Shown here: positions 1-64,000 of the stretch, in pieces
Layout: each line of letters starts with the position of its first letter
Position numbering within the stretch: position 1 is the first letter of the stretch
Assembly (NCBI GenBank): GCA_017460105.1
Contig: JAFUBS010000004.1
Location: 1 to 64,000 of the forward strand
Direction: 5' to 3'
Length of the DNA stretch: 64,000 bases
From: Candidatus Saccharimonadota bacterium
Lineage (GTDB): Bacteria; Patescibacteriota; Saccharimonadia; Saccharimonadales; Saccharimonadaceae
The notes under the pieces: generated by a model
The model's database searches: none
Told to the model about the DNA's origin: nothing
Seen by the model: only the letters and a program-made list of their open reading frames with translations
Translations under genes and position numbers: made by a program

Positions 1-675
1 CACGGTCTTTGCCGTAGTAGTACAATTGCTTGCCACCATCTTTTGCATACAGTCAGCATCGGCTATGCCATTCTTAGTACAATAGTCCACAGGCGTCGGT
101 GGCACATAATTCGCTACGGCTGCGAAATCAATCGCTAGTTTATAAGTCCCAGCCGGCTTAGAAAGGTCCGCCTTAGCAGCAAAGTTAACGATACTAGTCT
201 TACTATTAGTAGGAGCATTAGTAACGTCTAATTCATTACTAGTAGCAAATGGTAGATAGTTAGTAGCAGTAGATAATTTGTATCCCCAATGATTTACTGT
301 AAAGTCTGCTTCTGGATATCCTCCTGCTAGTGTTTCTAGTGTAGGAATAGTGTCTGCACTTCCTGCTTTAGATAGTTCAGTACTATCAGAAGACATAGTG
401 AGTGTATATCCAGTAGCATTATTAGTACCAACCGTTACTGACAAATCTGCAGAATTGAATTGTGTAGTTACTGGATTGATATTTAGTTCTACTGTATTAG
501 ATGGAATAGTTACTACTAGGCTTGGTTCTATGTTTACGTTGTAGTCTATGGTTTCGGCGAAAACGTTATCATATGTAGTAAGTGCTCCGCATAACAATAA
601 GCCAATGAATAATACGAAACCACCATATATAATATATGGTTTACAATTTACAACTTTTGTATGCAAGAATGTCAT
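1..675 (-). CDS. Surface protein, N-type 1 with FISUMP-like C-terminus (partial)
   Basis: Partial gene cut by the left edge; it starts at 675 with ATG preceded by an AAAGGAGCC ribosome site. The product has a hydrophobic signal segment (about residues 13-34) and then the roughly 170-residue beta-rich N-terminal domain shared with the other exported proteins here (motifs NHWGYKL, NYLPFATS). After FAAVANY it continues as VDYCTKNG...CMQKMVASNCTTTAKTV, which matches the start of the FISUMP-type segment of the gene at 33180, so its C-terminal half is probably FISUMP. The leader and first residues (MTFLHTK) match the gene at 31298, which carries a different C-terminal domain. Likely an exported adhesin-like protein; ligand unknown. 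Confidence 0.85.
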   Translation of the reverse strand, partial: MTFLHTKVVNCKPYIIYGGFVLFIGLLLCGALTTYDNVFAETIDYNVNIEPSLVVTIPSNTVELNINPVTTQFNSADLSVTVGTNNATGYTLTMSSDSTELSKAGSADTIPTLETLAGGYPEADFTVNHWGYKLSTATNYLPFATSNELDVTNAPTNSKTSIVNFAAKADLSKPAGTYKLAIDFAAVANYVPPTPVDYCTKNGIADADCMQKMVASNCTTTAKTV

Positions 676-692
676 CTCGGCTCCTTTTATAA

Positions 693-710
693 TAATAAAC
701 CAGAACGGTT
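693..710 (-). promoter_or_regulatory. Conserved leader motif of N-type 1 surface genes (copy 1)
   Basis: Minus-strand AACCGTTCTGGTTTATTA lies about 20 nt downstream of a TGTTATAAT extended -10 box and just before the ribosome site of the gene starting at 675. The same motif occurs at 31263-31280 and, with one change, at 34726-34743. AACC and GGTT can form a small hairpin in the 5' UTR. Confidence 0.55.
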
Positions 711-783
711 GCGTTTATTCTAAATCTATTATAACATAAAAACTAACAGCACAAGCGGTTTTAATACGAGCATATATTATATA

Positions 784-819
784 ACCAGAAGCTTGATACT
801 TTGCGAGCGTGGGGGTTGA
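784..819 (+). repeat. 36-bp promoter-proximal repeat (copy 1)
   Basis: Starts ACCAGAAGC, contains TACTTT and a GCGTGG block and ends GGGTTGA. A similar 36-bp stretch occurs at 35253-35288 before the MazF-like gene, in both cases beside a surface-protein gene. Its end overlaps the -35 box of the ORF6N gene promoter. Confidence 0.5.
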
Positions 820-845
820 TTTTTATTTTAATCCGTGCCTATAAT
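816..845 (+). promoter_or_regulatory. Promoter of the ORF6N/PLD-like gene
   Basis: -35 TTGATT (816-821), 18-bp spacer, -10 TATAAT (840-845), then a ribosome site AGGAGA before ATG 872. The G-run directly upstream of the -35 resembles that of the promoter at 16659-16688. Confidence 0.6.
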
Positions 846-871
846 ATCCCACGAACCAAAATAGGAGAAAT

Positions 872-1930
872 ATGACTAAGAGAGACGGCGCAAGAGATTT
901 GGATATAACGAACTGGGATATACGGAACAAAATTTATGACATCCGCGGGCAAAAAGTGATGCTGGATTATGATCTGGCGAGGTTTTATGGATATACGACA
1001 AAAGCATTAAACCAGCAGGTAAAACGAAACTTGGATAAATTTGAAGGTAGCGATTTCATGTTTCGACTTAACGAAGTGGAGGTTTCTAGTTTTTTGAGGT
1101 CACAAATTGTGACCTCAAAAACCGACGGTCGAGGCGGAAAACGATATTTACCATATGCCTTTACGGAGCAAGGTATTTACATGCTGATGACCATACTCAA
1201 GGGAGATTTAGCTACCAAACAAAGCCGGTCGCTAGTTATGGCGTTCAAGGCTATGAAAGATTACATCATAGACAATCAAAAGATCTTGGATTGCAGAAAT
1301 AATCTGCGGCTCGCAATGAAAGTGGCAGACAATGCTGAAAGAATCGCTGTAATGGAAGGAGAGTTCAATGATATCTCTGCGGATATAGGCGTAATGAAAG
1401 AGCGGCTCAATACTTTTATTAAAAAATCGGAAATATCCCCATTTTTGAGAGCCTTCGGGAAAGACCTAAAGAGCGGAGAATTTCTGATCTGCGAAGGAGA
1501 GTTGACTAAGGCCAGCGAGACATATATAGATATATTCTGTAGTGCTAGAAAGTCTGTAGAGATAATAGACGATTATGTCGATATTAAAACATTACGGTAT
1601 TTGCAAAAGATAAAATCGGGAGTAACCGTAACAATATATACTGAAAATATAGGGCATTATTTGCACGAAAGAGACTTGCAGGATTATAGGAAGGAGTTTC
1701 CTGGTATAGTAATCCGATTCGTTAAATCACTGCGTGAATTTCATGATAGGTTCATTATAATAGACCGAGGAGATAACGATGGAGAATTATACCATTGCGG
1801 TGCGTCGCTAAAAGATTCTGGCACGAGATTAACCGTAATAAGCATAATTAAAGATGCTGGCGTCGCCAAAGAAATCTTCGAAAGAGTAGATAAAATGGCG
1901 AGAAATCCCGAACTGCCCTTGCCGAATTAA
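872..1930 (+). CDS. ORF6N-domain protein with C-terminal PLD-like domain
   Basis: 352 residues. Residues ~15-135 match the phage-type ORF6N DNA-binding domain (IRGQKVMLDYDLARFYG, then FTEQGIYMLM). A linker follows, and from ~205 there is a second domain with FHDRFIIID and YHCGASLKDSG, the HxD-type pattern of phospholipase-D-like domains attached to ORF6N proteins. ORF6N/KilA-N proteins are usually phage or plasmid accessory genes; a nucleic-acid-directed or defence role is plausible but unproven. ATG 872 has a good AGGAGA site. It lies alone between two oppositely read surface-protein genes, which suggests an accessory insertion. Confidence 0.8.
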   Translation: MTKRDGARDLDITNWDIRNKIYDIRGQKVMLDYDLARFYGYTTKALNQQVKRNLDKFEGSDFMFRLNEVEVSSFLRSQIVTSKTDGRGGKRYLPYAFTEQGIYMLMTILKGDLATKQSRSLVMAFKAMKDYIIDNQKILDCRNNLRLAMKVADNAERIAVMEGEFNDISADIGVMKERLNTFIKKSEISPFLRAFGKDLKSGEFLICEGELTKASETYIDIFCSARKSVEIIDDYVDIKTLRYLQKIKSGVTVTIYTENIGHYLHERDLQDYRKEFPGIVIRFVKSLREFHDRFIIIDRGDNDGELYHCGASLKDSGTRLTVISIIKDAGVAKEIFERVDKMARNPELPLPN

Positions 1931-1972
1931 AGAAGGTCGAGAATACTGCTAGTATCTACGGTCGCAGTGCCG

Positions 1973-3742
1973 TTATTGTACTACCCATGGGTCGGTGGCG
2001 GTGCCGGAGCCAAGGACCGTCGTGCCTGGTGCGAGTGAAATGACGGGACGCACGCCGCCATGGGTTCCATCCACACTATAGAAGCCGAGATCGCCATACG
2101 CATACACGAGAAACTCGTGGGTAGTTCCATTATACTCACGGTAATATGGCGAGAATAACCAAAAGTCTGAACCAGAGCTTAAATATGACATCGAATCGTA
2201 AGCATTGAAATCGTTATTTTTGCCATTACCAACCAACGAAGCTTCATCGGCAGAAAGGAGGGCTACTGGGTAGGCGAGCTGACCATTACCATTACCGGTA
2301 TTATTTGTGTGAGAATAGAGGTCTACTTTACCACGCGGGCAAGTAAGGGATGGAGAGAAAGTAAGATCTTGGACATTTCTTAAGAATGAGGCGAAGTAGT
2401 AATCCGCTACTGTCTGATTACGAGTGCCATATGGAATAATAGCATCTGAGTCCGCAAAAGGGGCTTCTTCTCCCCAAGAGCTGGCATAGAGGCTTCTGTC
2501 ATTGCAATACCCGGCAGCGCCTTCTAACTTAGAAGTGTAAGCCGTCATGTTGTTTTCATACCAGTCTTCTATGTATTGTTTGATAATGGAAGAGTTGGTA
2601 TTAGTGGTAGTGTCATTGCCGGTAGAGCCGAAGATGGTAGAGACAGGTGTGGCAGCAGTAGTACCTGCAGCGAGACTACTATAAGTGTAGCCTACGGCGT
2701 GGATGTTTTGGTACTGGAGGCCGGCGTAGGTGGTGCCGGAGACGGTGGCGGAGTCTGTATTGAATGGTGATGTAGTGAGCTGAGCGGCAGTTTCAGTGTT
2801 GGCACAGGTGCCGGTACTGGTATTCCACATACCGTTATACATCATCTTTACACCACCAGTGGAAGTGGTACGAACTATTCTCCAGCAAGTGTTATTAGAG
2901 AGTTTTACATAGTTCGGATAGGCGTTAGCAGAGCCATCGGAGCCATAAGTACCAGAACCATCACTATTTAAGATGCCACGATAGAAGTAGATTTTCTGGC
3001 TGCCGCCGTTGCTGTCCTGACCATCCCATTCAAAGACACCCGAAGTGGAATTATCTGTAGTTGGATCATCGGAAGTAGGTGCAGTAATTTCCGTCCAGGA
3101 GAAGTGAGAGCTGGAATCTGTATTCTTACCTTTACTTCTGCAAGCAACTAGGCCGTAGAGTTCAGTTAAACCTTGACATTTATCTACATAATTCGCCACA
3201 GCAGTAAAGTCAATCGCTAGTTTATAAGTTCCAGCCGGCTTAGAAAGGTCTGCCTTAGCAGCAAAGTTAACGATACTGGTCTTACTATTAGTAGGAGCAT
3301 TAGTGACATCTAATTCATTACTAGTAGCAAATGGGAGATAGTTAGTAGCAGTAGATAGTTTGTATCCCCAATGGTTTACTGTAAAGTCTGCTTCTGGATA
3401 TCCTCCGGCTAGAGTTTCTAGTGTAGGAATAGTGTCTGTACTTCCTGCTTTAGATAATTCAGTACTATCAGAAGACATCGTGAGTGTATATCCAGTAGCA
3501 TTGTTAGTACCAACCGTTACTGATAAATTTGCAGAATTGAATTGTGTGGTTACTGGATTGATGTTTAGCTCTACTACATTAGAAGGAATAGTTACTACTA
3601 GGCTTGGTTCTATGTTTACGTTGTAGTCTACTGTTTCGGCATGGACATTACCAATATTAGTAGATGCAGTAGAAAGCAGAACAGCAGATAATAGGCCGGT
3701 TACAATACAGAGTGATGATCTTGAACGGTATTGGCGTCTCAT
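1973..3742 (-). CDS. Exported surface protein with C-terminal DUF6273-like domain (A)
   Basis: 589 residues from ATG 3742 (MRRQYRS). A start at 3757 is possible, but its first codons form the GGAGGTG ribosome site, and ATG 3742 overlaps the previous stop (TAATG), indicating translational coupling. Signal segment, then the shared N-terminal domain (~45-185), then a lectin/FGE-like C-terminal region with NTCWRIVRTTSTGGVKMMYNG, LTCPRGKVDLYS and, at the end, FWLFSP...VRPVISLAPGT. The segment between SP and VRP differs strongly from paralogues while its flanks are nearly identical even at DNA level. Role: probably host or surface binding. Confidence 0.85.
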   Translation of the reverse strand: MRRQYRSRSSLCIVTGLLSAVLLSTASTNIGNVHAETVDYNVNIEPSLVVTIPSNVVELNINPVTTQFNSANLSVTVGTNNATGYTLTMSSDSTELSKAGSTDTIPTLETLAGGYPEADFTVNHWGYKLSTATNYLPFATSNELDVTNAPTNSKTSIVNFAAKADLSKPAGTYKLAIDFTAVANYVDKCQGLTELYGLVACRSKGKNTDSSSHFSWTEITAPTSDDPTTDNSTSGVFEWDGQDSNGGSQKIYFYRGILNSDGSGTYGSDGSANAYPNYVKLSNNTCWRIVRTTSTGGVKMMYNGMWNTSTGTCANTETAAQLTTSPFNTDSATVSGTTYAGLQYQNIHAVGYTYSSLAAGTTAATPVSTIFGSTGNDTTTNTNSSIIKQYIEDWYENNMTAYTSKLEGAAGYCNDRSLYASSWGEEAPFADSDAIIPYGTRNQTVADYYFASFLRNVQDLTFSPSLTCPRGKVDLYSHTNNTGNGNGQLAYPVALLSADEASLVGNGKNNDFNAYDSMSYLSSGSDFWLFSPYYREYNGTTHEFLVYAYGDLGFYSVDGTHGGVRPVISLAPGTTVLGSGTATDPWVVQ

Positions 3743-5508
3743 TATTGCACCTCCCATGGTTCTGTGGCGGTGCCGGAGCCAAGAACCATCGTGCCTGGTG
3801 CGAGTGAAATGACGGGGCGAACACTATGTTCACTGCTGACTATACCAGCATTGACAAGCCTACCATACGAATATACGCCAAACCCGAGAGCACTGCCATA
3901 TAATTGGCGATGATATGGCGAAAGTAACCAGGGGTACGTACCGACAAGGTATGATTTTGTATTGTAGGCACTGAATAAGTTGTCCCAGCCATTGCCAGCC
4001 AGGGAGGCTTCATCGGCGGTGAGGAAGGCTATTGGGTAAGTAAGCTGACCATTACCATTACCGGCATTATTTGTGTAAGAATAGAGATCTACTTTACCAC
4101 GTGGGCAGGTAAGAGTGGGGGAGAAGGTGGATGAGTTAGCGTTTCTAATATATGAGCCGAAGTAATACGCCGTCATACTAGTAGTGCCATATGGGATGAT
4201 TCCGGTGTCGTCTGCAAGGGGGGTGCCACCTGAGGCACTGGAATACAGACTTCTGTCATTGCAATAGCCGGCATCACCTTCTAGTTTAGAAGTGTAGTCC
4301 GTCATGTTGTTTTCATACCAGTCTTCTATATATTGTTTGATGATGGAAGAGTTGGTATTGGTGGCAGTATCATTGCCAGTAGAGCCGAAGATGGTGGAGA
4401 TAGGAGTGGCGGATTCAGTACCTGCAGCGAGGTTGCTATAAGTGTAGCCTACGGCATGGATGTTGTGATACTCGAGGCCTTTGTAGGTGGTGCCGGCGAC
4501 GGTGGCGGAATCTGTATTAAATGGTGAGTCGGTAAGCCGGGCAGCAGTATTAGTATTCGCACAAGTACTGGTGCCGCTATTCCACATACCGTTATACATC
4601 ATCTTGACGCCACCAGTGGATGTAGTGCGAACTATGCGCCAGCAAGTGTTATTGGCGAGTTTTACATAGTTAGGATAAGCATTGGCAGAACCATTAGAAC
4701 CGTAGGATATACCGGAACCATCATTATTAAGGATACCACGGTAGAAGTAGATTTTCTGGCTACCACCGTTGCTATCTACGCCATTACCGGTAGTCATGCC
4801 ATCCCATTCAAAGACGCCAGAAGTAGAAGTATCTGCACTGGGGATTTCGGAAGTTGGCTCGGTAATTTCGGTCCAGGAGAAGTGGGATTCTGGGTCTGTA
4901 TTCTTACCTTTACTGAGTGAGGCAATGTTGTTATAGAGTAATGTTGGTAAGAGTGGATTTGCTACCGCAGCAAAGTTAATCTCTAGTTCATAAGCACCAG
5001 CAGGTTGTTCTACATTAGCCTTAGCACCAAAGGTAACTGTACTAGTCTTATTAACTGTAGGAGCATCAGTAGAGTCTAATTGGACACTTGTAGCGAATGG
5101 TAGATAGTTAGTGGTAGGGAGTTTGTATCCCCAATGGTTAACAGTAAAGGTATTTTCTGTATAGCCTCCTGATAGTGTTTCTAGTGTAGGAATGACAGCA
5201 GCGGTGCCAGTAGTCTTAGTAAGGTCTGTACCATCAGCAGACATAGTGAGGGTATAGCCTGTAGGATTATTAGTGCCTACAGTTACGCCTAAATCTTTAG
5301 AGCTAAAGGCAGAGGTGGCAGGATTAATGTCTAACACTACTGTATTAGTAGGGACTGTAACTACGAGAGAGGATTCTAGGTTTACTTTGTAGTCTACGTT
5401 CTCAGCGAATACAGTATTAGAAATAGCATTAAAGGTAGTGAGAGATATAGTACCAGACAAAATACCAACCATTATATATAATGATGTTCTAGTTTTTATC
5501 TTGGACAT
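3742..5508 (-). CDS. Exported surface protein, N-type 2 with DUF6273-like domain (B)
   Basis: 588 residues, first gene of the minus-strand array, with its own TTGACG/TATACT promoter. The N-terminus (MSKIKTRTSLYIMVGILSG) is almost identical to the gene at 33180, but the C-terminal half is of the W..SP...VRPVISL type shared with the genes at 1973 and 31298, whereas 33180 has a FISUMP end. This is a clear module swap. It has a signal peptide to ~35 and no membrane anchor or sorting signal at the C-terminus. The tail LGSGTATEPWEVQ is shared with its paralogues. Likely adhesin-like; ligand unknown. Confidence 0.85.
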   Translation of the reverse strand: MSKIKTRTSLYIMVGILSGTISLTTFNAISNTVFAENVDYKVNLESSLVVTVPTNTVVLDINPATSAFSSKDLGVTVGTNNPTGYTLTMSADGTDLTKTTGTAAVIPTLETLSGGYTENTFTVNHWGYKLPTTNYLPFATSVQLDSTDAPTVNKTSTVTFGAKANVEQPAGAYELEINFAAVANPLLPTLLYNNIASLSKGKNTDPESHFSWTEITEPTSEIPSADTSTSGVFEWDGMTTGNGVDSNGGSQKIYFYRGILNNDGSGISYGSNGSANAYPNYVKLANNTCWRIVRTTSTGGVKMMYNGMWNSGTSTCANTNTAARLTDSPFNTDSATVAGTTYKGLEYHNIHAVGYTYSNLAAGTESATPISTIFGSTGNDTATNTNSSIIKQYIEDWYENNMTDYTSKLEGDAGYCNDRSLYSSASGGTPLADDTGIIPYGTTSMTAYYFGSYIRNANSSTFSPTLTCPRGKVDLYSYTNNAGNGNGQLTYPIAFLTADEASLAGNGWDNLFSAYNTKSYLVGTYPWLLSPYHRQLYGSALGFGVYSYGRLVNAGIVSSEHSVRPVISLAPGTMVLGSGTATEPWEVQ

Positions 5509-5540
5509 ATGACCTCTCTTATACGTTTATACTTATATTT

Positions 5541-5569
5541 AGTATAATGCGGGCGCGAGAATCCGTCAA
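5541..5569 (-). promoter_or_regulatory. Promoter of surface gene B
   Basis: Minus strand: -35 TTGACG (5564-5569), 17-bp spacer, -10 TATACT (5541-5546). The same hexamers and spacing precede the N-type 2 gene at 33180. Confidence 0.75.
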
Positions 5570-5590
5570 GAACAAAATTGCAGGAAATTA

Positions 5591-7737
<2,147 letters not shown>

Positions 7738-7784
7738 GTCTATATATTATACCATATTTTTTATCTTTATGAAAGCAGGACTAC

Positions 7785-8351
7785 TTACACTTCGCTCTGG
7801 CTCTTGTCTCGCAAAATCTGCTTCTTGTAACGGTCTTCTTCGGAGAAAATACAACCGCAGTATTTTTGCATATAGAGGCCTAGTTCGCGCGCCTTGGCCT
7901 GGCCTTCGCGGTAGCCAACACGAAAATCGCGATAGACAAATTCGATACCGCTCATGGCTGCCAGTTGCTCGCAAAGGGCTTTTAATTCGTCGTGTTTTTG
8001 ATATGGCGAGACGAGTAGAGTAGTCGTAAAAGCATCGTAGCCGTGCTCAGCAGCGTAGCGCACTGCCTCGGTGAGGCGTTTGACGTAACAATATTTGACA
8101 CAGCGGTTTTCTAAATCCTTCAGCGACTCGGCACAGTGTTCAATTAGCCCATATTCTTCTTTGATAACAATCTCGGCACCAACTTTTGCAGCGTAGTCCT
8201 TGAGGCAGTCGCGGCGTGTCTTGTATTCTATATACGGATGAATATTTGGATTGTACCAAAAGATTACCGGCTCGATGCCTTCGGCGCGGAGAGAATCTAT
8301 ACAATATACGCTGCATGGAGCGCAGCAAGTATGCATTAAAACTTTCTTCAT
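7785..8351 (-). CDS. queH: Epoxyqueuosine reductase QueH
   Basis: 188 residues. QueH (formerly DUF208) reduces epoxyqueuosine to queuosine and replaces the cobalamin-dependent QueG. Visible: the N-terminal vicinal cysteines in LMHTCCAPCS (Cys9-Cys10), NPNIHPYIEY, and the C-terminal YCGCIFSEEDRY, together supplying the metal/Fe-S and redox cysteines of the family. First gene of queH-queA-tgt, transcribed from a palindromic bidirectional -10 region shared with the permease at 8393. Early queuosine genes (queC/D/E/F) are absent from the window. Confidence 0.93.
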   Translation of the reverse strand: MKKVLMHTCCAPCSVYCIDSLRAEGIEPVIFWYNPNIHPYIEYKTRRDCLKDYAAKVGAEIVIKEEYGLIEHCAESLKDLENRCVKYCYVKRLTEAVRYAAEHGYDAFTTTLLVSPYQKHDELKALCEQLAAMSGIEFVYRDFRVGYREGQAKARELGLYMQKYCGCIFSEEDRYKKQILRDKSQSEV

Positions 8352-8364
8352 ATTTAAAAACTGT

Positions 8365-8378
8365 GCTATAATTATAGC
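8365..8378. promoter_or_regulatory. Perfect 14-bp palindromic divergent -10 element
   Basis: GCTATAATTATAGC reads the same on both strands and gives TGCTATAAT extended -10 boxes pointing to queH (minus) and to the permease gene at 8393 (plus). The two transcription starts would compete for one short site. Confidence 0.65.
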
Positions 8379-8392
8379 ATAAAAGGAGGCTC

Positions 8393-9505
8393 ATGGCTAA
8401 GACAATAGAGACAGATCTTAGAACGTTTGTAAAATTCTGGTTGGTTCCGTTAGGTATCGGAATTGCTATTTTTGTAATTTATAAAGCATTAACTGGCCTA
8501 ATTGTTATCGGCATTTCGATATTCTTGGCATTGGCACTAAAGCCGCTGGTACGTTGGGTGAATAATTTGTTCAAAAGAATGTTCGGCGCCGAGAAGAAAC
8601 ATGAGACGCTCTCTGCTGCGCTCGCTTATCTCATCGTGGTCGCCGTAATTGGTGCAATTATCGCAATTGTTGGGCCGGTCGTAGTGAATGAGACATCCAA
8701 ATTCATCCAGCATTTTCCAGAGACGTTCGAGAATACCTTTGGTGGCTGGGAGGGAATCAATGCCTTTGGCCGTAACTTTGGTATCGCTGATCTTCATACA
8801 GAGATTACGAACGCCCTAAATGGCTTGTCTAACAATTTGCTGGGGTTGCTCGGCAATAATCTGCTATCCAGCGTCAGCAGTATCGCTGATATCGTGATGA
8901 AAGTAGTCTTGATATTGGTACTTACTCTACTCTTCTTGCTGGAAGGTCCAGAGCTACTCGACAATTTGTGGAAGAATGTCGCCGAGTCAGAAGACAACAA
9001 GAAATCTGTTAGCGTGGCTAGAGATGTTTTGTCCAAGATGGCAAATGTGATTTCTACATACGTATCGCGTCAGATAATCATTGCAGCGATTGATGGCTGT
9101 GCATCTGCGTTAATTGTCTTCGTCCTATCTCTCTTCATGGGCAATGTAGAATCATCGATTGCGATTCCGATGGGTATGATTACGATGTTATTCTATCTAA
9201 TCCCTATGTTTGGACAATTTATTGGCGGTACCTTGGTGACTGTGATTCTGTTCTTCTCCAATCCAGCCGCGGCGGTAATTTTCGCCATTATATATATAGT
9301 ATATGCACAGATAGAGAACAATGTTATCTCGCCAAAGATTCAGGGAAGCGCACTCAATCTCCCGGCAGTAGCAATTTTGTCTGCAGTTATTATCGGCATG
9401 TATATGTTTGGATTGCTTGGCGCTATCGTCGCAATTCCGATTGCCGGATGTATTCGTGTGTTCGTGGATGAGTATCCAAAAATTAAGGCAGCAAGAAAAC
9501 AATAA
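8393..9505 (+). CDS. AI-2E family transporter (PerM-like permease)
   Basis: 370 residues with about eight hydrophobic segments: two near the N-terminus (~15-45), one at ~78-100, then a soluble stretch with FIQHFPETFENT, and a C-terminal membrane block with PMGMITMLFYLIPMFGQFIGG and IENNVISPKIQG. That last motif is the signature of the AI-2E_transport (PF01594) family. Members export varied substrates or act as Na+/H+ antiporters; the substrate cannot be read from sequence. Good AAAGGAGG ribosome site. It abuts the next gene with no gap. Confidence 0.9.
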   Translation: MAKTIETDLRTFVKFWLVPLGIGIAIFVIYKALTGLIVIGISIFLALALKPLVRWVNNLFKRMFGAEKKHETLSAALAYLIVVAVIGAIIAIVGPVVVNETSKFIQHFPETFENTFGGWEGINAFGRNFGIADLHTEITNALNGLSNNLLGLLGNNLLSSVSSIADIVMKVVLILVLTLLFLLEGPELLDNLWKNVAESEDNKKSVSVARDVLSKMANVISTYVSRQIIIAAIDGCASALIVFVLSLFMGNVESSIAIPMGMITMLFYLIPMFGQFIGGTLVTVILFFSNPAAAVIFAIIYIVYAQIENNVISPKIQGSALNLPAVAILSAVIIGMYMFGLLGAIVAIPIAGCIRVFVDEYPKIKAARKQ

Positions 9506-10573
9506 ATGAAACCAAAAAGCCGCAAAAACCTGAAGAAGATTTTGTTGACTTTGGGTTTTGTTATACTAAATGTTGCCGTTATTGCGATTACCGCAATGAA
9601 CGAGTTTGGCAATTCGCGCGATGCGGCAGAATTGTCTGAAATACATATCAAATGGTGGTTATTAATACCAGCGGCACTGTGTTTTGCAATCGCGATAACA
9701 CTAGAAATTGGCAAGTATGCATTGATGATACGCAAAATGGCGCCAAAGGTAGACCGTGAGAGTAGTTGGAAACTTGCCAGGCGGACAGTTCTGCTCGGAA
9801 GATACTACGATAATATTACGCCAGCCGCGGTAGGTGGGCAGCCATTTCAGATTTATTATTTACGCAAGAATGCTGGGATAGCGACTGGACTCGCTACAAC
9901 AATTCCGATTTTTGGTATGATTTCATTGCAGATTGCCTTCCTAATTATTGCGCTATTTTGTTTCTTGTTTGGAAACGTGATGCAGGACAATCCCGCGTTG
10001 GCTGTAACGGCGTGGTTTGGATTACTATTTTACGCATTTTGGCCAGTGACCATCGGAATGGCAACTTTCTTTCCAAAAATCACGACCAAAATCGTGCAAT
10101 TAATTATTAGGTTTTTTGCCAAAATTCGCATCATCAAAGACCGCAACAAGGCACTCGAAAAGACCGAGCATGAAATCGGCGAATATGTACGTTGCGTAAA
10201 ATTGATTTTGAAAAAGCGCGGACTTTTTCCGGCGACCATTGCGATTTCTATTGTGTTTAATATCCTGACGGCTTCGATTCCATATTTCTTACTGACAGCA
10301 TTTGGCGGACAAATGGATTTTATGCAGTGCTTCGTACTAACGACTGCAGTAATGTCCGCTGTCTACTTTATTCCAACACCAGGTAACTCAGGTGCGGCGG
10401 AAGGTACCTTCTATGTAGTATTCTCGGCTCTGTCAAAGGGTTATGTATTCTGGGCAATGCTATTTTGGCGATTCTTATCGTATTATATATATATTATAAT
10501 GGGGCTAATTACTTATTCTTCTATGCAAATAGAAAAACGCCGGGCTCGCGGAGTGAGAAATGCGAAAAAATAA
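9506..10573 (+). CDS. Lysylphosphatidylglycerol synthetase/flippase-like membrane protein
   Basis: 355 residues, about eight membrane helices. Motifs of the LPG_synthase_TM family (PF03706): YYDNITPAAVGGQPFQIYYL around 100-120 and PTPGNSGAAEGTFY around 290. Standalone members are thought to flip lipid-linked substrates or support membrane-lipid modification; no C-terminal aminoacyl-transferase domain is present. ATG follows the preceding stop directly (TAAATG), and the end overlaps the VanY gene by 14 bp, so the three genes from 8393 form an envelope operon. Confidence 0.85.
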   Translation: MKPKSRKNLKKILLTLGFVILNVAVIAITAMNEFGNSRDAAELSEIHIKWWLLIPAALCFAIAITLEIGKYALMIRKMAPKVDRESSWKLARRTVLLGRYYDNITPAAVGGQPFQIYYLRKNAGIATGLATTIPIFGMISLQIAFLIIALFCFLFGNVMQDNPALAVTAWFGLLFYAFWPVTIGMATFFPKITTKIVQLIIRFFAKIRIIKDRNKALEKTEHEIGEYVRCVKLILKKRGLFPATIAISIVFNILTASIPYFLLTAFGGQMDFMQCFVLTTAVMSAVYFIPTPGNSGAAEGTFYVVFSALSKGYVFWAMLFWRFLSYYIYIIMGLITYSSMQIEKRRARGVRNAKK

Positions 10574-11465
10574 AATTACTATCATCATTATCGTTTGCTC
10601 GTTTGTAGCTGCCGCGATTGCCGGCTGGGCGATAGCGAGTCTTGTTAGCGCCGGTAACACATCCGAGGACAATAATGCCGAGAATGCGGCGATGGTAAAT
10701 GATACCGCTGAAGCACCCAAAGAACAGGAGCCTGTGGAATTGCCGCCGGAAGAATCTGAGGAGGAGGTACCGGCAGAAGAGGATGTGCCACCGGCGCCAG
10801 TCACCAATGCTGGGTCTGACAATTACACGATTGGTTTTGGATACTTAATGTTGATAAATCCTAATTTTCCTGTTGATACCGATTTCATTGCGGCGCGGCG
10901 CGGGGAACTAGTAAGCATCTCTGAGCTCTACGGAATCCAGGAAGGGAATCCATACAATGGCGACAATTTGCTAGACCCAGAAGCAGCAGTGCATATTAAT
11001 GATATGGTGAAAGCATACGAAGCAGATTACCCTGGACACACACTAGAAACTCGTTCGTGTTTCCGTTCGCGTGGGACTACATGCGGTAGGCTATGTGCAG
11101 CGACTGGCGAGAGCGATCATCATACTGGACTGACCTGCGATTTACTGGACCCGGCTTATGGTACTTCACTTGATACCGACACTTACGATCAGCATATCGA
11201 CTGGCAATGGTTGCGCGCGAATTCGTATAAGTATGGTTTTATTGACAGATTCCCATACGAATGGGCAGGCGGGCCGATGAGTCAGCCGGCAAATGTGGAT
11301 GAGAACGGCTCGACGGGTTTGTTCGAAACGTGGCATTATCGCTTTGTCGGGATAGAAGCAGCGACGGAGATTGCGACCGGCAAATACAACGGTGGTGAAT
11401 ATGATTCTTTGGAACATTACTTAAAAGCGCGAGGTCTAATTACGGATTTGAAAAACGGTCATTAA
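10560..11465 (+). CDS. VanY-type D-alanyl-D-alanine carboxypeptidase (M15B)
   Basis: 301 residues: an N-terminal membrane anchor (~5-27), an acidic/proline spacer (~35-80, rich in Glu and Pro), then a peptidase M15 domain. Zinc and catalytic pattern intact: SDHHTGLTCD (His/Asp ligands) and ETWHYR (Glu base and His ligand). Trims D-Ala from peptidoglycan stem peptides outside the membrane. Four cysteines near CFRSRGTTCGRLC may form disulfides. For an epibiont lifestyle the target could be its own wall or that of the partner; this is inference. Confidence 0.9.
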   Translation: MRKNKITIIIIVCSFVAAAIAGWAIASLVSAGNTSEDNNAENAAMVNDTAEAPKEQEPVELPPEESEEEVPAEEDVPPAPVTNAGSDNYTIGFGYLMLINPNFPVDTDFIAARRGELVSISELYGIQEGNPYNGDNLLDPEAAVHINDMVKAYEADYPGHTLETRSCFRSRGTTCGRLCAATGESDHHTGLTCDLLDPAYGTSLDTDTYDQHIDWQWLRANSYKYGFIDRFPYEWAGGPMSQPANVDENGSTGLFETWHYRFVGIEAATEIATGKYNGGEYDSLEHYLKARGLITDLKNGH

Positions 11466-11483
11466 ATTGGTATAATTAAATAT

Positions 11484-13250
11484 ATGCTTAAACTCTTGAA
11501 ATATTTGAAGCCATATTGGTGGCAAGTCATCTTACTCTTGCTCGCTACTGTCGTGCAGGTATATACTACTTTGCAATTACCTGCGTTGATGGCAGATATT
11601 ATTAACCACGGTATTGTGATGGGTGATATGGATGCCATTTGGAGGACCGGTCTCATGATGATACTCCTAGTATTAGTCTCTGCAGCTGCTTCTTTTGTGG
11701 CAAGTTTCTTTTCGGCGAGAGTAGGTGCATATTTTTCGCGAGATTTGCGTGCGAGCGTATTTTCCAAAGTTCTTTCTTTCAACTTGTCCGATACAAAGAA
11801 CTTTAGCACCGCATCGTTAATCACTAGAACAACTAACGATGTTAACCAAGTGCAGTCCGTAATCACAATGATGCTATCAATGATGCTACGCGCGCCACTT
11901 TTCTGCGTAATTGCACTAGTGATGGCAATACAGACTGCGCCGGACATGAGCTGGATTATCGCGATTGGCGTAATCGCCATTTTGTTTGTGGTAATTACTA
12001 TCATGTCGCTTGTGGTTCCGAAATTCAAAATATTCCAGAAGCTGATTGACCGTATCACTTTGCTCACACGTGAAAACCTAACTGGTCTTCGTGTGATTCG
12101 CGCATTCAACAATCAAGTGGTTGAGACAAAAAAATTCGACAAGACCAACGATGAATTGACTAAGCTTTTGATCTTTATCGACAAACTATTGGAGTTAACT
12201 AATCCACTAATAAATATTTTGTTTAATGGTACAACTCTACTATGTACATGGGTAGGCATTTCGTTACTTACAAAAGATTATTCATACCTAGGCAATATGA
12301 CGGCCTTTGCGCAGTACGTTGGCAATGTGATGTTGTCTTTCTTGATGCTCTCTATGTTGTTCGTGATGTTGCCACGTGCTAATGTCTCGGCGGAAAGAAT
12401 CAATCAGGTGTTAAAAACGCCTAACAAAATCCATTGGAAGAAATCTACGGTTGGTGTGCCAGAAAAAAGAGCTTCAGTAGAGTTCAAAAATGTAGATTTC
12501 TGCTATCCGGATGCTACCGAAAAAGTATTGAGCAAAGTCTCGTTTAAGGCGGTCGCTGGCGAAACTACAGCATTCATCGGCTCGACCGGCTCTGGCAAAT
12601 CCACCCTAATCAATCTAGTCCCGAGATTTTATGAAGCTTCAGATGGCGAAATATTGATTGATGGTTTGAGCATCCGCGATTTTGCGCAGGACGATTTGAT
12701 GGGCAGAATTGGTTTGGTACCGCAACGTGGAATATTGTTTGCTGGAACAATTGCTTCAAATATTAGATTTGGTGCACCAAATGCTAGTATGGACGATGTA
12801 AAAAAAGCGGCAACAATCGCACAGGCCAAGGACTTTATCGAAAGGCTACCAGATAAATATAATTCACACATTGCGCAAGGTGGTTCGAATGTTTCGGGTG
12901 GACAAAAGCAACGTTTGTCTATTGCGCGTGCGATTTGTAAGAAACCTGATATCTTTATCTTTGACGATTCGTTTTCGGCACTCGATATGAAAACGGACGC
13001 GAGACTGCGCGCAGCACTAAAAGAAGTAACAAGTGAGGCCGTGGTGCTGATAGTGGCACAGCGTGTTTCTACAATCAAGGATGCCGACCAGATTGTGGTT
13101 CTAGATAACGGTAAGGTTGTCGGCAAAGGAAAGCATTATGAGCTTGTGCTCAAATGTCCGATTTATCAAAGTATTGTAAAATCACAGCTTTCGGATAAAG
13201 AATTTAAGTCTGAACTTGCAAAAGCGGAAAAGGAGGCAAACCATGCATAA
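11484..13250 (+). CDS. ABC exporter, heterodimer subunit 1 (degenerate catalytic site)
   Basis: 588 residues: six membrane helices (to ~310) and a C-terminal ATPase with Walker A GSTGSGKS, signature VSGGQKQR and Walker B ending FIFDDSFSALD. The usual catalytic Glu after Walker B is Asp here, the hallmark of the inactive-site partner in heterodimeric exporters of the BmrC/BmrD type. The gene overlaps subunit 2 by 8 bp. The start codon lies 7 bp after TATAAT, so the transcript may be leaderless. Substrate unknown: drugs, lipids or peptides are all possible. Confidence 0.92.
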   Translation: MLKLLKYLKPYWWQVILLLLATVVQVYTTLQLPALMADIINHGIVMGDMDAIWRTGLMMILLVLVSAAASFVASFFSARVGAYFSRDLRASVFSKVLSFNLSDTKNFSTASLITRTTNDVNQVQSVITMMLSMMLRAPLFCVIALVMAIQTAPDMSWIIAIGVIAILFVVITIMSLVVPKFKIFQKLIDRITLLTRENLTGLRVIRAFNNQVVETKKFDKTNDELTKLLIFIDKLLELTNPLINILFNGTTLLCTWVGISLLTKDYSYLGNMTAFAQYVGNVMLSFLMLSMLFVMLPRANVSAERINQVLKTPNKIHWKKSTVGVPEKRASVEFKNVDFCYPDATEKVLSKVSFKAVAGETTAFIGSTGSGKSTLINLVPRFYEASDGEILIDGLSIRDFAQDDLMGRIGLVPQRGILFAGTIASNIRFGAPNASMDDVKKAATIAQAKDFIERLPDKYNSHIAQGGSNVSGGQKQRLSIARAICKKPDIFIFDDSFSALDMKTDARLRAALKEVTSEAVVLIVAQRVSTIKDADQIVVLDNGKVVGKGKHYELVLKCPIYQSIVKSQLSDKEFKSELAKAEKEANHA

Positions 13251-15015
13251 CGATAGACCGACAGCGAAAGCAAAGAATTCAAAATTTGCGTGGTCACATT
13301 TTGTGCATTCAATAAAGCCTTATGCGTTTGCGATTATCGTCTCGATTATTCTTGCGGTCGGAGCGTCTGTAATGGGACTCTTTACTCCAATCATCCTTGG
13401 CGACATGACAAATATCGCGGTGGATACTTACCCAAATATAGATTGGGGGACGCTTAGTGGCAAAGCGATACTCGCGATTGCGCTATTTGTCGCTTCGTCA
13501 ATTCTTAATTATGGCCAGGCATATATCCTTGCGGTGGTTTCGGCGAAATATACAAAATCTCTGCGCGAACAAATTCTGGCGAAGATTTCACGTTTGCCGA
13601 TATCTTACTTTGACAAACATAAATACGGCGATACATTATCGAGAATGACAAATGACGTAGACGTATTAACAACATCTATGTCACAAGAAATCGCCGATGT
13701 TTCTTTGAGCCTAACCACATTGGTAGGAACAATGATTATTATGTTAATAATTAGTGTTCCGTTGTCAATCGTGGCATTCGTAGCAGTGCCGCTCTCGGTC
13801 GTTGTCGTAGGGCGAATCGCGAGCTTCGCGCAAAAATATTTCCGTGAACAGCAAAATACATTAGGCGTACTCAATAGCAAAATTGAAGAAGACTATTCTG
13901 GTCAAATTGTGATCAAATCAAACTCTTACGAACCGCGCGCAATGGCCGACTTTGGTGCAACAAACGAAAAATTAACCAAAGCTGCGATGCGGGCGCAGAT
14001 TTTCTCGTCGCTCTCATTCCCAGTTACACATATTTTCACAAATCTAAGCTATGTGGCGATTTGTGTGCTTGGTGGCAAATTCGTACTTGATGGCGTAATA
14101 AATATTGGAAACATTCAGGCCTTTGTCCAATACGTCACCAGGTTCAATCGTCCAATTACTGAAATCGCTTCGACGACATCTACAATTCAGTCGCTACTCG
14201 CCGCGAGCGAAAGAATTTTTGAATTCTTGGGCGAGACTGAGGAAGACCCGGACCACGAGGATTCGCGAGTAATTACAAAAGTCAAGGGCGCCGTAGAATT
14301 TCATGATGTGTCATTTAGATATCTTGAGGATACACCAGTAATTAAGAATTTTTCGGTCAAAGTGGAGCCTGGTATGAAGGTGGCGATTGTCGGGCCAACT
14401 GGCGCAGGAAAGACTACGATTATTAATCTGCTGATGCGTTTTTATGAACCGAACTCTGGATATATTACAGTGGATGATGTCCCAACACGCGAGATGAAGC
14501 GCGCCGATGTGCGTTCGATGTTTGGGATGGTACTGCAGGATACATGGCTATTTAGTGGAACTGTGGAAGAGAATTTGCGTTATGGCAACAAATCTGCCAC
14601 GATTGAACAAATCAAACAAGCCGCGAAGGCTAGCAACGTACACCATATTATCGAAGCCTTGCCGAATGGCTACAAGACGATGATTTCTGAAGACTCGGAT
14701 AATATTTCGGCCGGCGAGAAACAGCTAATTACGATTGCGCGCGCAATGGTGGCCGACCCGCCAATGATGATACTCGACGAGGCAACTTCTAATGTAGATA
14801 CCCGTACGGAGCAATTGATTCAGGATTCGTTCGAAAAGCTGACTCGAAATCGTACTTCATTTGTGATTGCGCATCGTTTGTCAACGATTCGTAATTCGGA
14901 TTTGATTCTAGTGATGCGCGATGGAAATATTGTCGAGCAGGGAAACCACGAGCAACTTTTGAGGCGAAAAGGTTTCTATGCAGAACTATACAATTCGCAA
15001 TTTGCGGAAGGATAA
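13243..15015 (+). CDS. ABC exporter, heterodimer subunit 2 (catalytic)
   Basis: 590 residues from ATG 13243, chosen over a start at 13216 because AGGAGG sits just upstream; it overlaps the end of subunit 1 (translational coupling). Six-helix transmembrane domain, then an ATPase with Walker A GPTGAGKT, signature ISAGEKQL (Ala for Gly and Glu for Gln, slightly unusual) and intact Walker B MMILDEATSNVD with catalytic Glu. Pairs with subunit 1 to form an asymmetric exporter. Converges on ung with only 8 bp between the coding ends. Confidence 0.93.
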   Translation: MHNDRPTAKAKNSKFAWSHFVHSIKPYAFAIIVSIILAVGASVMGLFTPIILGDMTNIAVDTYPNIDWGTLSGKAILAIALFVASSILNYGQAYILAVVSAKYTKSLREQILAKISRLPISYFDKHKYGDTLSRMTNDVDVLTTSMSQEIADVSLSLTTLVGTMIIMLIISVPLSIVAFVAVPLSVVVVGRIASFAQKYFREQQNTLGVLNSKIEEDYSGQIVIKSNSYEPRAMADFGATNEKLTKAAMRAQIFSSLSFPVTHIFTNLSYVAICVLGGKFVLDGVINIGNIQAFVQYVTRFNRPITEIASTTSTIQSLLAASERIFEFLGETEEDPDHEDSRVITKVKGAVEFHDVSFRYLEDTPVIKNFSVKVEPGMKVAIVGPTGAGKTTIINLLMRFYEPNSGYITVDDVPTREMKRADVRSMFGMVLQDTWLFSGTVEENLRYGNKSATIEQIKQAAKASNVHHIIEALPNGYKTMISEDSDNISAGEKQLITIARAMVADPPMMILDEATSNVDTRTEQLIQDSFEKLTRNRTSFVIAHRLSTIRNSDLILVMRDGNIVEQGNHEQLLRRKGFYAELYNSQFAEG

Positions 15016-15023
15016 TAAACTTT

Positions 15024-15671
15024 CTACCAAATTATTTCTTTGAGACCGTTCTGACGTAAGAATTCGTTGGTCCGGCTGAAATGATGATTACCGAAGAACC
15101 CTGTATGCGCCGAGAGTGGCGAAGGATGAGGCGATTCCAATATCAGATGTTTAGTCTGATCAATAAGCGATTTTTTGTTTCGTGCGTCGCGACCCCACAA
15201 GATAAATACTAGGTGTGGGCGAGTCTCATTTAAATACTTAATAACTTCTGTCGTGAATATTTCCCAGCCTCTGCCGCGGTGCGAGCCGGCTTTATGTGCC
15301 TCCACCGTCAAGACAGTATTGAGCAGTAGCACGCCTTGCTTCTGCCAGCTACGTAGACTGCCAGTTTTGTTTGCGTGGCTACCAATATCATTGTCAATTT
15401 CTTTATAGATATTTACAAGTGATGGCGGAATTGGCTGTGAATTCGGGACCGAAAAAGCCAAGCCTTCGGCGGCGCCTGGAGTATGATAAGGGTCCTGGCC
15501 GAGAATCACCACTTTGACCTCGTTCAAATCTGTGGCGAATGCAGAAAAGACTAAGGTCTTTTTGGGATAAATAGTCTTTTTCTCGTACTCAGAATGAAGG
15601 AACGCAGATAATTCTTTGAAATATGGTTTGCCAAATTCGGATTTTAGAAATGGTTTCCAACTGTCGTGCAT
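15024..15671 (-). CDS. ung: Uracil-DNA glycosylase (family 1)
   Basis: 215 residues. Removes uracil from DNA as the first step of base-excision repair. Motif 1 GQDPYHTPGAAEGLAFSVP with catalytic Asp (~61) and motif 2 HPSPLSAHTGFFGNHHFS with the leucine-loop region are intact; LLNTVLTV and FILWG are also typical. The start is 6 bp after a TATAAT on the minus strand, suggesting leaderless mRNA. Confidence 0.96.
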   Translation of the reverse strand: MHDSWKPFLKSEFGKPYFKELSAFLHSEYEKKTIYPKKTLVFSAFATDLNEVKVVILGQDPYHTPGAAEGLAFSVPNSQPIPPSLVNIYKEIDNDIGSHANKTGSLRSWQKQGVLLLNTVLTVEAHKAGSHRGRGWEIFTTEVIKYLNETRPHLVFILWGRDARNKKSLIDQTKHLILESPHPSPLSAHTGFFGNHHFSRTNEFLRQNGLKEIIW

Positions 15672-15758
15672 ATATATATTATATGATACAAAGTAGACTT
15701 TTTAAGGTTTTAGTTTGTTTTAAGGTTGAAAATATATAATTAGTTCATAAGGAGAAAT

Positions 15759-16067
15759 ATGGAAAAAAATACTAATTCAGAACAAATCGCAAAAAATAAT
15801 ACTCGTCAAATCGCGACGGAGGAGTCTGACTCTACCGACACGCTCGACGCAGAGCGACCAGAAATACCAGAAGATATGGAAGAAAATGACATGATGCGTG
15901 GTCCAATGGGCGGCGGGTTCCCGGGTGAAATGACCAGCACTACCGTCGCGACAGAGTCTGATCCATGGCTGGTGCCGATGGTAGCAACCAGTATCATTTC
16001 TGGCGTAATGATTTTGTCTGCAGTTGCGGTATGTCTTACAGTTTTCTTTACGAGAAAAAAGAATTAA
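15759..16067 (+). CDS. Small acidic single-pass membrane protein, unknown
   Basis: 102 residues. The N-terminal two thirds is hydrophilic and acidic (PEIPEDMEENDMM), followed by a Gly/Met/Pro stretch, one membrane helix (~73-96, MVATSIISGVMILSAVAVCL) and a basic tail TRKKN. Without a signal peptide this predicts a tail-anchored protein with a cytoplasmic N-terminus, or the reverse. Good AAGGAGAA site before ATG. It overlaps the end of the convergent dCMP deaminase gene by 4 bp. Function not recognised. Confidence 0.7.
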   Translation: MEKNTNSEQIAKNNTRQIATEESDSTDTLDAERPEIPEDMEENDMMRGPMGGGFPGEMTSTTVATESDPWLVPMVATSIISGVMILSAVAVCLTVFFTRKKN

Positions 16068-16612
16068 ATCCACTGAGACAAGCGCTTGTACTCTGCAGAA
16101 TCTTTAGCATATGACGACAAAATATCCTCCACGTAAGTTTTGCCGTTTGAAAGATTCAGAGTCTCAACTTCCGGCACCGAAGCAAGTAGACGAATAATGG
16201 CCTCATCTGTATCAATGTTAGTCATTGAATGTTTCGGGTCGGAAGAATGAGAATGAACGCGCAGCTCTTCGTAGACAAAACGTTTAATGCCGGCCTGCAA
16301 ACAGTATTTGAGGCAATTCTCGCACGTAGCAACACGATTATAAATGGTACACCCAGTGAGATCTCGTTTGGCAAAAATCAACGCATTCATCTCGGAGTGT
16401 ATTGCAAAATAATATTTCATGGGGCGCTCGCTGAGCGTCATTTTTGACTCGTCGGCGCCTTGAATCATTCCGTTGTAGCCAAGCGAAACCACGCGCTTGT
16501 TTTGGTCTACAATTACACAGCCCATTTTGGACGAAGGATCTTTAGATTTTACCGCAACCGTTTCGGCAATTTTCATGAAATATTCGTCCCATTCACGTTG
16601 TTTGTCGTTCAT
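16064..16612 (-). CDS. Deoxycytidylate (dCMP) deaminase
   Basis: 182 residues. Deaminates dCMP to dUMP for thymidylate supply. Zinc/catalytic motifs: HSEMNAL (His ligand and Glu base) and CENCLKYC (two Cys ligands), preceded by DPSSKMGCVIVD and the GYNG substrate loop. ComEB-like size with a slightly extended C-terminus. The minus-strand leader has a TGCTATAAT box and a GGAGG site. It makes dUMP, so with ung nearby uracil handling is represented, although the two are not in one operon. Confidence 0.93.
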   Translation of the reverse strand: MNDKQREWDEYFMKIAETVAVKSKDPSSKMGCVIVDQNKRVVSLGYNGMIQGADESKMTLSERPMKYYFAIHSEMNALIFAKRDLTGCTIYNRVATCENCLKYCLQAGIKRFVYEELRVHSHSSDPKHSMTNIDTDEAIIRLLASVPEVETLNLSNGKTYVEDILSSYAKDSAEYKRLSQWI

Positions 16613-16658
16613 AAAACCTCCAATTCTCTCTATTATAGCATGAAATTAGGGTGGGGGG

Positions 16659-16688
16659 TTGAAATTTTTTGTGACCTATGGCTATAAT
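16659..16688 (+). promoter_or_regulatory. Promoter of the cutinase-VWA gene
   Basis: -35 TTGAAA (16659-16664), 18-bp spacer, -10 TATAAT (16683-16688). A GTGGGGGG run directly precedes the -35, as in the ORF6N gene promoter at 816; both have T-rich spacers. Confidence 0.6.
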
Positions 16689-16723
16689 TCAGCACAAAAT
16701 TAAAATTAAGAAAGGAGTGTGAA

Positions 16724-18481
16724 ATGCCAAGTAAAATTTGGCGAAAAATCCGCGTCAGAAAGGTGCGCGGAAGCGGCAAAAAAGCAAGAATCAAGTTGCA
16801 ATTTTTGATGACCGCGGGAATAATAGTTGGTGGTTCGGTGCCTTTTGCGCTACCGACGCAAAGTTCGGCAGAAAAATGCCCGGAACTTAAAGTAGTTTTT
16901 GCTCGAGGCTCTGGAGGTGAGCGTTGGACCGACGAAAACTATTTGACATTCCGTGATGCGGTCGATACAAAAATTAAGGATTACGGGATTTCGTATGAAT
17001 TCCTGGATCTAGACTACCCGGCAATCGGCATGAATATTGATAGTATTTGGAGTGTGCTGGGTGCTTATTTTGGTGCAGGTGATTCTTATGAATTTGGCGC
17101 GAGCGTAGATGCTGGCGTGAGCGAAGTGACAAAAATTGTAAATAAAGAGTGCGTGAATACTAAATATGTGTTAGCAGGATACTCACAAGGTGCGATGGTG
17201 GTATCAAAGTCTCTACATAACATCGATGCCGACAAAATAATATACGCCGCAACGTTTGGCGACCCAAAGCTGTATTTGCCGGAGGGTAAAGGCTGGATAC
17301 CGGCGGCGTGTCGCGGAGAGAATCTATCTGATTACCGTGCATACGTGCCAGATTGTCGAGCCTACGAAGGATTGCTGGGGTCGTACCGTCCGTACGAACC
17401 GTCGGCTTTTGTCGGAAAAGTCGGAACGTGGTGCAATAAGTATGATATCTTTTGCAGTTCGTATTTTGACCTGGGTAGCCATCTCGCTTATACGTCAGAT
17501 AATCTCTACGAAGACGCTTCTAAGATTATTAGTGCAAAAATCGCCGACGCTTTCTCCGTAGCAAATAGATATTACAACGCACACGATACGGCGATTCTGA
17601 TTGATTCGACAATCTCGATGACGGATTTGTTTGCGAAATATCATGATGAGGCCTTGAACCTAGCACGGAAAACCTTTGCGGCAGGTGGACGCGTGGCACT
17701 GTATGATTATCGAGATTTACAAGAATCCTATCATCCGGTAAAGCATTGTGACTTTGATACGTGCACTATGGAGACAATTCAACAAGCACTTGACAATCTA
17801 GAACTCCAGGGTGGCGGCGACTATCCAGAATCGTTGCTCTCGGCTTCTTTCACTGTGATGAAGGAACTGAAGTGGCGCGTGGGCGCGACAAAATCTCTCG
17901 TGATACTGACAGACGACACTTATCATTCGCCAGATATCGACGGCGTCACTTTCTACGACGTCAAGAAACTCAGCCAAGAAATCGACCCGGTGAACTTCTA
18001 TATTATTACACTGGAAGGCATGGTGGAAGGTCTGCGCCCTCTAGCGGAAGCGACAGGTGGGATGGTGGTAGATTCGGCAGATGATTTGAGCTTTTTGACT
18101 GAGACTATTATGAATCGTGCGGATAGTTTGCCACACGTGGTTGAGGAAGACGGTGAGGTGGAATTACCGCACCTAGAAATTAAAGAGCAAGAAAAAATTG
18201 ATAATGGGATAAGACTAGTGATCGAGACGGATGCCGATAGTGTAATGCTAGTAGTAAATGACATGGTGGCGGGTGTGATTGATGGCGATTCTATTGAGAT
18301 ACGGGATTTGGATTTGACGCGCGAGAATACCGTCGTTTTGGTGCCTTTGAAGAATGGTCGTCGCGGGAGCGCGGTGAATGTCTCGCTTGATGACGAGTCT
18401 AGCGAAGAAAGCGGTGTAAGTGGTTACGAGACAGATAACGTAGTCGTGATTCCGAAGACGCCTGATACCGGCGCTATTTAG
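16724..18481 (+). CDS. Exported cutinase-like esterase fused to a VWA domain
   Basis: 585 residues. Basic N-terminus and signal segment (~25-48), then a cutinase domain: FARGSGGE at ~59-66, nucleophile Ser154 in AGYSQGA, and KYDIFC plus GSHLAY supplying Asp and His of the triad. From ~290 a von Willebrand A domain follows (AILIDSTISM MIDAS-like, GGGDYPES, LVILTDDTYH). An acidic C-terminal domain ends in PKTPDTGAI, a sorting-like motif without the hydrophobic tail. Cutinases are typical of mycolate Actinobacteria, so acquisition from, or action on, an actinobacterial partner is a reasonable guess. Secreted or surface protein; substrate unknown. Confidence 0.85.
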   Translation: MPSKIWRKIRVRKVRGSGKKARIKLQFLMTAGIIVGGSVPFALPTQSSAEKCPELKVVFARGSGGERWTDENYLTFRDAVDTKIKDYGISYEFLDLDYPAIGMNIDSIWSVLGAYFGAGDSYEFGASVDAGVSEVTKIVNKECVNTKYVLAGYSQGAMVVSKSLHNIDADKIIYAATFGDPKLYLPEGKGWIPAACRGENLSDYRAYVPDCRAYEGLLGSYRPYEPSAFVGKVGTWCNKYDIFCSSYFDLGSHLAYTSDNLYEDASKIISAKIADAFSVANRYYNAHDTAILIDSTISMTDLFAKYHDEALNLARKTFAAGGRVALYDYRDLQESYHPVKHCDFDTCTMETIQQALDNLELQGGGDYPESLLSASFTVMKELKWRVGATKSLVILTDDTYHSPDIDGVTFYDVKKLSQEIDPVNFYIITLEGMVEGLRPLAEATGGMVVDSADDLSFLTETIMNRADSLPHVVEEDGEVELPHLEIKEQEKIDNGIRLVIETDADSVMLVVNDMVAGVIDGDSIEIRDLDLTRENTVVLVPLKNGRRGSAVNVSLDDESSEESGVSGYETDNVVVIPKTPDTGAI

Positions 18482-18514
18482 AATTTGAGCGCCAATAATC
18501 GTCTGATACTGGAG

Positions 18515-18721
18515 CTATTTAGAACTGAGATGCCAGTGGTCGCCATATTCGCATTTATAGACGCTTAGGCGGCCTTCAATATGATGGTCGTACTCAGCCA
18601 CACGGGCGGCCGCTTCGGCGTCTTCACGCGAATCATAACAGATTTTGTGAACGTCGCCCACCCAACAGCGTTTGGGCTCGAAGGTTTGACTGGGATTTAG
18701 GTGTTTATTTCTGTTGGCCAT
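18515..18721 (-). CDS. Small conserved-looking Cys/His protein, unknown
   Basis: 68 residues, starting at ATG 18721 (MANRNKHLN). Contains CWVGDVHKICYDSREDAEAAARVAEYDHHIEG and ends YKCEYGDHWHLSSK. Three Cys and five His could bind metal, but no known zinc-finger spacing is evident. A longer start at 18937 would run through the typA promoter and start on the opposite strand and is rejected. A TATAAA box lies about 10 bp before ATG. Function unknown. Confidence 0.7.
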   Translation of the reverse strand: MANRNKHLNPSQTFEPKRCWVGDVHKICYDSREDAEAAARVAEYDHHIEGRLSVYKCEYGDHWHLSSK

Positions 18722-18805
18722 ATATATTTTCTTTATACCACTAATTGATAGTAATGTCAAGTTTATATCTGGACTTTGAAGCGTTTTCGTGGTATAATTG
18801 TCGTC

Positions 18806-20641
18806 ATGACTTTGAATAAAGATAAAATTAGAAATGTGGCGATTATTGCGCACGTCGACCATGGTAAAACGACCTTGGTGGATGGACTTTTGAAGCAGTC
18901 CCACACTTTCCGTGATAATCAAGCGGAGATGTCGCAAACGCTAATTATGGACTCGATGGATCAGGAGCACGAGCGTGGCATCACGATTACTGCCAAACAG
19001 ACTTGCGTTTATTATGATGGTTACAAAATTAACATCATCGATACTCCTGGGCACGCAGATTTTTCTGGCGAAGTAGAGCGTACGCTTAATATGGCCGACG
19101 GAGTTTTGTTGATTGTTGATGCACAAGAAGGACCGATGCCACAGACGAAGTTCGTGTTGCAAAAGGCTCTAGATTTGAAACTAAAGCCTGTAGTGATTAT
19201 CAACAAAATCGATAAGCCTGCAGCACGCATCGAAGAAGTCTTGAGTGAAGTAGAAAGTCTATTCCTGGAACTTGCAACAGACGAATCGCAGTTAAACTAT
19301 CCCGTGTATTATGCGATTGCGCGCGAAGGCAAGGCCGGCCGCACGACGCAGTTAGATGATGATCTGCATGTGATTTTTGAGTCAATTATCAACGACATCC
19401 CGGCGCCGACTGTGGATGTAGACAATCCAAATGCGCAGCTGCTCGTAGCGGCTCTTGCAGCGGATAATTACCTCGGCAAATATTGCATCGGCAAAATTTT
19501 CCGTGGAAAGCTCAAAAAAGGACAAAATGTTAAAGTGCTACGTCTGGTTTCCGAAGAAGATCATTTCGAAGTCCATCCCGGAAAGATTGAGCGTTTGTTC
19601 TCTTATCGTGGACTCTCTAAGGAAGAAGTTGACGAGGCGATTGCTGGAGATATTGTAGCGATTGCGGGCGTCGCTGAAGCGAATATTGGCGATACAATTG
19701 CGACTGGCGACAAGCCGGAGGCTTTGCCAACGATTGAACTAGAGGCACCGACACTTTCCATCTACATTGGTCCGAACACTTCGCCACTCAAGGGTCGTGA
19801 AGGCGAATTTACGACTTCACGCCAAATCGCTGAACGATTGGAGCGAGAGCTAGAGACGAATATTGCTCTAAAAATCGAACCAGATGGATTAGGTTACAAG
19901 GTATCTGGACGCGGCGAATTGCATTTGTCGGTACTGATTGAAACAATGCGCCGTGAAGGTTACGAGCTAGAAGCGGGTCGCCCAGAAGTGGTCTACCGCA
20001 CGATTGACGGAGTGAAACAGGAACCAATTGAGTCCCTTACTATAGAAGTGTCGCCAGAGTTCGTAGGCGCAGTATCACAAGAGCTCGGCATACGCAAAGC
20101 CGAACTAAAGTCGCAAGAGCTCACAACTTCTGGTTCGACTAGATTTGTCTACGAAATTTCTACGGCAGCATTGATCGGGCTCCGAAACAATCTTTTAACC
20201 GCTACCAAAGGTACCGTAATTATGTCCAGTATTCCGTCCGGCTATCGTCCAGCAGAAGGGAAGTACAAGCCAGAAAGAAACGGCGCATTAGTCGCTTTCG
20301 AAGATGGCGTATCTACCTCGTATGCACTCGATGCAGCGCAAGCGCGTGGTATTCTATATATTCCACCACAGGTGCCAGTATACCAAGGTATGATTGTTGG
20401 GCTGTCCAACAAAAAAGACGATCTCGACATAAATATTTGCAAAGAGAAGCAACTTACCAATATGCGTACACATGCTTCGGACGGCGCAATTCAGCTTACA
20501 CCGTATACACAATTGTCACTCGAGCAATGTTTGGATTTCTTGCTAGATGATGAGCTACTTGAAGTAACGCCAAAATCACTACGGCTTCGCAAGCGTCAAC
20601 TAGATCCAATTAAACGAAAGCGCGAAAACCGTGTTAATTGA
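18806..20641 (+). CDS. typA: GTP-binding protein BipA/TypA
   Basis: 611 residues from ATG 18806 (MTLNKDKIRN). A ribosome-associated translational GTPase of the EF-G superfamily, involved in 50S maturation and stress adaptation. G motifs: AHVDHGKT, DTPGHADF, NKIDKP; effector region ERGITITAK; later EF-G-like domains III and V and the TypA-specific C-terminal domain. The upstream in-frame start at 18776 precedes a GGTATAAT box, so the inner ATG, 7 bp after the box, is preferred (leaderless). The end overlaps tatD by 11 bp. Confidence 0.96.
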   Translation: MTLNKDKIRNVAIIAHVDHGKTTLVDGLLKQSHTFRDNQAEMSQTLIMDSMDQEHERGITITAKQTCVYYDGYKINIIDTPGHADFSGEVERTLNMADGVLLIVDAQEGPMPQTKFVLQKALDLKLKPVVIINKIDKPAARIEEVLSEVESLFLELATDESQLNYPVYYAIAREGKAGRTTQLDDDLHVIFESIINDIPAPTVDVDNPNAQLLVAALAADNYLGKYCIGKIFRGKLKKGQNVKVLRLVSEEDHFEVHPGKIERLFSYRGLSKEEVDEAIAGDIVAIAGVAEANIGDTIATGDKPEALPTIELEAPTLSIYIGPNTSPLKGREGEFTTSRQIAERLERELETNIALKIEPDGLGYKVSGRGELHLSVLIETMRREGYELEAGRPEVVYRTIDGVKQEPIESLTIEVSPEFVGAVSQELGIRKAELKSQELTTSGSTRFVYEISTAALIGLRNNLLTATKGTVIMSSIPSGYRPAEGKYKPERNGALVAFEDGVSTSYALDAAQARGILYIPPQVPVYQGMIVGLSNKKDDLDINICKEKQLTNMRTHASDGAIQLTPYTQLSLEQCLDFLLDDELLEVTPKSLRLRKRQLDPIKRKRENRVN

Positions 20642-21488
20642 TTCTCATTGCCATCTGCATGATCGGGAGTTCTTTACGGAAGAGCAAGCAGAGGCAATGC
20701 TGGAGCGAGCACGTGGTAACGGCATAGAAAAGATAATTTGTATCGGCACCAACCACGAAGATTCGCTCGCGGCACGCGATTTTGCTTCGCTTCATGATGG
20801 TGTCTATTGGACTTACGGCATACACCCCGAGAACAGTAAGGAGATTGATTATAACTTTTTCTCATCGAGACTTGAATTTTTGAGCACGTCATACGCTGGT
20901 GCGCCGACAGAACCGTCCCTTCGGGACGAACCTGTCGGGCACGGCAGGAATATACGTGTCAAAAATTCAAATCATGGCATGATTCGAAAAAGTTATAATC
21001 AATCTCCTATCGCTATCGGTGAGGTAGGGCTAGACTATCATTATGAGGGGTATAATCGTGAGACACAAATACGTTTATTCGAAGAGATGTTGCAACTGGC
21101 AGTAGACAATGATTTACCGCTGTCGTTTCATGTGCGCGAAGCATTTGACGATTTCTTTCCGGTGGTCGCTAATTTTCCTGGCGTACGTGGCGTAGTGCAT
21201 AGTTTTTCGGATAATAAGAAGAATTTGAAACGCATTTTGAACGAAACAGAGTTTTATGTTGGCGTAAATGGCATGGCGACATATTCCACTTTGCCGACGC
21301 CACCTCTAGAAAGGATTTTGCTCGAAACTGACGCTCCTTTCTTGACACCAGTACCATTTCGTGGTATAATTAATGAATGTGCTTATATTCGCAATATAGC
21401 CGAATGGCTAGCCGCGAAGCTCAGCATTCCATTTGATGTAATAGAGGAGGCAACGACTCAAAATGCAAAACAATTATTCAAATTCTAG
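20631..21488 (+). CDS. tatD: TatD-family metal-dependent hydrolase/DNase with in-frame palindromic insertion
   Basis: 285 residues. TatD enzymes are TIM-barrel 3'-5' exonucleases of DNA repair. Metal motifs: DSHCHLH at the N-terminus, IGEVGLDYHY, PLSFHVREA, GVVHSFS and LLETDAPFL. Between YGIHPENSKEID and SPIAIGEVGL there are about 50 extra residues, including SLRDEPVGHGRNIRV, encoded by a 162-bp palindromic element (20843-21004) also found twice in mnmA. Without it the enzyme would be about 235 residues. The insertion falls in a surface loop before a conserved strand, so activity may survive. Overlaps typA. Confidence 0.92.
   Translation: MLIDSHCHLHDREFFTEEQAEAMLERARGNGIEKIICIGTNHEDSLAARDFASLHDGVYWTYGIHPENSKEIDYNFFSSRLEFLSTSYAGAPTEPSLRDEPVGHGRNIRVKNSNHGMIRKSYNQSPIAIGEVGLDYHYEGYNRETQIRLFEEMLQLAVDNDLPLSFHVREAFDDFFPVVANFPGVRGVVHSFSDNKKNLKRILNETEFYVGVNGMATYSTLPTPPLERILLETDAPFLTPVPFRGIINECAYIRNIAEWLAAKLSIPFDVIEEATTQNAKQLFKF
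20843..21004 (+). repeat. Palindromic coding element, family 1 (copy in tatD)
   Basis: The outer arms GATTGATTATAACTTTTTC (20843-20861) and its exact complement (20986-21004) enclose inner arms around CTTGAATTTTTGA/TCAAAAATTCAAA and a GC-rich core with the CGTCCCTTCGGGACG hairpin. The core is shared with 27850-28018 and 28511-28666. The whole element is read in frame through tatD. Confidence 0.93.
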
Positions 21489-21618
21489 CGTGCCAGCTTT
21501 TAACAGGAGCATTGATTTTGATTACAATGTCGTCGCTGATGATGGAAATTCCGCAATCTATCAGGAACTTTTGCAAATTTCGGAGGAGATAGAAAAATGT
21601 CGCTTAAGAAATTGTTAG
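21463..21618 (+). CDS. Candidate 51-residue overlapping small protein
   Basis: ATG 21463 follows a GAGGAGG site by about 13 nt and opens a 51-codon frame ending TAG at 21616-21618. It overlaps the tatD 3' end by 26 bp and the next gene by 22 bp, each in a different frame, and it contains the next gene's ribosome site. The sequence is Asn/Ser-rich then acidic (FDYNVVADDGNSAIYQELL), with no known domain. It could couple translation from tatD to the gene at 21597 or be a real small protein. Confidence 0.4.
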   Translation: MQNNYSNSSVPAFNRSIDFDYNVVADDGNSAIYQELLQISEEIEKCRLRNC

Positions 21619-21983
21619 CAAATTGGAAGGAAAACAGACCTTCGAAGCGCGTACGCGCTGCTAAATACTCAAACAAACTGACCTATAGTGAGTTGGTGGA
21701 TTATGAAGCAAAGCTCGGCAGGACGGTTTTTGGACCAATCCCGAGTAACCGCCAACGCGAGTTTTTTAAAGATCGTGATAACGTCTGGATTTGGTATGAA
21801 CGATTCCCAGATGCGGCGGGCGTGATGCAAGAGATGACAGTAAGATATGACATTCGCCCAACTGGCGTATTCAAAAAAGCGTCAAATGGAAAGTTTGAGA
21901 AACTTGATGGCGTGGAGCTTAATAATTTTCGAATCGCCGTAGAGAGATACGAGCAACTTGTGAAATCCGAACTTTATTGCTAG
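21597..21983 (+). CDS. Conserved-looking hypothetical protein
   Basis: 128 residues, basic N-terminus (LLANWKENRPSKRVRAAKYSNK), then a compact alpha/beta stretch with FGPIPSNRQREFFKDRDNVWIWYERF and an RYDIRP strand. No membrane segment or signal. GGAGGAGAT ribosome site just upstream. It sits between tatD and a single-pass membrane protein in the same orientation, 9 bp before the next gene, so probably co-transcribed. Not recognised; nucleic-acid binding is possible given the basic N-terminus but unsupported. Confidence 0.75.
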   Translation: MSLKKLLANWKENRPSKRVRAAKYSNKLTYSELVDYEAKLGRTVFGPIPSNRQREFFKDRDNVWIWYERFPDAAGVMQEMTVRYDIRPTGVFKKASNGKFEKLDGVELNNFRIAVERYEQLVKSELYC

Positions 21984-21992
21984 AATAAGGTT

Positions 21993-22586
21993 ATGGATAA
22001 AGAAGCAGAAATCGTTACAGCAAAAAAAGATTTAAAAGCAAAAAGCGGTAGCAAGAAGCTTCGCAACGTAAAAAATACTGAGACCGAACAAAAAGTCGCT
22101 GCAGAGAAAAAAGCTGTTCCAGAGAAACCGTCCGTCGCAGAGACACCAAAGCCAAAGAAGAACACTAAGAAGCGAGTAGGGATTGCGATTTTTGTGATTG
22201 GCATGTTGTCGCTCGTTGCCGGAATTGTTTTGATGCTAATAAACCTGTTGGCAAAGCCTGCAGTGCGTGATGCGGATTTTATTGTCAGCGTCGGAACATG
22301 GGAAAGAGAAAATGCCCCGGGCGTGATTTGGAATTTTACGGAAATCGGCAAAGGAAAGCTCACCACCAATAACCACAAGAATGATTACGATTTTATTTGG
22401 TCACTCGATGCCAAGACGCTAAAAATCGAGACTAGCTGGCTGTACGAGCTTAATAACGAATATAGCTACAATATAAATCAGGACGACAAAATTTTGACTT
22501 TGTCTACCGGAGAAGGCGAGAACCTAGTCAATATCAATTTCCACCCCGCAAGTAGCGTCGACCCCGAGGTTACTGAGGATAACTAG
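21993..22586 (+). CDS. Single-pass membrane protein with beta-rich C-terminal domain
   Basis: 197 residues. Lys/Ala/Glu-rich cytoplasmic segment (1-60), one membrane helix (~65-88, IAIFVIGMLSLVAGIVLMLIN), then an extracytoplasmic domain of about 100 residues with GTWERENAPGVIWNFTEIGKG and repeated beta strands, reminiscent of DUF5640/lipocalin-like folds. This likeness is by eye only. Its 3' end overlaps the convergent DUF1846-type gene by 63 bp, so both mRNAs would be complementary there. Confidence 0.7.
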   Translation: MDKEAEIVTAKKDLKAKSGSKKLRNVKNTETEQKVAAEKKAVPEKPSVAETPKPKKNTKKRVGIAIFVIGMLSLVAGIVLMLINLLAKPAVRDADFIVSVGTWERENAPGVIWNFTEIGKGKLTTNNHKNDYDFIWSLDAKTLKIETSWLYELNNEYSYNINQDDKILTLSTGEGENLVNINFHPASSVDPEVTEDN

Positions 22587-23993
22587 TTCGTCATCTGGTA
22601 TCATATGAGTGGAATGCAGCTGCGCATCCTGGAATTTGTCGAGGCTTTCGATAGTTTTCTTGGCGAGCGGATTCGTGGCAGAACAAATCGACAGCGCCAT
22701 CAGGACCTCTCCGAGTTTCAAATACGATTCACGGAAATTGGAGGTCTTGTTTTTGATTTCGAGAATTGGCTCGAGCACAGCCGGAGCGATTAGGTCTACT
22801 TCGTCTGGAATGCGATTAATTATTTTCAGCGCATTTAGAACCGTACTAGAAATTGGCGAAAGATATCCAGTCTTGCGTCCGGCGGCAAATTTTTTGCGCC
22901 CAAGTTGAATGGCGGCACTGGGAAGATTGCCGGATTTTGTGCGTTTTTCTTCGGCAACAGAAACGACTGCTCGTTCAGTCTCGGAGATTCCTAGTTCGTT
23001 CATTAGTAGTTTTATACGCTCGGGGACATCTTCGGACGCAGCACCTTTCTTGAGGTCGGTGAGCGCACGATAGTAGCGGCGGATAATCTCGTCTTTGGCG
23101 GCACGTTGAACGGCTTTGTCATCGGTGATACATTCACCAATCACGTTTACGCCCATATCAGTAGGCGAATAATAGATAGTTTTCTTGGTAATCCGCTTCA
23201 ATATCTCCTTGAGGACCGGGAAAGTTTCGAGGTCACGATTGTAGTTTACAGCAGTAACGCCGTATTTTTCGAGATGAAAGTGGTCGATCATATTCTTGTC
23301 ATTAAGGTCGGCAGTGGCAGCCTCGTAAGCGACGTTGACAGGGTGTTTTAGTGGTAAGGACCAGACAGGGAAGGTCTCGAACTTCGCATAGCCGGCGTTG
23401 ACGCCACGCTTGTATTCGTGATAAAGCTGAGAGAGGCTGGTCGCGAGCTTGCCGGAGCAAGGACCTGGAGCCGAGACGACCACGAGCGGTTTCGTCGTTT
23501 CAATGTAAGGATTCGCGCCGTATCCCTCGTCACTAACAATAGTGTCAACATCGGTCGGATAGCCCTTAGTAAAAGTATGAAAATACGTTTTTACCTTGTA
23601 GTCGCGCAATTTGTTGGCAAAATCTTTGGCTTTCTTCTGACCGTCGAATAATGTAATTACAACAGAACTAACGTAAATACCTTTACTACGAAGAAATCCA
23701 ATCAAGCGCAGTACCTCAGTCTCATAGGAAATCATGTGGTCGGCACGAATCTTGGACTTCTCGATAGCATTGGCATTGATACAAAGAATGACCTCGGCAT
23801 CGTCCTTGAATTCCTGAAGGAGACGAATCTTGAGGTCGGGTGAAAATCCTGGGAGCGTGCGCGCAGCGTGCTGGTCGTCTATCAACTTGCCGCCGAACTC
23901 CAAATAGAGTTTGTCGAACATTTTGATACGTTGCCCAATCTTCTTCTTCTGAATTTTGAGATACTTTTCTGCATCGAAACACTTTTTTGTCAC
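22524..23993 (-). CDS. DUF1846 family protein
   Basis: 489 residues, the normal size of the DUF1846 (PF08903) family. Hallmarks: CFDAEKYLKIQKKKIGQRI at the N-terminus, LYLEFGGKLIDDQHAARTLPGF, VVSAPGPCSGKLATSLSQLYHE, and FPVWSLPLKHPVN. The family is widespread in Firmicutes and anaerobes and has a Rossmann-like core; its biochemical role is not established. The PGPCSGK loop resembles a nucleotide-binding turn. The last 63 bp overlap the oppositely read gene at 21993. A GGAGG-type site precedes ATG. Confidence 0.9.
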   Translation of the reverse strand: MTKKCFDAEKYLKIQKKKIGQRIKMFDKLYLEFGGKLIDDQHAARTLPGFSPDLKIRLLQEFKDDAEVILCINANAIEKSKIRADHMISYETEVLRLIGFLRSKGIYVSSVVITLFDGQKKAKDFANKLRDYKVKTYFHTFTKGYPTDVDTIVSDEGYGANPYIETTKPLVVVSAPGPCSGKLATSLSQLYHEYKRGVNAGYAKFETFPVWSLPLKHPVNVAYEAATADLNDKNMIDHFHLEKYGVTAVNYNRDLETFPVLKEILKRITKKTIYYSPTDMGVNVIGECITDDKAVQRAAKDEIIRRYYRALTDLKKGAASEDVPERIKLLMNELGISETERAVVSVAEEKRTKSGNLPSAAIQLGRKKFAAGRKTGYLSPISSTVLNALKIINRIPDEVDLIAPAVLEPILEIKNKTSNFRESYLKLGEVLMALSICSATNPLAKKTIESLDKFQDAQLHSTHMIPDDELVILSNLGVDATCGVEIDID

Positions 23994-24116
23994 GGGACCT
24001 CCTTAATATTTTTTATTATATCACAAGGGTTTTGGCTGGGTACTCTTGATTTTTCGCATTGTTTGTGACATAATTTTTACAGAGATTTTTATCTTGCAAA
24101 TTAGGAGGGTGGCAAA

Positions 24117-24587
24117 ATGAAGATTAAAATCGGAGATAAAGTTTATTTACAGCTAATGGACATCGTTTTTCTGGATATGCACAGATTGGTGCCTGGGCGA
24201 GGTTTCTTCGCAACCTGCAAAAAAGTCTTTGAGGATGCAGACAAAAAGGAGTTTTGCTTTGGCTATTCATTTAGCGATCCAAGAGTAATTGAATGGATTA
24301 TGAACCAGAATTACATCGTTGACTACGACGAAGTAGTCAAGGCTGACTCCGAAGTGATAGCGGAGTATTGCTTCGCTTTGGAGAACTACTACGAAATGCT
24401 GTGGAAAGAGTGCCTTTCTGGCTTGGATGATTCAAACTCAAGCGATGAAGAAATCGTGCGAACAAGGGCAGAGCAAGACTATCAGATTTTTCAATTGGAT
24501 ATGGTGCTCAAATATCGCGAGGACAAAATCGAGATTGATTTCCCGCCAGAATATCATCCGTTCGCAAATGACCTTAGGATGTCTTAA
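24117..24587 (+). CDS. Hypothetical acidic soluble protein
   Basis: 156 residues, acidic, with no signal or membrane helix. Begins with a beta-rich MKIKIGDKVYLQLMDIVFLDM and has a helical, Glu-rich second half (residues ~75-135). Own promoter-like TTGATT...GACATAAT upstream, AGGAGG ribosome site, and a strong terminator at 24596-24620, so it is a monocistronic unit between two unrelated genes. Family not recognised. Confidence 0.75.
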   Translation: MKIKIGDKVYLQLMDIVFLDMHRLVPGRGFFATCKKVFEDADKKEFCFGYSFSDPRVIEWIMNQNYIVDYDEVVKADSEVIAEYCFALENYYEMLWKECLSGLDDSNSSDEEIVRTRAEQDYQIFQLDMVLKYREDKIEIDFPPEYHPFANDLRMS

Positions 24588-24595
24588 TCTTCAGC

Positions 24596-24620
24596 GCGCT
24601 CCAAGCTGGAGCGCTTTTTT
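24596..24620 (+). terminator. Rho-independent terminator
   Basis: GCGCTCC (24596-24602) pairs with GGAGCGC (24608-24614), followed by six T. Ends transcription of the gene at 24117. Confidence 0.9.
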
Positions 24621-24649
24621 ATTCTTGAAAAATATGTTATAATATAGTT

Positions 24650-25777
24650 ATGATTTATCTAGACCATGCGGCGGCGACGCCAGTTTCGGAGCGGGTTTTT
24701 GAGGCGATGAAGTCGTATTTTTCTGTTGATTTTTTTAACCCTTCGGCGGCATATTTGCCCGCAAAAAAGGTGGCAGCTGATTATGAAAATGCGAAGGCGA
24801 TGATCGGACATGCGATTGGCGCGAAGGCGAACGATATCGTGATTACTGCTGGGGCAACTGAGGCAAATAATTTGGCGTTAAACGTGACCACGTCCCCCAT
24901 TTTGTTCCTCGTCACCGAGCATGATTCAGTGAGGAAGGTGGCGGAGCAATATGGTGGCGAGGCGATTGCAGTTGACAAGAATGGGCGAATCCTGCTTGAA
25001 GATTTGAAATCTAAGATTACTGACGAGACAATGCTGATTTCGGTCTCGCTCGTAAATAATGAATTGGGCGTAATACAGCCGCTGTCGGAAATTGCGGCGA
25101 TTATTCGCGATATAAGATTTGATAGATTGAAGCGTGGAATAAAGACACCATTATATCTGCATTCGGACGCATCGCAGGCGATGAACTTGTTGGACGTAAA
25201 TGTGGCGCGACTGGGCGTGGATTTGATGACGCTCAATGCGGCAAAGGTATATGGACCAAAGGGAGTCGGCGCACTATATGTAGCGCACGGAGTAAAATTG
25301 CAGCCTCTAACGCGCGGAGGTGGACAAGAGAACGGGCTACGCTCTGGCACAGAAAATGTGCCCGGCGTGGTAGGTTTCGCTACGGCAATTGCAGAAGCGA
25401 AAGAGCATATTAATGGCAATCGCAAAAAATACGCCGCGTGGCGGAAGATTTTGCTGTCGGAACTTCATGATTATGAACTAATCAACAAAAAGCATGCGCT
25501 TGACAACTTTGTTGTTTTATGCTATAATGGTATAGATGCGGAACGATTAGTGTTCCTTCTTGAAGAAAAAGGTATTTATGTTTCTACTGGGGCGGCATGC
25601 GCGGCGTCTAAAGGTGTGCGTTCGCATGTGCTAGTAGCAATTGGGCTGTCTGATGAGGAAATTGCAGGTTCGCTGCGCCTGACTATGGGCGAAACGAATA
25701 CCGAAGAGCAGATTCGTGAAGCCGCAAAAACCATAAACGAGGTGGTCGCCAAAGAGCGTGCGAGAGTCACTGGCTAA
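24650..25777 (+). CDS. Cysteine desulfurase (NifS/IscS type)
   Basis: 375 residues. PLP enzyme releasing sulfur from cysteine as a persulfide. Seen: MIYLDHAAATPV, ITAGATEANNLAL, HSDASQ, the PLP lysine in LNAAKVYGPKGVGALYV (the usual His before Lys is Ala) and the active-site cysteine in STGAACAASKG. mnmA lies 1.6 kb downstream, so a main job is probably sulfur supply for 2-thiouridine in tRNA. Start 7 bp after TATAAT (leaderless type). No Fe-S scaffold gene is present nearby. Confidence 0.93.
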   Translation: MIYLDHAAATPVSERVFEAMKSYFSVDFFNPSAAYLPAKKVAADYENAKAMIGHAIGAKANDIVITAGATEANNLALNVTTSPILFLVTEHDSVRKVAEQYGGEAIAVDKNGRILLEDLKSKITDETMLISVSLVNNELGVIQPLSEIAAIIRDIRFDRLKRGIKTPLYLHSDASQAMNLLDVNVARLGVDLMTLNAAKVYGPKGVGALYVAHGVKLQPLTRGGGQENGLRSGTENVPGVVGFATAIAEAKEHINGNRKKYAAWRKILLSELHDYELINKKHALDNFVVLCYNGIDAERLVFLLEEKGIYVSTGAACAASKGVRSHVLVAIGLSDEEIAGSLRLTMGETNTEEQIREAAKTINEVVAKERARVTG

Positions 25778-25869
25778 TGCCGACTGACGAAATGATAATT
25801 TAAGTGTGGACTAGCTTTTAAGGATTATCTATATGCTATGCCTGAGTTACTTGTGCAAGTTTACGTAAT

Positions 25870-26463
25870 TTGCGCTATTTTACATTATGTGTTATAATTA
25901 GCGATAAATGGTGCTACGCTGAATGTTCTGATTATAAAATCGAGGACGACATGTCTCTAGATCTCGCGAAAAAAATTCTTAATGTTTTAGTTGAGATCGG
26001 AATTAAGCATGTTATTCTCATTGGTGGCGACAACGAGACGATCTTAAAGATTTTTCCCATACTAAATGAGCTCTATGAAGGGCGCGTTGTCTTGGAACCC
26101 AGGTTACCGCTTTGTGTTTTCCCGAAGGATTTCCTTAAAAAATTGATTTCCGAAGGACAAATACAAAACATGTGCCATGTGCAAAATCGTTCGGGTATTG
26201 TCTTCGACAATGATGGATATATTTTGCCCTGTAATAGTATGGTTGAGGTAAAAATGGGTAAAATCGGCAAAGACTTTTCAAATGGCAAAGAATTGCTTGC
26301 CCTCTTGAATAGCGATGACATTCGTAGCGGGTATGTGGAAATGCTGAAATACCCGTCAGAAGAATGTACTTTCTGTAATCTGAATGATTATTGTCGTGGT
26401 GGCTGTATCGTAAACTGGACCGTTCTAGATCCTGAAATATGCCACCGAATCGTTGAAGAATGA
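25870..26463 (+). CDS. Degenerate radical-SAM/SPASM maturase-like protein
   Basis: 197 residues, about half the usual 370-450 for radical-SAM/SPASM proteins. The N-terminal part resembles the first half of a SAM barrel (MSLDLAKKILNVLVEIGIKHVILIGG), but the Cys-x3-Cys-x2-Cys cluster reads C-YAE-C-SD-Y, lacking the third Cys, and the GGE loop reads GGD. The middle of the barrel is missing. The C-terminal SPASM-like part is well kept: IVFDNDGYILPCNSM then CTFCNLNDYCRGGC. The start is uncertain (TTG 25870, or ATG 25951), because a TGTTATAAT box lies within the first codons. Next to a Cys-rich peptide gene, so once a RiPP maturase; it may now be a cluster-binding accessory or a pseudogene. Confidence 0.65.
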   Translation: MRYFTLCVIISDKWCYAECSDYKIEDDMSLDLAKKILNVLVEIGIKHVILIGGDNETILKIFPILNELYEGRVVLEPRLPLCVFPKDFLKKLISEGQIQNMCHVQNRSGIVFDNDGYILPCNSMVEVKMGKIGKDFSNGKELLALLNSDDIRSGYVEMLKYPSEECTFCNLNDYCRGGCIVNWTVLDPEICHRIVEE

Positions 26464-26478
26464 AAGGAGGTGAAACAA

Positions 26479-26637
26479 ATGGCAAAGTTTTTATCCATGC
26501 TCCGTAAAACTGGATCAACAAAAGTTAAGAACATGAAGAACGCGCGCAAGCACGTTGCTGGCATGGACTGTTCAGCCTGTTCTGCTTGTGACTGCGCATG
26601 CTTCTGCGATTGCCAGGGCGGCGGAGTAGGTGGCTAA
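26479..26637 (+). CDS. Cys-rich 52-residue peptide, candidate RiPP precursor
   Basis: ATG 26479 with a strong AAAGGAGGTG site, 52 codons. A basic leader-like half (MAKFLSMLRKTGSTKVKNMK) is followed by a core with seven cysteines in fifteen residues, CSACSACDCACFCDC, and a Gly-rich tail QGGGVGG. It lies 15 bp after the SPASM-type gene and is followed by a terminator and an HExxH protein gene, the usual layout of radical-SAM modified peptides (ranthipeptide/SCIFF-like). Alternatives: a metallothionein-like or Fe-S-binding peptide. Function not demonstrated. Confidence 0.75.
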   Translation: MAKFLSMLRKTGSTKVKNMKNARKHVAGMDCSACSACDCACFCDCQGGGVGG

Positions 26638-26661
26638 TTACGCCACTTTTTCATCTTATTT

Positions 26662-26694
26662 GCCTTCCGATTGACAAGTCGGGAGGCATTTTTT
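26662..26694 (+). terminator. Terminator whose loop holds the next promoter's -35 box
   Basis: GCCTTCCGA (26662-26670) pairs with TCGGGAGGC (26679-26687, one G-T pair) and is followed by six T. The loop includes TTGACA. Confidence 0.8.
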
Positions 26695-26699
26695 ATAAT
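26671..26699 (+). promoter_or_regulatory. Consensus promoter of the HExxH gene
   Basis: TTGACA (26671-26676), 17-bp spacer, TATAAT (26694-26699), a perfect sigma-70 consensus, overlapping the terminator of the peptide operon; ATG 26706 is 6 bp after the -10. Confidence 0.8.
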
Positions 26700-26705
26700 T
26701 AGAAC

Positions 26706-27401
26706 ATGGAAATCAGGCAGTTTCAAGTAATATATAGCCCAGAAAAAGATGCAAAAAACTGGTTTGAGGCGACCAGAAGTACTGCTTTCTATGGCAAGTC
26801 GTGGTCGGACGGGCTATTTGGCTATTATCTTAAATTATTCAACCAGATTTCTAAGTTGTCAGACGAGAAAGCTCTTAAAGAAGCCAAAGACATAGTCGTA
26901 TCACTTTATGACGATAGAGCCAGAGCCAAAAAGCAACAAATAGAGAAAAAACTCAAGTCAAATTTTCAAGATGCGTGTGCATGGATTGAGAAAACAACTG
27001 GCAAACATTTCTCAGAAGAAAAAACAACTATATTTTTAACAACTTTTCCACGAGCTCCATATTCGCCTGAAGAAAATCTATTTTATTTTTGTGTACATTG
27101 GGATGATATTATTGGTGTATTTTTGCACGAGGCAATTCATATGCAAATATATCGTTACTGGAGAACAAACAGTAAAAGTCGTGTTTCGGAGCTGTCTGAG
27201 GATAATTTTATTATTTTAAGTGAATCAATGACATTTTTAGTTAATGAAGCACCCAAAAATCTAGTGATAAAAAAAGACAGTGGTTATCCAGAACACTCTG
27301 AACTCAGAAAGGAGCTTAGTAGAGTTCGTAAGGAAAAGAAACTAAACTTTGGCGAGTTGTTGGAATTTGGAGCAAAAAAATTGCTACTTCTACAAAACTA
27401 A
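26706..27401 (+). CDS. Putative zinc peptidase (HExxH protein)
   Basis: 231 residues, no signal peptide or membrane helix. Contains FLHEAIHMQIYRYW (~140-153), an HExxH zinc motif, with a possible third ligand Glu in ILSESMTFLVNEA about 30 residues later (gluzincin-like spacing). Predicted cytoplasmic metalloprotease. It follows the candidate RiPP precursor and could remove its leader, but it has its own perfect promoter. The zincin assignment rests on the motif alone; no named family recognised. Confidence 0.7.
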   Translation: MEIRQFQVIYSPEKDAKNWFEATRSTAFYGKSWSDGLFGYYLKLFNQISKLSDEKALKEAKDIVVSLYDDRARAKKQQIEKKLKSNFQDACAWIEKTTGKHFSEEKTTIFLTTFPRAPYSPEENLFYFCVHWDDIIGVFLHEAIHMQIYRYWRTNSKSRVSELSEDNFIILSESMTFLVNEAPKNLVIKKDSGYPEHSELRKELSRVRKEKKLNFGELLEFGAKKLLLLQN

Positions 27402-27423
27402 TATTATATGTTATAATATTGTA

Positions 27424-28833
27424 ATGAAGACGACCGATAAGATATTTTTTTTGTCGCATTCTGGTAGAGGCCGGAAGGTTTTTGTGGGAATGAGTGGCGG
27501 AGTAGACTCGAGCGTATCAGCTCTACTTCTAAAGGAGCAGGGATATAACGTAGTTGGCGTCTATATGAAAAACTGGTCACGCGATTTGCCTGGCATGAAA
27601 TGTCCATGGACAGAAGACCTGGCCGATGCAAAACGGGTCGCTGTGAAACTCGGAATTGATTTTGAAGTTTGGGATTTTGAAAAGGAATACCACGACAAAG
27701 TTGTAGAGTATATGCTCGAAGAATTTCGTCGTGGCAACACGCCAAATCCAGACGTAATGTGCAATCAGGAAATAAAATTCAAGTTGTTCTATGAAAAGGC
27801 AATGAAAAGAGGCGCTGATTATATCGCTACCGGGCATTACGCGAGAGTAGGGGCTGAAACCGATTTTTCTTCAGATGGACTTGAATTTTCAAGCACGTCA
27901 TACACTGGGACGCCGGCAGAACCGTCCCTTCGGGACGAACCTGTCGGGTCCGTCAGGAATATACGTGTTGAAAATCCAAATCAAACTCTCATTCTTCAGA
28001 AAAATCGGTTTCAGTCCCACCTTCTCATGCGTGCTGTAGATGAAAATAAAGATCAGACGTACTTTCTCTATCGCATTTCCGAAGAGGCGCTTGAGCACAC
28101 ACTATTCCCAATTGGTGGAATGTTAAAGCCGGAAGTGAAGAAACTTGCTGAAGAAAAAGGGCTTCATAATGCATACAAGAAGGAGTCGATGGGGGTCTGT
28201 TTTGTGGGGGAAGTGGGGATGAAAGATTTTCTCAAGGAGTATATCGATATTAAACCTGGCGAAATTCGCGAAATTGAATCCGAAAAAATATTAGGATACC
28301 ACGAAGGTGCAGTATTCTACACAATTGGACAACGTCACGGATTGTATTTAGACGGAGTGAAAGGCGAAGTAAATGACGGGCTGCCGTACTACGTAGTCGC
28401 AAAGGGTATTCCGAACAACATTGTATACGTTTCTAAAAATCTAAACGACGAGCATATTTGGACGGATGAGTTAGAGCTAAAAGACGTAGTCATACGAGGG
28501 TCCACTAGCCGCGAAAATTACTTTTCTGGACTGACTAGTCAGCCCTCGACGTCATACACTGGGACGCGGGCAGAACCGTCCCTGCGGGACGAACCTGTCC
28601 GGTCCGTCAGGAATATACGTCTCGGTCTGCCTAATCTGAAACAGTCGCAGAAAAGTAATTTTTCGCGCCCAGTCAATATCTCGGTACGATTACGCCATAG
28701 AGCGCCACTGATTCCGGCCAAATTTGATGGTACGAAATTATATTTTGAGAACAAAATAAAACGTCCGGCTTCTGGACAGTCGGCAGTTTTGTACGATGGG
28801 GAAATCTGCCTAGGCGGTGGAATTATCGCCTAG
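27424..28833 (+). CDS. mnmA: tRNA-specific 2-thiouridylase MnmA with two palindromic insertions
   Basis: 469 residues from ATG 27424, 6 bp after TATAAT; a start at 27349 lies inside the preceding gene. MnmA thiolates U34 of Lys, Glu and Gln tRNAs. PP-loop GMSGGVDSS, NPDVMCNQEIKF, YIATGHYARV, VDENKDQTYFLYR, ESMGVCFVGE and GQRHGLYLDG are all present, with both active-site cysteines. The excess over the usual ~365 residues is accounted for by two in-frame insertions of about 50 residues, each carrying AEPSLRDEPV and VRNIR, at 27850-28018 (after YARVG) and 28511-28666 (C-terminal domain). Confidence 0.95.
   Translation: MKTTDKIFFLSHSGRGRKVFVGMSGGVDSSVSALLLKEQGYNVVGVYMKNWSRDLPGMKCPWTEDLADAKRVAVKLGIDFEVWDFEKEYHDKVVEYMLEEFRRGNTPNPDVMCNQEIKFKLFYEKAMKRGADYIATGHYARVGAETDFSSDGLEFSSTSYTGTPAEPSLRDEPVGSVRNIRVENPNQTLILQKNRFQSHLLMRAVDENKDQTYFLYRISEEALEHTLFPIGGMLKPEVKKLAEEKGLHNAYKKESMGVCFVGEVGMKDFLKEYIDIKPGEIREIESEKILGYHEGAVFYTIGQRHGLYLDGVKGEVNDGLPYYVVAKGIPNNIVYVSKNLNDEHIWTDELELKDVVIRGSTSRENYFSGLTSQPSTSYTGTRAEPSLRDEPVRSVRNIRLGLPNLKQSQKSNFSRPVNISVRLRHRAPLIPAKFDGTKLYFENKIKRPASGQSAVLYDGEICLGGGIIA
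27850..28018 (+). repeat. Palindromic coding element, family 1 (copy 1 in mnmA)
   Basis: Outer arms CTGAAACCGATTTTTCT (27854-27870) and its exact complement (27998-28014), extended by GGGG/TCCC with one G-T pair; inner arms TTGAATTTTCAAGCACGT and ACGTGTTGAAAATCCAAA; the core is the same as in the tatD copy. Outer arms unrelated to those of the other copies. Confidence 0.93.
28511..28666 (+). repeat. Palindromic coding element, family 1 (copy 2 in mnmA)
   Basis: Outer arms GCGAAAATTACTTTTCTG (28511-28528) and its complement with one inserted base (28648-28666). The core has a compensatory C-G to G-C change relative to the other copies (GGGCAG...CTGTCCG) and a CGTCCCTGCGGGACG tip. Confidence 0.92.
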
Positions 28834-28872
28834 GAAAAACGTCCCGAACATTTGTCGGTAAACAGAATATTA

Positions 28873-29073
28873 TTAGACCATCAACATTGCAACTTCTGCA
28901 CCGAGCAAGATTACTGCAATCATACTCATCGCAGTAACAATGTAGATATGCATGCGATCTGCATTGGTGATGCATTTCTTGGCGCAGGCCTTCTTTGCAG
29001 TGCGAGACTTAGCTGCACGTGCAGTGGTCTTTTTGGCGGTTCTAGTTGCTGTTTTTCTTTTTGCTTGTGCCAT
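28873..29073 (-). CDS. Lys/Ala-rich histone-tail-like protein with C-terminal membrane helix
   Basis: 66 residues from ATG 29073 (MAQAKRKTATRTAKKTT), preceded by a GGAGCC site and a GTATAAT box; a start at 29145 would lie upstream of that site. Residues 1-36 are a histone-H1-like Lys/Ala/Thr/Arg stretch containing KKACAKKC; residues ~41-66 form one membrane helix. A basic DNA- or polyanion-binding tail anchored to the membrane is suggested; possibilities are nucleoid tethering or teichoic-acid/host-surface contact. Not assigned to a family. Confidence 0.7.
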   Translation of the reverse strand: MAQAKRKTATRTAKKTTARAAKSRTAKKACAKKCITNADRMHIYIVTAMSMIAVILLGAEVAMLMV

Positions 29074-29149
29074 TTGGCTCCTTTTTATTATACTTATGCC
29101 TATTTTAGCATATTTTAAATAAAACGCAACATATGATATAATCATCTCT

Positions 29150-31174
29150 ATGGACGCAAACGAAATTAGAAAAAAATTCTTAGATTTTCAGGTAAGTAAG
29201 GGGCACAAGGTAATTCAGCCAGCGCCGCTGGTACTCGAGAATGACCCGACTACACTGTTTACTGGCTCTGGTATGCAGCCACTGCTACCATATCTGCTCG
29301 GCAAAGAGCATCCGATGGGCACGCGCCTCACAGATTCTCAGCCTTCTATGCGTTTGCAAGATATCGAAGACGTGGGCGACCCTAGGCACACGACAGTTTT
29401 TGAGATGCTCGGTAACTGGTCACTAGGCGATTATTTTAAAAAGGAACAGATTTCTAATTTCTTTGAATTTTTGACATCGGTAGTAGGACTAGATCCGAAC
29501 AAAATTTATGTAACTTGTTTTATCGGTAACGAGAAGTATGGCATTCCACGCGACACTGAAGCGGCGGAGATTTGGCAAGAAGTGTTTGCGAAAGCCGGGA
29601 TTGAGGCAAAGATTGCCGAAATCGGTTCAGCCGCCGAGGGTGATAAGCGTGGCATAAAGCCTGGGGAGAGAATTTTCTTTTATGATGACCGTGAGAACTG
29701 GTGGAGTCGTGGCGGTGGATGTGACACCACGCCGATTGGCGATCCATGCGGTCCTGATTCGGAAGTTTTCTACGATTTCGGAGAAGACAAACAAGACATA
29801 GAAAAGTACGGCCTGGCACATCCAGCATCAGATGGTGCTAGGTTTATGGAAATTGGCAATCAGGTATTTATGCAATACCGTCGTCTGCCAGATGGCACGT
29901 TTGAAGAATTAGAAAAGAAAAATGTAGACTTCGGTGGCGGGCTGGAGCGCATCGCGGCGGCGGCGATTGGCTCTTTTGATGTGTTCAAGATTTCATTAAT
30001 GAAGCCAATTATTGATAAATTGGAAGAGATTTCTGGGAAGTCTTATGATACGAATACTGATGAGATGCGCGTAATTGCCGACCATATCCGTGGAGCGTAT
30101 CTGTTGGCCGCGCAAGGATTAGCACCATCCAATAAGACCCAAGGGTACGCAATGCGCAGACTAGTACGCCGCGCAATCATGCGAGCACTTGATCTCGGAA
30201 TCGCATCCGATTTCTTGGCGGAAATAGTGCCAATCGTGGCGGCTAATTATGTTGATTTGCCGGATTCGATTTTGACACACCGCGAAGTAGCACTGGAAGT
30301 GCTATTGAAGGAAGAAAAAGCATTTAGGCAGACTTTGAATAAGGGACTCAAGGAACTACATAGAATGGCGAATCATGCAAATTCTGCTTGCGGTTCGTCG
30401 CGCGCCGGGCAAATTTCTCAAAGCCCCGCCGGGCCTGCGCCCGGTACTGTCCGGTACTCGGCTCGGGGGGCTTCTCGAAATTCGCTCGGGCTTACTCAAT
30501 GCAAGCAGAATTTGCACGATACGCCAGTTCTCAGCGGTCGCGATTTATTCAAGTTGCAGGATACTTATGGCTTCCCAATGGAATTGTCAGTAGAAGAGTG
30601 CTACCGCGAGGAAATCAAACTGACTGAGAATTATCGTGCTGAATTTGACGAGGCGTTGAAGGAGCAGCGCGAGCGCTCACAGACCGCTTCTAAAGGGATG
30701 TTTAAGGGCGGACTAGAAGACCATGGTGAACAAACGGTGAAGTACCATACCGCTACGCATCTATTGTTGGCGGCTTTGCAGAAATTAGTTTCGCCAGACA
30801 TTTGCCAAAAAGGCTCCAATATCACTGCGGACCGCGTAAGATTTGATTTTAATCTCGACCACAAGATGACGCCGGAAGAAATCAATGCGGTGGAATCGCA
30901 AGTAAATGAGTGGATTCAGGCGGATCTTCCCGTAGTGTTTGACGAATACGACAAGGCCTATGCGAGAGATGTCTTGAAAGCACATGGACAGTTCTGGGAT
31001 AAGTATCCAGAGAAGTTAAAAGTCTACACGATCGGCGATTTCGACAACCCAATCTCGCGTGAAGTTTGTGGTGGTCCACACGTAGAACATACTGGTGTAA
31101 TCGGACACTTCAAAATCAAGAAAGAAGAATCGTCTTCGGCCGGAGTGCGAAGAATTAAGGCTGTGGTAGAGTAG
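29150..31174 (+). CDS. alaS: Alanyl-tRNA synthetase without C-Ala domain, with palindromic insertion
   Basis: 674 residues against about 875 in Escherichia coli. Charges tRNA-Ala. Class II motifs are intact (FTGSGMQPLLPYLLG, SQPSMRLQDIEDVGDPRHTTVFEMLGNWS, GGGLERIAA), as is the editing/SAD site HTATHLLLAAL with CGGPHVEHTG. The protein stops after the SAD domain, so the C-Ala oligomerisation/tRNA-elbow domain is missing. An insertion (SRAGQISQSPAGPAPG...) between LHRMAN and PVLSGRDLFKLQDTYGFP corresponds to the family-2 element at 30376-30516. Start 7 bp after TGATATAAT. Confidence 0.95.
   Translation: MDANEIRKKFLDFQVSKGHKVIQPAPLVLENDPTTLFTGSGMQPLLPYLLGKEHPMGTRLTDSQPSMRLQDIEDVGDPRHTTVFEMLGNWSLGDYFKKEQISNFFEFLTSVVGLDPNKIYVTCFIGNEKYGIPRDTEAAEIWQEVFAKAGIEAKIAEIGSAAEGDKRGIKPGERIFFYDDRENWWSRGGGCDTTPIGDPCGPDSEVFYDFGEDKQDIEKYGLAHPASDGARFMEIGNQVFMQYRRLPDGTFEELEKKNVDFGGGLERIAAAAIGSFDVFKISLMKPIIDKLEEISGKSYDTNTDEMRVIADHIRGAYLLAAQGLAPSNKTQGYAMRRLVRRAIMRALDLGIASDFLAEIVPIVAANYVDLPDSILTHREVALEVLLKEEKAFRQTLNKGLKELHRMANHANSACGSSRAGQISQSPAGPAPGTVRYSARGASRNSLGLTQCKQNLHDTPVLSGRDLFKLQDTYGFPMELSVEECYREEIKLTENYRAEFDEALKEQRERSQTASKGMFKGGLEDHGEQTVKYHTATHLLLAALQKLVSPDICQKGSNITADRVRFDFNLDHKMTPEEINAVESQVNEWIQADLPVVFDEYDKAYARDVLKAHGQFWDKYPEKLKVYTIGDFDNPISREVCGGPHVEHTGVIGHFKIKKEESSSAGVRRIKAVVE
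30376..30516 (+). repeat. Palindromic coding element, family 2 (copy in alaS)
   Basis: Outer arms TGCAAATTCTGCTTGC (30376-30391) and exact complement (30501-30516). The GC-rich core contains CCGGGCCTGCGCCCGG and CTGTCCGGTACTCGGCTCGG, shared with obgE in the same orientation and trmD in the opposite one. 141 bp = 47 codons, read in frame. Confidence 0.92.
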
Positions 31175-31218
31175 TAGGTTTTTGCTAATAATTACGGCTC
31201 AATTTTATAACAAACCGC

Positions 31219-31245
31219 TTGCGCTGTTAGTTTTTATGCTATAAT
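31219..31245 (+). promoter_or_regulatory. Promoter of surface gene C
   Basis: Extended -10 TGCTATAAT (TATAAT 31240-31245) with a weak TTGCGC at 31219-31224 (15-bp spacing). The block from GCTTG to TATAATAG is nearly identical on the minus strand upstream of the gene starting at 675. Confidence 0.6.
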
Positions 31246-31262
31246 AGACTTAAAATGAACGT

Positions 31263-31280
31263 AACCGTTCTGGTTTATTA
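31263..31280 (+). promoter_or_regulatory. Conserved leader motif of N-type 1 surface genes (copy 2)
   Basis: AACCGTTCTGGTTTATTA in the 5' UTR, about 10 nt after the predicted transcription start and 18 nt before ATG 31298. Confidence 0.55.
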
Positions 31281-31297
31281 TTGTTAAAGGAGCCAAG

Positions 31298-33076
31298 ATG
31301 ACATTCTTGCATACAAAAGTCAGGAATTATAAACAATATATTATATGTAGTGGTTTTGTGGTTTTTATTAGTTTGTTGTTATGCGGAGCATTTAGCGCAT
31401 GCGGTGATGTTTTCGCCGAAAATCTAGACTACAACGTTTCCATCCAGCCTAGCCTTTCCGTTATCATTCCGTCCAACACAGTAGAGCTAAACATCAATCC
31501 AGTAACCACACAATTCAATTCTGCAGATTTGTCAGTAACAGTTGGTACTAATAATGCTACTGGATATACACTCACGATGTCTTCTGATAGTACTGAACTA
31601 TCTAAAGCAGGAAGTACAGACACTATTCCTACACTAGAAACCCTAGCAGGAGGATATCCAGAAGCAGACTTTGCAGTAAACCATTGGGGATACAAACTAT
31701 CTACTGCTACTAACTATCTACCATTTGCTACTAGTAATGAACTAGACGTAACTGATTCTCCTACTAATAGTAAGACTAGCATTGTTAACTTTGCTGCTAA
31801 GGCAGACCTTTCTAAGCCCGCTGGGACTTATAAACTGGCGATAGATTTCGCAGCGGTGGCGAATTATGTCCCACCTACTCCATTCTCACTTTATAATAGT
31901 GTCGCCGCCCTCAGCAAAGGCAAGAATACAGACTCTAGCTCACACTTCTCTTGGACTAGTGTCACTACTCCCACTTCTACCGCCGCTGATTCTACCGAAG
32001 ACACTTCTACTTCCGGCGTCTTTGAATGGGATGGTCAGGATAGCAATAATGGTAGCCAGAAAATCTATTTCTACCGCGGCATCCTAGAAACCAGCGCAGG
32101 CACTGGTACCTATGGCTCTGACGGCTCTGCCAATGCCTATCCTAACTATATAATGCTCGCTAACAACACTTGCTGGCGTATCGTTCGCACTACTTCCACT
32201 GGCGGCGTAAAGATAATCTATAACGGTACCTGGAAGAATAATACTTGCGCCAACACTCAGGCTGCCGCTCAGCTCACCGGGTCACCATTTAATACAGACT
32301 CCGCCACCGTCTCCGACGCCACCTATAACGGCCTTGAGCATCACAACATCCATGCCGTAGGCTACACTTATAGTAGTCTCGCTGCAGGTACCACTGATAC
32401 TACCGCTATCTCCACCATCTTCGGCTCTACCGGCAATGACACTACTACTAATACCAACTCCTCCATCATCAAGCAGTATCTAGAAAGCTGGTACCATGCT
32501 AATATGACTGACTACACTTCTAAGCTGGAAGGTAATGCCGGCTATTGTAATGATAGAAGCCTGTACACCAGTCCCTCAGGTGACACCCCACTTGCAGATA
32601 GCACCAAAATTATCCCATACGGCACTACTGACAACATGACAGTGTATTATTTCGGTCCACATCTAAGAAATGCCAACCAATCCACCTTCTCCCCCACCCT
32701 CACCTGCCCACGTGGCAAAGTAGATCTCTATTCCTACACTGGCAACACTGGTAATGGCCAGCTCACCTACCCAGTAGCCCTCCTTACTGCTGATGAAGTC
32801 TCCTTAGCTGGTAATGGTTATGGTTATGATAACGATAATTCCTACAATGCTTACAACGCCAAATCGTACCTTAACTCCGGTTCGGTCTTCTGGTTGCTCT
32901 CGCCGGACTCCCGCGATTCGTACGGCTATGCGCGCGGGTTCGTCGTGGTCTCGAGTGGCTACCTCCTCTACCTCAGCGTCAACAGCATCTTTGGCGTGCG
33001 CCCCGTCATTTCACTCTCTTCTGGCACCCAGGTCCTCGGCTCCGGCACCGCCACAGACCCATGGGTCGTGCAATAG
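31298..33076 (+). CDS. Exported surface protein, N-type 1 with DUF6273-like domain (C)
   Basis: 592 residues. The start MTFLHTKV, leader and N-terminal domain match the partial gene at 1-675, but the second half matches the W..SP...VRPVISL class (genes at 1973 and 3742). Signal segment ~15-42. Near the C-terminus, between LSP and GVRPVISL, about 30 residues differ at most positions from the paralogues, and here nearly every codon ends in C or G (TAC CTC CTC TAC CTC AGC), unlike the AT-richer codons just before. That pattern fits a variable region of a diversity-generating retroelement, although none is seen in the window. Probable adhesin. Confidence 0.86.
   Translation: MTFLHTKVRNYKQYIICSGFVVFISLLLCGAFSACGDVFAENLDYNVSIQPSLSVIIPSNTVELNINPVTTQFNSADLSVTVGTNNATGYTLTMSSDSTELSKAGSTDTIPTLETLAGGYPEADFAVNHWGYKLSTATNYLPFATSNELDVTDSPTNSKTSIVNFAAKADLSKPAGTYKLAIDFAAVANYVPPTPFSLYNSVAALSKGKNTDSSSHFSWTSVTTPTSTAADSTEDTSTSGVFEWDGQDSNNGSQKIYFYRGILETSAGTGTYGSDGSANAYPNYIMLANNTCWRIVRTTSTGGVKIIYNGTWKNNTCANTQAAAQLTGSPFNTDSATVSDATYNGLEHHNIHAVGYTYSSLAAGTTDTTAISTIFGSTGNDTTTNTNSSIIKQYLESWYHANMTDYTSKLEGNAGYCNDRSLYTSPSGDTPLADSTKIIPYGTTDNMTVYYFGPHLRNANQSTFSPTLTCPRGKVDLYSYTGNTGNGQLTYPVALLTADEVSLAGNGYGYDNDNSYNAYNAKSYLNSGSVFWLLSPDSRDSYGYARGFVVVSSGYLLYLSVNSIFGVRPVISLSSGTQVLGSGTATDPWVVQ
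32902..33012 (+). other. Candidate variable region in the C-terminal lectin-like domain
   Basis: Encodes the stretch from after LSP to VRPV. Runs of NNC codons, with invariant positions R, G, F-V, G, L and V spaced as in the paralogues and variable residues between. No matching template repeat or reverse transcriptase is visible in the window. Confidence 0.45.
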
Positions 33077-33120
33077 CTAATAACTACACTAAAACTAGCT
33101 ATCTCACAGAAATCACCTGC

Positions 33121-33149
33121 TTGACGAAACCATTAGCAGAATATATACT
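33121..33149 (+). promoter_or_regulatory. Promoter of surface gene D
   Basis: -35 TTGACG (33121-33126), 17-bp spacer, -10 TATACT (33144-33149), identical hexamers and spacing to the promoter at 5541-5569, then an AGAGAGG ribosome site before ATG 33180. Confidence 0.75.
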
Positions 33150-33179
33150 TATTATAGATAAAAGTATAAGAGAGGTCAT

Positions 33180-34625
33180 ATGTCCAAGATAAAAACAAGA
33201 ACATCATTATATATAATGGTTGGTATTTTGTCTGGTGCTATATCTCTTACTACTCTTAATGCTATTTCTAATACTGTATTCGCAAAGAACGTAGACTACA
33301 AAGTAAACCTGGAATCCTCTCTCGTAGTTACAGTCCCTACTAATACCGTAGTATTAGACATTAATCCAGCCACAAGTGCTTTTAGCTCTAAAGACCTAGG
33401 CGTAACTGTAGGTACTAATAACCCTACAGGCTATACCCTCACTATGTCTGCTGATAGTACAGATCTAACTAAGACTACTGGTACTGCTGCAGTTATTCCT
33501 ACACTAGAAGAATTATCAGGAGGTTATACAGAAAGTAACTTCACTGTAAACCATTGGGGATACAAACTTCCTGCTACTAACTATCTCCCATTTGCTACAA
33601 GTGTCCAATTAGACTCTACTGATGCTCCTACAGTTAGTAAGACTAGTACAGTCACCTTTGGTGCTAAGGCCAATGTAGAACAACCTGCTGGTGCTTATGA
33701 ACTAGAGATTAACTTTGCTGCGGTGGCAAACTATTCTCCGCCTATCAATTATTGCTCAAATACTTCATATGATTGCATGCAAGAAATCGTAGCTTCTGAC
33801 TGTACTACTGTTGCAAAGCGAGTGATAGACAGAAGAGATGGTAACATGTATAGTATACAACGTCTAGCTGACGGTAATTGCTGGATGCTCGATAATCTGA
33901 GCCTCGATTTGGTCGAGACGGATATTGCCATTTTGCGTGGCAATACTAATGCCTCCGATTTGGCATTGAGTTACCTCAAAGGCGAATCAAAACGCGACAT
34001 CGAAGCAGAGCCTAACGGGAACTACGCCACAACTGGTGTTGCCTACTGGACGACTAAAAGCAACAATCTCAATTCATCCCCGCTTATTTCGACGAGCGGT
34101 AATTGCTATTCTGTTGACGCTTGCGCCAATTATCCGTCCGAAAAAGCTTGGAATAAAAATTCGATTATTACTTCTTATGGTATCGGCTCTGGCGCAATAG
34201 GTGTCTACTATAACTTTTGCGCAGCAAGTGCCGGTTCTTATTGCTATTGTGATGGTGACAATGAATGCATTTCGAAGGGTGATGCCAGCGAAGATATTTG
34301 CCCATCTGGCTGGAGAATGCCCACTGGCGGAGCAAACACTGTTGCAATCGACGGCAAGGGCGAGCTTTCGGCTTTACTTGCAGCCTACAACGGTAATCAG
34401 ACAGCAATAGATCCGGGGAGTTTCCAATATAATCTCTCTACCCCATTTTCTGGATTTATTGCCTTAGGCACGGCTTGTGCTCAGGGCAATCATGACTCAC
34501 TTTGGTCATCAACGAGATATACAAACACGAATATGTACTACGCTAGAGTCCATTCTGTTAGCGCGTTTATTCAGGTTAATGATGGTCGCTACTATGGTAA
34601 CTCCGTAAGATGTCTGCTTCGGTAG
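33180..34625 (+). CDS. Exported surface protein, N-type 2 with FISUMP domain (D)
   Basis: 481 residues. The N-terminal ~185 residues are almost identical to the gene at 3742-5508. The C-terminal half is a FISUMP-type (Fibrobacter paralogous) domain: DRRDGNMYSIQRLADGNCWMLDNL, CPSGWRMPTGGA and the closing LWSSTRYTNTNMYYARV...NSVRCLLR, where residues between WSST and SVRC are typically variable in this family. Signal peptide to ~35, cysteine pairs in the C-terminal half, no sorting signal. Likely secreted or surface-bound ligand-binding protein. A break point for module exchange lies at FAAVANY. Confidence 0.86.
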   Translation: MSKIKTRTSLYIMVGILSGAISLTTLNAISNTVFAKNVDYKVNLESSLVVTVPTNTVVLDINPATSAFSSKDLGVTVGTNNPTGYTLTMSADSTDLTKTTGTAAVIPTLEELSGGYTESNFTVNHWGYKLPATNYLPFATSVQLDSTDAPTVSKTSTVTFGAKANVEQPAGAYELEINFAAVANYSPPINYCSNTSYDCMQEIVASDCTTVAKRVIDRRDGNMYSIQRLADGNCWMLDNLSLDLVETDIAILRGNTNASDLALSYLKGESKRDIEAEPNGNYATTGVAYWTTKSNNLNSSPLISTSGNCYSVDACANYPSEKAWNKNSIITSYGIGSGAIGVYYNFCAASAGSYCYCDGDNECISKGDASEDICPSGWRMPTGGANTVAIDGKGELSALLAAYNGNQTAIDPGSFQYNLSTPFSGFIALGTACAQGNHDSLWSSTRYTNTNMYYARVHSVSAFIQVNDGRYYGNSVRCLLR

Positions 34626-34723
34626 TTTGCGATTTAGTAACATATTACCATAAAAGAATGCCCAGGATTTATTTCTAAATCGTTGTATTTCAGAAATATG
34701 TGCTATAATAGTTCTAGAACAAA

Positions 34724-34879
34724 GCAACCGTTCTAGTTTATTAAATAGACAAGGTCTAGCGCTCTCATTTATAATTTGATTGTAGACAGGATTCGGCACT
34801 GTAGGACGTGTCGGCTTATTTGCAATCACCGTAAAGTGAGAGCGTGTAGGCTAGAACGGTTGCACCTACGGTGCCGAAT
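34724..34879 (+). other. Interleaved inverted repeats in a surface-gene leader (possible pseudoknot/attenuator)
   Basis: Three pairings: GCAACCGTTCTAG (34724-34736) with its exact complement (34851-34863); 34759-34770 with 34834-34845 (12 pairs incl. two G-U); and ATTCGGCACTGTAGG (34791-34805) with CCTACGGTGCCGAAT (34865-34879, one G-U). The third crosses the first two, so they form a pseudoknot or exclude one another. It starts ~20 nt after a TGCTATAAT box and ends 39 nt before ATG 34918. Confidence 0.65.
34726..34743 (+). promoter_or_regulatory. Conserved leader motif of N-type 1 surface genes (copy 3)
   Basis: AACCGTTCTAGTTTATTA, one base from the other two copies; here it is separated from the coding start by the ~130-bp structured segment that is absent from the other leaders. 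Confidence 0.5.
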
Positions 34880-34917
34880 TTTGTATTTGGCTCAGTAGTA
34901 TAGCAACAGGAGCCGCA

Positions 34918-35253
34918 ATGAAATTCATGCACACAATTTCTCGTAAAACAGCGTCTTTCATCAGATTTTTATTATCGTTCGTAGCGTCTTTTCTGACAGA
35001 TTTGAATAATGATTCCGCGATTATCGATTTTAATTCGCAGAGCGCCACGGTAACCGTGGACACAAACAATTCAATTAGCTATACCCCCACAATGTCGTCA
35101 AACAGCACCTCACTTATGCAAAACGACGACACAAAAACTATTCCTACGCTATCTCCGCTCGATGGCGGATATAGTGAAAACGATTTGACAGCAAATCGGT
35201 GGGGGTATAGATTAATGAGACCAGTATTTTCTTTTCGTATTTACGCTATTTGA
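34918..35253 (+). pseudogene. Remnant of a surface-protein N-terminal domain
   Basis: 111-codon frame with a GGAGCC ribosome site. After a short basic/hydrophobic start it jumps to the middle of the shared N-terminal domain (FNSQSATVTVDTNNS, TLSPLDGG, NRWGYRL) and stops before the NYLPFATS region, with no C-terminal domain and without most of the mature N-terminus. Similarity is clear but diverged. It sits third in the plus-strand array and keeps the array's leader motif, so it is a decayed paralogue. It could still yield a short secreted peptide. Confidence 0.7.
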
Positions 35254-35288
35254 CCAGAAGCACGTTACTTTACGGCGTGGTGGGTTGA
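35253..35288 (+). repeat. 36-bp promoter-proximal repeat (copy 2)
   Basis: ACCAGAAGC...TACTTT...GCGTGG..GGGTTGA, similar to 784-819; it lies between the surface-gene remnant and the MazF-like gene. Confidence 0.5.
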
Positions 35289-35323
35289 AAAATAATTACA
35301 CCTGTGGTAGTGTTGCGACTATT

Positions 35324-35767
35324 ATGAATATTTTTAGATTTTTCCAAACAGTACTACCAAAGACTTCTCGTGTTAAAAGATATAGAAGAAAGCGATTTCG
35401 TATTTGGGCTCGCAAAAAAGTCGAACTTGAATTCAATGGAAGACAAACAAACTTTCATGAGGGTGAAATATATTGGGCTGGTATCGGTCAGAATATTGGC
35501 TCGGAAATCTACGGAAAAGGAGATGGATTTGCGCGTCCAGTTTTGATATATCGGAAACTTGGAAAATATAACTTTCTTGCTATTCCGCTTACGTCGAAGG
35601 AGCATGTGGGGACGTGGTATATATCCTTTTATCACCGCGGAAGGAAAGAAACGGCGGTTTTGTCTCAAATTAGAGTGTTAAGCCCAAAAAGACTTTACCG
35701 CAAAATGGGACAAATCGACAATGCGGATTACATAAAAATCCGCAAGGCTTTTCGAAAACTCTATTAA
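35324..35767 (+). CDS. PemK/MazF-like toxin-family protein
   Basis: 147 residues from ATG 35324; an in-frame TTG at 35285 would add 13. A basic N-terminal extension (VKRYRRKRFRIWARKK) precedes a domain with FHEGEIYWAGIGQNIGSE, GDGFARPVLIYRKL and FLAIPLTSKEH, the pattern of PemK/MazF ribonuclease toxins (RPV strand and Thr/Ser active region). No antitoxin gene is adjacent on either side, so it may be solitary, host-tamed or paired elsewhere. It follows the decayed surface gene and shares an upstream repeat with the ORF6N gene at 872. Confidence 0.75.
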   Translation: MNIFRFFQTVLPKTSRVKRYRRKRFRIWARKKVELEFNGRQTNFHEGEIYWAGIGQNIGSEIYGKGDGFARPVLIYRKLGKYNFLAIPLTSKEHVGTWYISFYHRGRKETAVLSQIRVLSPKRLYRKMGQIDNADYIKIRKAFRKLY

Positions 35768-35773
35768 AAAATG

Positions 35774-35809
35774 CCCCCAGTTGCCTGGGGTAGGTCGGGA
35801 AAATCCCGA
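35774..35809. terminator. Tandem hairpins between convergent genes
   Basis: CCCCAG/CTGGGG (within 35774-35790) and TCGGGA/TCCCGA (35795-35809) lie between the MazF-like gene and the oppositely read FtsA-like gene. No long T run on either strand, so termination is likely but weakly supported. Confidence 0.45.
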
Positions 35810-35858
35810 ATATATTATTATTGTAGCATAGATTACTCCAAAGTCAACCCCTCAATTA

Positions 35859-37082
35859 TTAGTTTTGCAAGATTTTGGCGATGCGGGCGCGGAGTTTGTT
35901 TTCTTCGGGGGCGCCGGCGAGAGTATCAGTGCCGACACGGAGCAGTCCAAGCGCGGTAGCAAACGAATGGTCGAGAGCGAAATTTTCTTCGTATTTAAGA
36001 TTTGGTAATTCGGTGACGTCGATTAAATGAATAATTGGACGGCGCGAAAACGGTAAATTCGTATACCAATCAGAAATTGCCAGTTGTTCTTGGAGCAGCG
36101 ACAATCCGGCTCCACCGCCACATAGCATAATGTTGCGCGGCAAACTACCAAGGGAATCAAATTCTTCAAGTGCGACTTCCACGCCGGTCAACCAGACACT
36201 GAGATTACGAGAGAGCGCAGTCTCTACTCTGGCTTTCAGACGATCGTCTAGTTTGCCAGAGTCATAATCTAGTTTGTATTGCTCGGCAGTGTCAAAATCC
36301 ACTCCGAGCGCTTCTTCGATTTGATGCGTGAAGCTACGTCCGCCGATAGAAAACATCTTGGTGCCTTCGACGCCGCCATCCTCGATTACTGCAATATCTG
36401 TAGTGCCGCCACCAATATCCATAACAATACCAGAATAATTAGAATCCAAATCGTCACCCAGACAGGCACGGCAAACTGCGAATGGCTCCACTGCGACAGT
36501 AAGCAAATCCAGGTTGAGCTCCGCGCAAACCTTCTCGATGGCGGCGATATGAATCATCGGGGCGAAAGCCGTATAAAACTGAATAACAATATCTGAGCCT
36601 TTGAATCCAATTGGATTGCTAATCTTGTAACCATCGATGGTGAGGGAAACAATCGCGGAATTAATCAATGTGACTTCGACATTTTCGTTACCGGTCTCTA
36701 GAGCAACACTCTTCTTGGCATACTCGCCGGATTTTTGTTGAACTTTTTTGATAATTTCATTCATTTCTTCGTTTGTAATGGGCTTGTTTGGCTCTTTGCG
36801 AGTATAACGAACCGTGGAAGTACTACCTTTGACTAGCTCGCCAGCTACGCCAACCACCGTAGTTTCTGCGTGCTCGCCAGTCTGCTTCTCGACTGCGAGC
36901 AAGGCTTCTTCGCAAGTACCGACGACGGCTGGAATATCTGCAATCGCGCCAGCGTACATGCTGCCTTCGCGTTGCTTTGCCTTGCCAATGCCAAGCACCT
37001 CAATATCACCGTGCTTGCCCTGCTTTGCAAGAACGGCTTTGACGAATTCTGTACCAATATCTAATCCAAGAATCGTGCTCAT
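35859..37082 (-). CDS. FtsA/PilM-type actin-like ATPase
   Basis: 407 residues. Actin-fold motifs: LGLDIGTEFVKAV (phosphate 1), VMDIGGGTTDIAVI (phosphate 2), NIMLCGGGAGLSLL (adenosine), plus an SHS2-like insertion at ~85-190 as in FtsA and PilM. FtsA would tether FtsZ to the membrane and PilM would act in type IV pili; there is no C-terminal amphipathic helix of the FtsA kind, and no pilus or fts genes lie nearby, so I leave it open. The start overlaps the rluB-like stop (ATGA) and is 6 bp after TGTTATAAT, allowing both coupled and leaderless expression. Confidence 0.85.
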   Translation of the reverse strand: MSTILGLDIGTEFVKAVLAKQGKHGDIEVLGIGKAKQREGSMYAGAIADIPAVVGTCEEALLAVEKQTGEHAETTVVGVAGELVKGSTSTVRYTRKEPNKPITNEEMNEIIKKVQQKSGEYAKKSVALETGNENVEVTLINSAIVSLTIDGYKISNPIGFKGSDIVIQFYTAFAPMIHIAAIEKVCAELNLDLLTVAVEPFAVCRACLGDDLDSNYSGIVMDIGGGTTDIAVIEDGGVEGTKMFSIGGRSFTHQIEEALGVDFDTAEQYKLDYDSGKLDDRLKARVETALSRNLSVWLTGVEVALEEFDSLGSLPRNIMLCGGGAGLSLLQEQLAISDWYTNLPFSRRPIIHLIDVTELPNLKYEENFALDHSFATALGLLRVGTDTLAGAPEENKLRARIAKILQN

Positions 37083-37855
37083 GGTTTTATTATAACATAT
37101 TTTCCAGGTTTTAGACCGGAGAGCTCATATTTGCCAAATTGAGTGCGGTGGAGCATAGTGACTCTGTATCCGAGGGCAGCAAATGTGCGACGGATTTGAC
37201 GGTTGCGGCCCTCGGAAAGAGCCACTTGATATAAAGGATAAGAATCATTTTTCCCGAGGCCGCGTCGCTCGCTCCCGTCGCCACGGGGCTCGCGCGCTAA
37301 TTCTCGCGCTGCCGCGCTCCGAAATGCCTCGGAAAAAAGATTCTTATCCTGTTTTACCACCGTGAACTTGCTGGGGCCGTCGTCGAGCATTATGCCGTAG
37401 TCGGAAATCATTTGCTGATGCAATGGCTCTAGCGGATGATCGAGTTCTACTTCGTAGATTTTTTCTTTGTGAAATTTTGGGTGAGTCATCTGGAAGGCAA
37501 AATCACCATCATTGGTCAGCAGAATAAGGCCAGAGGAATCTTTATCCAAACGACCAACGGTTTTTAGCTTCTGGAATTCTGGCGGGAGAAGCTCATATAG
37601 CGTCGGCGCAGCGCCTTGGGCGCGACGAGAACAAACATATCCAACTGGTTTATTAAAAGCGATATAAGTATATTCCGTTTCAAACGGAACTATATTTTTA
37701 TTATAGCATACTTTACTGGTTTTGTCAATTCTAGCACCGAGAACAGCTGTCTTGCCATCCACTGTGACTTTGCCAGCCGCAATTGCGTCGTCCGCTTCGC
37801 GACGAGAGAGGCCGAGGCGTGCGGCCAAGAACTTATTAAGCCTGAGCTGTTCCAT
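37079..37855 (-). CDS. RsuA/RluB-family 23S/16S rRNA pseudouridine synthase with palindromic insertion
   Basis: 258 residues from ATG 37855 (MEQLRLNKFLAARLGLS); a start at 37972 would lie deep in the response-regulator gene. N-terminal S4 RNA-binding domain (LSRREADDAIAAGKVTVDG), then a catalytic domain with FNKPVGYVCSRR and GRLDKDSSGLILLTNDG (catalytic Asp). About 39 extra residues (NLFSEAFRSAAARELAREPRG... to DSYP) between VVKQDK and LYQVALSEG are encoded by the 116-bp palindrome at 37235-37350. Overlaps the response regulator by 20 bp and the FtsA-like gene by 3-4 bp. Confidence 0.92.
   Translation of the reverse strand: MEQLRLNKFLAARLGLSRREADDAIAAGKVTVDGKTAVLGARIDKTSKVCYNKNIVPFETEYTYIAFNKPVGYVCSRRAQGAAPTLYELLPPEFQKLKTVGRLDKDSSGLILLTNDGDFAFQMTHPKFHKEKIYEVELDHPLEPLHQQMISDYGIMLDDGPSKFTVVKQDKNLFSEAFRSAAARELAREPRGDGSERRGLGKNDSYPLYQVALSEGRNRQIRRTFAALGYRVTMLHRTQFGKYELSGLKPGKYVIIKP
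37235..37350 (-). repeat. Palindromic coding element, family 3 (copy in rluB-like gene)
   Basis: Plus-strand AGGATAAGAATC...CCCGAGGC (37235-37260) is matched by GCCTCGG...GATTCTTATCCT (37326-37350) with one mismatch and one gap. The core is GC-rich (CCCGTCGCCACGGGG hairpin) and unrelated to families 1 and 2. Read in frame. Confidence 0.88.
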
Positions 37856-38402
37856 TGTAGCCCTGTGAGCCGAGCCCGTTCTGTACTTCGAAAATCTGCC
37901 CAGTGGCCGGGGAATCATTGGAAACCGTCGCTGGTGCGACCTGCTGTGGTGCCGCGGCGACACCTGGTGCAACTGGGGCAGTAGCAGGGGCTGCTTGCGC
38001 TGGAGCCTGGCCAGCAGCTGCTTGCGCTGGAGCAGTACGGTCTCCTAGTTCTTCATGAATTGCATTCACGACGTCTTCGATGCCAACCTGCGATTTCACT
38101 AAATAGCGATTGGCTCCGAGCCTTTCGCCACGTGCACGTTGATCGTCGCCAGAAAGCGCCGTCATCATAATTACCTTGATGTTGGCAGTCTCTGGTGTGG
38201 TGCGAAGAATGTCTAGCATGTCGAAACCAGAAATTTTTGGCATCATGACATCGGAAAGGATTAAGTCCGGCTTTTCGCGGACTGCTACGGCAAGGGCTTC
38301 TTCACCGTCACCGGCCGAAACTACTTCATAACCGTCGGCTGCAATACGAATACTATATATCTCGCGGAGTGCCGCGTCATCTTCTACTACCATTACTTTC
38401 AT
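37836..38402 (-). CDS. Response regulator, receiver domain with Ala/Pro-rich tail
   Basis: 188 residues. Receiver domain 1-~122: acidic pair Glu7-Asp8, phospho-acceptor Asp51 in LILSDVMMP, Thr in MMTALSG and Lys in YLVKSQ. No DNA-binding or enzymatic output follows; instead residues ~125-188 are a low-complexity Ala/Pro/Gln tail (APAQAAAGQAPAQAA). Likely signals by protein contact. Its start overlaps the end of the histidine kinase (ATG at 38402, kinase stop 38399), so they are a coupled pair. Confidence 0.9.
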   Translation of the reverse strand: MKVMVVEDDAALREIYSIRIAADGYEVVSAGDGEEALAVAVREKPDLILSDVMMPKISGFDMLDILRTTPETANIKVIMMTALSGDDQRARGERLGANRYLVKSQVGIEDVVNAIHEELGDRTAPAQAAAGQAPAQAAPATAPVAPGVAAAPQQVAPATVSNDSPATGQIFEVQNGLGSQGYNGTAQA

Positions 38403-39856
38403 TGGGGAATTCCTCCGTTTATATTATTATTGATGATATTTTGATTACTTGGTATTGGTTGAACAAGTGGCTGAGCTGGCGGTGTGGGCGGTGCGGGTGA
38501 TTGAACTGGTGGAGCGGGTGGAGTCGGCTGAATGGGCGGTGTGGTGGCGGGCACCGGCGGGGCTGCCGGATTGGAAACGACGGGCTGAACGGGCTGAACA
38601 GGCTGAATAGGCTGAGCGGTGGGTTGTGGGGCAGGCTGTGGGGTAGGTGCAGCAGACGTCTGATTAATCATCTCTGCATTGCGTACGGCAATCATGCGTT
38701 TTTCGTATTCCTCGCCAGAAATGCGTGGCAAAGAAACGTAGAAGGTAGAGCCATCGCCAAAGGCAGATTCTGCCCAAACGCGACCACCCATGGCCTCTAC
38801 ACGCTGCTTGACAAGATAGAGCCCGAGTCCAGTACCGCCAACTTCGCGAGTATCAGAGTTGTCGGAACGGTAGAATTTTTGGAAAATATGTTGAAGGTCG
38901 TCAGAAGAGATGCCGACTCCGGTATCTGTAACATTAATTAATGCACGATCACCATCGCCAAGAACTCCCACATAGACAGAACCACCGGATGGAGTATATT
39001 TAATGGCATTGTCGAGCAGGTTGTCCATTATCTCACGCAGGAATCCAATATCTACAAAGCCATAGATTACCTGGTCTAGACGACGCGGGTCGCTATCGAA
39101 TTCTGATTCTTTAGTGCCAAAACGAAAATTGAGCCCGGCTTCTTTCATACGTGTAATATAATCGTCGGCAATCTTTTTGACTTCGCCAGTCATTTCTACT
39201 GGGACAAATTGCGGACGGATGCGACCGTCATCCAGCTTTGTAACATCTAGCAAGTCGTGAAAGAGCCTGCCGAGATGCTGCGAGGCCGCATGGGCGGACT
39301 CTAGATAGCCACGGGCGCGTTCATCAATTGTGGCAGTCTGCGGATTGAGCGCCAGGGAAAGGTAGCCGTCGATTGTGGCGACCGGAGTGCGCATTTCGTG
39401 TGAAGCCGTAGAAATAAATTCGGTCTGTTCGCCTTCTTCGGCGAGTTCTTTGGCGATATTACGGAAAGTAATAATTCGTTTGTCGCCCTGAACTGGTAGA
39501 ACTGAAATAGCAATTGGAATGCGCTTGGCGCTGGGACCAGAAATCAAGCAACAGGCGTATTTGTCTAAAGCCTGACCAGTCTTCATTGCGATAGTGAGAG
39601 GATTCTCCGCTTCGGAAAGTTCGCGACCTTCTTTAGTCTCGATCTTTACCAGCAAGCCGTAGTCTAGGCTAATTGCATTTTCGGCCGAACCGCAATCCAG
39701 CATAATTACGGCTGCAGGATTGACGTATTGGATAATTCCGAGCTTGTCGGTCAATATCACACCATCATGAATGGTGCGTAGCGCTAGCTCGGCATAGTTT
39801 TCTTGTGCCGGAGCCTTAGCGGGAGCTGTTGATGTTTGTCGTTTGAAAAAGCTCAT
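38399..39856 (-). CDS. Cytoplasmic PAS histidine kinase with Pro-rich tail
   Basis: 485 residues, no membrane helix. PAS-like sensor (~25-135, TIHDGVILTDKLGIIQYVNPAA), HisKA with phospho-acceptor His153 in STASHEMRTPV, then HATPase_c with NLLDNAIKYTPSGG (N box), VTDTGVGIS (G1), F box FQKFYRS and GGTGLGLYLVK (G2). Residues ~400-470 are a Pro/Gln/Val low-complexity region (repeated QPVQPV, PPAPPV). A soluble kinase with PAS suggests an intracellular cue. Both partners carry long disordered tails. Confidence 0.93.
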   Translation of the reverse strand: MSFFKRQTSTAPAKAPAQENYAELALRTIHDGVILTDKLGIIQYVNPAAVIMLDCGSAENAISLDYGLLVKIETKEGRELSEAENPLTIAMKTGQALDKYACCLISGPSAKRIPIAISVLPVQGDKRIITFRNIAKELAEEGEQTEFISTASHEMRTPVATIDGYLSLALNPQTATIDERARGYLESAHAASQHLGRLFHDLLDVTKLDDGRIRPQFVPVEMTGEVKKIADDYITRMKEAGLNFRFGTKESEFDSDPRRLDQVIYGFVDIGFLREIMDNLLDNAIKYTPSGGSVYVGVLGDGDRALINVTDTGVGISSDDLQHIFQKFYRSDNSDTREVGGTGLGLYLVKQRVEAMGGRVWAESAFGDGSTFYVSLPRISGEEYEKRMIAVRNAEMINQTSAAPTPQPAPQPTAQPIQPVQPVQPVVSNPAAPPVPATTPPIQPTPPAPPVQSPAPPTPPAQPLVQPIPSNQNIINNNINGGIPQ

Positions 39857-39906
39857 TCTAATACTAATTTTAACACAAGCTTCACAAAATGTGGTATATT
39901 TTAAGT

Positions 39907-41652
39907 ATGAATAAAGACGTCATTTATATTGAACCAGAGGATGATATTACCGATATCATTGCCAAAATCGAAAATTCAAAAGAAAAAATCGTCGCCTTAG
40001 TTCCGCCAAAGAAATCTGGAGTTTTGCGTAGTATTGTAAATATCAAGTTGATTGCTAAGTCGGGAGCCGCTGTCGGCAAAAACGTCGTCCTGGTAACGAC
40101 CGATCCGTCGGTAGTCAAGCTTGCTGCTACTGCAAAATTGCCAGTCACGAAGAATTTACAGTCTGCGCCTACGGTGCCTAGTGATGAAATTGTTGATGAA
40201 GAAGTCACTAAAGCTGATGTCGTAGTGGCGGAAGAAACTGACGATGGCGAGGAAGTCGTAGAAACAAAAGAAATCGAAGAAGAGTCTGAGGAAACCGATG
40301 AGGCGTCAGACGACGAGACGGTCGACAACGATTCCGAAAAAGACATTGATACTAAAGAAGATGCCGAGACAGATGAAAAAGATGAACCGACAGAAGATGA
40401 CGCAAAGAAAGACAAGAAAAAGGCCGTCAAAGGAAAACTAGCGAACAGCAAGAACAAAGTGCTTCGCTGGATTGGTGAGCACAAAAAAATCGCGATTGCG
40501 GGTGCAATAGGATTGGTCTTACTAATTATAGTTGGAATTTGGGCTTTTGCGATTGCACCAGCCGTCACTTTGACGATTGGACTCAGAACGACTTCGGCGA
40601 ATTTCTCCGAAAACGTTACGTTTACAGACAAAGCAGAAGAAGAGAATGCATCCGAAGGCAAGTTTTACCTAACCGAGAAAAAGATTGAGAGTAAGGCCGA
40701 AAAAGAGTTCGAAGCGACAGGCAAGAAAGATATCGGTGAGCACGCCAGCGGACAGATTGCGGTCACAGCATATCTCCGTTCTGGCTCAATAGTAGTCCCG
40801 GCGGGCACAATTTTCACCTACAAAGGCTTGGCATACTCTTCAGCTGCAGCAATCACGCTAGCCTATGACGGCTCGGACGATACTGTTTGTCTGAACAAAG
40901 GTGACACAGCGAGCCTTGTCAAGAATGGGTGTATGGTGTCTGGCAGGACAGACATTGTCGCAGTAGAGCCGGGTGAGAAATACAACGTAGAAAAATCCGA
41001 AACTGGCTGGAGCGTAGGGCTAGATGTCACTGCCTATGCCTATACTGCAATGACGGGTGGTACATCTAATGTTATCACGGTAGTACAGCAATCAGATATT
41101 GATGCGGTCGCTAAGGAGATTGAGACTTCGAGTGGTTCCGACAACAAGACAAAGCTATACGATACTATTGATACCGACACTAACATCATTATCGATAGCA
41201 GCTTCAAACAACACGTCGGCGACGTGGTGTCTACTCCTGCTGTTGGCGAGGAGGTAAAGGAAGGCACCAAACCAAAAGTGAGCATCACCACTACGGATTC
41301 TGTTTATATCATTGACAAGACCAAGGTGGAGGAGTTTATTTCTGAAAAGGCCAAGTTGGCGGACAATTTTAAGATTTATTCGATGAATGATCCATTTGTG
41401 GAGAATTTCTTGAAGGCCGAATCTGGATACACTGGCAAGCTAAAGACTTCGTATACTTCCGGTCCAAAGGTGACAGAGAACGAAATCGTAGAAATCGTCA
41501 AAGGCAAGGGCCTCGGCGTAGCGCAGCACGACCTCAAAGATATTGACGGAATAGGCACTATTAGGATTGATACTTCATTCCCGTGGGTGATGTCAGTCCC
41601 AAATAATCCAGACAAGATTACGGTGATTTTGGAAGTAGCCGAAAATAAATAG
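39907..41652 (+). CDS. Large single-pass membrane protein, unknown
   Basis: 581 residues from ATG 39907, 6 bp after TGGTATATT. A cytoplasmic N-terminal domain (~1-95: IEPEDDITDIIAKIENSK, VALVPPKKSGVLRSIVNIKL, VVLVTTDPSVVKLAATAKLP) is followed by a long acidic Glu/Asp/Lys stretch (~100-175), one membrane helix (~195-218) and an extracytoplasmic beta-rich region of about 360 residues. The N-terminal pattern occurs in CPR proteins sometimes annotated as baseplate J-like; I regard that name as unproven. It is followed 14 bp later by the RuvX-MltG gene. Confidence 0.75.
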   Translation: MNKDVIYIEPEDDITDIIAKIENSKEKIVALVPPKKSGVLRSIVNIKLIAKSGAAVGKNVVLVTTDPSVVKLAATAKLPVTKNLQSAPTVPSDEIVDEEVTKADVVVAEETDDGEEVVETKEIEEESEETDEASDDETVDNDSEKDIDTKEDAETDEKDEPTEDDAKKDKKKAVKGKLANSKNKVLRWIGEHKKIAIAGAIGLVLLIIVGIWAFAIAPAVTLTIGLRTTSANFSENVTFTDKAEEENASEGKFYLTEKKIESKAEKEFEATGKKDIGEHASGQIAVTAYLRSGSIVVPAGTIFTYKGLAYSSAAAITLAYDGSDDTVCLNKGDTASLVKNGCMVSGRTDIVAVEPGEKYNVEKSETGWSVGLDVTAYAYTAMTGGTSNVITVVQQSDIDAVAKEIETSSGSDNKTKLYDTIDTDTNIIIDSSFKQHVGDVVSTPAVGEEVKEGTKPKVSITTTDSVYIIDKTKVEEFISEKAKLADNFKIYSMNDPFVENFLKAESGYTGKLKTSYTSGPKVTENEIVEIVKGKGLGVAQHDLKDIDGIGTIRIDTSFPWVMSVPNNPDKITVILEVAENK

Positions 41653-41666
41653 TGTGGGAGTAAAAG

Positions 41667-43072
41667 ATGCGAATAATTGGCCTAGATGTAGGTGAAAAAC
41701 GAATTGGTGTTGCGAAAGCAGATTCTGATACCAGGATTGCAATTCCGGTGGGATTCATTCTGGTTGATGGCAATGAGTGGCAGGAAATCGCCCGAATTGC
41801 CAGAATGAATAACACGGATTGGTTTGTGCTCGGTTTGCCACGTAGTAATGATGGTAATGAAACGGCGCAAAGTATGTACGTACGAAACTTCGCCAAGACC
41901 ATGGTCGAGAAAATCCCGAATGCCAAAATTCGCCTTCAGGACGAATCGCTGACTTCAGTTGAAGCAGAATACCGTCTGAAGCAACGTAAGAAAAAATACG
42001 AAAAGGGCGAAATTGACGCCGAAGCCGCTTCGATTATTCTGCAGGATTTCTTGGAGAGCTTTAAGCCAGCAGAGATGAATGTCGAAGGAGGCGCGTCTGT
42101 TTCTTCCGCAAATACAGAGATGAGCACGGTGCAGCAAGTTGCCCAAAATGCTGCAAGTATCGCCAAGAAAGAAGTTGACAAAGCCACTCTAGAGGTGAAG
42201 AAGGCGAAGGTAAAGACCAAGAAGGCGTTGGCGTGGTTCGTGGTACCGCCGATAGTAATAGTAATCATCTTGCTGGGTATTACTGCAGTTTTGAAATACC
42301 GTGACCATGTTCGTGCCGAACGCGAGGCAGAGTACGCTCGCCAAGAAGCGGAGATGAAGGCGGAGACTTTTGACTTTACAATCCTGCCTGGCGAAACGAT
42401 TTTTGACGTCAAAGAGAAGCTGATAAAAAAGGGCTATACTCCAGAAGAAGTCGAGGCTGGGTTCAACGCAGAATATGATTTTGATTTCCTAAAAGAGCGC
42501 CCAGAAGGTGCGAGCTTAGAGGGATATTTGTATCCAGAAACGCATAATTATTATGCTGATGCTACTGTACAGGATATACTTACTAAGTATCTAGAAGGGA
42601 TGCAGACGGCAATACAAGACAACAATTTGGTAGAGCGGTTCGGCGCACAGGGCCTAAATCTATTCGAAGGAATCACCTTGGCGTCGGTAGTACAAAAGGA
42701 GGCTGTACCAGGCGAGCAAGGAACAGTGTCACAAGTATTCTTGTCTAGACTCAAACTGGGATGGAAAATGGGGAGTGACGTAACGGTATCTTATGCCCTA
42801 GACGTAGTGGATCCGGAGCGTGAGACATACAAAGACAATTCTGCGGCACTCAAGATAGATTCTTGTTATAACACCAGATTGTATACTGGTTTGCCGTGCG
42901 GCCCAATCTCTAATCCGAGCCTTTCTTCTCTGATATCAGTAGCTGAGCCGACCAATACTTCTTATCTCTATTTCTTGACAGGAGACGACGGAATGATGTA
43001 TTATAGTTATACAGAGTATGAGCACAATCAAAATGCGATTTTGCATTGTCAAGAACTCTGTAACATTTCATT

Positions 43073-43076
<4 letters not shown>
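41667..43076 (+). CDS. RuvX (YqgF)-MltG fusion protein
   Basis: 469 residues in one uninterrupted frame. Residues 1-~132 are a complete YqgF/RuvX nuclease domain: GLDVGEKRIGVA (Asp7), VLGLPRSNDG, LQDESLTS (Glu93) and DAEAASIILQDFL (Asp117). A coiled Lys/Ala linker (~150-187) leads to a membrane helix (~189-209), then a full MltG endolytic murein transglycosylase: LysM-like start, EGYLYPETH, SVVQKEA with catalytic Glu345, and YNTRLYTGLPCGPISNP. The nuclease (pre-16S rRNA or DNA) would face the cytoplasm, the transglycosylase the outside. The two are often neighbouring genes; here they are joined. Overlaps the next gene by 4 bp. Confidence 0.92.
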
Positions 43077-45698
<2,622 letters not shown>

Positions 45699-45744
45699 AC
45701 GTTTACTTGTGGAAAACATTATTACAAAAAAGTCAAAATTTCGC

Positions 45745-45773
45745 TTGACAACGTCTCGCTTATGCTTTATTAT
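45745..45773 (+). promoter_or_regulatory. Promoter of the putative ncRNA
   Basis: TTGACA (45745-45750), 17-bp spacer, TATTAT (45768-45773); no start codon with a ribosome site follows before the terminator at 45909. Confidence 0.7.
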
Positions 45774-45779
45774 AAAAAT

Positions 45780-45935
45780 AAGCTGGTACGCTTCACAGGG
45801 GTTCCACTGATTAGTTAGTGGAGTGTGGAGACTTACATTAATAATCAAAAACAAACAGAGGATTAAAACAAACCAATGTGCCCCAAAGGGTGGGCGCGCA
45901 TCAGCGCGGAACCGGTCGCAAGGCCGGTTCTTTTT
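45780..45935 (+). ncRNA. Putative structured small RNA (~155 nt)
   Basis: A transcription unit without a plausible reading frame: a near-consensus promoter 6 bp upstream, a long 5' hairpin (CTTCACA 45791-45797 with TGTGGAG 45824-45830; inner TCCACT/AGTGGA), an A-rich single-stranded middle, a short CGCGC-ATCA-GCGCG hairpin and a strong terminator. I could not match it to SRP RNA, tmRNA or RNase P signatures; a 6S-like or regulatory RNA remains possible. Confidence 0.6.
45909..45935 (+). terminator. Rho-independent terminator of the ncRNA unit
   Basis: GAACCGG (45909-45915) pairs with CCGGTTC (45924-45930), followed by five T. Confidence 0.92.
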
Positions 45936-45997
45936 GTTATGCTTGATTTTTTATGTGTTTTGTGGTATAATTAGGGGATAGGAGGGTTGCACTTTAT

Positions 45998-46210
45998 ATG
46001 AGTAATTATGGTATTTTCTCGTCTAGAGGTATGTCTCTAGACATCATCAGGAGAGTCGGCAATAACCACAAAGGACGGTGTGCCGAAAATTGGTCCGTAT
46101 GCAAGGAAACGGACGGTACCTGGAGCGTCAGGTGCTGCGGCGATGTCGTGGCGGTCTTTACGACCGAGAACGCCGCCAAGGCGTATTATCGCAGCATGAC
46201 TTCTCTGTAA
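45998..46210 (+). CDS. Small hypothetical protein
   Basis: 70 residues. A GGTATAATTAGGGG promoter region and a GGATAGGAGGG ribosome site precede ATG. Sequence MSNYGIFSSRGMSLDIIRRV, then WSVCKETDGTWSVRCCGDVVAVFTTENAAKAYYRS: a short beta-hairpin-rich fold with three cysteines and a C-terminal helix. The second half resembles short domains that read like 'query-string' modification readers, but no family can be named. Own terminator at 46256. Confidence 0.65.
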   Translation: MSNYGIFSSRGMSLDIIRRVGNNHKGRCAENWSVCKETDGTWSVRCCGDVVAVFTTENAAKAYYRSMTSL

Positions 46211-46255
46211 ACCGTAATCAACCACGCGAAGATTCATCTTCGTATTTTAAACCCC

Positions 46256-46278
46256 GCGGAGCCTCGGCTCCGCTTTTT
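46256..46278 (+). terminator. Rho-independent terminator
   Basis: GCGGAGCC (46256-46263) pairs with GGCTCCGC (46266-46273) with a tight loop, followed by five T. Ends the gene at 45998. Confidence 0.88.
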
Positions 46279-46317
46279 CATTTTGACAGAATTTAAAAAT
46301 ATGGTAGAATAATAAAT

Positions 46318-47112
46318 ATGATTAAGTTTACGATTATTACACTTTTTCCAGAGGCTTTGGAGCCATATCTCAAGACTTCGATGATGTGGAAGGCGACCGA
46401 AAAGGGCCTGGCGGAGTTTAATTTTGTAAACTTGCGTGAATTTGGACTAGGACCGCATCGCAGTGTGGATGACACGCCATACGGTGGTGGTGACGGAATG
46501 CTGCTAAGGTGCGAGCCGGTCTTCAATGCAATTGAATCTGTAAAAGCCAAAGATCCGACAGCTAAAGTTATCCTGCCAACACCGGTCGGGAAGATTTGGA
46601 ATCAAGAGATGGCGCGAGAGTTGCAACAGGGGAATCTGACGAGCATTGAGCGAGCCCAAGCGGAATCTGAATCGCCTACCGAGCCGAGTACCGGACAGCA
46701 CCGGGCGCAGGCCCGGCTAGGCGATGAAGATTCCGCCTGGCGCGAGGCGAACCGCTCGTCAGATTCCCCTGTTGTAACTCCCCACTACATCATCTTGTGC
46801 CCGCACTACGAGGGGTATGACGAGAGGATTCTTTCGATTGTGGATTACAAGATTTCGCTTGGCAAGTATGTCTTGACGGGCGGGGAACTGCCGGCATTGA
46901 TTATCATTGATTCGGTCGTAAGATTAATTCCTGGCGTACTGGGAGGCGAGCAATCAGCGATAATTGAATCTTTTTCCGATGGAGATAATCTAGAATATCC
47001 ACAGTATACGAAGCCGTATGATTTTCGTGGCATGAAAGTGCCAGATATACTGTTATCTGGTAACCATGGCGAAATAGACAAATGGCGAAAAGAGCATAGC
47101 GGCAAAGCGTGA
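46318..47112 (+). CDS. trmD: tRNA (guanine37-N1)-methyltransferase with palindromic insertion
   Basis: 264 residues. SPOUT (knotted) methyltransferase for m1G37. Seen: FTIITLFPEALEPYL, DDTPYGGGDGMLLRCEP, LCPHYEGYDERI, DYKISLGKYVLTGGELPALIIID and LIPGVLGGEQSA (SAM-binding knot). About 50 residues between QEMARELQQG and VTPHYIILCPHYEG derive from the family-2 element at 46620-46778, here inserted in the opposite orientation to alaS and obgE. The C-terminal domain is short, ending HGEIDKWRKEHSGKA. Start 7 bp after TGGTAGAAT. Confidence 0.95.
   Translation: MIKFTIITLFPEALEPYLKTSMMWKATEKGLAEFNFVNLREFGLGPHRSVDDTPYGGGDGMLLRCEPVFNAIESVKAKDPTAKVILPTPVGKIWNQEMARELQQGNLTSIERAQAESESPTEPSTGQHRAQARLGDEDSAWREANRSSDSPVVTPHYIILCPHYEGYDERILSIVDYKISLGKYVLTGGELPALIIIDSVVRLIPGVLGGEQSAIIESFSDGDNLEYPQYTKPYDFRGMKVPDILLSGNHGEIDKWRKEHSGKA
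46620..46778 (-). repeat. Palindromic coding element, family 2 (inverted copy in trmD)
   Basis: 25-bp outer arms 46620-46644 and 46754-46778 with one mismatch, containing the perfect CAGGGGAATCTGACGAGC pair. The core is the exact reverse complement of the obgE core. The inner arms (CGGAATCTGAATCGCC / GGCGATGAAGATTCCGC) differ from alaS/obgE yet still pair: compensatory change. Confidence 0.93.
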
Positions 47113-47126
47113 TATAATTAATCTAT

Positions 47127-49229
47127 ATGTTATCGTCACCCGTGGAGGAAATTAAAGGTATTGGCCCGAAAACGGCTGAGATTTTGAAGAAGGCCGGGAT
47201 CAAAACTGTTAGAGATTTTTTTTACAACCTGCCAAGAGATTATGAAAACTTTGAAGCGCCCACGTCGATAGCCGCAACTCGTCCTGGCAAAATTGTAGTA
47301 AAAGGCAAGATAGATAGTCTGTCCACGCGCCGAGCCAAGCGCCGCAATCTGTCGATTACGGAAGGTGTAGTGCGAGACAATACTGGTGCAATTAAAGTAG
47401 TTTGGTTCAACCAGAGTTATCGCGTAAGGCAATTTTCGCCAGACAAGGACTATTATTTTAAGGGTACGTATGAACTGAAAAATGGCCGTTTCCAATTAAC
47501 TTCTCCCTCTGCGGCACTAGTCAGCGATGTGGAAGTTGGTGGTGGAATTAGTCCCGTATACGTAGCGCACGGTGGACTAAAATCTAATGATTTCCGAAGA
47601 TTAATCAACGGAGCTAGGGACAAGTTTGCCGGAATACCGGATTTGCTGCCAACTGTGCAGAGCGGAGTACGAAAAAACTCATTGTTCAAAGCACATTTTC
47701 CGAGCTCCGAGCAGGATATCACGAATGCTCGGCAATATCTAGCATATGAAGAGCTTTTTGAGCTACTTCTCGCATCAAGGCTTAATCGCCGCGAAAACGA
47801 GAAGCTAAATGCAGTCCAGGTGGCGTTTACTGCTCCCAAAATCCGAGAATTCGTAAACAAACTCCCTTTCAAACTAACCAATGCACAGAGAAGAGCTGCT
47901 TGGGATATTTACCAGGATATGGAAAAGAAAACGCCGATGAATAGGTTATTGCAGGGAGATGTTGGTTCTGGTAAAACTATGGTGGCAGCGATGGCGGCCT
48001 ACGAGGCTGTACTCGGGGGATTGCAGGTAGCACTTCTGGCGCCAACAGCCATTTTGGCTGAACAACATTACGAGGGAATTGGCCCGCTGCTCGGTAAATT
48101 TGGCATAAGAACGGCGCTTCTAACCGGTGCAACCAAGAAAAAACCAGAGCTCAAAAAACAGATTCGTTCTGGCGAGGTGGATCTCGTGATAGGTACCCAT
48201 GCACTACTAACGGACGACACAGAATTTGACAATCTGGGGCTGGTGATTATTGATGAACAGCATCGCTTCGGTGTAGAACAGAGACAGAAGTTAATGCTGA
48301 AATCTCCATCTGGACTGGCGCCACATTTACTCGCGATGACAGCCACACCGATTCCTAGGTCCTTGCAACTGACGATTTTCGGAGACCTAGATGTTTCGGT
48401 CCTCGACGAAATGCCGGCAGGGCGCCAACCCGTCACCACCAAAATTACCGCAGAAATCGATTCAAAAGAGAAATTATATCCAGCAATGACGGCAATCATG
48501 AACAGGGCGCCCGATGCGAAGAAGCATGGCGACAAGGCGCGCGGCCAACAGATTTACTGGATTTGCAAAGCAATTGACGACACAAGTGCGACCGCCCCTA
48601 ATAGAGGTGGGTCTGGCAAGAGCGGTGACGTATCCGCTCCACAAAGTGAGGTTACTTCCGTCAAAAAACGCACCAAACGGTTACGTGAAGTGTTCCCAGA
48701 TAAAAAAGTCGAGTTTCTTCACGGCAAGATGAAGCCCGCCGAGAAAGATGCCATCATGGGGGCGTTTGCGAGTGGCGAGATTGATATTTTGGTATCTACT
48801 ACTGTGGTAGAAGTCGGCGTAGATGTGCCAAATGCGACTTTAATCGTAATCGAAAACGCCGAGAGCTACGGTCTAGCGCAGCTCCATCAGCTGAGAGGCC
48901 GCGTGGGGCGCGGAGTGTCGGAATCTTTCTGCTACTTGCTTACTAGTGGAGACGAGAGGCCATCACGGAGGCTTCGCGAACTCGAAAAGTCTAACGATGG
49001 TTTTTATCTGGCGGAAGTGGATTTGAAGCTACGTGGTCCGGGCGAGATTTATGGTGCTTTGCAACATGGCGCGCTAGACCTTAGAATCGCTTCGCTCACA
49101 GACACCAAGCTGATTGCTAGAGCACAGCGAGACGTGGAAAAATTCTTAGGGCTAGGGGACGGAATGGCAAAATATGAGGAACTGATGTCTGGAATAAAGA
49201 AATACCAACAAATAACAACACTAAATTAG
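47127..49229 (+). CDS. recG: ATP-dependent DNA helicase RecG
   Basis: 700 residues. Remodels stalled forks and branched DNA. N-terminal helix-hairpin/wedge OB region (VEEIKGIGPKTAEILKKAGI, then GKIVVKGKIDSLS), Walker A LQGDVGSGKTMVA, IIDEQHRFG (DEQH box), MTATPIPRSLQL, and C-terminal helicase motifs LHGKMKPAEKD, VEVGVDVPNAT and QLRGRVGRG. A Gly/Ser-rich extension of about 18 residues between WICKAIDD and the next conserved helix is longer than usual but not a clear palindrome. Start 8 bp after TGATATAAT; followed 6 bp later by rsmD. Confidence 0.96.
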   Translation: MLSSPVEEIKGIGPKTAEILKKAGIKTVRDFFYNLPRDYENFEAPTSIAATRPGKIVVKGKIDSLSTRRAKRRNLSITEGVVRDNTGAIKVVWFNQSYRVRQFSPDKDYYFKGTYELKNGRFQLTSPSAALVSDVEVGGGISPVYVAHGGLKSNDFRRLINGARDKFAGIPDLLPTVQSGVRKNSLFKAHFPSSEQDITNARQYLAYEELFELLLASRLNRRENEKLNAVQVAFTAPKIREFVNKLPFKLTNAQRRAAWDIYQDMEKKTPMNRLLQGDVGSGKTMVAAMAAYEAVLGGLQVALLAPTAILAEQHYEGIGPLLGKFGIRTALLTGATKKKPELKKQIRSGEVDLVIGTHALLTDDTEFDNLGLVIIDEQHRFGVEQRQKLMLKSPSGLAPHLLAMTATPIPRSLQLTIFGDLDVSVLDEMPAGRQPVTTKITAEIDSKEKLYPAMTAIMNRAPDAKKHGDKARGQQIYWICKAIDDTSATAPNRGGSGKSGDVSAPQSEVTSVKKRTKRLREVFPDKKVEFLHGKMKPAEKDAIMGAFASGEIDILVSTTVVEVGVDVPNATLIVIENAESYGLAQLHQLRGRVGRGVSESFCYLLTSGDERPSRRLRELEKSNDGFYLAEVDLKLRGPGEIYGALQHGALDLRIASLTDTKLIARAQRDVEKFLGLGDGMAKYEELMSGIKKYQQITTLN

Positions 49230-49235
49230 GAGCAA

Positions 49236-49775
49236 ATGATGGACAAGAGCGTACGCATAACGGGCGGTGAATACAGAGGACAAAAAATAGCCACCCCAGG
49301 AGACGGCACCCACCCAATGGGGGAAAGAGAAAGACTAGCGCTATTTAATATGCTGACCAACCAAATAGCTGGAGCGTCGGTGCTGGATCTCTATGCTGGT
49401 GGCGGTACGCTAGGGCTAGAGGCTATTTCTAGAGGCGCAAAAAAAGTAATTTTTGTCGAGAAAAATCACAAAGCCGCCTCAATACTACGCGAGAATATCG
49501 CTAAACTTGGCGCCGATGAGCTATGTACAGTGGTGGCAGAAGACGTCGGGGCATATATCGGCACTACTAATCAAGAATTCGATATCGTATTCGCCGATCC
49601 GCCGTACGACAAGTATGAGAGCGTATTTACCTCTGATTTGGCCGGTCTAGTAGGGGACGATGGAATACTGATGCTGTCGCACCCAGGTGATGCACCACTA
49701 CTCCCCGGGCTATCTCTCTTGAAAACACGTCAATACGCCGGGGCCCATTTGTCTTTCTACCAAAAAGATGTTTAA
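49236..49775 (+). CDS. rsmD: 16S rRNA (guanine966-N2)-methyltransferase
   Basis: 179 residues. RsmD methylates m2G966 during 30S assembly. Motifs: RITGGEYRGQKIATP at the N-terminus, MGERERLALFNML, the SAM loop VLDLYAGGGTLGLEAISRGA and catalytic DPPY in IVFADPPYDKY. The start could be 49236 (MMDK) or the next codon; AGGAGCAA precedes both. It sits 6 bp after recG as in many bacteria and is probably co-transcribed. Confidence 0.94.
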   Translation: MMDKSVRITGGEYRGQKIATPGDGTHPMGERERLALFNMLTNQIAGASVLDLYAGGGTLGLEAISRGAKKVIFVEKNHKAASILRENIAKLGADELCTVVAEDVGAYIGTTNQEFDIVFADPPYDKYESVFTSDLAGLVGDDGILMLSHPGDAPLLPGLSLLKTRQYAGAHLSFYQKDV

Positions 49776-49837
49776 ATTAAATATAAGCTTGATTTTTTAG
49801 CAAAAGTGTGATATAATGAGATTATAAGGAGTTTATT

Positions 49838-50257
49838 ATGTATACTGATGAAGAAAAAAGAGAGCGTCGTAAGATTATCTTTGCAGCTACAGCCGTAGTG
49901 GCAGTGATACTCATTTTGATTGTTTCGATTGTGGTTGTGGCGGCCAACAAGACTAGTAAAAATGTTGGCGGCGACAACAATACGCAGATTGCTTTAGATG
50001 AGAGCAAGGACACGAGCAAGAACGAGAGTTCAAGTTCTAACTCCAAGAGTGAAGTTGTAGCTACAACTGACTTCAATAAGTCTTCGCAGTCTAATTCTAA
50101 TTTGAGCAATAAAACCGCAACAACCACCACCAAGACGACTACTGCCAAATCCGATCTTCCAGATACTGGTCCTGAAGAGATTTTGCCAATCGCTTTGATG
50201 GCCGGTGCATTGGTAGCGTATCTTGGTTCGAGCGTTCTCGCCAAAAGAGATGCTTAA
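49838..50257 (+). CDS. LPXTG-anchored small surface protein
   Basis: 139 residues: cytoplasmic basic start (EEKRERRK), one signal/anchor helix (~13-35), a Ser/Asn/Lys/Thr-rich low-complexity stalk (~40-108), and a classic sortase signal DLPDTGPEE followed by a hydrophobic segment (LPIALMAGALVAYLGSSVL) and the basic tail AKRDA. So a class A type sortase should attach it to the wall. The stalk has no folded domain, suggesting a spacer or signalling peptide. Monocistronic, with its own TGATATAAT promoter and terminator. Confidence 0.85.
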   Translation: MYTDEEKRERRKIIFAATAVVAVILILIVSIVVVAANKTSKNVGGDNNTQIALDESKDTSKNESSSSNSKSEVVATTDFNKSSQSNSNLSNKTATTTTKTTTAKSDLPDTGPEEILPIALMAGALVAYLGSSVLAKRDA

Positions 50258-50271
50258 TTAAAAGAACCTGA

Positions 50272-50297
50272 AAGCGAAACGAAAGTTTCGCTTTTTT
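50272..50297 (+). terminator. Rho-independent terminator
   Basis: AAGCGAAAC (50272-50280), GAAA loop, GTTTCGCTT (50285-50293), then further T. Ends the LPXTG gene. Confidence 0.92.
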
Positions 50298-50382
50298 GGT
50301 CTAGATGTGTTATAATTGTGGAAGATTCCGCGGACTGTTGACCATACAGGGCAACGATGCGATGAATTTTATAAGTTGACTA

Positions 50383-50467
50383 GCCCGAGTGGTGAAATTG
50401 GTATACACGTATGCCTTAGGAGCATATGCCATTTGGTGTGCAGGTTCAAGTCCTGTCTCGGGCACCA
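50383..50467 (+). tRNA. tRNA-Leu (anticodon TAG)
   Basis: Acceptor GCCCGAG pairs with CTCGGGC, followed by A and an encoded CCA. Anticodon stem TATGC/GCATA with loop CTTAGGA, so anticodon TAG (decodes CUA). A class II-size variable region and a T arm with GGTTCAAGTCC are present. A TGTTATAAT box lies about 70 bp upstream, implying a 5' leader removed by RNase P. Confidence 0.95.
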
Positions 50468-50477
50468 CGAACATCTT

Positions 50478-50496
50478 AGCGCTTTGGCGCTTTTTT
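50478..50496 (+). terminator. Rho-independent terminator of tRNA-Leu
   Basis: AGCGC (50478-50482) and GCGCT (50487-50491) with TTTG loop, followed by T run. Confidence 0.85.
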
Positions 50497-50650
50497 GATG
50501 TAAAAAATACAACTTTTTTACCAGCCTCTAGAACTCCATTTTTCGGCAATAACCACTGGCGTAAAATTATACGGTGTAGCGAAACGCTCAGATGAAGAAA
50601 AGTAATGTTACTTTTGAATTATTTGTTATAATAAGGTAAAGGAGAGCCAA

Positions 50651-50929
50651 ATGGAATTTGTCAGACTAAAGTATGCCAACAATAAGTTAATCAATGCTAA
50701 TTTAAAGGAGCATCGCGAAATTATCGATGAATACGTACGCAAGCGTGGATATACTTATTTGGGTTTTATTCCGGTGCTCTTTGGGCCAAATGGCAAAATG
50801 CTAGAGCTGGATTTAATTTTTAAGAAAAATATTCCACCGCACCGTCCGCAAGTCGTAGAACAAAAACCTGCAACTATAGCCGCGGCTACGCCAAAACCGG
50901 AAGAGAAATCCGAACCAGTAATACAATGA
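50651..50929 (+). CDS. Small hypothetical protein with Pro/Lys tail
   Basis: 92 residues. A compact N-terminal part (1-62) with YANNKLINANLKEHREIIDEYVRKRGYTYLGFIP and a beta-rich FGPNGKMLELDLIFK, then a disordered Pro/Glu/Lys tail. TGTTATAAT plus AAAGGAGAG upstream, so it is expressed from its own promoter. No signal or membrane segment. Not recognised. Confidence 0.7.
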   Translation: MEFVRLKYANNKLINANLKEHREIIDEYVRKRGYTYLGFIPVLFGPNGKMLELDLIFKKNIPPHRPQVVEQKPATIAAATPKPEEKSEPVIQ

Positions 50930-50989
50930 ATTTTGTAACATTTCAAGACTTGTATTAGACAAAGCGCTCATGCTATAATTTAACGTAGG

Positions 50990-52576
50990 ATGGGTAGAAT
51001 TGCGAGGTATTTGAATCAATTGACTGTCGGTAACGTCTTCGACGCGCCAGAGATTTTGGAAGCATATTCCACAGATCGTTCTGCGCTCAAGATCAAGCCG
51101 AAGTATGTAGCTTTACCAGAAACGACCGATGACATACGTAAGATAATGCGATTCTGCTACCAATTGGCTTCTAGAAATCTCAAAATCCCAATTGCAGTGC
51201 GTGGCTCGGGATTAGATGAACTCGGTGGCGACCTTACAAATGGACTCGTGATTTCTACTGAAAAATTGAATCGTTTACTAGAATCGGATAAACGCGAGAG
51301 ATTAGTGCGCGTGCAGGCTGGTATTACTTTGAAAGAGTTGAATACGGCCTTATCAATAAATGGTCTGACTATTCCGATTGGTGGGCATGAAATGGAGACA
51401 ATTGGTGGGTTAATATCCAATTGTCCTAGCGACGACTATTCCGCGAAATACGGCGGTATATATAATTACGTTGAGAGAATCGAGGTAGTATTGCCGAACG
51501 GCGATATACTTCAGACTTCACGTCAGAGCAAGCATGCGATTGCCAAAAGAAAGAAAGACAAGCGATTTGAAAGCGAGATTTATCGCAAACTATCAAAACT
51601 CGCTCGTGGTAATTCTGAACTCGTAAAGCAAATTCGCAAGGAAACCAGCGGATTAGCGGGCTATCCCAATGTTGCGCGGTCCGAACGAAAAGGCTCGATA
51701 GATTTAATGCCGTTATTCTTCGGTGCCGAGGGAACGCTTGGTGTAATTACTGAAGTAATTCTGCGCGCAGTGCCGATTCGCAAGACTCCAAAGCGAGTAG
51801 TCGCGACGTTTGAAGATTTCATGATGGCACAGAAGTTCTTGGAGTATGTGAAGAGCCTGAAGCCTCGTGAACAGAATATTTATGACATTGATATTATCAG
51901 GACCGCCGAAGAAACTGGCAAAAGACTCAGCGACATTACGAGAAAGATGGATAGAGGCTTTGTAGTATATGCTACATTCGATGAAAAGAGCAATTCTTGC
52001 CTCCGCAAAGTTGCAAGCGTTCGCAAGCTATTGCCAAAAACCTCGCAGCTAATAATCGAATCGCCAAAGACAGCCACGGCGCTGAACGAGTTCGATAACT
52101 CGCTAATTAGCTTCTTGAACTGCGCACGGTCTGGCGAACGCATTCCAATTCTAACGGATTTTTATGTGCCAGCAAAGAACATGTTGAGATTTATGGACGA
52201 CTTAAAAGTAATCGAGTCTTCTTTGAAACTAGATTTGGCACTGTTTGGCTCGTATTCAGCCTCAAATTACAGTCTGCGACCGAAGTTCAATCTTGATGAT
52301 AAGGATTATCGAAAGAAGGCGATTGCTTTCCTGCGTACTGGCGCTTTCGTGATTCAACGTCAGGGAGGTTCGCTTACTGGCGGTTCACCGGAAGGTTATT
52401 TAAAGGCTATTGTCACAAATGCAGATTTCGCTGAAGCGGAATATGAATTATATCTGCAGATTAAGGCAATTTTTGATAAATACAATATGCTTAATCCGAC
52501 GGCAAAATTGGGTGCTACACCACAATTTACGATCTCGCATCTTCGGACTACGAGTTCTGCCAAAATTATGGTATAA
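50990..52576 (+). CDS. FAD-binding (PCMH-type) oxidoreductase
   Basis: 528 residues. FAD_binding_4 domain: VALPETTDDIRKIMRFC, VRGSGLDELGGDLTNGLVIST, the IGGLISNC...YGGIYNYVERIEVVLPNGD region, and FFGAEGTLGVITEVIL (GlcD/DLD-like). The second half resembles the FAD-oxidase C-terminal domain. Family members oxidise 2-hydroxy acids such as glycolate or D-lactate; no Fe-S partner gene lies nearby. Start at 50990 follows GTAGG weakly. The substrate is inference only. Confidence 0.85.
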   Translation: MGRIARYLNQLTVGNVFDAPEILEAYSTDRSALKIKPKYVALPETTDDIRKIMRFCYQLASRNLKIPIAVRGSGLDELGGDLTNGLVISTEKLNRLLESDKRERLVRVQAGITLKELNTALSINGLTIPIGGHEMETIGGLISNCPSDDYSAKYGGIYNYVERIEVVLPNGDILQTSRQSKHAIAKRKKDKRFESEIYRKLSKLARGNSELVKQIRKETSGLAGYPNVARSERKGSIDLMPLFFGAEGTLGVITEVILRAVPIRKTPKRVVATFEDFMMAQKFLEYVKSLKPREQNIYDIDIIRTAEETGKRLSDITRKMDRGFVVYATFDEKSNSCLRKVASVRKLLPKTSQLIIESPKTATALNEFDNSLISFLNCARSGERIPILTDFYVPAKNMLRFMDDLKVIESSLKLDLALFGSYSASNYSLRPKFNLDDKDYRKKAIAFLRTGAFVIQRQGGSLTGGSPEGYLKAIVTNADFAEAEYELYLQIKAIFDKYNMLNPTAKLGATPQFTISHLRTTSSAKIMV

Positions 52577-52599
52577 TATACTAAATTATAGGAGTTATT

Positions 52600-53877
52600 A
52601 TGAAGACAAAATTCAAGAAGCTTTCTGACACCCGTGTAGAAATTACCGTAACGTTAGACGCCAAAGATTTAAGTGCTGCAAAGGAAAAAGCAGTAGAGAA
52701 ACTTGCCAAAGAAGTCCGCGTAGAAGGATTCCGCAAAGGCAAAGTCCCAGCAGAAGTAGCAAAAAAGTTTATTCCAGATAATGATTTGAACGCGGAAACG
52801 ATTGACATCGCTGTTCGCTCAACTGTGATTGAAGCCTTCAAAGAGAACGAGAGATCTCCTCTAGTTCTTCCGGCGGTCAACGTGACAAAATTCGTACCAG
52901 ACGAGATGGCAGAATACACCGCCACTGCGGATATTGTGCCGGAGGTTAAGTTGGGAGACTACAAGAAACTAGGCGTAAAGAAAGAAGTGGTCAAAGTTGC
53001 GAAGAAGGATATCGATGGCGTATTAGACAATCTCGCGAGCTCTTTTGCTGAAAAGAAAGTCACGAAGCGTGCTGCGAAAATGGGCGATGAGGTAATTATC
53101 GATTTCGTTGGCAAGAAAGACGGTGAGGCTTTCCAAGGAGGTTCGGCTAAGGATTATCCGTTGACGCTTGGTTCAAAATCCTTTATACCTGGCTTCGAGG
53201 AAGGAATTGTTGGACACGAACCTGGTGACAAGTTTGATTTGGAGCTTACTTTCCCGAAAGATTACGGTATGAAAGATTTAGCTGGCGCAAAAACTGTCTT
53301 TGAGACGCTTTTAAAGCAGGTGAATGAGATTACAAAGCCAGCAATCGACGACGAGCTCGCCAAAAAGTGCGGTCCATTCAAGACTCTTGATGAGCTAAAG
53401 AAAGATATTGAGAAGAATCTATCGGCCCAGAATGAACATCAATTAGAAGAAAAATACAAGAATGATTTAGTAGATGCCCTCGTGAAGAAGTCCAAGGTGT
53501 CTGCCCCAGAAATCCTTATTGACGATCAAATGAAGATGATTCGTAGTGACATGGAACGAAACGCCGCTTCGCAAGGTATGAGCTTTGATGATTATCTGAA
53601 GCGTGCCGGTGAGACCAATGAGAATTGGGAAAAAGAGGCTCGCAAAGTAGCTGAACAACGCGTAAAAGCATCACTAGTACTCCAAACCTTGGCAGTAAAT
53701 GAGAAGATTACAGTTTCTGATGATTTGGTGAATGCAAAAATTGCAGAGTTAAAAGAAGTTTACAAAAAATCGCCAGAGGCACAAAAGTCTCTTAAAGATC
53801 CTAATGTCAAAAATGATATTCGCAACAGAATGATTATTGAAGAAACGTTGAACTTCCTTGCCAAAAATAGCAAGTAG
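52600..53877 (+). CDS. tig: Trigger factor
   Basis: 425 residues. Ribosome-bound chaperone and peptidyl-prolyl isomerase. Ribosome-binding signature GFRKGKVPAEVAKKFI near residue 44-60, central FKBP domain (~155-240: GDEVIIDFVGKKDGEAFQGGSA, IPGFEEGIVGHEPGD), then a helical C-terminal domain. Promoter GGTATAAT and TAGGAG site upstream. 90 bp before rpsL, which has its own promoter at the tig stop codon. Confidence 0.95.
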   Translation: MKTKFKKLSDTRVEITVTLDAKDLSAAKEKAVEKLAKEVRVEGFRKGKVPAEVAKKFIPDNDLNAETIDIAVRSTVIEAFKENERSPLVLPAVNVTKFVPDEMAEYTATADIVPEVKLGDYKKLGVKKEVVKVAKKDIDGVLDNLASSFAEKKVTKRAAKMGDEVIIDFVGKKDGEAFQGGSAKDYPLTLGSKSFIPGFEEGIVGHEPGDKFDLELTFPKDYGMKDLAGAKTVFETLLKQVNEITKPAIDDELAKKCGPFKTLDELKKDIEKNLSAQNEHQLEEKYKNDLVDALVKKSKVSAPEILIDDQMKMIRSDMERNAASQGMSFDDYLKRAGETNENWEKEARKVAEQRVKASLVLQTLAVNEKITVSDDLVNAKIAELKEVYKKSPEAQKSLKDPNVKNDIRNRMIIEETLNFLAKNSK

Positions 53878-53904
53878 TGATATAATAGCGTAAAGAGTTT
53901 CAAC

Positions 53905-53934
53905 CCGTTTATTATTGCTGTACTCGATAAACGG
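53905..53934 (+). promoter_or_regulatory. Hairpin in the rpsL-rpsG leader
   Basis: CCGTTTAT (53905-53912) and ATAAACGG (53927-53934) form a perfect 8-bp stem in the ~80-nt leader downstream of a TGATATAAT box that overlaps the tig stop. A candidate site for ribosomal-protein feedback, by analogy with str operons. Confidence 0.5.
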
Positions 53935-53967
53935 ACAATATATTATATATAATAAAGGGAAATTTTA

Positions 53968-54381
53968 ATGCCAACTATTAATCAGTTGATTCGCAAGCCT
54001 CGTAAAAAAGCTGCGAAGAAATCAAAATCTCCAGCACTTGGCTCAATCGTAAATACATTGAAAACCAAGCGTTACGAGAAAGCAGCACCTTTGAAGCGTG
54101 GTGTCTGCATCAAAGTAACAACCAAGACTCCAAAGAAACCAAACTCTGCTATGCGTAAGGTCGCACGTGTGCGTCTTACTAACGGTCAGGAAGTTTGGGC
54201 ATACATTGGTGGTGAAGGTCACAACCTCCAGGAGCACGCAGTCGTGCTAGTACGTGGTGGTCGTGTGCCAGATCTTCCAGGTGTACGTTATCATGTTGTC
54301 CGTGGCACTTTGGACCTTCAGGGTGTACAGGGTCGCAAACAAGGTCGCTCTAAATACGGCGCGAAGAAGGAGGATAAGTAA
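53968..54381 (+). CDS. rpsL: 30S ribosomal protein S12
   Basis: 137 residues, full length. Decoding-centre protein. Signature [18 protein letters not shown] and [21 protein letters not shown]; the streptomycin-relevant lysine in TPKKPNS is the usual Lys. Starts [12 protein letters not shown] as in most bacteria. AAAGGGAAA ribosome site. Two bases before rpsG, but fusA and tuf do not follow. Confidence 0.98.
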
Positions 54382-54383
54382 TT

Positions 54384-54860
54384 ATGCCACGCAAAACTAC
54401 TAAATCTTTGGAACGCAAAGTAAATCCTGATCGCAAGTATCAGTCCATCTATGTACAAAGACTTATCAACAAGTCTATGCTCGATGGCAAGAAGCAGGCC
54501 GCAGAGCGTGCAGTATATGCCGCTATTGAAGGCGCTGCAAAGAAATTGAAATCAGAAAACCCGGTTGAGGTCTTGGAAAAGGCTATTACTAACATTTCGC
54601 CAGATTTCGAAGTAAAGTCTCGTCGTGTTGGCGGTGCTAACTATCAGATTCCATTTCCAATTCAGGGACATCGTCAAATGCATTTCGCATTTTCATGGTT
54701 AGTGCAGTCTGCTCGTGCACGTGGTGGTATGCCATATGCAAAGCGTCTCGAGGCTGAAATCATTGATGCCTACAATGAGACTGGTGCAGCCTTCAAGAAG
54801 AAGGAAGATTGCCACCGTATGGCAGAAGCAAACCGTGCATTTGCACATTTTGCAAGATAA
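54384..54860 (+). CDS. rpsG: 30S ribosomal protein S7
   Basis: 158 residues. 16S 3'-domain assembly protein. N-terminal PRKTTKSLERKVNPDRKYQS, YVQRLINKSMLDGKK, VKSRRVGGANYQIPFPI and FAWL-type FSWLVQSARARGG are typical; helical C-terminus with RMAEANRAFAHFAR. AGGAGG site between the genes. Followed by two hairpins, the second a terminator at 54961. Confidence 0.98.
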   Translation: MPRKTTKSLERKVNPDRKYQSIYVQRLINKSMLDGKKQAAERAVYAAIEGAAKKLKSENPVEVLEKAITNISPDFEVKSRRVGGANYQIPFPIQGHRQMHFAFSWLVQSARARGGMPYAKRLEAEIIDAYNETGAAFKKKEDCHRMAEANRAFAHFAR

Positions 54861-54912
54861 AAATAGTTCTGTCTGTAAAGGCAACGCAATACCTTTTGCG
54901 CGCTAACGCTTT

Positions 54913-54938
54913 GAACTTTCTTTCAAGAAAGAAAGTTC
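54913..54938 (+). other. Perfect 12-bp hairpin downstream of rpsG
   Basis: GAACTTTCTTTC and its complement separated by AA, 52 nt after the rpsG stop and before the terminator; not followed by T. Possible 3' mRNA stabiliser or processing site. Confidence 0.6.
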
Positions 54939-54960
54939 AGCAAAGAAAGCAAGCTCGAAA

Positions 54961-54994
54961 AAGAAGACAGGCACATGTCCTGATCTTCTTTTTT
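54961..54994 (+). terminator. Terminator of the rpsL-rpsG operon
   Basis: AAGAAGA-CAGG pairs with CCTG-A-TCTTCTT (one bulge), then a run of six T. The remaining ~120 bp to gap are AT-rich with the gap promoter TGGTATAAT near 55085. Confidence 0.85.
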
Positions 54995-55117
54995 GTTTAT
55001 TAATTTGGTTGTAATAATTACAACAAAAAAATCTAGCGATGTTGTAAATATTTACTATTTTTATCTCGCTAATATATATAAATGTGGTATAATTAACATA
55101 AGAAAAATAGGAGGTTT

Positions 55118-56122
55118 ATGATAAAAGTTGCAATTAATGGTTTTGGACGGATTGGACGCAATGCGTTTAAGATTCTGAGTGAGCGAAAAGATGCGGAAGT
55201 TGTTGCAATTAACGATATCACAGACGCTAAAACATTGGCGCACCTTCTAAAACACGATTCTTCTTATGGGGCTTTTGACAAGGATGTTGATTTTACAGAA
55301 AAATCCATTATCGTAGACAAACACGAGATTCCAATTTTTGCCGAAAAAGATCCGGCGAACCTGCCTTGGGCTGATTTGAATGTGGATACCGTGATTGAAT
55401 CTACCGGTTTTTTCACCAATCCAGCAGATGCCAAAAAGCATATTGATGCCGGGGCTAAGCGTGTAGTTATTTCGGCTCCAGCAAAAGGCGAAGGTGCCAA
55501 GACAATCGTAATCGGTGTAAACGAAGAGATTGTAACGGACGACGACGATATTTTATCAAATGCTTCTTGTACTACCAACTGTATAGCTCCAATTATGAAA
55601 GTGCTTGAAGACGAATTTGGTATCGAAAAAGCTATGATGACCACTGTACATTCGTACACTGGTTCACAACGAATTCTTGATGCCCCAGCAAAGGATTTGC
55701 GCGAAGCGCGTTCTGCGGCTGAGAATATTGTTCCGACCACCACAGGAGCGTCTAAGGCCGCCGCTCTCACCATTCCAAGCCTCGCTGGAAAGTTCAATGG
55801 TTTATCAGTACGAGTACCAACGCCAGTCGTGTCGCTTTCTGACATTACCGCCATCATCAAGCGCGACACCACAAAAGAGGAATTAGTTGATTTCTTTAAG
55901 CGCGTGGCGAATGAACCATATTATGAGGGCATTATTGGAGTGACGGATGAAGAATTGGTTTCATCAGACTTCATCGGCGATCCGCATTCTGCCATCGTAG
56001 ACTTACCGCTAATAGACGTAGTGGGTGGCAACATGATAAAAGTAGTAGCCTGGTATGACAACGAATGGGGCTATTCCAATCGCTTGGTTGAACTCGCCGT
56101 AGATTTCGGAAAGGAAAATTAG
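55118..56122 (+). CDS. gap: Glyceraldehyde-3-phosphate dehydrogenase
   Basis: 334 residues. Glycolysis/gluconeogenesis, tetramer. NAD site INGFGRIGRNAFKIL, catalytic SNASCTTNCIAP (Cys) and His in TVHSYTGSQRILD, phosphate-site residues in GASKAAALTIPSLAGKFNG, and the C-terminal WYDNEWGYSNRLVEL. AGGAGG site. First gene of a tight sugar-phosphate operon gap-rpiB-rpe-kinase, with the stop overlapping the next start (TAGTG). Confidence 0.97.
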   Translation: MIKVAINGFGRIGRNAFKILSERKDAEVVAINDITDAKTLAHLLKHDSSYGAFDKDVDFTEKSIIVDKHEIPIFAEKDPANLPWADLNVDTVIESTGFFTNPADAKKHIDAGAKRVVISAPAKGEGAKTIVIGVNEEIVTDDDDILSNASCTTNCIAPIMKVLEDEFGIEKAMMTTVHSYTGSQRILDAPAKDLREARSAAENIVPTTTGASKAAALTIPSLAGKFNGLSVRVPTPVVSLSDITAIIKRDTTKEELVDFFKRVANEPYYEGIIGVTDEELVSSDFIGDPHSAIVDLPLIDVVGGNMIKVVAWYDNEWGYSNRLVELAVDFGKEN

Positions 56123-56571
56123 TGGAAATTTTCATCGGAGCAGATTACCGAGGGCTTGAGCGCAAGAATCAACTGGCGCAATATCTGAAATCGAGAAACG
56201 TTGAGATAGTTGACGAGGGTGCATATGAGTATGTAGAGGGTGATGATTTTAATACTCCCGCCGTAAAAGTTTCCCAAGCGGTACGCGACAATATCGGTTC
56301 CTTCGGGATTTTGATTTGCGATTCCGCCCATGGCGTGACAATGCAATCAAATCGCTTTAAAGGTGTTCGCGCAGCTAATTGCGACTCCGTAGAATCAGCC
56401 AAGCTGGCGCGTGAGCATGATGATGCTAACGTATTATGCATGTCTGCCCACTTTGTAGATGAAGAGCTAATGAAACAGATTGTAGATGCTTTTTTGGATA
56501 CACATTTTACAAATTTAGAACGTCGGGTGCGGCGAATAAATCTTTTAGACGAAAGGGAAGATTATGCTTAG
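56122..56571 (+). CDS. RpiB/LacAB-family sugar-phosphate isomerase, divergent active site
   Basis: 149 residues from GTG 56122, overlapping the gap stop. The fold is that of ribose-5-phosphate isomerase B: FIGADYRGLERKNQL, GILIC, SNRFKGVRAANC, REHDDANVLCMSA. The active-site loop differs: the usual Cys-Gly-Thr-Gly reads Cys-Asp-Ser-Ala-His-Gly, and the usual Asp-His near the N-terminus is Asp-Tyr. Position before rpe suits ribose-5-phosphate/ribulose-5-phosphate interconversion, but activity should not be assumed. C-terminus overlaps rpe by 8 bp. Confidence 0.85.
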   Translation: MEIFIGADYRGLERKNQLAQYLKSRNVEIVDEGAYEYVEGDDFNTPAVKVSQAVRDNIGSFGILICDSAHGVTMQSNRFKGVRAANCDSVESAKLAREHDDANVLCMSAHFVDEELMKQIVDAFLDTHFTNLERRVRRINLLDEREDYA

Positions 56572-57220
56572 AACAGTATCGATTGTGCCGTCAATACTGA
56601 CCGATGACAAGGTTAGTTATCATGCACAGATTGAAGAGATTAACAAATTTACGCGTCGTGTTCAAATCGACGTGACGGATGGAGTTTTCGCGCAGAATCC
56701 AACCCTAGATATCACCAATGTTTGGTGGCCAAAGGGTTGGGCAGCGGATTTGCATTTAATGGCGGCGTACCCTTCTCAGCATCTAGACACAATTTTGAAG
56801 CTATCGCCATCACTTTGTATTCTACATGCCGAAGCGAGCGAGGATTTGACGCCGACATTTAATACCTTGAGGGAAAATGGAATTAAACTTGGGCTAGCAC
56901 TGCTGCCGTCCACTTACCCTGGACTAGTAAAACCATACATTGATATGGTAGATCACGTGTTGATTTTTGCTGGGCAGCTCGGTGTACAAGGTGGCAATGC
57001 AGATTTGATGCAGATGGAAAAGATTCCATTGGTACGCAACATGAAGCCGGAACTAGAAATTGGTTGGGATGGAGGGGCCAATCTATCGAATATTCGTGCT
57101 CTCGCACATGCCGATCTCGATATCATCAATGTGGGCTCAGCAATTGCTAATGCCGAAAACCCAGCAGAGGCCTATGCGCAGATGGTGGCGGAAATTGACA
57201 AAAACGGAGTTGTTATTTAA
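56564..57220 (+). CDS. rpe: Ribulose-phosphate 3-epimerase family protein
   Basis: 218 residues, TIM barrel. Converts ribulose-5-phosphate to xylulose-5-phosphate. Seen: IVPSILTDD, VQIDVTDGVFAQN (usual His-x-Asp-x-Met-Asp-Gly is changed to Gln-Ile-Asp-Val-Thr-Asp-Gly), LHLMAAYP, and the phosphate loop IGWDGGANLSNI plus INVGSAIANAENP. The first metal His is Gln, so it is a divergent member. Overlaps its neighbours on both sides, so expression is coupled with the RpiB-like protein and the kinase. Confidence 0.85.
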   Translation: MLRTVSIVPSILTDDKVSYHAQIEEINKFTRRVQIDVTDGVFAQNPTLDITNVWWPKGWAADLHLMAAYPSQHLDTILKLSPSLCILHAEASEDLTPTFNTLRENGIKLGLALLPSTYPGLVKPYIDMVDHVLIFAGQLGVQGGNADLMQMEKIPLVRNMKPELEIGWDGGANLSNIRALAHADLDIINVGSAIANAENPAEAYAQMVAEIDKNGVVI

Positions 57221-58182
57221 TGGCTCGCATCGTATCGCTCGGTTCGGCATTGCAAGATATCTATCTTATAGACCACGATGATTTTGCGCCCACGAAGATT
57301 GGCAATGATGCGATTTTTGGTAAAGTGCTAGTTGGCGGCAAAGTAGATATAGACAAATTATCATATGAAGTCGGAGGGGGAGGAATTAATTCGGCAATTA
57401 CTTTTGCTAGGCACGGACATGAAGCGATTTTCATGGGAAATATCGCGAATGATCCAGCGGGTCACGCAATCCAGAGAGTCTTAGATCGCGAAAGTATTGA
57501 TAGCAGCTATATTGATTTTGTCGACAAAAACTCTACTGGCACTTCGGTGATAATGCTCGACTCGCGTGGCGGAGAAAGAACCATTTTAACACATCGGGGT
57601 GCGAGCGAGAAATTCAATAATTTTGATGAAAATGACCTAGATTTGATTCAGCCAGATTGGTTATATATCACTACGCTTAGAGGGGATTTTGATACCCTAA
57701 GCAGGTTCATTCGTAAAGCAAAATCGCTTGGTGTGAAGATAATGTTCAATCCTGGAGTTAGAGAATTTGACGACATCAAAACACTAACGAAATTAATTTC
57801 AGATATTGATATTCTAAATGTCAACAAGACAGAAGCTGCAAGAATCGTGCCAGGAGTATTGTTGACTGAATTGTTATATCATTTGAATAATTACGTCGAG
57901 ACTGTCATCATCACTGATGGTCCAATGGGTGGCATAGCTGGCAACCGAATAGATACTTACCGTTTTGGAATCTACGAGGATGCGAGAGTAAAAGATGCGA
58001 CTGGTGCCGGAGACGCATTCGGCTCGGGCTTTTTGGCACACCTCGCAGGTGGCAAATCTTTCCGCAGTTCGCTCATCTTCGCTTCAGCAAATTCTACGTC
58101 GGTAGTTTCGAAAATTGGAGCCAATCGCGGAATTCTGACTGGAAAAGAGCAATTACATCCAATGCCAATTCAAAAATTATAA
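57220..58182 (+). CDS. PfkB-family carbohydrate kinase
   Basis: 320 residues. Ribokinase-like fold: VGGGGINSAITFARHGHEAIFMGNIANDPAG (first PfkB signature region), GTSVIMLDSRGGERTILTHRGAS lid, and the catalytic signature DATGAGDAFGSGFLAHLAGG with Asp base and anion hole. Adenosine kinase, ribokinase or sugar-6-phosphate kinase cannot be separated by sequence alone; the pentose-phosphate context favours a sugar. ATG overlaps the last base of the rpe stop. Confidence 0.9.
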   Translation: MARIVSLGSALQDIYLIDHDDFAPTKIGNDAIFGKVLVGGKVDIDKLSYEVGGGGINSAITFARHGHEAIFMGNIANDPAGHAIQRVLDRESIDSSYIDFVDKNSTGTSVIMLDSRGGERTILTHRGASEKFNNFDENDLDLIQPDWLYITTLRGDFDTLSRFIRKAKSLGVKIMFNPGVREFDDIKTLTKLISDIDILNVNKTEAARIVPGVLLTELLYHLNNYVETVIITDGPMGGIAGNRIDTYRFGIYEDARVKDATGAGDAFGSGFLAHLAGGKSFRSSLIFASANSTSVVSKIGANRGILTGKEQLHPMPIQKL

Positions 58183-58190
58183 GGAGAATT

Positions 58191-58901
58191 ATGTTAAAGA
58201 CAGAAGAAGAATTACTAAAAAAATTATCAATCGCCGATTTGGAACGTGCAAATGCCTACGCAAAGGATTTGGGACAAGGCCTGCAGATCGTACGCTCTTT
58301 TCCGCAAGGCGTAACGATTTTTGGTTCGGCAAGGTTACCTCAGGATGATAAGTTCTGTAAAATGGCCTACAAACTAGGTGGGCTACTGGCAAAAAATGGT
58401 CACGCAGTAATTACCGGCGGTGGACCAGGCATCATGGAGGCGGCATCACACGGCGCATACGAGATTGGCGGGCGTTCGATTGGCCTAAACATTACTTTGA
58501 AACATGAACAATTTCCAAATCCATATTTGACGGATTGTATAACATTTGAATATTTCTTTGCCCGCAAGGTTTCACTCGCGATGGCAGCAAAGGTATTTGT
58601 GTTTTTCCCGGGTGGCTTTGGAACAATGGACGAATTATCAGAAATACTATGTTTGATGCAAGAAGACAAGATGCCAAAAATGCCGGTATTTCTAGTGGGG
58701 AAGAGTTATTGGAAGAGTTTTGACCGCGTAATCAAAAAAATGGTAGATTTAAAATTGATTGGACGTACTGACCATAATATATTTAAAGTTACCGACGACA
58801 TCAATGAAGTCGTGCGCGCTGCGAACAAAATTGGGCACCCGAAGATTTCCGAAAACTTCTATGATGGGTTCCGCGAAGCAAGAGCAATCGACTCAGAATA
58901 G
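58191..58901 (+). CDS. LOG-family (TIGR00730-type) nucleotide-binding protein
   Basis: 236 residues. Rossmann-fold lysine-decarboxylase-like family that includes the cytokinin-activating LOG phosphoribohydrolases and PpnN-like nucleosidases. Motifs: TIFGSARLPQDD, ITGGGPGIMEAASHGAYEIGG and the catalytic PGGFGTMDELSE (Arg/Glu pair with FFARKVSL). Probably cleaves nucleoside 5'-monophosphates. AAGGAGAA site; 8 bp after the kinase, so part of the same operon; converges on eno. Confidence 0.88.
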   Translation: MLKTEEELLKKLSIADLERANAYAKDLGQGLQIVRSFPQGVTIFGSARLPQDDKFCKMAYKLGGLLAKNGHAVITGGGPGIMEAASHGAYEIGGRSIGLNITLKHEQFPNPYLTDCITFEYFFARKVSLAMAAKVFVFFPGGFGTMDELSEILCLMQEDKMPKMPVFLVGKSYWKSFDRVIKKMVDLKLIGRTDHNIFKVTDDINEVVRAANKIGHPKISENFYDGFREARAIDSE

Positions 58902-58918
58902 ATTGTTTTCTTACTGAT

Positions 58919-60232
58919 CTAGAACGGCGAAGTCAGGCCGAGCTGTGAGTTGGTTTCCGCGATGCGGATGAGTTCGTTATACTTAGCAATACGCTCAGAG
59001 CGGGAGAGGGAACCGGTCTTGATTTGGCCAGTGCCGAGACCCACGGCAAGATGCGCGATTGACACGTCTTCGGTCTCACCTGAGCGATGCGACATTACAG
59101 TGCGATAACCGGATTGTTTAGCGAGCAGGACAGCGTCGATAGTTTCTGATAAAGTGCCAATTTGATTTGGCTTGATGAGAATTGCGTTAGCGACCTTTTC
59201 GGATATGCCGCGCTCCAACAGTTTTACGTTGGTAACGAATAAGTCGTCACCTACTAATTGGACACGTTTACCGAGCTTCGCTGTGAGCTCTCGCCAATTC
59301 TTCCAGTCATTTTCGGCGAGACCGTCTTCGATTGATACTACTGGATAGGCGGACGATAGATAATCATACCAGTTAATCATATCTTCGGCAGTCTTCCATT
59401 CGCCTGTAGTCTTTAGAACGTAACGGCCACCAGCGAATTTTGGATCCATCTCACCTTCCGAAGTATCGTAGAATTCGCTCGCGGCAATGTCCATAGCGAT
59501 GGAAATATCTTTACCTAATACATATCCCGCTTTCTCGGCTGCCAGACAAATACACTCAATCGGCTCGTTGTCGCCACCAAGGACTTTCGGAGCATAACCA
59601 CCCTCGTCGCCAACAGTAGTAGGATAGCCTCGCTCGACCAATACGGACTTCAGCGCATGAAAAACCTCAGCTCCCATCCGGACGGCATCAGCAATATTTC
59701 CTGCGCCAACCGGAATAATCATATATTCTTGAAAATCTGTTGCCCAGGAAGCGTGTTCGCCGCCGTTCATTACATTCATCATTGGCATCGGAATAGACAT
59801 TTCATCTGTAGTGCCAGAAATCTCTGCGATATATTTATAGAACGGCATTCTCGCGGCACGTGCATTTGCCTTGGCATTCGCAAGCGAAACGGCCAAAATC
59901 GCGTTGGCACCGAGCGAAGACTTGTTTTCGGTACCATCTAGCTCGCACATCATCTGGTCTACCAGGCGTTGTTCCGAAGAATTGCCAACCAAGACATCAC
60001 GAATCTTGGAGTTTACATTCCAAACTGCCTTCAATACACCCTTACCACCATAGCGGGCTTTGTCGCCATCGCGAAGCTCAAGCGCTTCGCCAGAACCAGT
60101 TGATGCACCAGACGGTACAATAGCACGACCGTAGCCACCATTTTCCAAATAAACTTCCGCTTCCACGGTAGGATTGCCGCGGGAGTCCAAAACTTGTCTA
60201 GCTCTAATGTTTGAAATTGTAAAATTATCCAT
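58919..60232 (-). CDS. eno: Enolase
   Basis: 437 residues. 2-phosphoglycerate to phosphoenolpyruvate. Seen: [53 protein letters not shown], the metal ligands around [21 protein letters not shown], and the catalytic Lys with [13 protein letters not shown] and SHRSGETED. Minus strand; start 7 bp after TGATATAAT, hence possibly leaderless. Gene order gap...eno places lower glycolysis in this window. Confidence 0.97.
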
Positions 60233-60259
60233 AAATATTATTATATCAAAATTTTAAAA

Positions 60260-60281
60260 CTTATGTTAAAATAAACATAAG
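60260..60281. promoter_or_regulatory. Inverted repeat between eno and the gene at 60305
   Basis: CTTATGTT and AACATAAG (8-bp perfect) separated by 6 bp and overlapping a TGTTAAAAT -10-like box for the gene at 60305. Possible operator. Confidence 0.45.
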
Positions 60282-60304
60282 CATATTAAATTAAGGAGTT
60301 TTTT

Positions 60305-62041
60305 ATGAATGAAAACCCTGAGGGCACACCGAATCCCCTCAACCCAACTCCGACACCAACACCTGACGTGTCGACTGGTGCGAACACCGCAGAGAATGAC
60401 TCGCCAATCAGCGAGCCAGCGGTTTCGGAATCAAGTGAAAATATAGAATCTGTAACGGCCGAGCAGCTAGTAGAACCAGCCGTGGAGTCAGTAGAGTCTG
60501 AGACACTAGAGCCAGCAGCTCCAGAGACCCTAGAGCCGGCTACAATAGCAGACGCCGCTGAGGCAGCCGAGCCAGAAACACTGAGCCACGTTGCTCCACA
60601 TCCACCGATGCACAGTGGCCGCGTAATGGACCCCATGATGGTTCATGGTCGCCACAACGGGCCAATGAACCATTCAGGCATAGCATCTACGGAAGAAGCT
60701 TCTTCTACGATGCCGTCAACAATGGGCGCCGATACGATGTCAGCGAATTCAGACGAAAACGCCGATGCGATTGTTGAGCAGTTGTCGCAAAATACTGAGC
60801 AACCTGCAGCAACAGAGCCAGTCGCAGCGAAACCAAAGAAAAACATGACTGGCCTCATCGTCGCTGCAATCGTATTTGCTTTAATCGCAATTGGCTGTGC
60901 CGTAGCTGCGATTGTGATTTTGAAACCATTCGCTAAAGACGACCGTGTGAATGTGGCTATCGAAAAGCTTTTGTCTGGACAGATGCCTTCCATTATCGCT
61001 GTTAACGGCAAGATTTCGGGCAGCTCCGATCAGGTTACAAGCGGGGTAAATGCACTCGATATCGATCTCAATGCTCAATTTAATACAGCAAATAAAACCA
61101 ATACGGCCAGCGCCACGGTGACGGCCGGTTTCGCTGACGATACCGAGCTAACGTTTGATGCAGAAGAATTGACTACTGAGAAAGGCGATGTATTCTTGCG
61201 TTTTAACGGCGTCGGTAGCGCCCTCCAGAATATGCAATCTGGCCTAAAGGTGGAGAATGTCGCCCTTGAGGCTCCGGCCGAGAATTGCATAGAATCTGAA
61301 GACGGCACCACGAATTGTGCGCCAGTCGAGGAGGTAACTGAAGTAGTCACCACCTGTGAAGGTGAAGCATGTGATGCCTTGCAGCAAGAAAGTGTAACTG
61401 GTTTTGACATGGGAATGGTTACTTCTATGTTCAATACTATAGATGGGGAATGGATTCGGATTCCTCTACAAAACACGGAAACTGGCGAATCTAGCATTCT
61501 CGATAACCCTGCACAGTGTTTGGCTACCACAATAGCAAAACTCCCTAACTATGGTAGCGATATTAAATCTATTTATGACGCGAACCCGTTCATCGAGTAC
61601 TCTACTGAAAATCTTGGCATTACTGCACGCAAAGATAATCTCTATCGCATCAGTATCAATGCGGATGTCTTTACCAATTTTGTGAATGCTATGAAAGATA
61701 ACGAATTTGCAAACGAGCTACTAGCTTGTGTCAGCGGAACAGCTACAAACGAAGGCGTAACTACTGACGAAGTAAATGATATGTTTGAGTCATACCCTAC
61801 AATGTACGTTGAGGTTAATGATCAATATCAGTTCACAAGAGTAGTGTTCGACAGCGCATTAAAGAATGGTGCTACTGTGAACGCAGATTTGAATTTGTCT
61901 TATCCTTCTAGCATCACAGTCACTGAGCCAGGAGAATACCTAGAGATTAATGAGGTCATCAATAGAATGGTAAGAGATTTGTATGGAATCTCTACAGATC
62001 CAACTGTGCCGGTTGATGTGCAGCCTGTACCAGCCGAATAG
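60305..62041 (+). CDS. Large single-pass membrane protein with acidic Pro-rich N-terminus
   Basis: 578 residues. Residues 1-~175 are acidic and low-complexity (PTPTPTPDVS, repeated ETLEPA), with a His/Met patch (HPPMHSGRVMDPMMVHGRHN) that may bind metal. One membrane helix (~181-207), then a ~370-residue extracytoplasmic domain with two CEGEACD-type cysteine spots. The arrangement resembles LolA/LppX-like lipid-binding or DUF domains of exported proteins, but no clear match. AAGGAG site. No sorting signal. Confidence 0.72.
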   Translation: MNENPEGTPNPLNPTPTPTPDVSTGANTAENDSPISEPAVSESSENIESVTAEQLVEPAVESVESETLEPAAPETLEPATIADAAEAAEPETLSHVAPHPPMHSGRVMDPMMVHGRHNGPMNHSGIASTEEASSTMPSTMGADTMSANSDENADAIVEQLSQNTEQPAATEPVAAKPKKNMTGLIVAAIVFALIAIGCAVAAIVILKPFAKDDRVNVAIEKLLSGQMPSIIAVNGKISGSSDQVTSGVNALDIDLNAQFNTANKTNTASATVTAGFADDTELTFDAEELTTEKGDVFLRFNGVGSALQNMQSGLKVENVALEAPAENCIESEDGTTNCAPVEEVTEVVTTCEGEACDALQQESVTGFDMGMVTSMFNTIDGEWIRIPLQNTETGESSILDNPAQCLATTIAKLPNYGSDIKSIYDANPFIEYSTENLGITARKDNLYRISINADVFTNFVNAMKDNEFANELLACVSGTATNEGVTTDEVNDMFESYPTMYVEVNDQYQFTRVVFDSALKNGATVNADLNLSYPSSITVTEPGEYLEINEVINRMVRDLYGISTDPTVPVDVQPVPAE

Positions 62042-62100
62042 AATCCAACTATTGGACTGATAAGCTTTACAATTTTAGCAAAATGTGATATAATTAGATT

Positions 62101-63378
62101 ATGAACGCTTTGCTAAAACAAAAACTAAATAAGCTCCCTGCGTCGCCGGGAGTTTATTTTCATAAAAATGCAGCTGGGGAGATAATCTACGTGGGAAAAG
62201 CTGCAGTTCTCAAAAATCGTGTGCGCCAGTATTTTCAGAATTCACAAAAGGACGTAAAGACCGCTGCACTAGTAGCCGAAATTACTGATACAGACTGGAT
62301 TGTAGTGGACACCGAAATGGACGCATTGTTTCTTGAGTCTGAGATGATTAAACGCTATATGCCAAAGTGGAATATATTGCTCCGCGACGACAAAACCGTA
62401 TCATATGTCCGGATAGATATGAAGTCCGAAGTGCCATATATTTCTTTTACTAGGATACCACTTGACGACAAGGCCACCTATATCGGACCATTTTATGGTA
62501 AATCTGTAATAGAAAAAGCCGTACGAAACTTGAGACGCATTTTCCCATATTACGTCAAACCTTACGACGGAAAGAAAACACTAGACACAGATCTCGGATT
62601 GACGCCAGGTATTGAAATCGGCAAAACAACTCCCGCCGACTATAAACGAAACCTTCGCAAACTGATTCGTTATCTCGAAGGTGGCCGCGAGAAACTATTA
62701 AAAGAGCTAGAAAAAACCATGAAGGAAGAGGCCGCAAAGGGAAATTTCGAATTGGCAGCCGAGGCGCGTGACCAATTATTCGGTCTTAAGGCTATGAAAA
62801 AGAAGATTGTTTTCTCCGACAAAGAATTCTTGGATATCTCGTCAGATCAGGCTTTGAGACAATTACAGAATTTATTACACCTAGAAGAGCCTCCGCGCAG
62901 AATTGAGGGATATGATATTTCGCATCAATCAGGTACTAATACCGTGGCGAGTATGGTAGCCTTCATCAACGGCGCTTCGGCCAGAAGTGAATATCGCAAG
63001 TTTAAGATTCGTACTTCAAAAAACGACGACCTTAAGAGCATGGAGGAAGTAATCACTCGTCGACTAAAACATCCGGAATGGGATTTTCCGAATTTGATTG
63101 TGCTTGACGGTGGTGTCACTCAGGTAAATGCGGTCCTGCCATTAGTTGAGCCGTATAATATTCCAGTAATCGGTAGGGATAAGTCTGGCGATCATTCAAA
63201 ATCGGCTGGTGTAAAATTAGTGGTTCCAAGAAAGCTTGATAATAGTTTTTCGTTAGAGACAGTAGAGCTCCCAACCGGCTCACACATCGCAAGGTTGATT
63301 GCCAGAATTGATGAAGAGTCTCATAGATTCGCGATAACATATCACTCTCTCTTGAAACGTAAAAATATGTTGAAATAA
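62101..63378 (+). CDS. uvrC: Excinuclease ABC subunit C, C-terminally shortened
   Basis: 425 residues versus about 600 in most bacteria. Nucleotide excision repair nuclease. GIY-YIG domain (SPGVYFHKNAAGEIIYVGKA, RVRQYF), UVR motif region (KNFELAAEARDQL-type: GNFELAAEARDQLFGL), and RNase H-like domain (IEGYDISHQSGTNTVASMVAFING, LIVLDGGVTQVNAV, ESHRFAITYHSLLKRK). It ends right there, so the tandem helix-hairpin-helix domain and the Cys-rich insert are missing. Both catalytic centres seem present. Start 6 bp after TGATATAAT. Confidence 0.93.
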   Translation: MNALLKQKLNKLPASPGVYFHKNAAGEIIYVGKAAVLKNRVRQYFQNSQKDVKTAALVAEITDTDWIVVDTEMDALFLESEMIKRYMPKWNILLRDDKTVSYVRIDMKSEVPYISFTRIPLDDKATYIGPFYGKSVIEKAVRNLRRIFPYYVKPYDGKKTLDTDLGLTPGIEIGKTTPADYKRNLRKLIRYLEGGREKLLKELEKTMKEEAAKGNFELAAEARDQLFGLKAMKKKIVFSDKEFLDISSDQALRQLQNLLHLEEPPRRIEGYDISHQSGTNTVASMVAFINGASARSEYRKFKIRTSKNDDLKSMEEVITRRLKHPEWDFPNLIVLDGGVTQVNAVLPLVEPYNIPVIGRDKSGDHSKSAGVKLVVPRKLDNSFSLETVELPTGSHIARLIARIDEESHRFAITYHSLLKRKNMLK

Positions 63379-63415
63379 GTTCCGTTTTACGCTATAATGA
63401 AATATAGGAGTTATT

Positions 63416-63643
63416 ATGAATTTAGGTAATTTTCTAGAAGTAGTTATACTGGTTTCAGCAATACTGACGATTTTATTAATTTTGTTACAGCAGAGAGGAG
63501 CGTCGCTTGGCGCAGGCTTTGGTAGTTCTAGCGAACTAAACACTAAGCGCCGTGGTCTCGAAAAATCATTATTTATCACCACTATCGTTACTTCGGTAAT
63601 TTTCGTGGGTTCAATTTTAGGATTATTAATTATTCCAGCATAA
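63416..63643 (+). CDS. secG: Preprotein translocase subunit SecG
   Basis: 75 residues with two membrane helices (~5-24, ~52-72) and the conserved loop LLQQRGASLGAGFGSSSE. Accessory SecYEG subunit. TAGGAG site. The next gene starts one base after its stop, so secretion subunit and peptide-binding protein share a transcript. Confidence 0.93.
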   Translation: MNLGNFLEVVILVSAILTILLILLQQRGASLGAGFGSSSELNTKRRGLEKSLFITTIVTSVIFVGSILGLLIIPA

Positions 63644-63644
63644 T

Positions 63645-64000
63645 ATGAAACATACACTCAAAAAGCGTGGGCAGAAAATCGTTAAGAAGTTTTCACGTGC
63701 GTCGCTAAAAGCCGGCGCGGAGAGCAAGGAACATATTAAGGAAAACTTCATCCAGAGGATTTCGCATATCCGAAATATTCGTTTGCTGGTTTTTGAATGG
63801 GTATTAATGATTTTTGCCCTTATCATGCTAGCGGTGGCACAGTCCGTATGGTTTGGAGATTCCTATGCCACAAACACGTTTGTGGATGGCGGAAGTTATA
63901 TAGAAGCGACTATTGGACGAGTGAATTCGCTAAATCCACTTTTTGCGACTACGAATAGCGAAAAAGTACTAAGTAGGTTGATGTTTGCTACATTGGTTGA
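63645..64000 (+). CDS. Peptide ABC transporter substrate-binding protein (partial)
   Basis: 118 codons visible, cut by the right edge. A basic cytoplasmic start (KKRGQKIVKKFSR), a membrane anchor (~49-68, FEWVLMIFALIMLAVAQSVW), then GGSYIEATIGRVNSLNPLFATTNSEKVLSRLMFATLV, the typical opening of SBP_bac_5 (OppA/DppA) proteins. Anchored by an uncleaved helix rather than a lipobox. Peptide uptake would suit a strain with few amino-acid pathways; inference. Confidence 0.85.
   Translation, partial: MKHTLKKRGQKIVKKFSRASLKAGAESKEHIKENFIQRISHIRNIRLLVFEWVLMIFALIMLAVAQSVWFGDSYATNTFVDGGSYIEATIGRVNSLNPLFATTNSEKVLSRLMFATLV

Follow-up and report, generated by a model that had tools for sequence, protein, structure and literature searches.

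The window, the whole stretch of 64,000 nucleotides analysed here, is part of a 649-kb draft genome that is 88.5% complete. Between nifS and mnmA, it holds three ORFs in the following order: a SPASM ORF of 197 codons (25870-26463), a gene for a Cys-rich peptide of 52 aa (26479-26637), and a gene for an HExxH protein of 231 aa (26706-27401), as placed by the preliminary description of this DNA. The features below were assigned with the help of related loci, mainly that of a sister genome (L056) and two further loci (L054 and L055).

25780 to 27480 (approximate bounds), forward strand: whole cassette, the exchanged block between nifS and mnmA, from identity to L056 and nifS-mnmA adjacency in cassette-free congeners
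25890 to 25898, forward strand: extended -10 promoter TGTTATAAT of the radical-SAM-precursor unit, still present; identical in L056, function predicted from the sequence
25905 to 25906, forward strand: junction of deletion 1, from pairwise DNA alignment to L056
25906 to 26463, forward strand: remnant of the radical-SAM/SPASM maturase gene, likely translatable from ATG 25951 (170 aa)
26028 to 26034, forward strand: junction of deletion 2, from alignment to L056
26173 to 26451, forward strand: SPASM region with 7/7 auxiliary-cluster cysteines kept, from the TIGR04085 match and alignment to L054, L055, and L056
26463 to 26470, forward strand: strong ribosome-binding site AAAGGAGG of the precursor gene, from the sequence; same arrangement in L054, L056, and G740
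26479 to 26637, forward strand: gene of the Cys-rich RiPP precursor, 52 aa, with core CSACSACDCACFCDC; protein identical in L056, homologues in L054 and G084
26661 to 26688, forward strand: intrinsic terminator 3' of the precursor gene (12-bp stem and T tract)
26671 to 26699, forward strand: consensus promoter TTGACA-17-TATAAT ahead of the HExxH gene (12/12 matches)
26706 to 27401, forward strand: HExxH zincin-like protein, 231 aa, proposed leader peptidase, from its neighbours in other loci and an M1-like model

The ORF of 197 aa uses a TTG start at 25870, which lies upstream of the extended -10 box. Hence, the realistic remnant begins at ATG 25951, which is preceded by GAGG, if it is translated at all. 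At 26661-26699, the precursor terminator overlaps the perfect promoter of the HExxH gene.

Among 151 genomes searched from the same family, G140 carries a full-length enzyme, with genes for a small Cys peptide and for an HExxH protein behind it. Complete cassettes are present in G292 (goat ileum, L054) and G462 (sheep jejunum, L056), and L055 is intact as well. As the same three genes occur in the same order in L054, L055, and L056, a chance origin of the cassette can be dismissed. The enzymes of these loci have the SAM-cluster motif CNFRCKWC or CNFRCPWC. The window locus has a short precursor with a leader-like N-terminus and a variable core next to the maturase gene; across the relatives, the core differs widely, with 3-8 cysteines, but the enzyme is always there. 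Judged by its genes, the cassette is a genuine RiPP-type one, consisting of a radical-SAM/SPASM maturase, a Cys-rich precursor, and an HExxH zincin-like protein. The preliminary description had proposed a RiPP locus with a degenerate radical-SAM/SPASM protein, and both the intact relatives and the alignment to L056 bear this out. The full-length radical-SAM versions that it had suggested looking for exist in L054, L055, and L056. No transporter was seen beside these three cassettes or that of the window.

The L056 enzyme is intact (352 aa) with CNFRCKWC and the full SPASM set. Compared with it, the window gene has two deletions. Deletion 1 comprises 120 bp (L056 4959-5078) between the -10 box and codon 27. 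With it, the first 26 residues, C22 and C26 among them, are lost together with the start codon and the ribosome-binding site. Hence, two of the three cysteines of the CX3CX2C SAM-cluster motif are gone, not one as had been supposed. Deletion 2 comprises 430 bp (L056 5201-5630, approximately residues 67-210), i.e., most of the SAM barrel, in place of which the window has CGACAAC; the net change of -423 bp is in frame. The CGACAAC piece could be filler or an island between two smaller deletions. An enzyme that lacks the SAM-cluster cysteines and the barrel cannot carry out radical-SAM chemistry. As two of these cysteines and most of the barrel are missing, the window enzyme should be unable to cleave SAM. 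In the alignment to L056, the SPASM half, the precursor gene, and the HExxH gene of the window are intact. The remnant matches the SPASM domain model TIGR04085 with 35.9 bits (cut-off 27) in the profile search, and the enzymes of L054, L055, and L107 also score above this cut-off.

With their CX3CX2C motif, SPASM cysteines, and a short Cys-containing precursor alongside, the intact cassettes resemble the systems of SuiB (streptide), CteB/SCIFF, PapB, and StsB (sactipeptides/ranthipeptides). A model of the intact enzyme (pLDDT 67) is closest to SuiB, ChlB, anSME, and CteB (Z 18.4 for SuiB, 17.1 for ChlB, and 16.4 for CteB). Unlike CteB, PapB, StsB, and SuiB, the window copy lacks the catalytic core. 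The cassette enzyme has only approximately 20 residues before the cluster motif, which leaves no room for an N-terminal RRE domain. None of the named maturase equivalogs of NCBIfam was matched above its cut-off, and the general SPASM domain alone passes. For the PapB model NF047865 (cut-off 340), the window scored 31.3 bits and L056 66.5 bits; for the SCIFF model TIGR03974 (cut-off 425), the scores were 22.3 and 40.7 bits, respectively. FibroRumin RiPPs (TIGR04135) share the Cys-rich core adjoining a radical-SAM enzyme, but the sole match to this model was the precursor of L110 with 13.9 bits against a cut-off of 45. The nearest published context that we found is that of the graspetide loci of CPR bacteria (Branch 2), many of which have a SPASM enzyme and zincin peptidases (PMC8939145). 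Patescibacteria, a SPASM enzyme, and a zincin are common to both; the precursors described here, in contrast, are Cys-rich. Among the ORFs beside the Saccharibacteria cassettes of the window and L054-L056, read by eye rather than by a profile scan of every gene, we recognised no ATP-grasp gene. The distant locus L108 has an MvdD-like ATP-grasp by a weak Pfam match.

The HExxH protein carries the motif HEAIH at residues 141-145, as expected for M1 peptidases, but residue 18 after the motif, where M1 enzymes have their zinc-ligand Glu, is Ser. An invariant Glu is found 27 residues after the motif (E173). No Pfam family matched above its cut-off, and Foldseek gave no significant match with the model (pLDDT 80). 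The model suggests a small gluzincin similar to the catalytic core of M1 enzymes, with Z values of at best 8.9 to M1 chains (VIA). AplP is an M1 enzyme that removes the leader of lanthipeptides (PMC10885120). With AplP and EryP, both M1 RiPP leader peptidases, the window protein shares the HExxH zincin character and the M1-like modelled fold (EryP Z 6.9); it has, however, 231 aa instead of approximately 850 and no Glu at the M1 x18 spacing. HExxH genes adjoin the radical-SAM gene and/or the precursor gene in 8 of 9 other loci (not in L107), although their sequences differ, and the ten loci together have 11 HExxH ORFs among 127 ORFs. The HExxH family of the window is also present without a cassette in several genomes and therefore has a role outside the cassette, too.

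L056 has the same surrounding genes and the same insertion site as the window. Their identity is approximately 97% in the cassette vs. approximately 80-85% in the flanks, and the high identity extends from about the end of nifS to just inside mnmA. Accordingly, dS between the two is 0.13-0.17 in the cassette (0.085 for the short N-terminal piece) but 0.84 for nifS, 1.38 for DUF1846, 1.44 for mnmA, and 1.94 for alaS. In at least 12 congeners without the cassette, nifS and mnmA directly abut. The low dS of the cassette, the high dS of its flanks, and this adjacency lead us to conclude from the sequences compared that the cassette block has recently been exchanged between species at the nifS-mnmA site. 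The cassettes of L054 and L055 are located at other sites. The preliminary description had counted the cysteine desulfurase and mnmA as parts of the locus. We reject the idea that nifS and mnmA supply sulfur to the cassette because they adjoin each other in the congeners and are much more diverged than the cassette itself; they are tRNA-thiolation neighbours outside the peptide system.

The synonymous and nonsynonymous changes between the window and L056 number 13 and 2 in the SPASM remnant, 4 and 0 in the precursor gene, and 18 and 10 in the HExxH gene, respectively. With L054 as the outgroup, at least 6 synonymous and at most 1-2 nonsynonymous changes in the remnant fall on the window branch. 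Approximately 28 nonsynonymous changes are expected if the remnant had been neutral over this whole branch. The observation of at most 2 limits the neutral phase to approximately 22%, i.e., roughly a fifth, of the window branch. So few nonsynonymous changes suggest that the break is young or that the remnant is still constrained, and a young break would be the simpler explanation.

The gene was detected in 5/394 genomes of the family, and two of these five copies are broken, namely that of the window and that of G084. The G084 locus, situated at the end of a contig, lacks parts of the enzyme as well as the start and leader of the precursor. Within the genus, 3/174 genomes have the gene; the remaining matches of this search were weak. 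A search of 380 genomes across the phylum gave strong relatives in G602, G783, G759, G729, and G740, each with a small peptide of 3 to 8 cysteines beside the enzyme. G675 and G814, whose contigs end inside the gene, and G710 and G636, with weak matches, were not counted as intact. Full-length enzymes are encoded in L107-L111, and the enzymes of intact relatives have 340-352 aa. Cys-rich peptides and HExxH proteins occur at the phylum-level relatives L108-L111 and L113. In L109, the precursor and HExxH genes are located upstream of the enzyme gene instead of downstream. An ABC transporter gene is found near the L107 cassette on the opposite strand. As side observations, L108 is near other RiPP-type genes (the MvdD-like ATP-grasp and a second SPASM enzyme), and L109 is near a C39-like peptidase; these are weak or unscanned matches. 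In all, there are approximately 10 intact or partial relatives across the phylum. Outside the window's family, 393 sampled genomes of the class gave no strong match, and no relative was found in viral contigs. The peptide family is sparse and horizontally exchanged in Patescibacteria and is unnamed by the family models searched. We found no description of this cassette family in the literature, our search covering few of the subscription papers.

Taken as a whole, a three-gene RiPP cassette, which is sparse in Patescibacteria and horizontally exchanged, has very probably been broken recently at the window locus. In intact relatives, the radical-SAM/SPASM enzyme with its SAM cluster and auxiliary Fe-S clusters would modify the Cys-rich core. 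The modification would most likely consist of sulfur-to-carbon thioether cross-links from the core cysteines to carbon positions, as we guess from the make-up of the core and from the closest enzymes that have been characterised. The HExxH zincin would then cut off the leader, as the M1 enzyme AplP does for lanthipeptides. In the window, at least two deletions took most of the SAM barrel as well as the start and two cysteines of the cluster motif, which would leave the enzyme dead. As the -10 box, the precursor ribosome-binding site, the terminator, and the HExxH promoter are all intact, the precursor is probably still expressed and would be left unmodified. The preliminary description had offered either a decaying pathway or a minimal maturation system; the intact enzyme in the sister genome at the same locus strongly favours decay over the minimal system. 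As a caveat, the frame kept across deletion 2 and the nearly all synonymous changes are what a remnant in use would show.

An assembly artefact is improbable. In this reading, the maturase gene is whole in the organism, and parts of it dropped out of the contig when strains were mixed or the assembly graph collapsed. Such an artefact would fit a draft assembly in which the deletions are seen in the contig only, with two separate losses in one gene, a preserved frame, and an intact sister copy. However, the junctions are clean, one of them with a 7-bp piece unlike its flanks, and the sequence around the deletions is otherwise continuous. The lost pieces are absent from other contigs: neither a 60-base probe from the deletion 1 piece nor the deletion 2 piece was found elsewhere in the window genome's assembly in searches run without a positive control. 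No other candidate maturase was found in this assembly, where the sole match to PF04055 (Pfam radical-SAM) is NrdG beside NrdD. The 11% of the genome that is missing could encode a full-length maturase.

Less probable still is that the Cys-rich peptide itself is the product, binding metal or clusters like a metallothionein and needing no modification. The dense CxC and CxxC pattern and its retention in the window without an active enzyme would agree with such a role, but relatives have an adjoining maturase, and the core varies while the enzyme stays. Moreover, G084 lost the leader and start of the precursor along with the enzyme. The preliminary description had considered a metallothionein or ferredoxin fragment, or conserved homologues of the peptide without a radical-SAM neighbour, as contrary findings. 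Profile searches gave no family match of the window precursor to known precursor families, metallothionein, or ferredoxin. In searches seeded with the enzyme and the HExxH protein, no precursor homologue without an adjoining radical-SAM gene or remnant was found.

A functional role of the remnant as a SPASM-only protein, still binding the precursor or carrying Fe-S clusters in a minimal system with the zincin, is highly unlikely. The remnant's 7/7 SPASM cysteines, preserved frame, ATG behind GAGG, and the few nonsynonymous changes on the window branch would suit this role; however, all full-length relatives examined have a complete enzyme, deletions younger than approximately 22% of the branch give the same substitution pattern, and the barrel, which packs against SPASM, is mostly missing from the fragment. 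Just as doubtful is a new Fe-S or metal-related function derived from the RiPP pathway, made up of a SPASM-only partner, the zincin, and the unmodified Cys-rich peptide.

Few specialised metabolites are expected from ultrasmall episymbiotic bacteria. The compact radical-SAM-precursor-zincin cassette, with its phylum-wide scatter and movement between species, is a candidate source of peptides against hosts or competitors. The window and L056, which share their precursor but differ in whether the maturase is intact, make up a natural maturase knock-out.

The window also contains repeats. One of approximately 119 nt lies in frame inside coding genes at 20856-20974 (TatD-like) and twice in mnmA (27865-27983 and 28519-28637). 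It contains the palindromic GTCCCTNCGGGAC, and a fourth core match is on contig C7. The nifS gene of L056 has an insert related to this repeat, which the window nifS lacks. We take it to resemble the in-frame palindromic elements of Rickettsia. Several long repeated genes similar to those of surface proteins, with segments of 79-96% identity, are found at 1-5200 and 31298-33700. A second repeat of 135 nt occurs at 30379-30513 and 45194-45328, with one copy inside alaS. At the corresponding position, the alaS gene of L056 is approximately 48 codons shorter, which suggests that the 135-nt repeat may be another in-frame insertion element.
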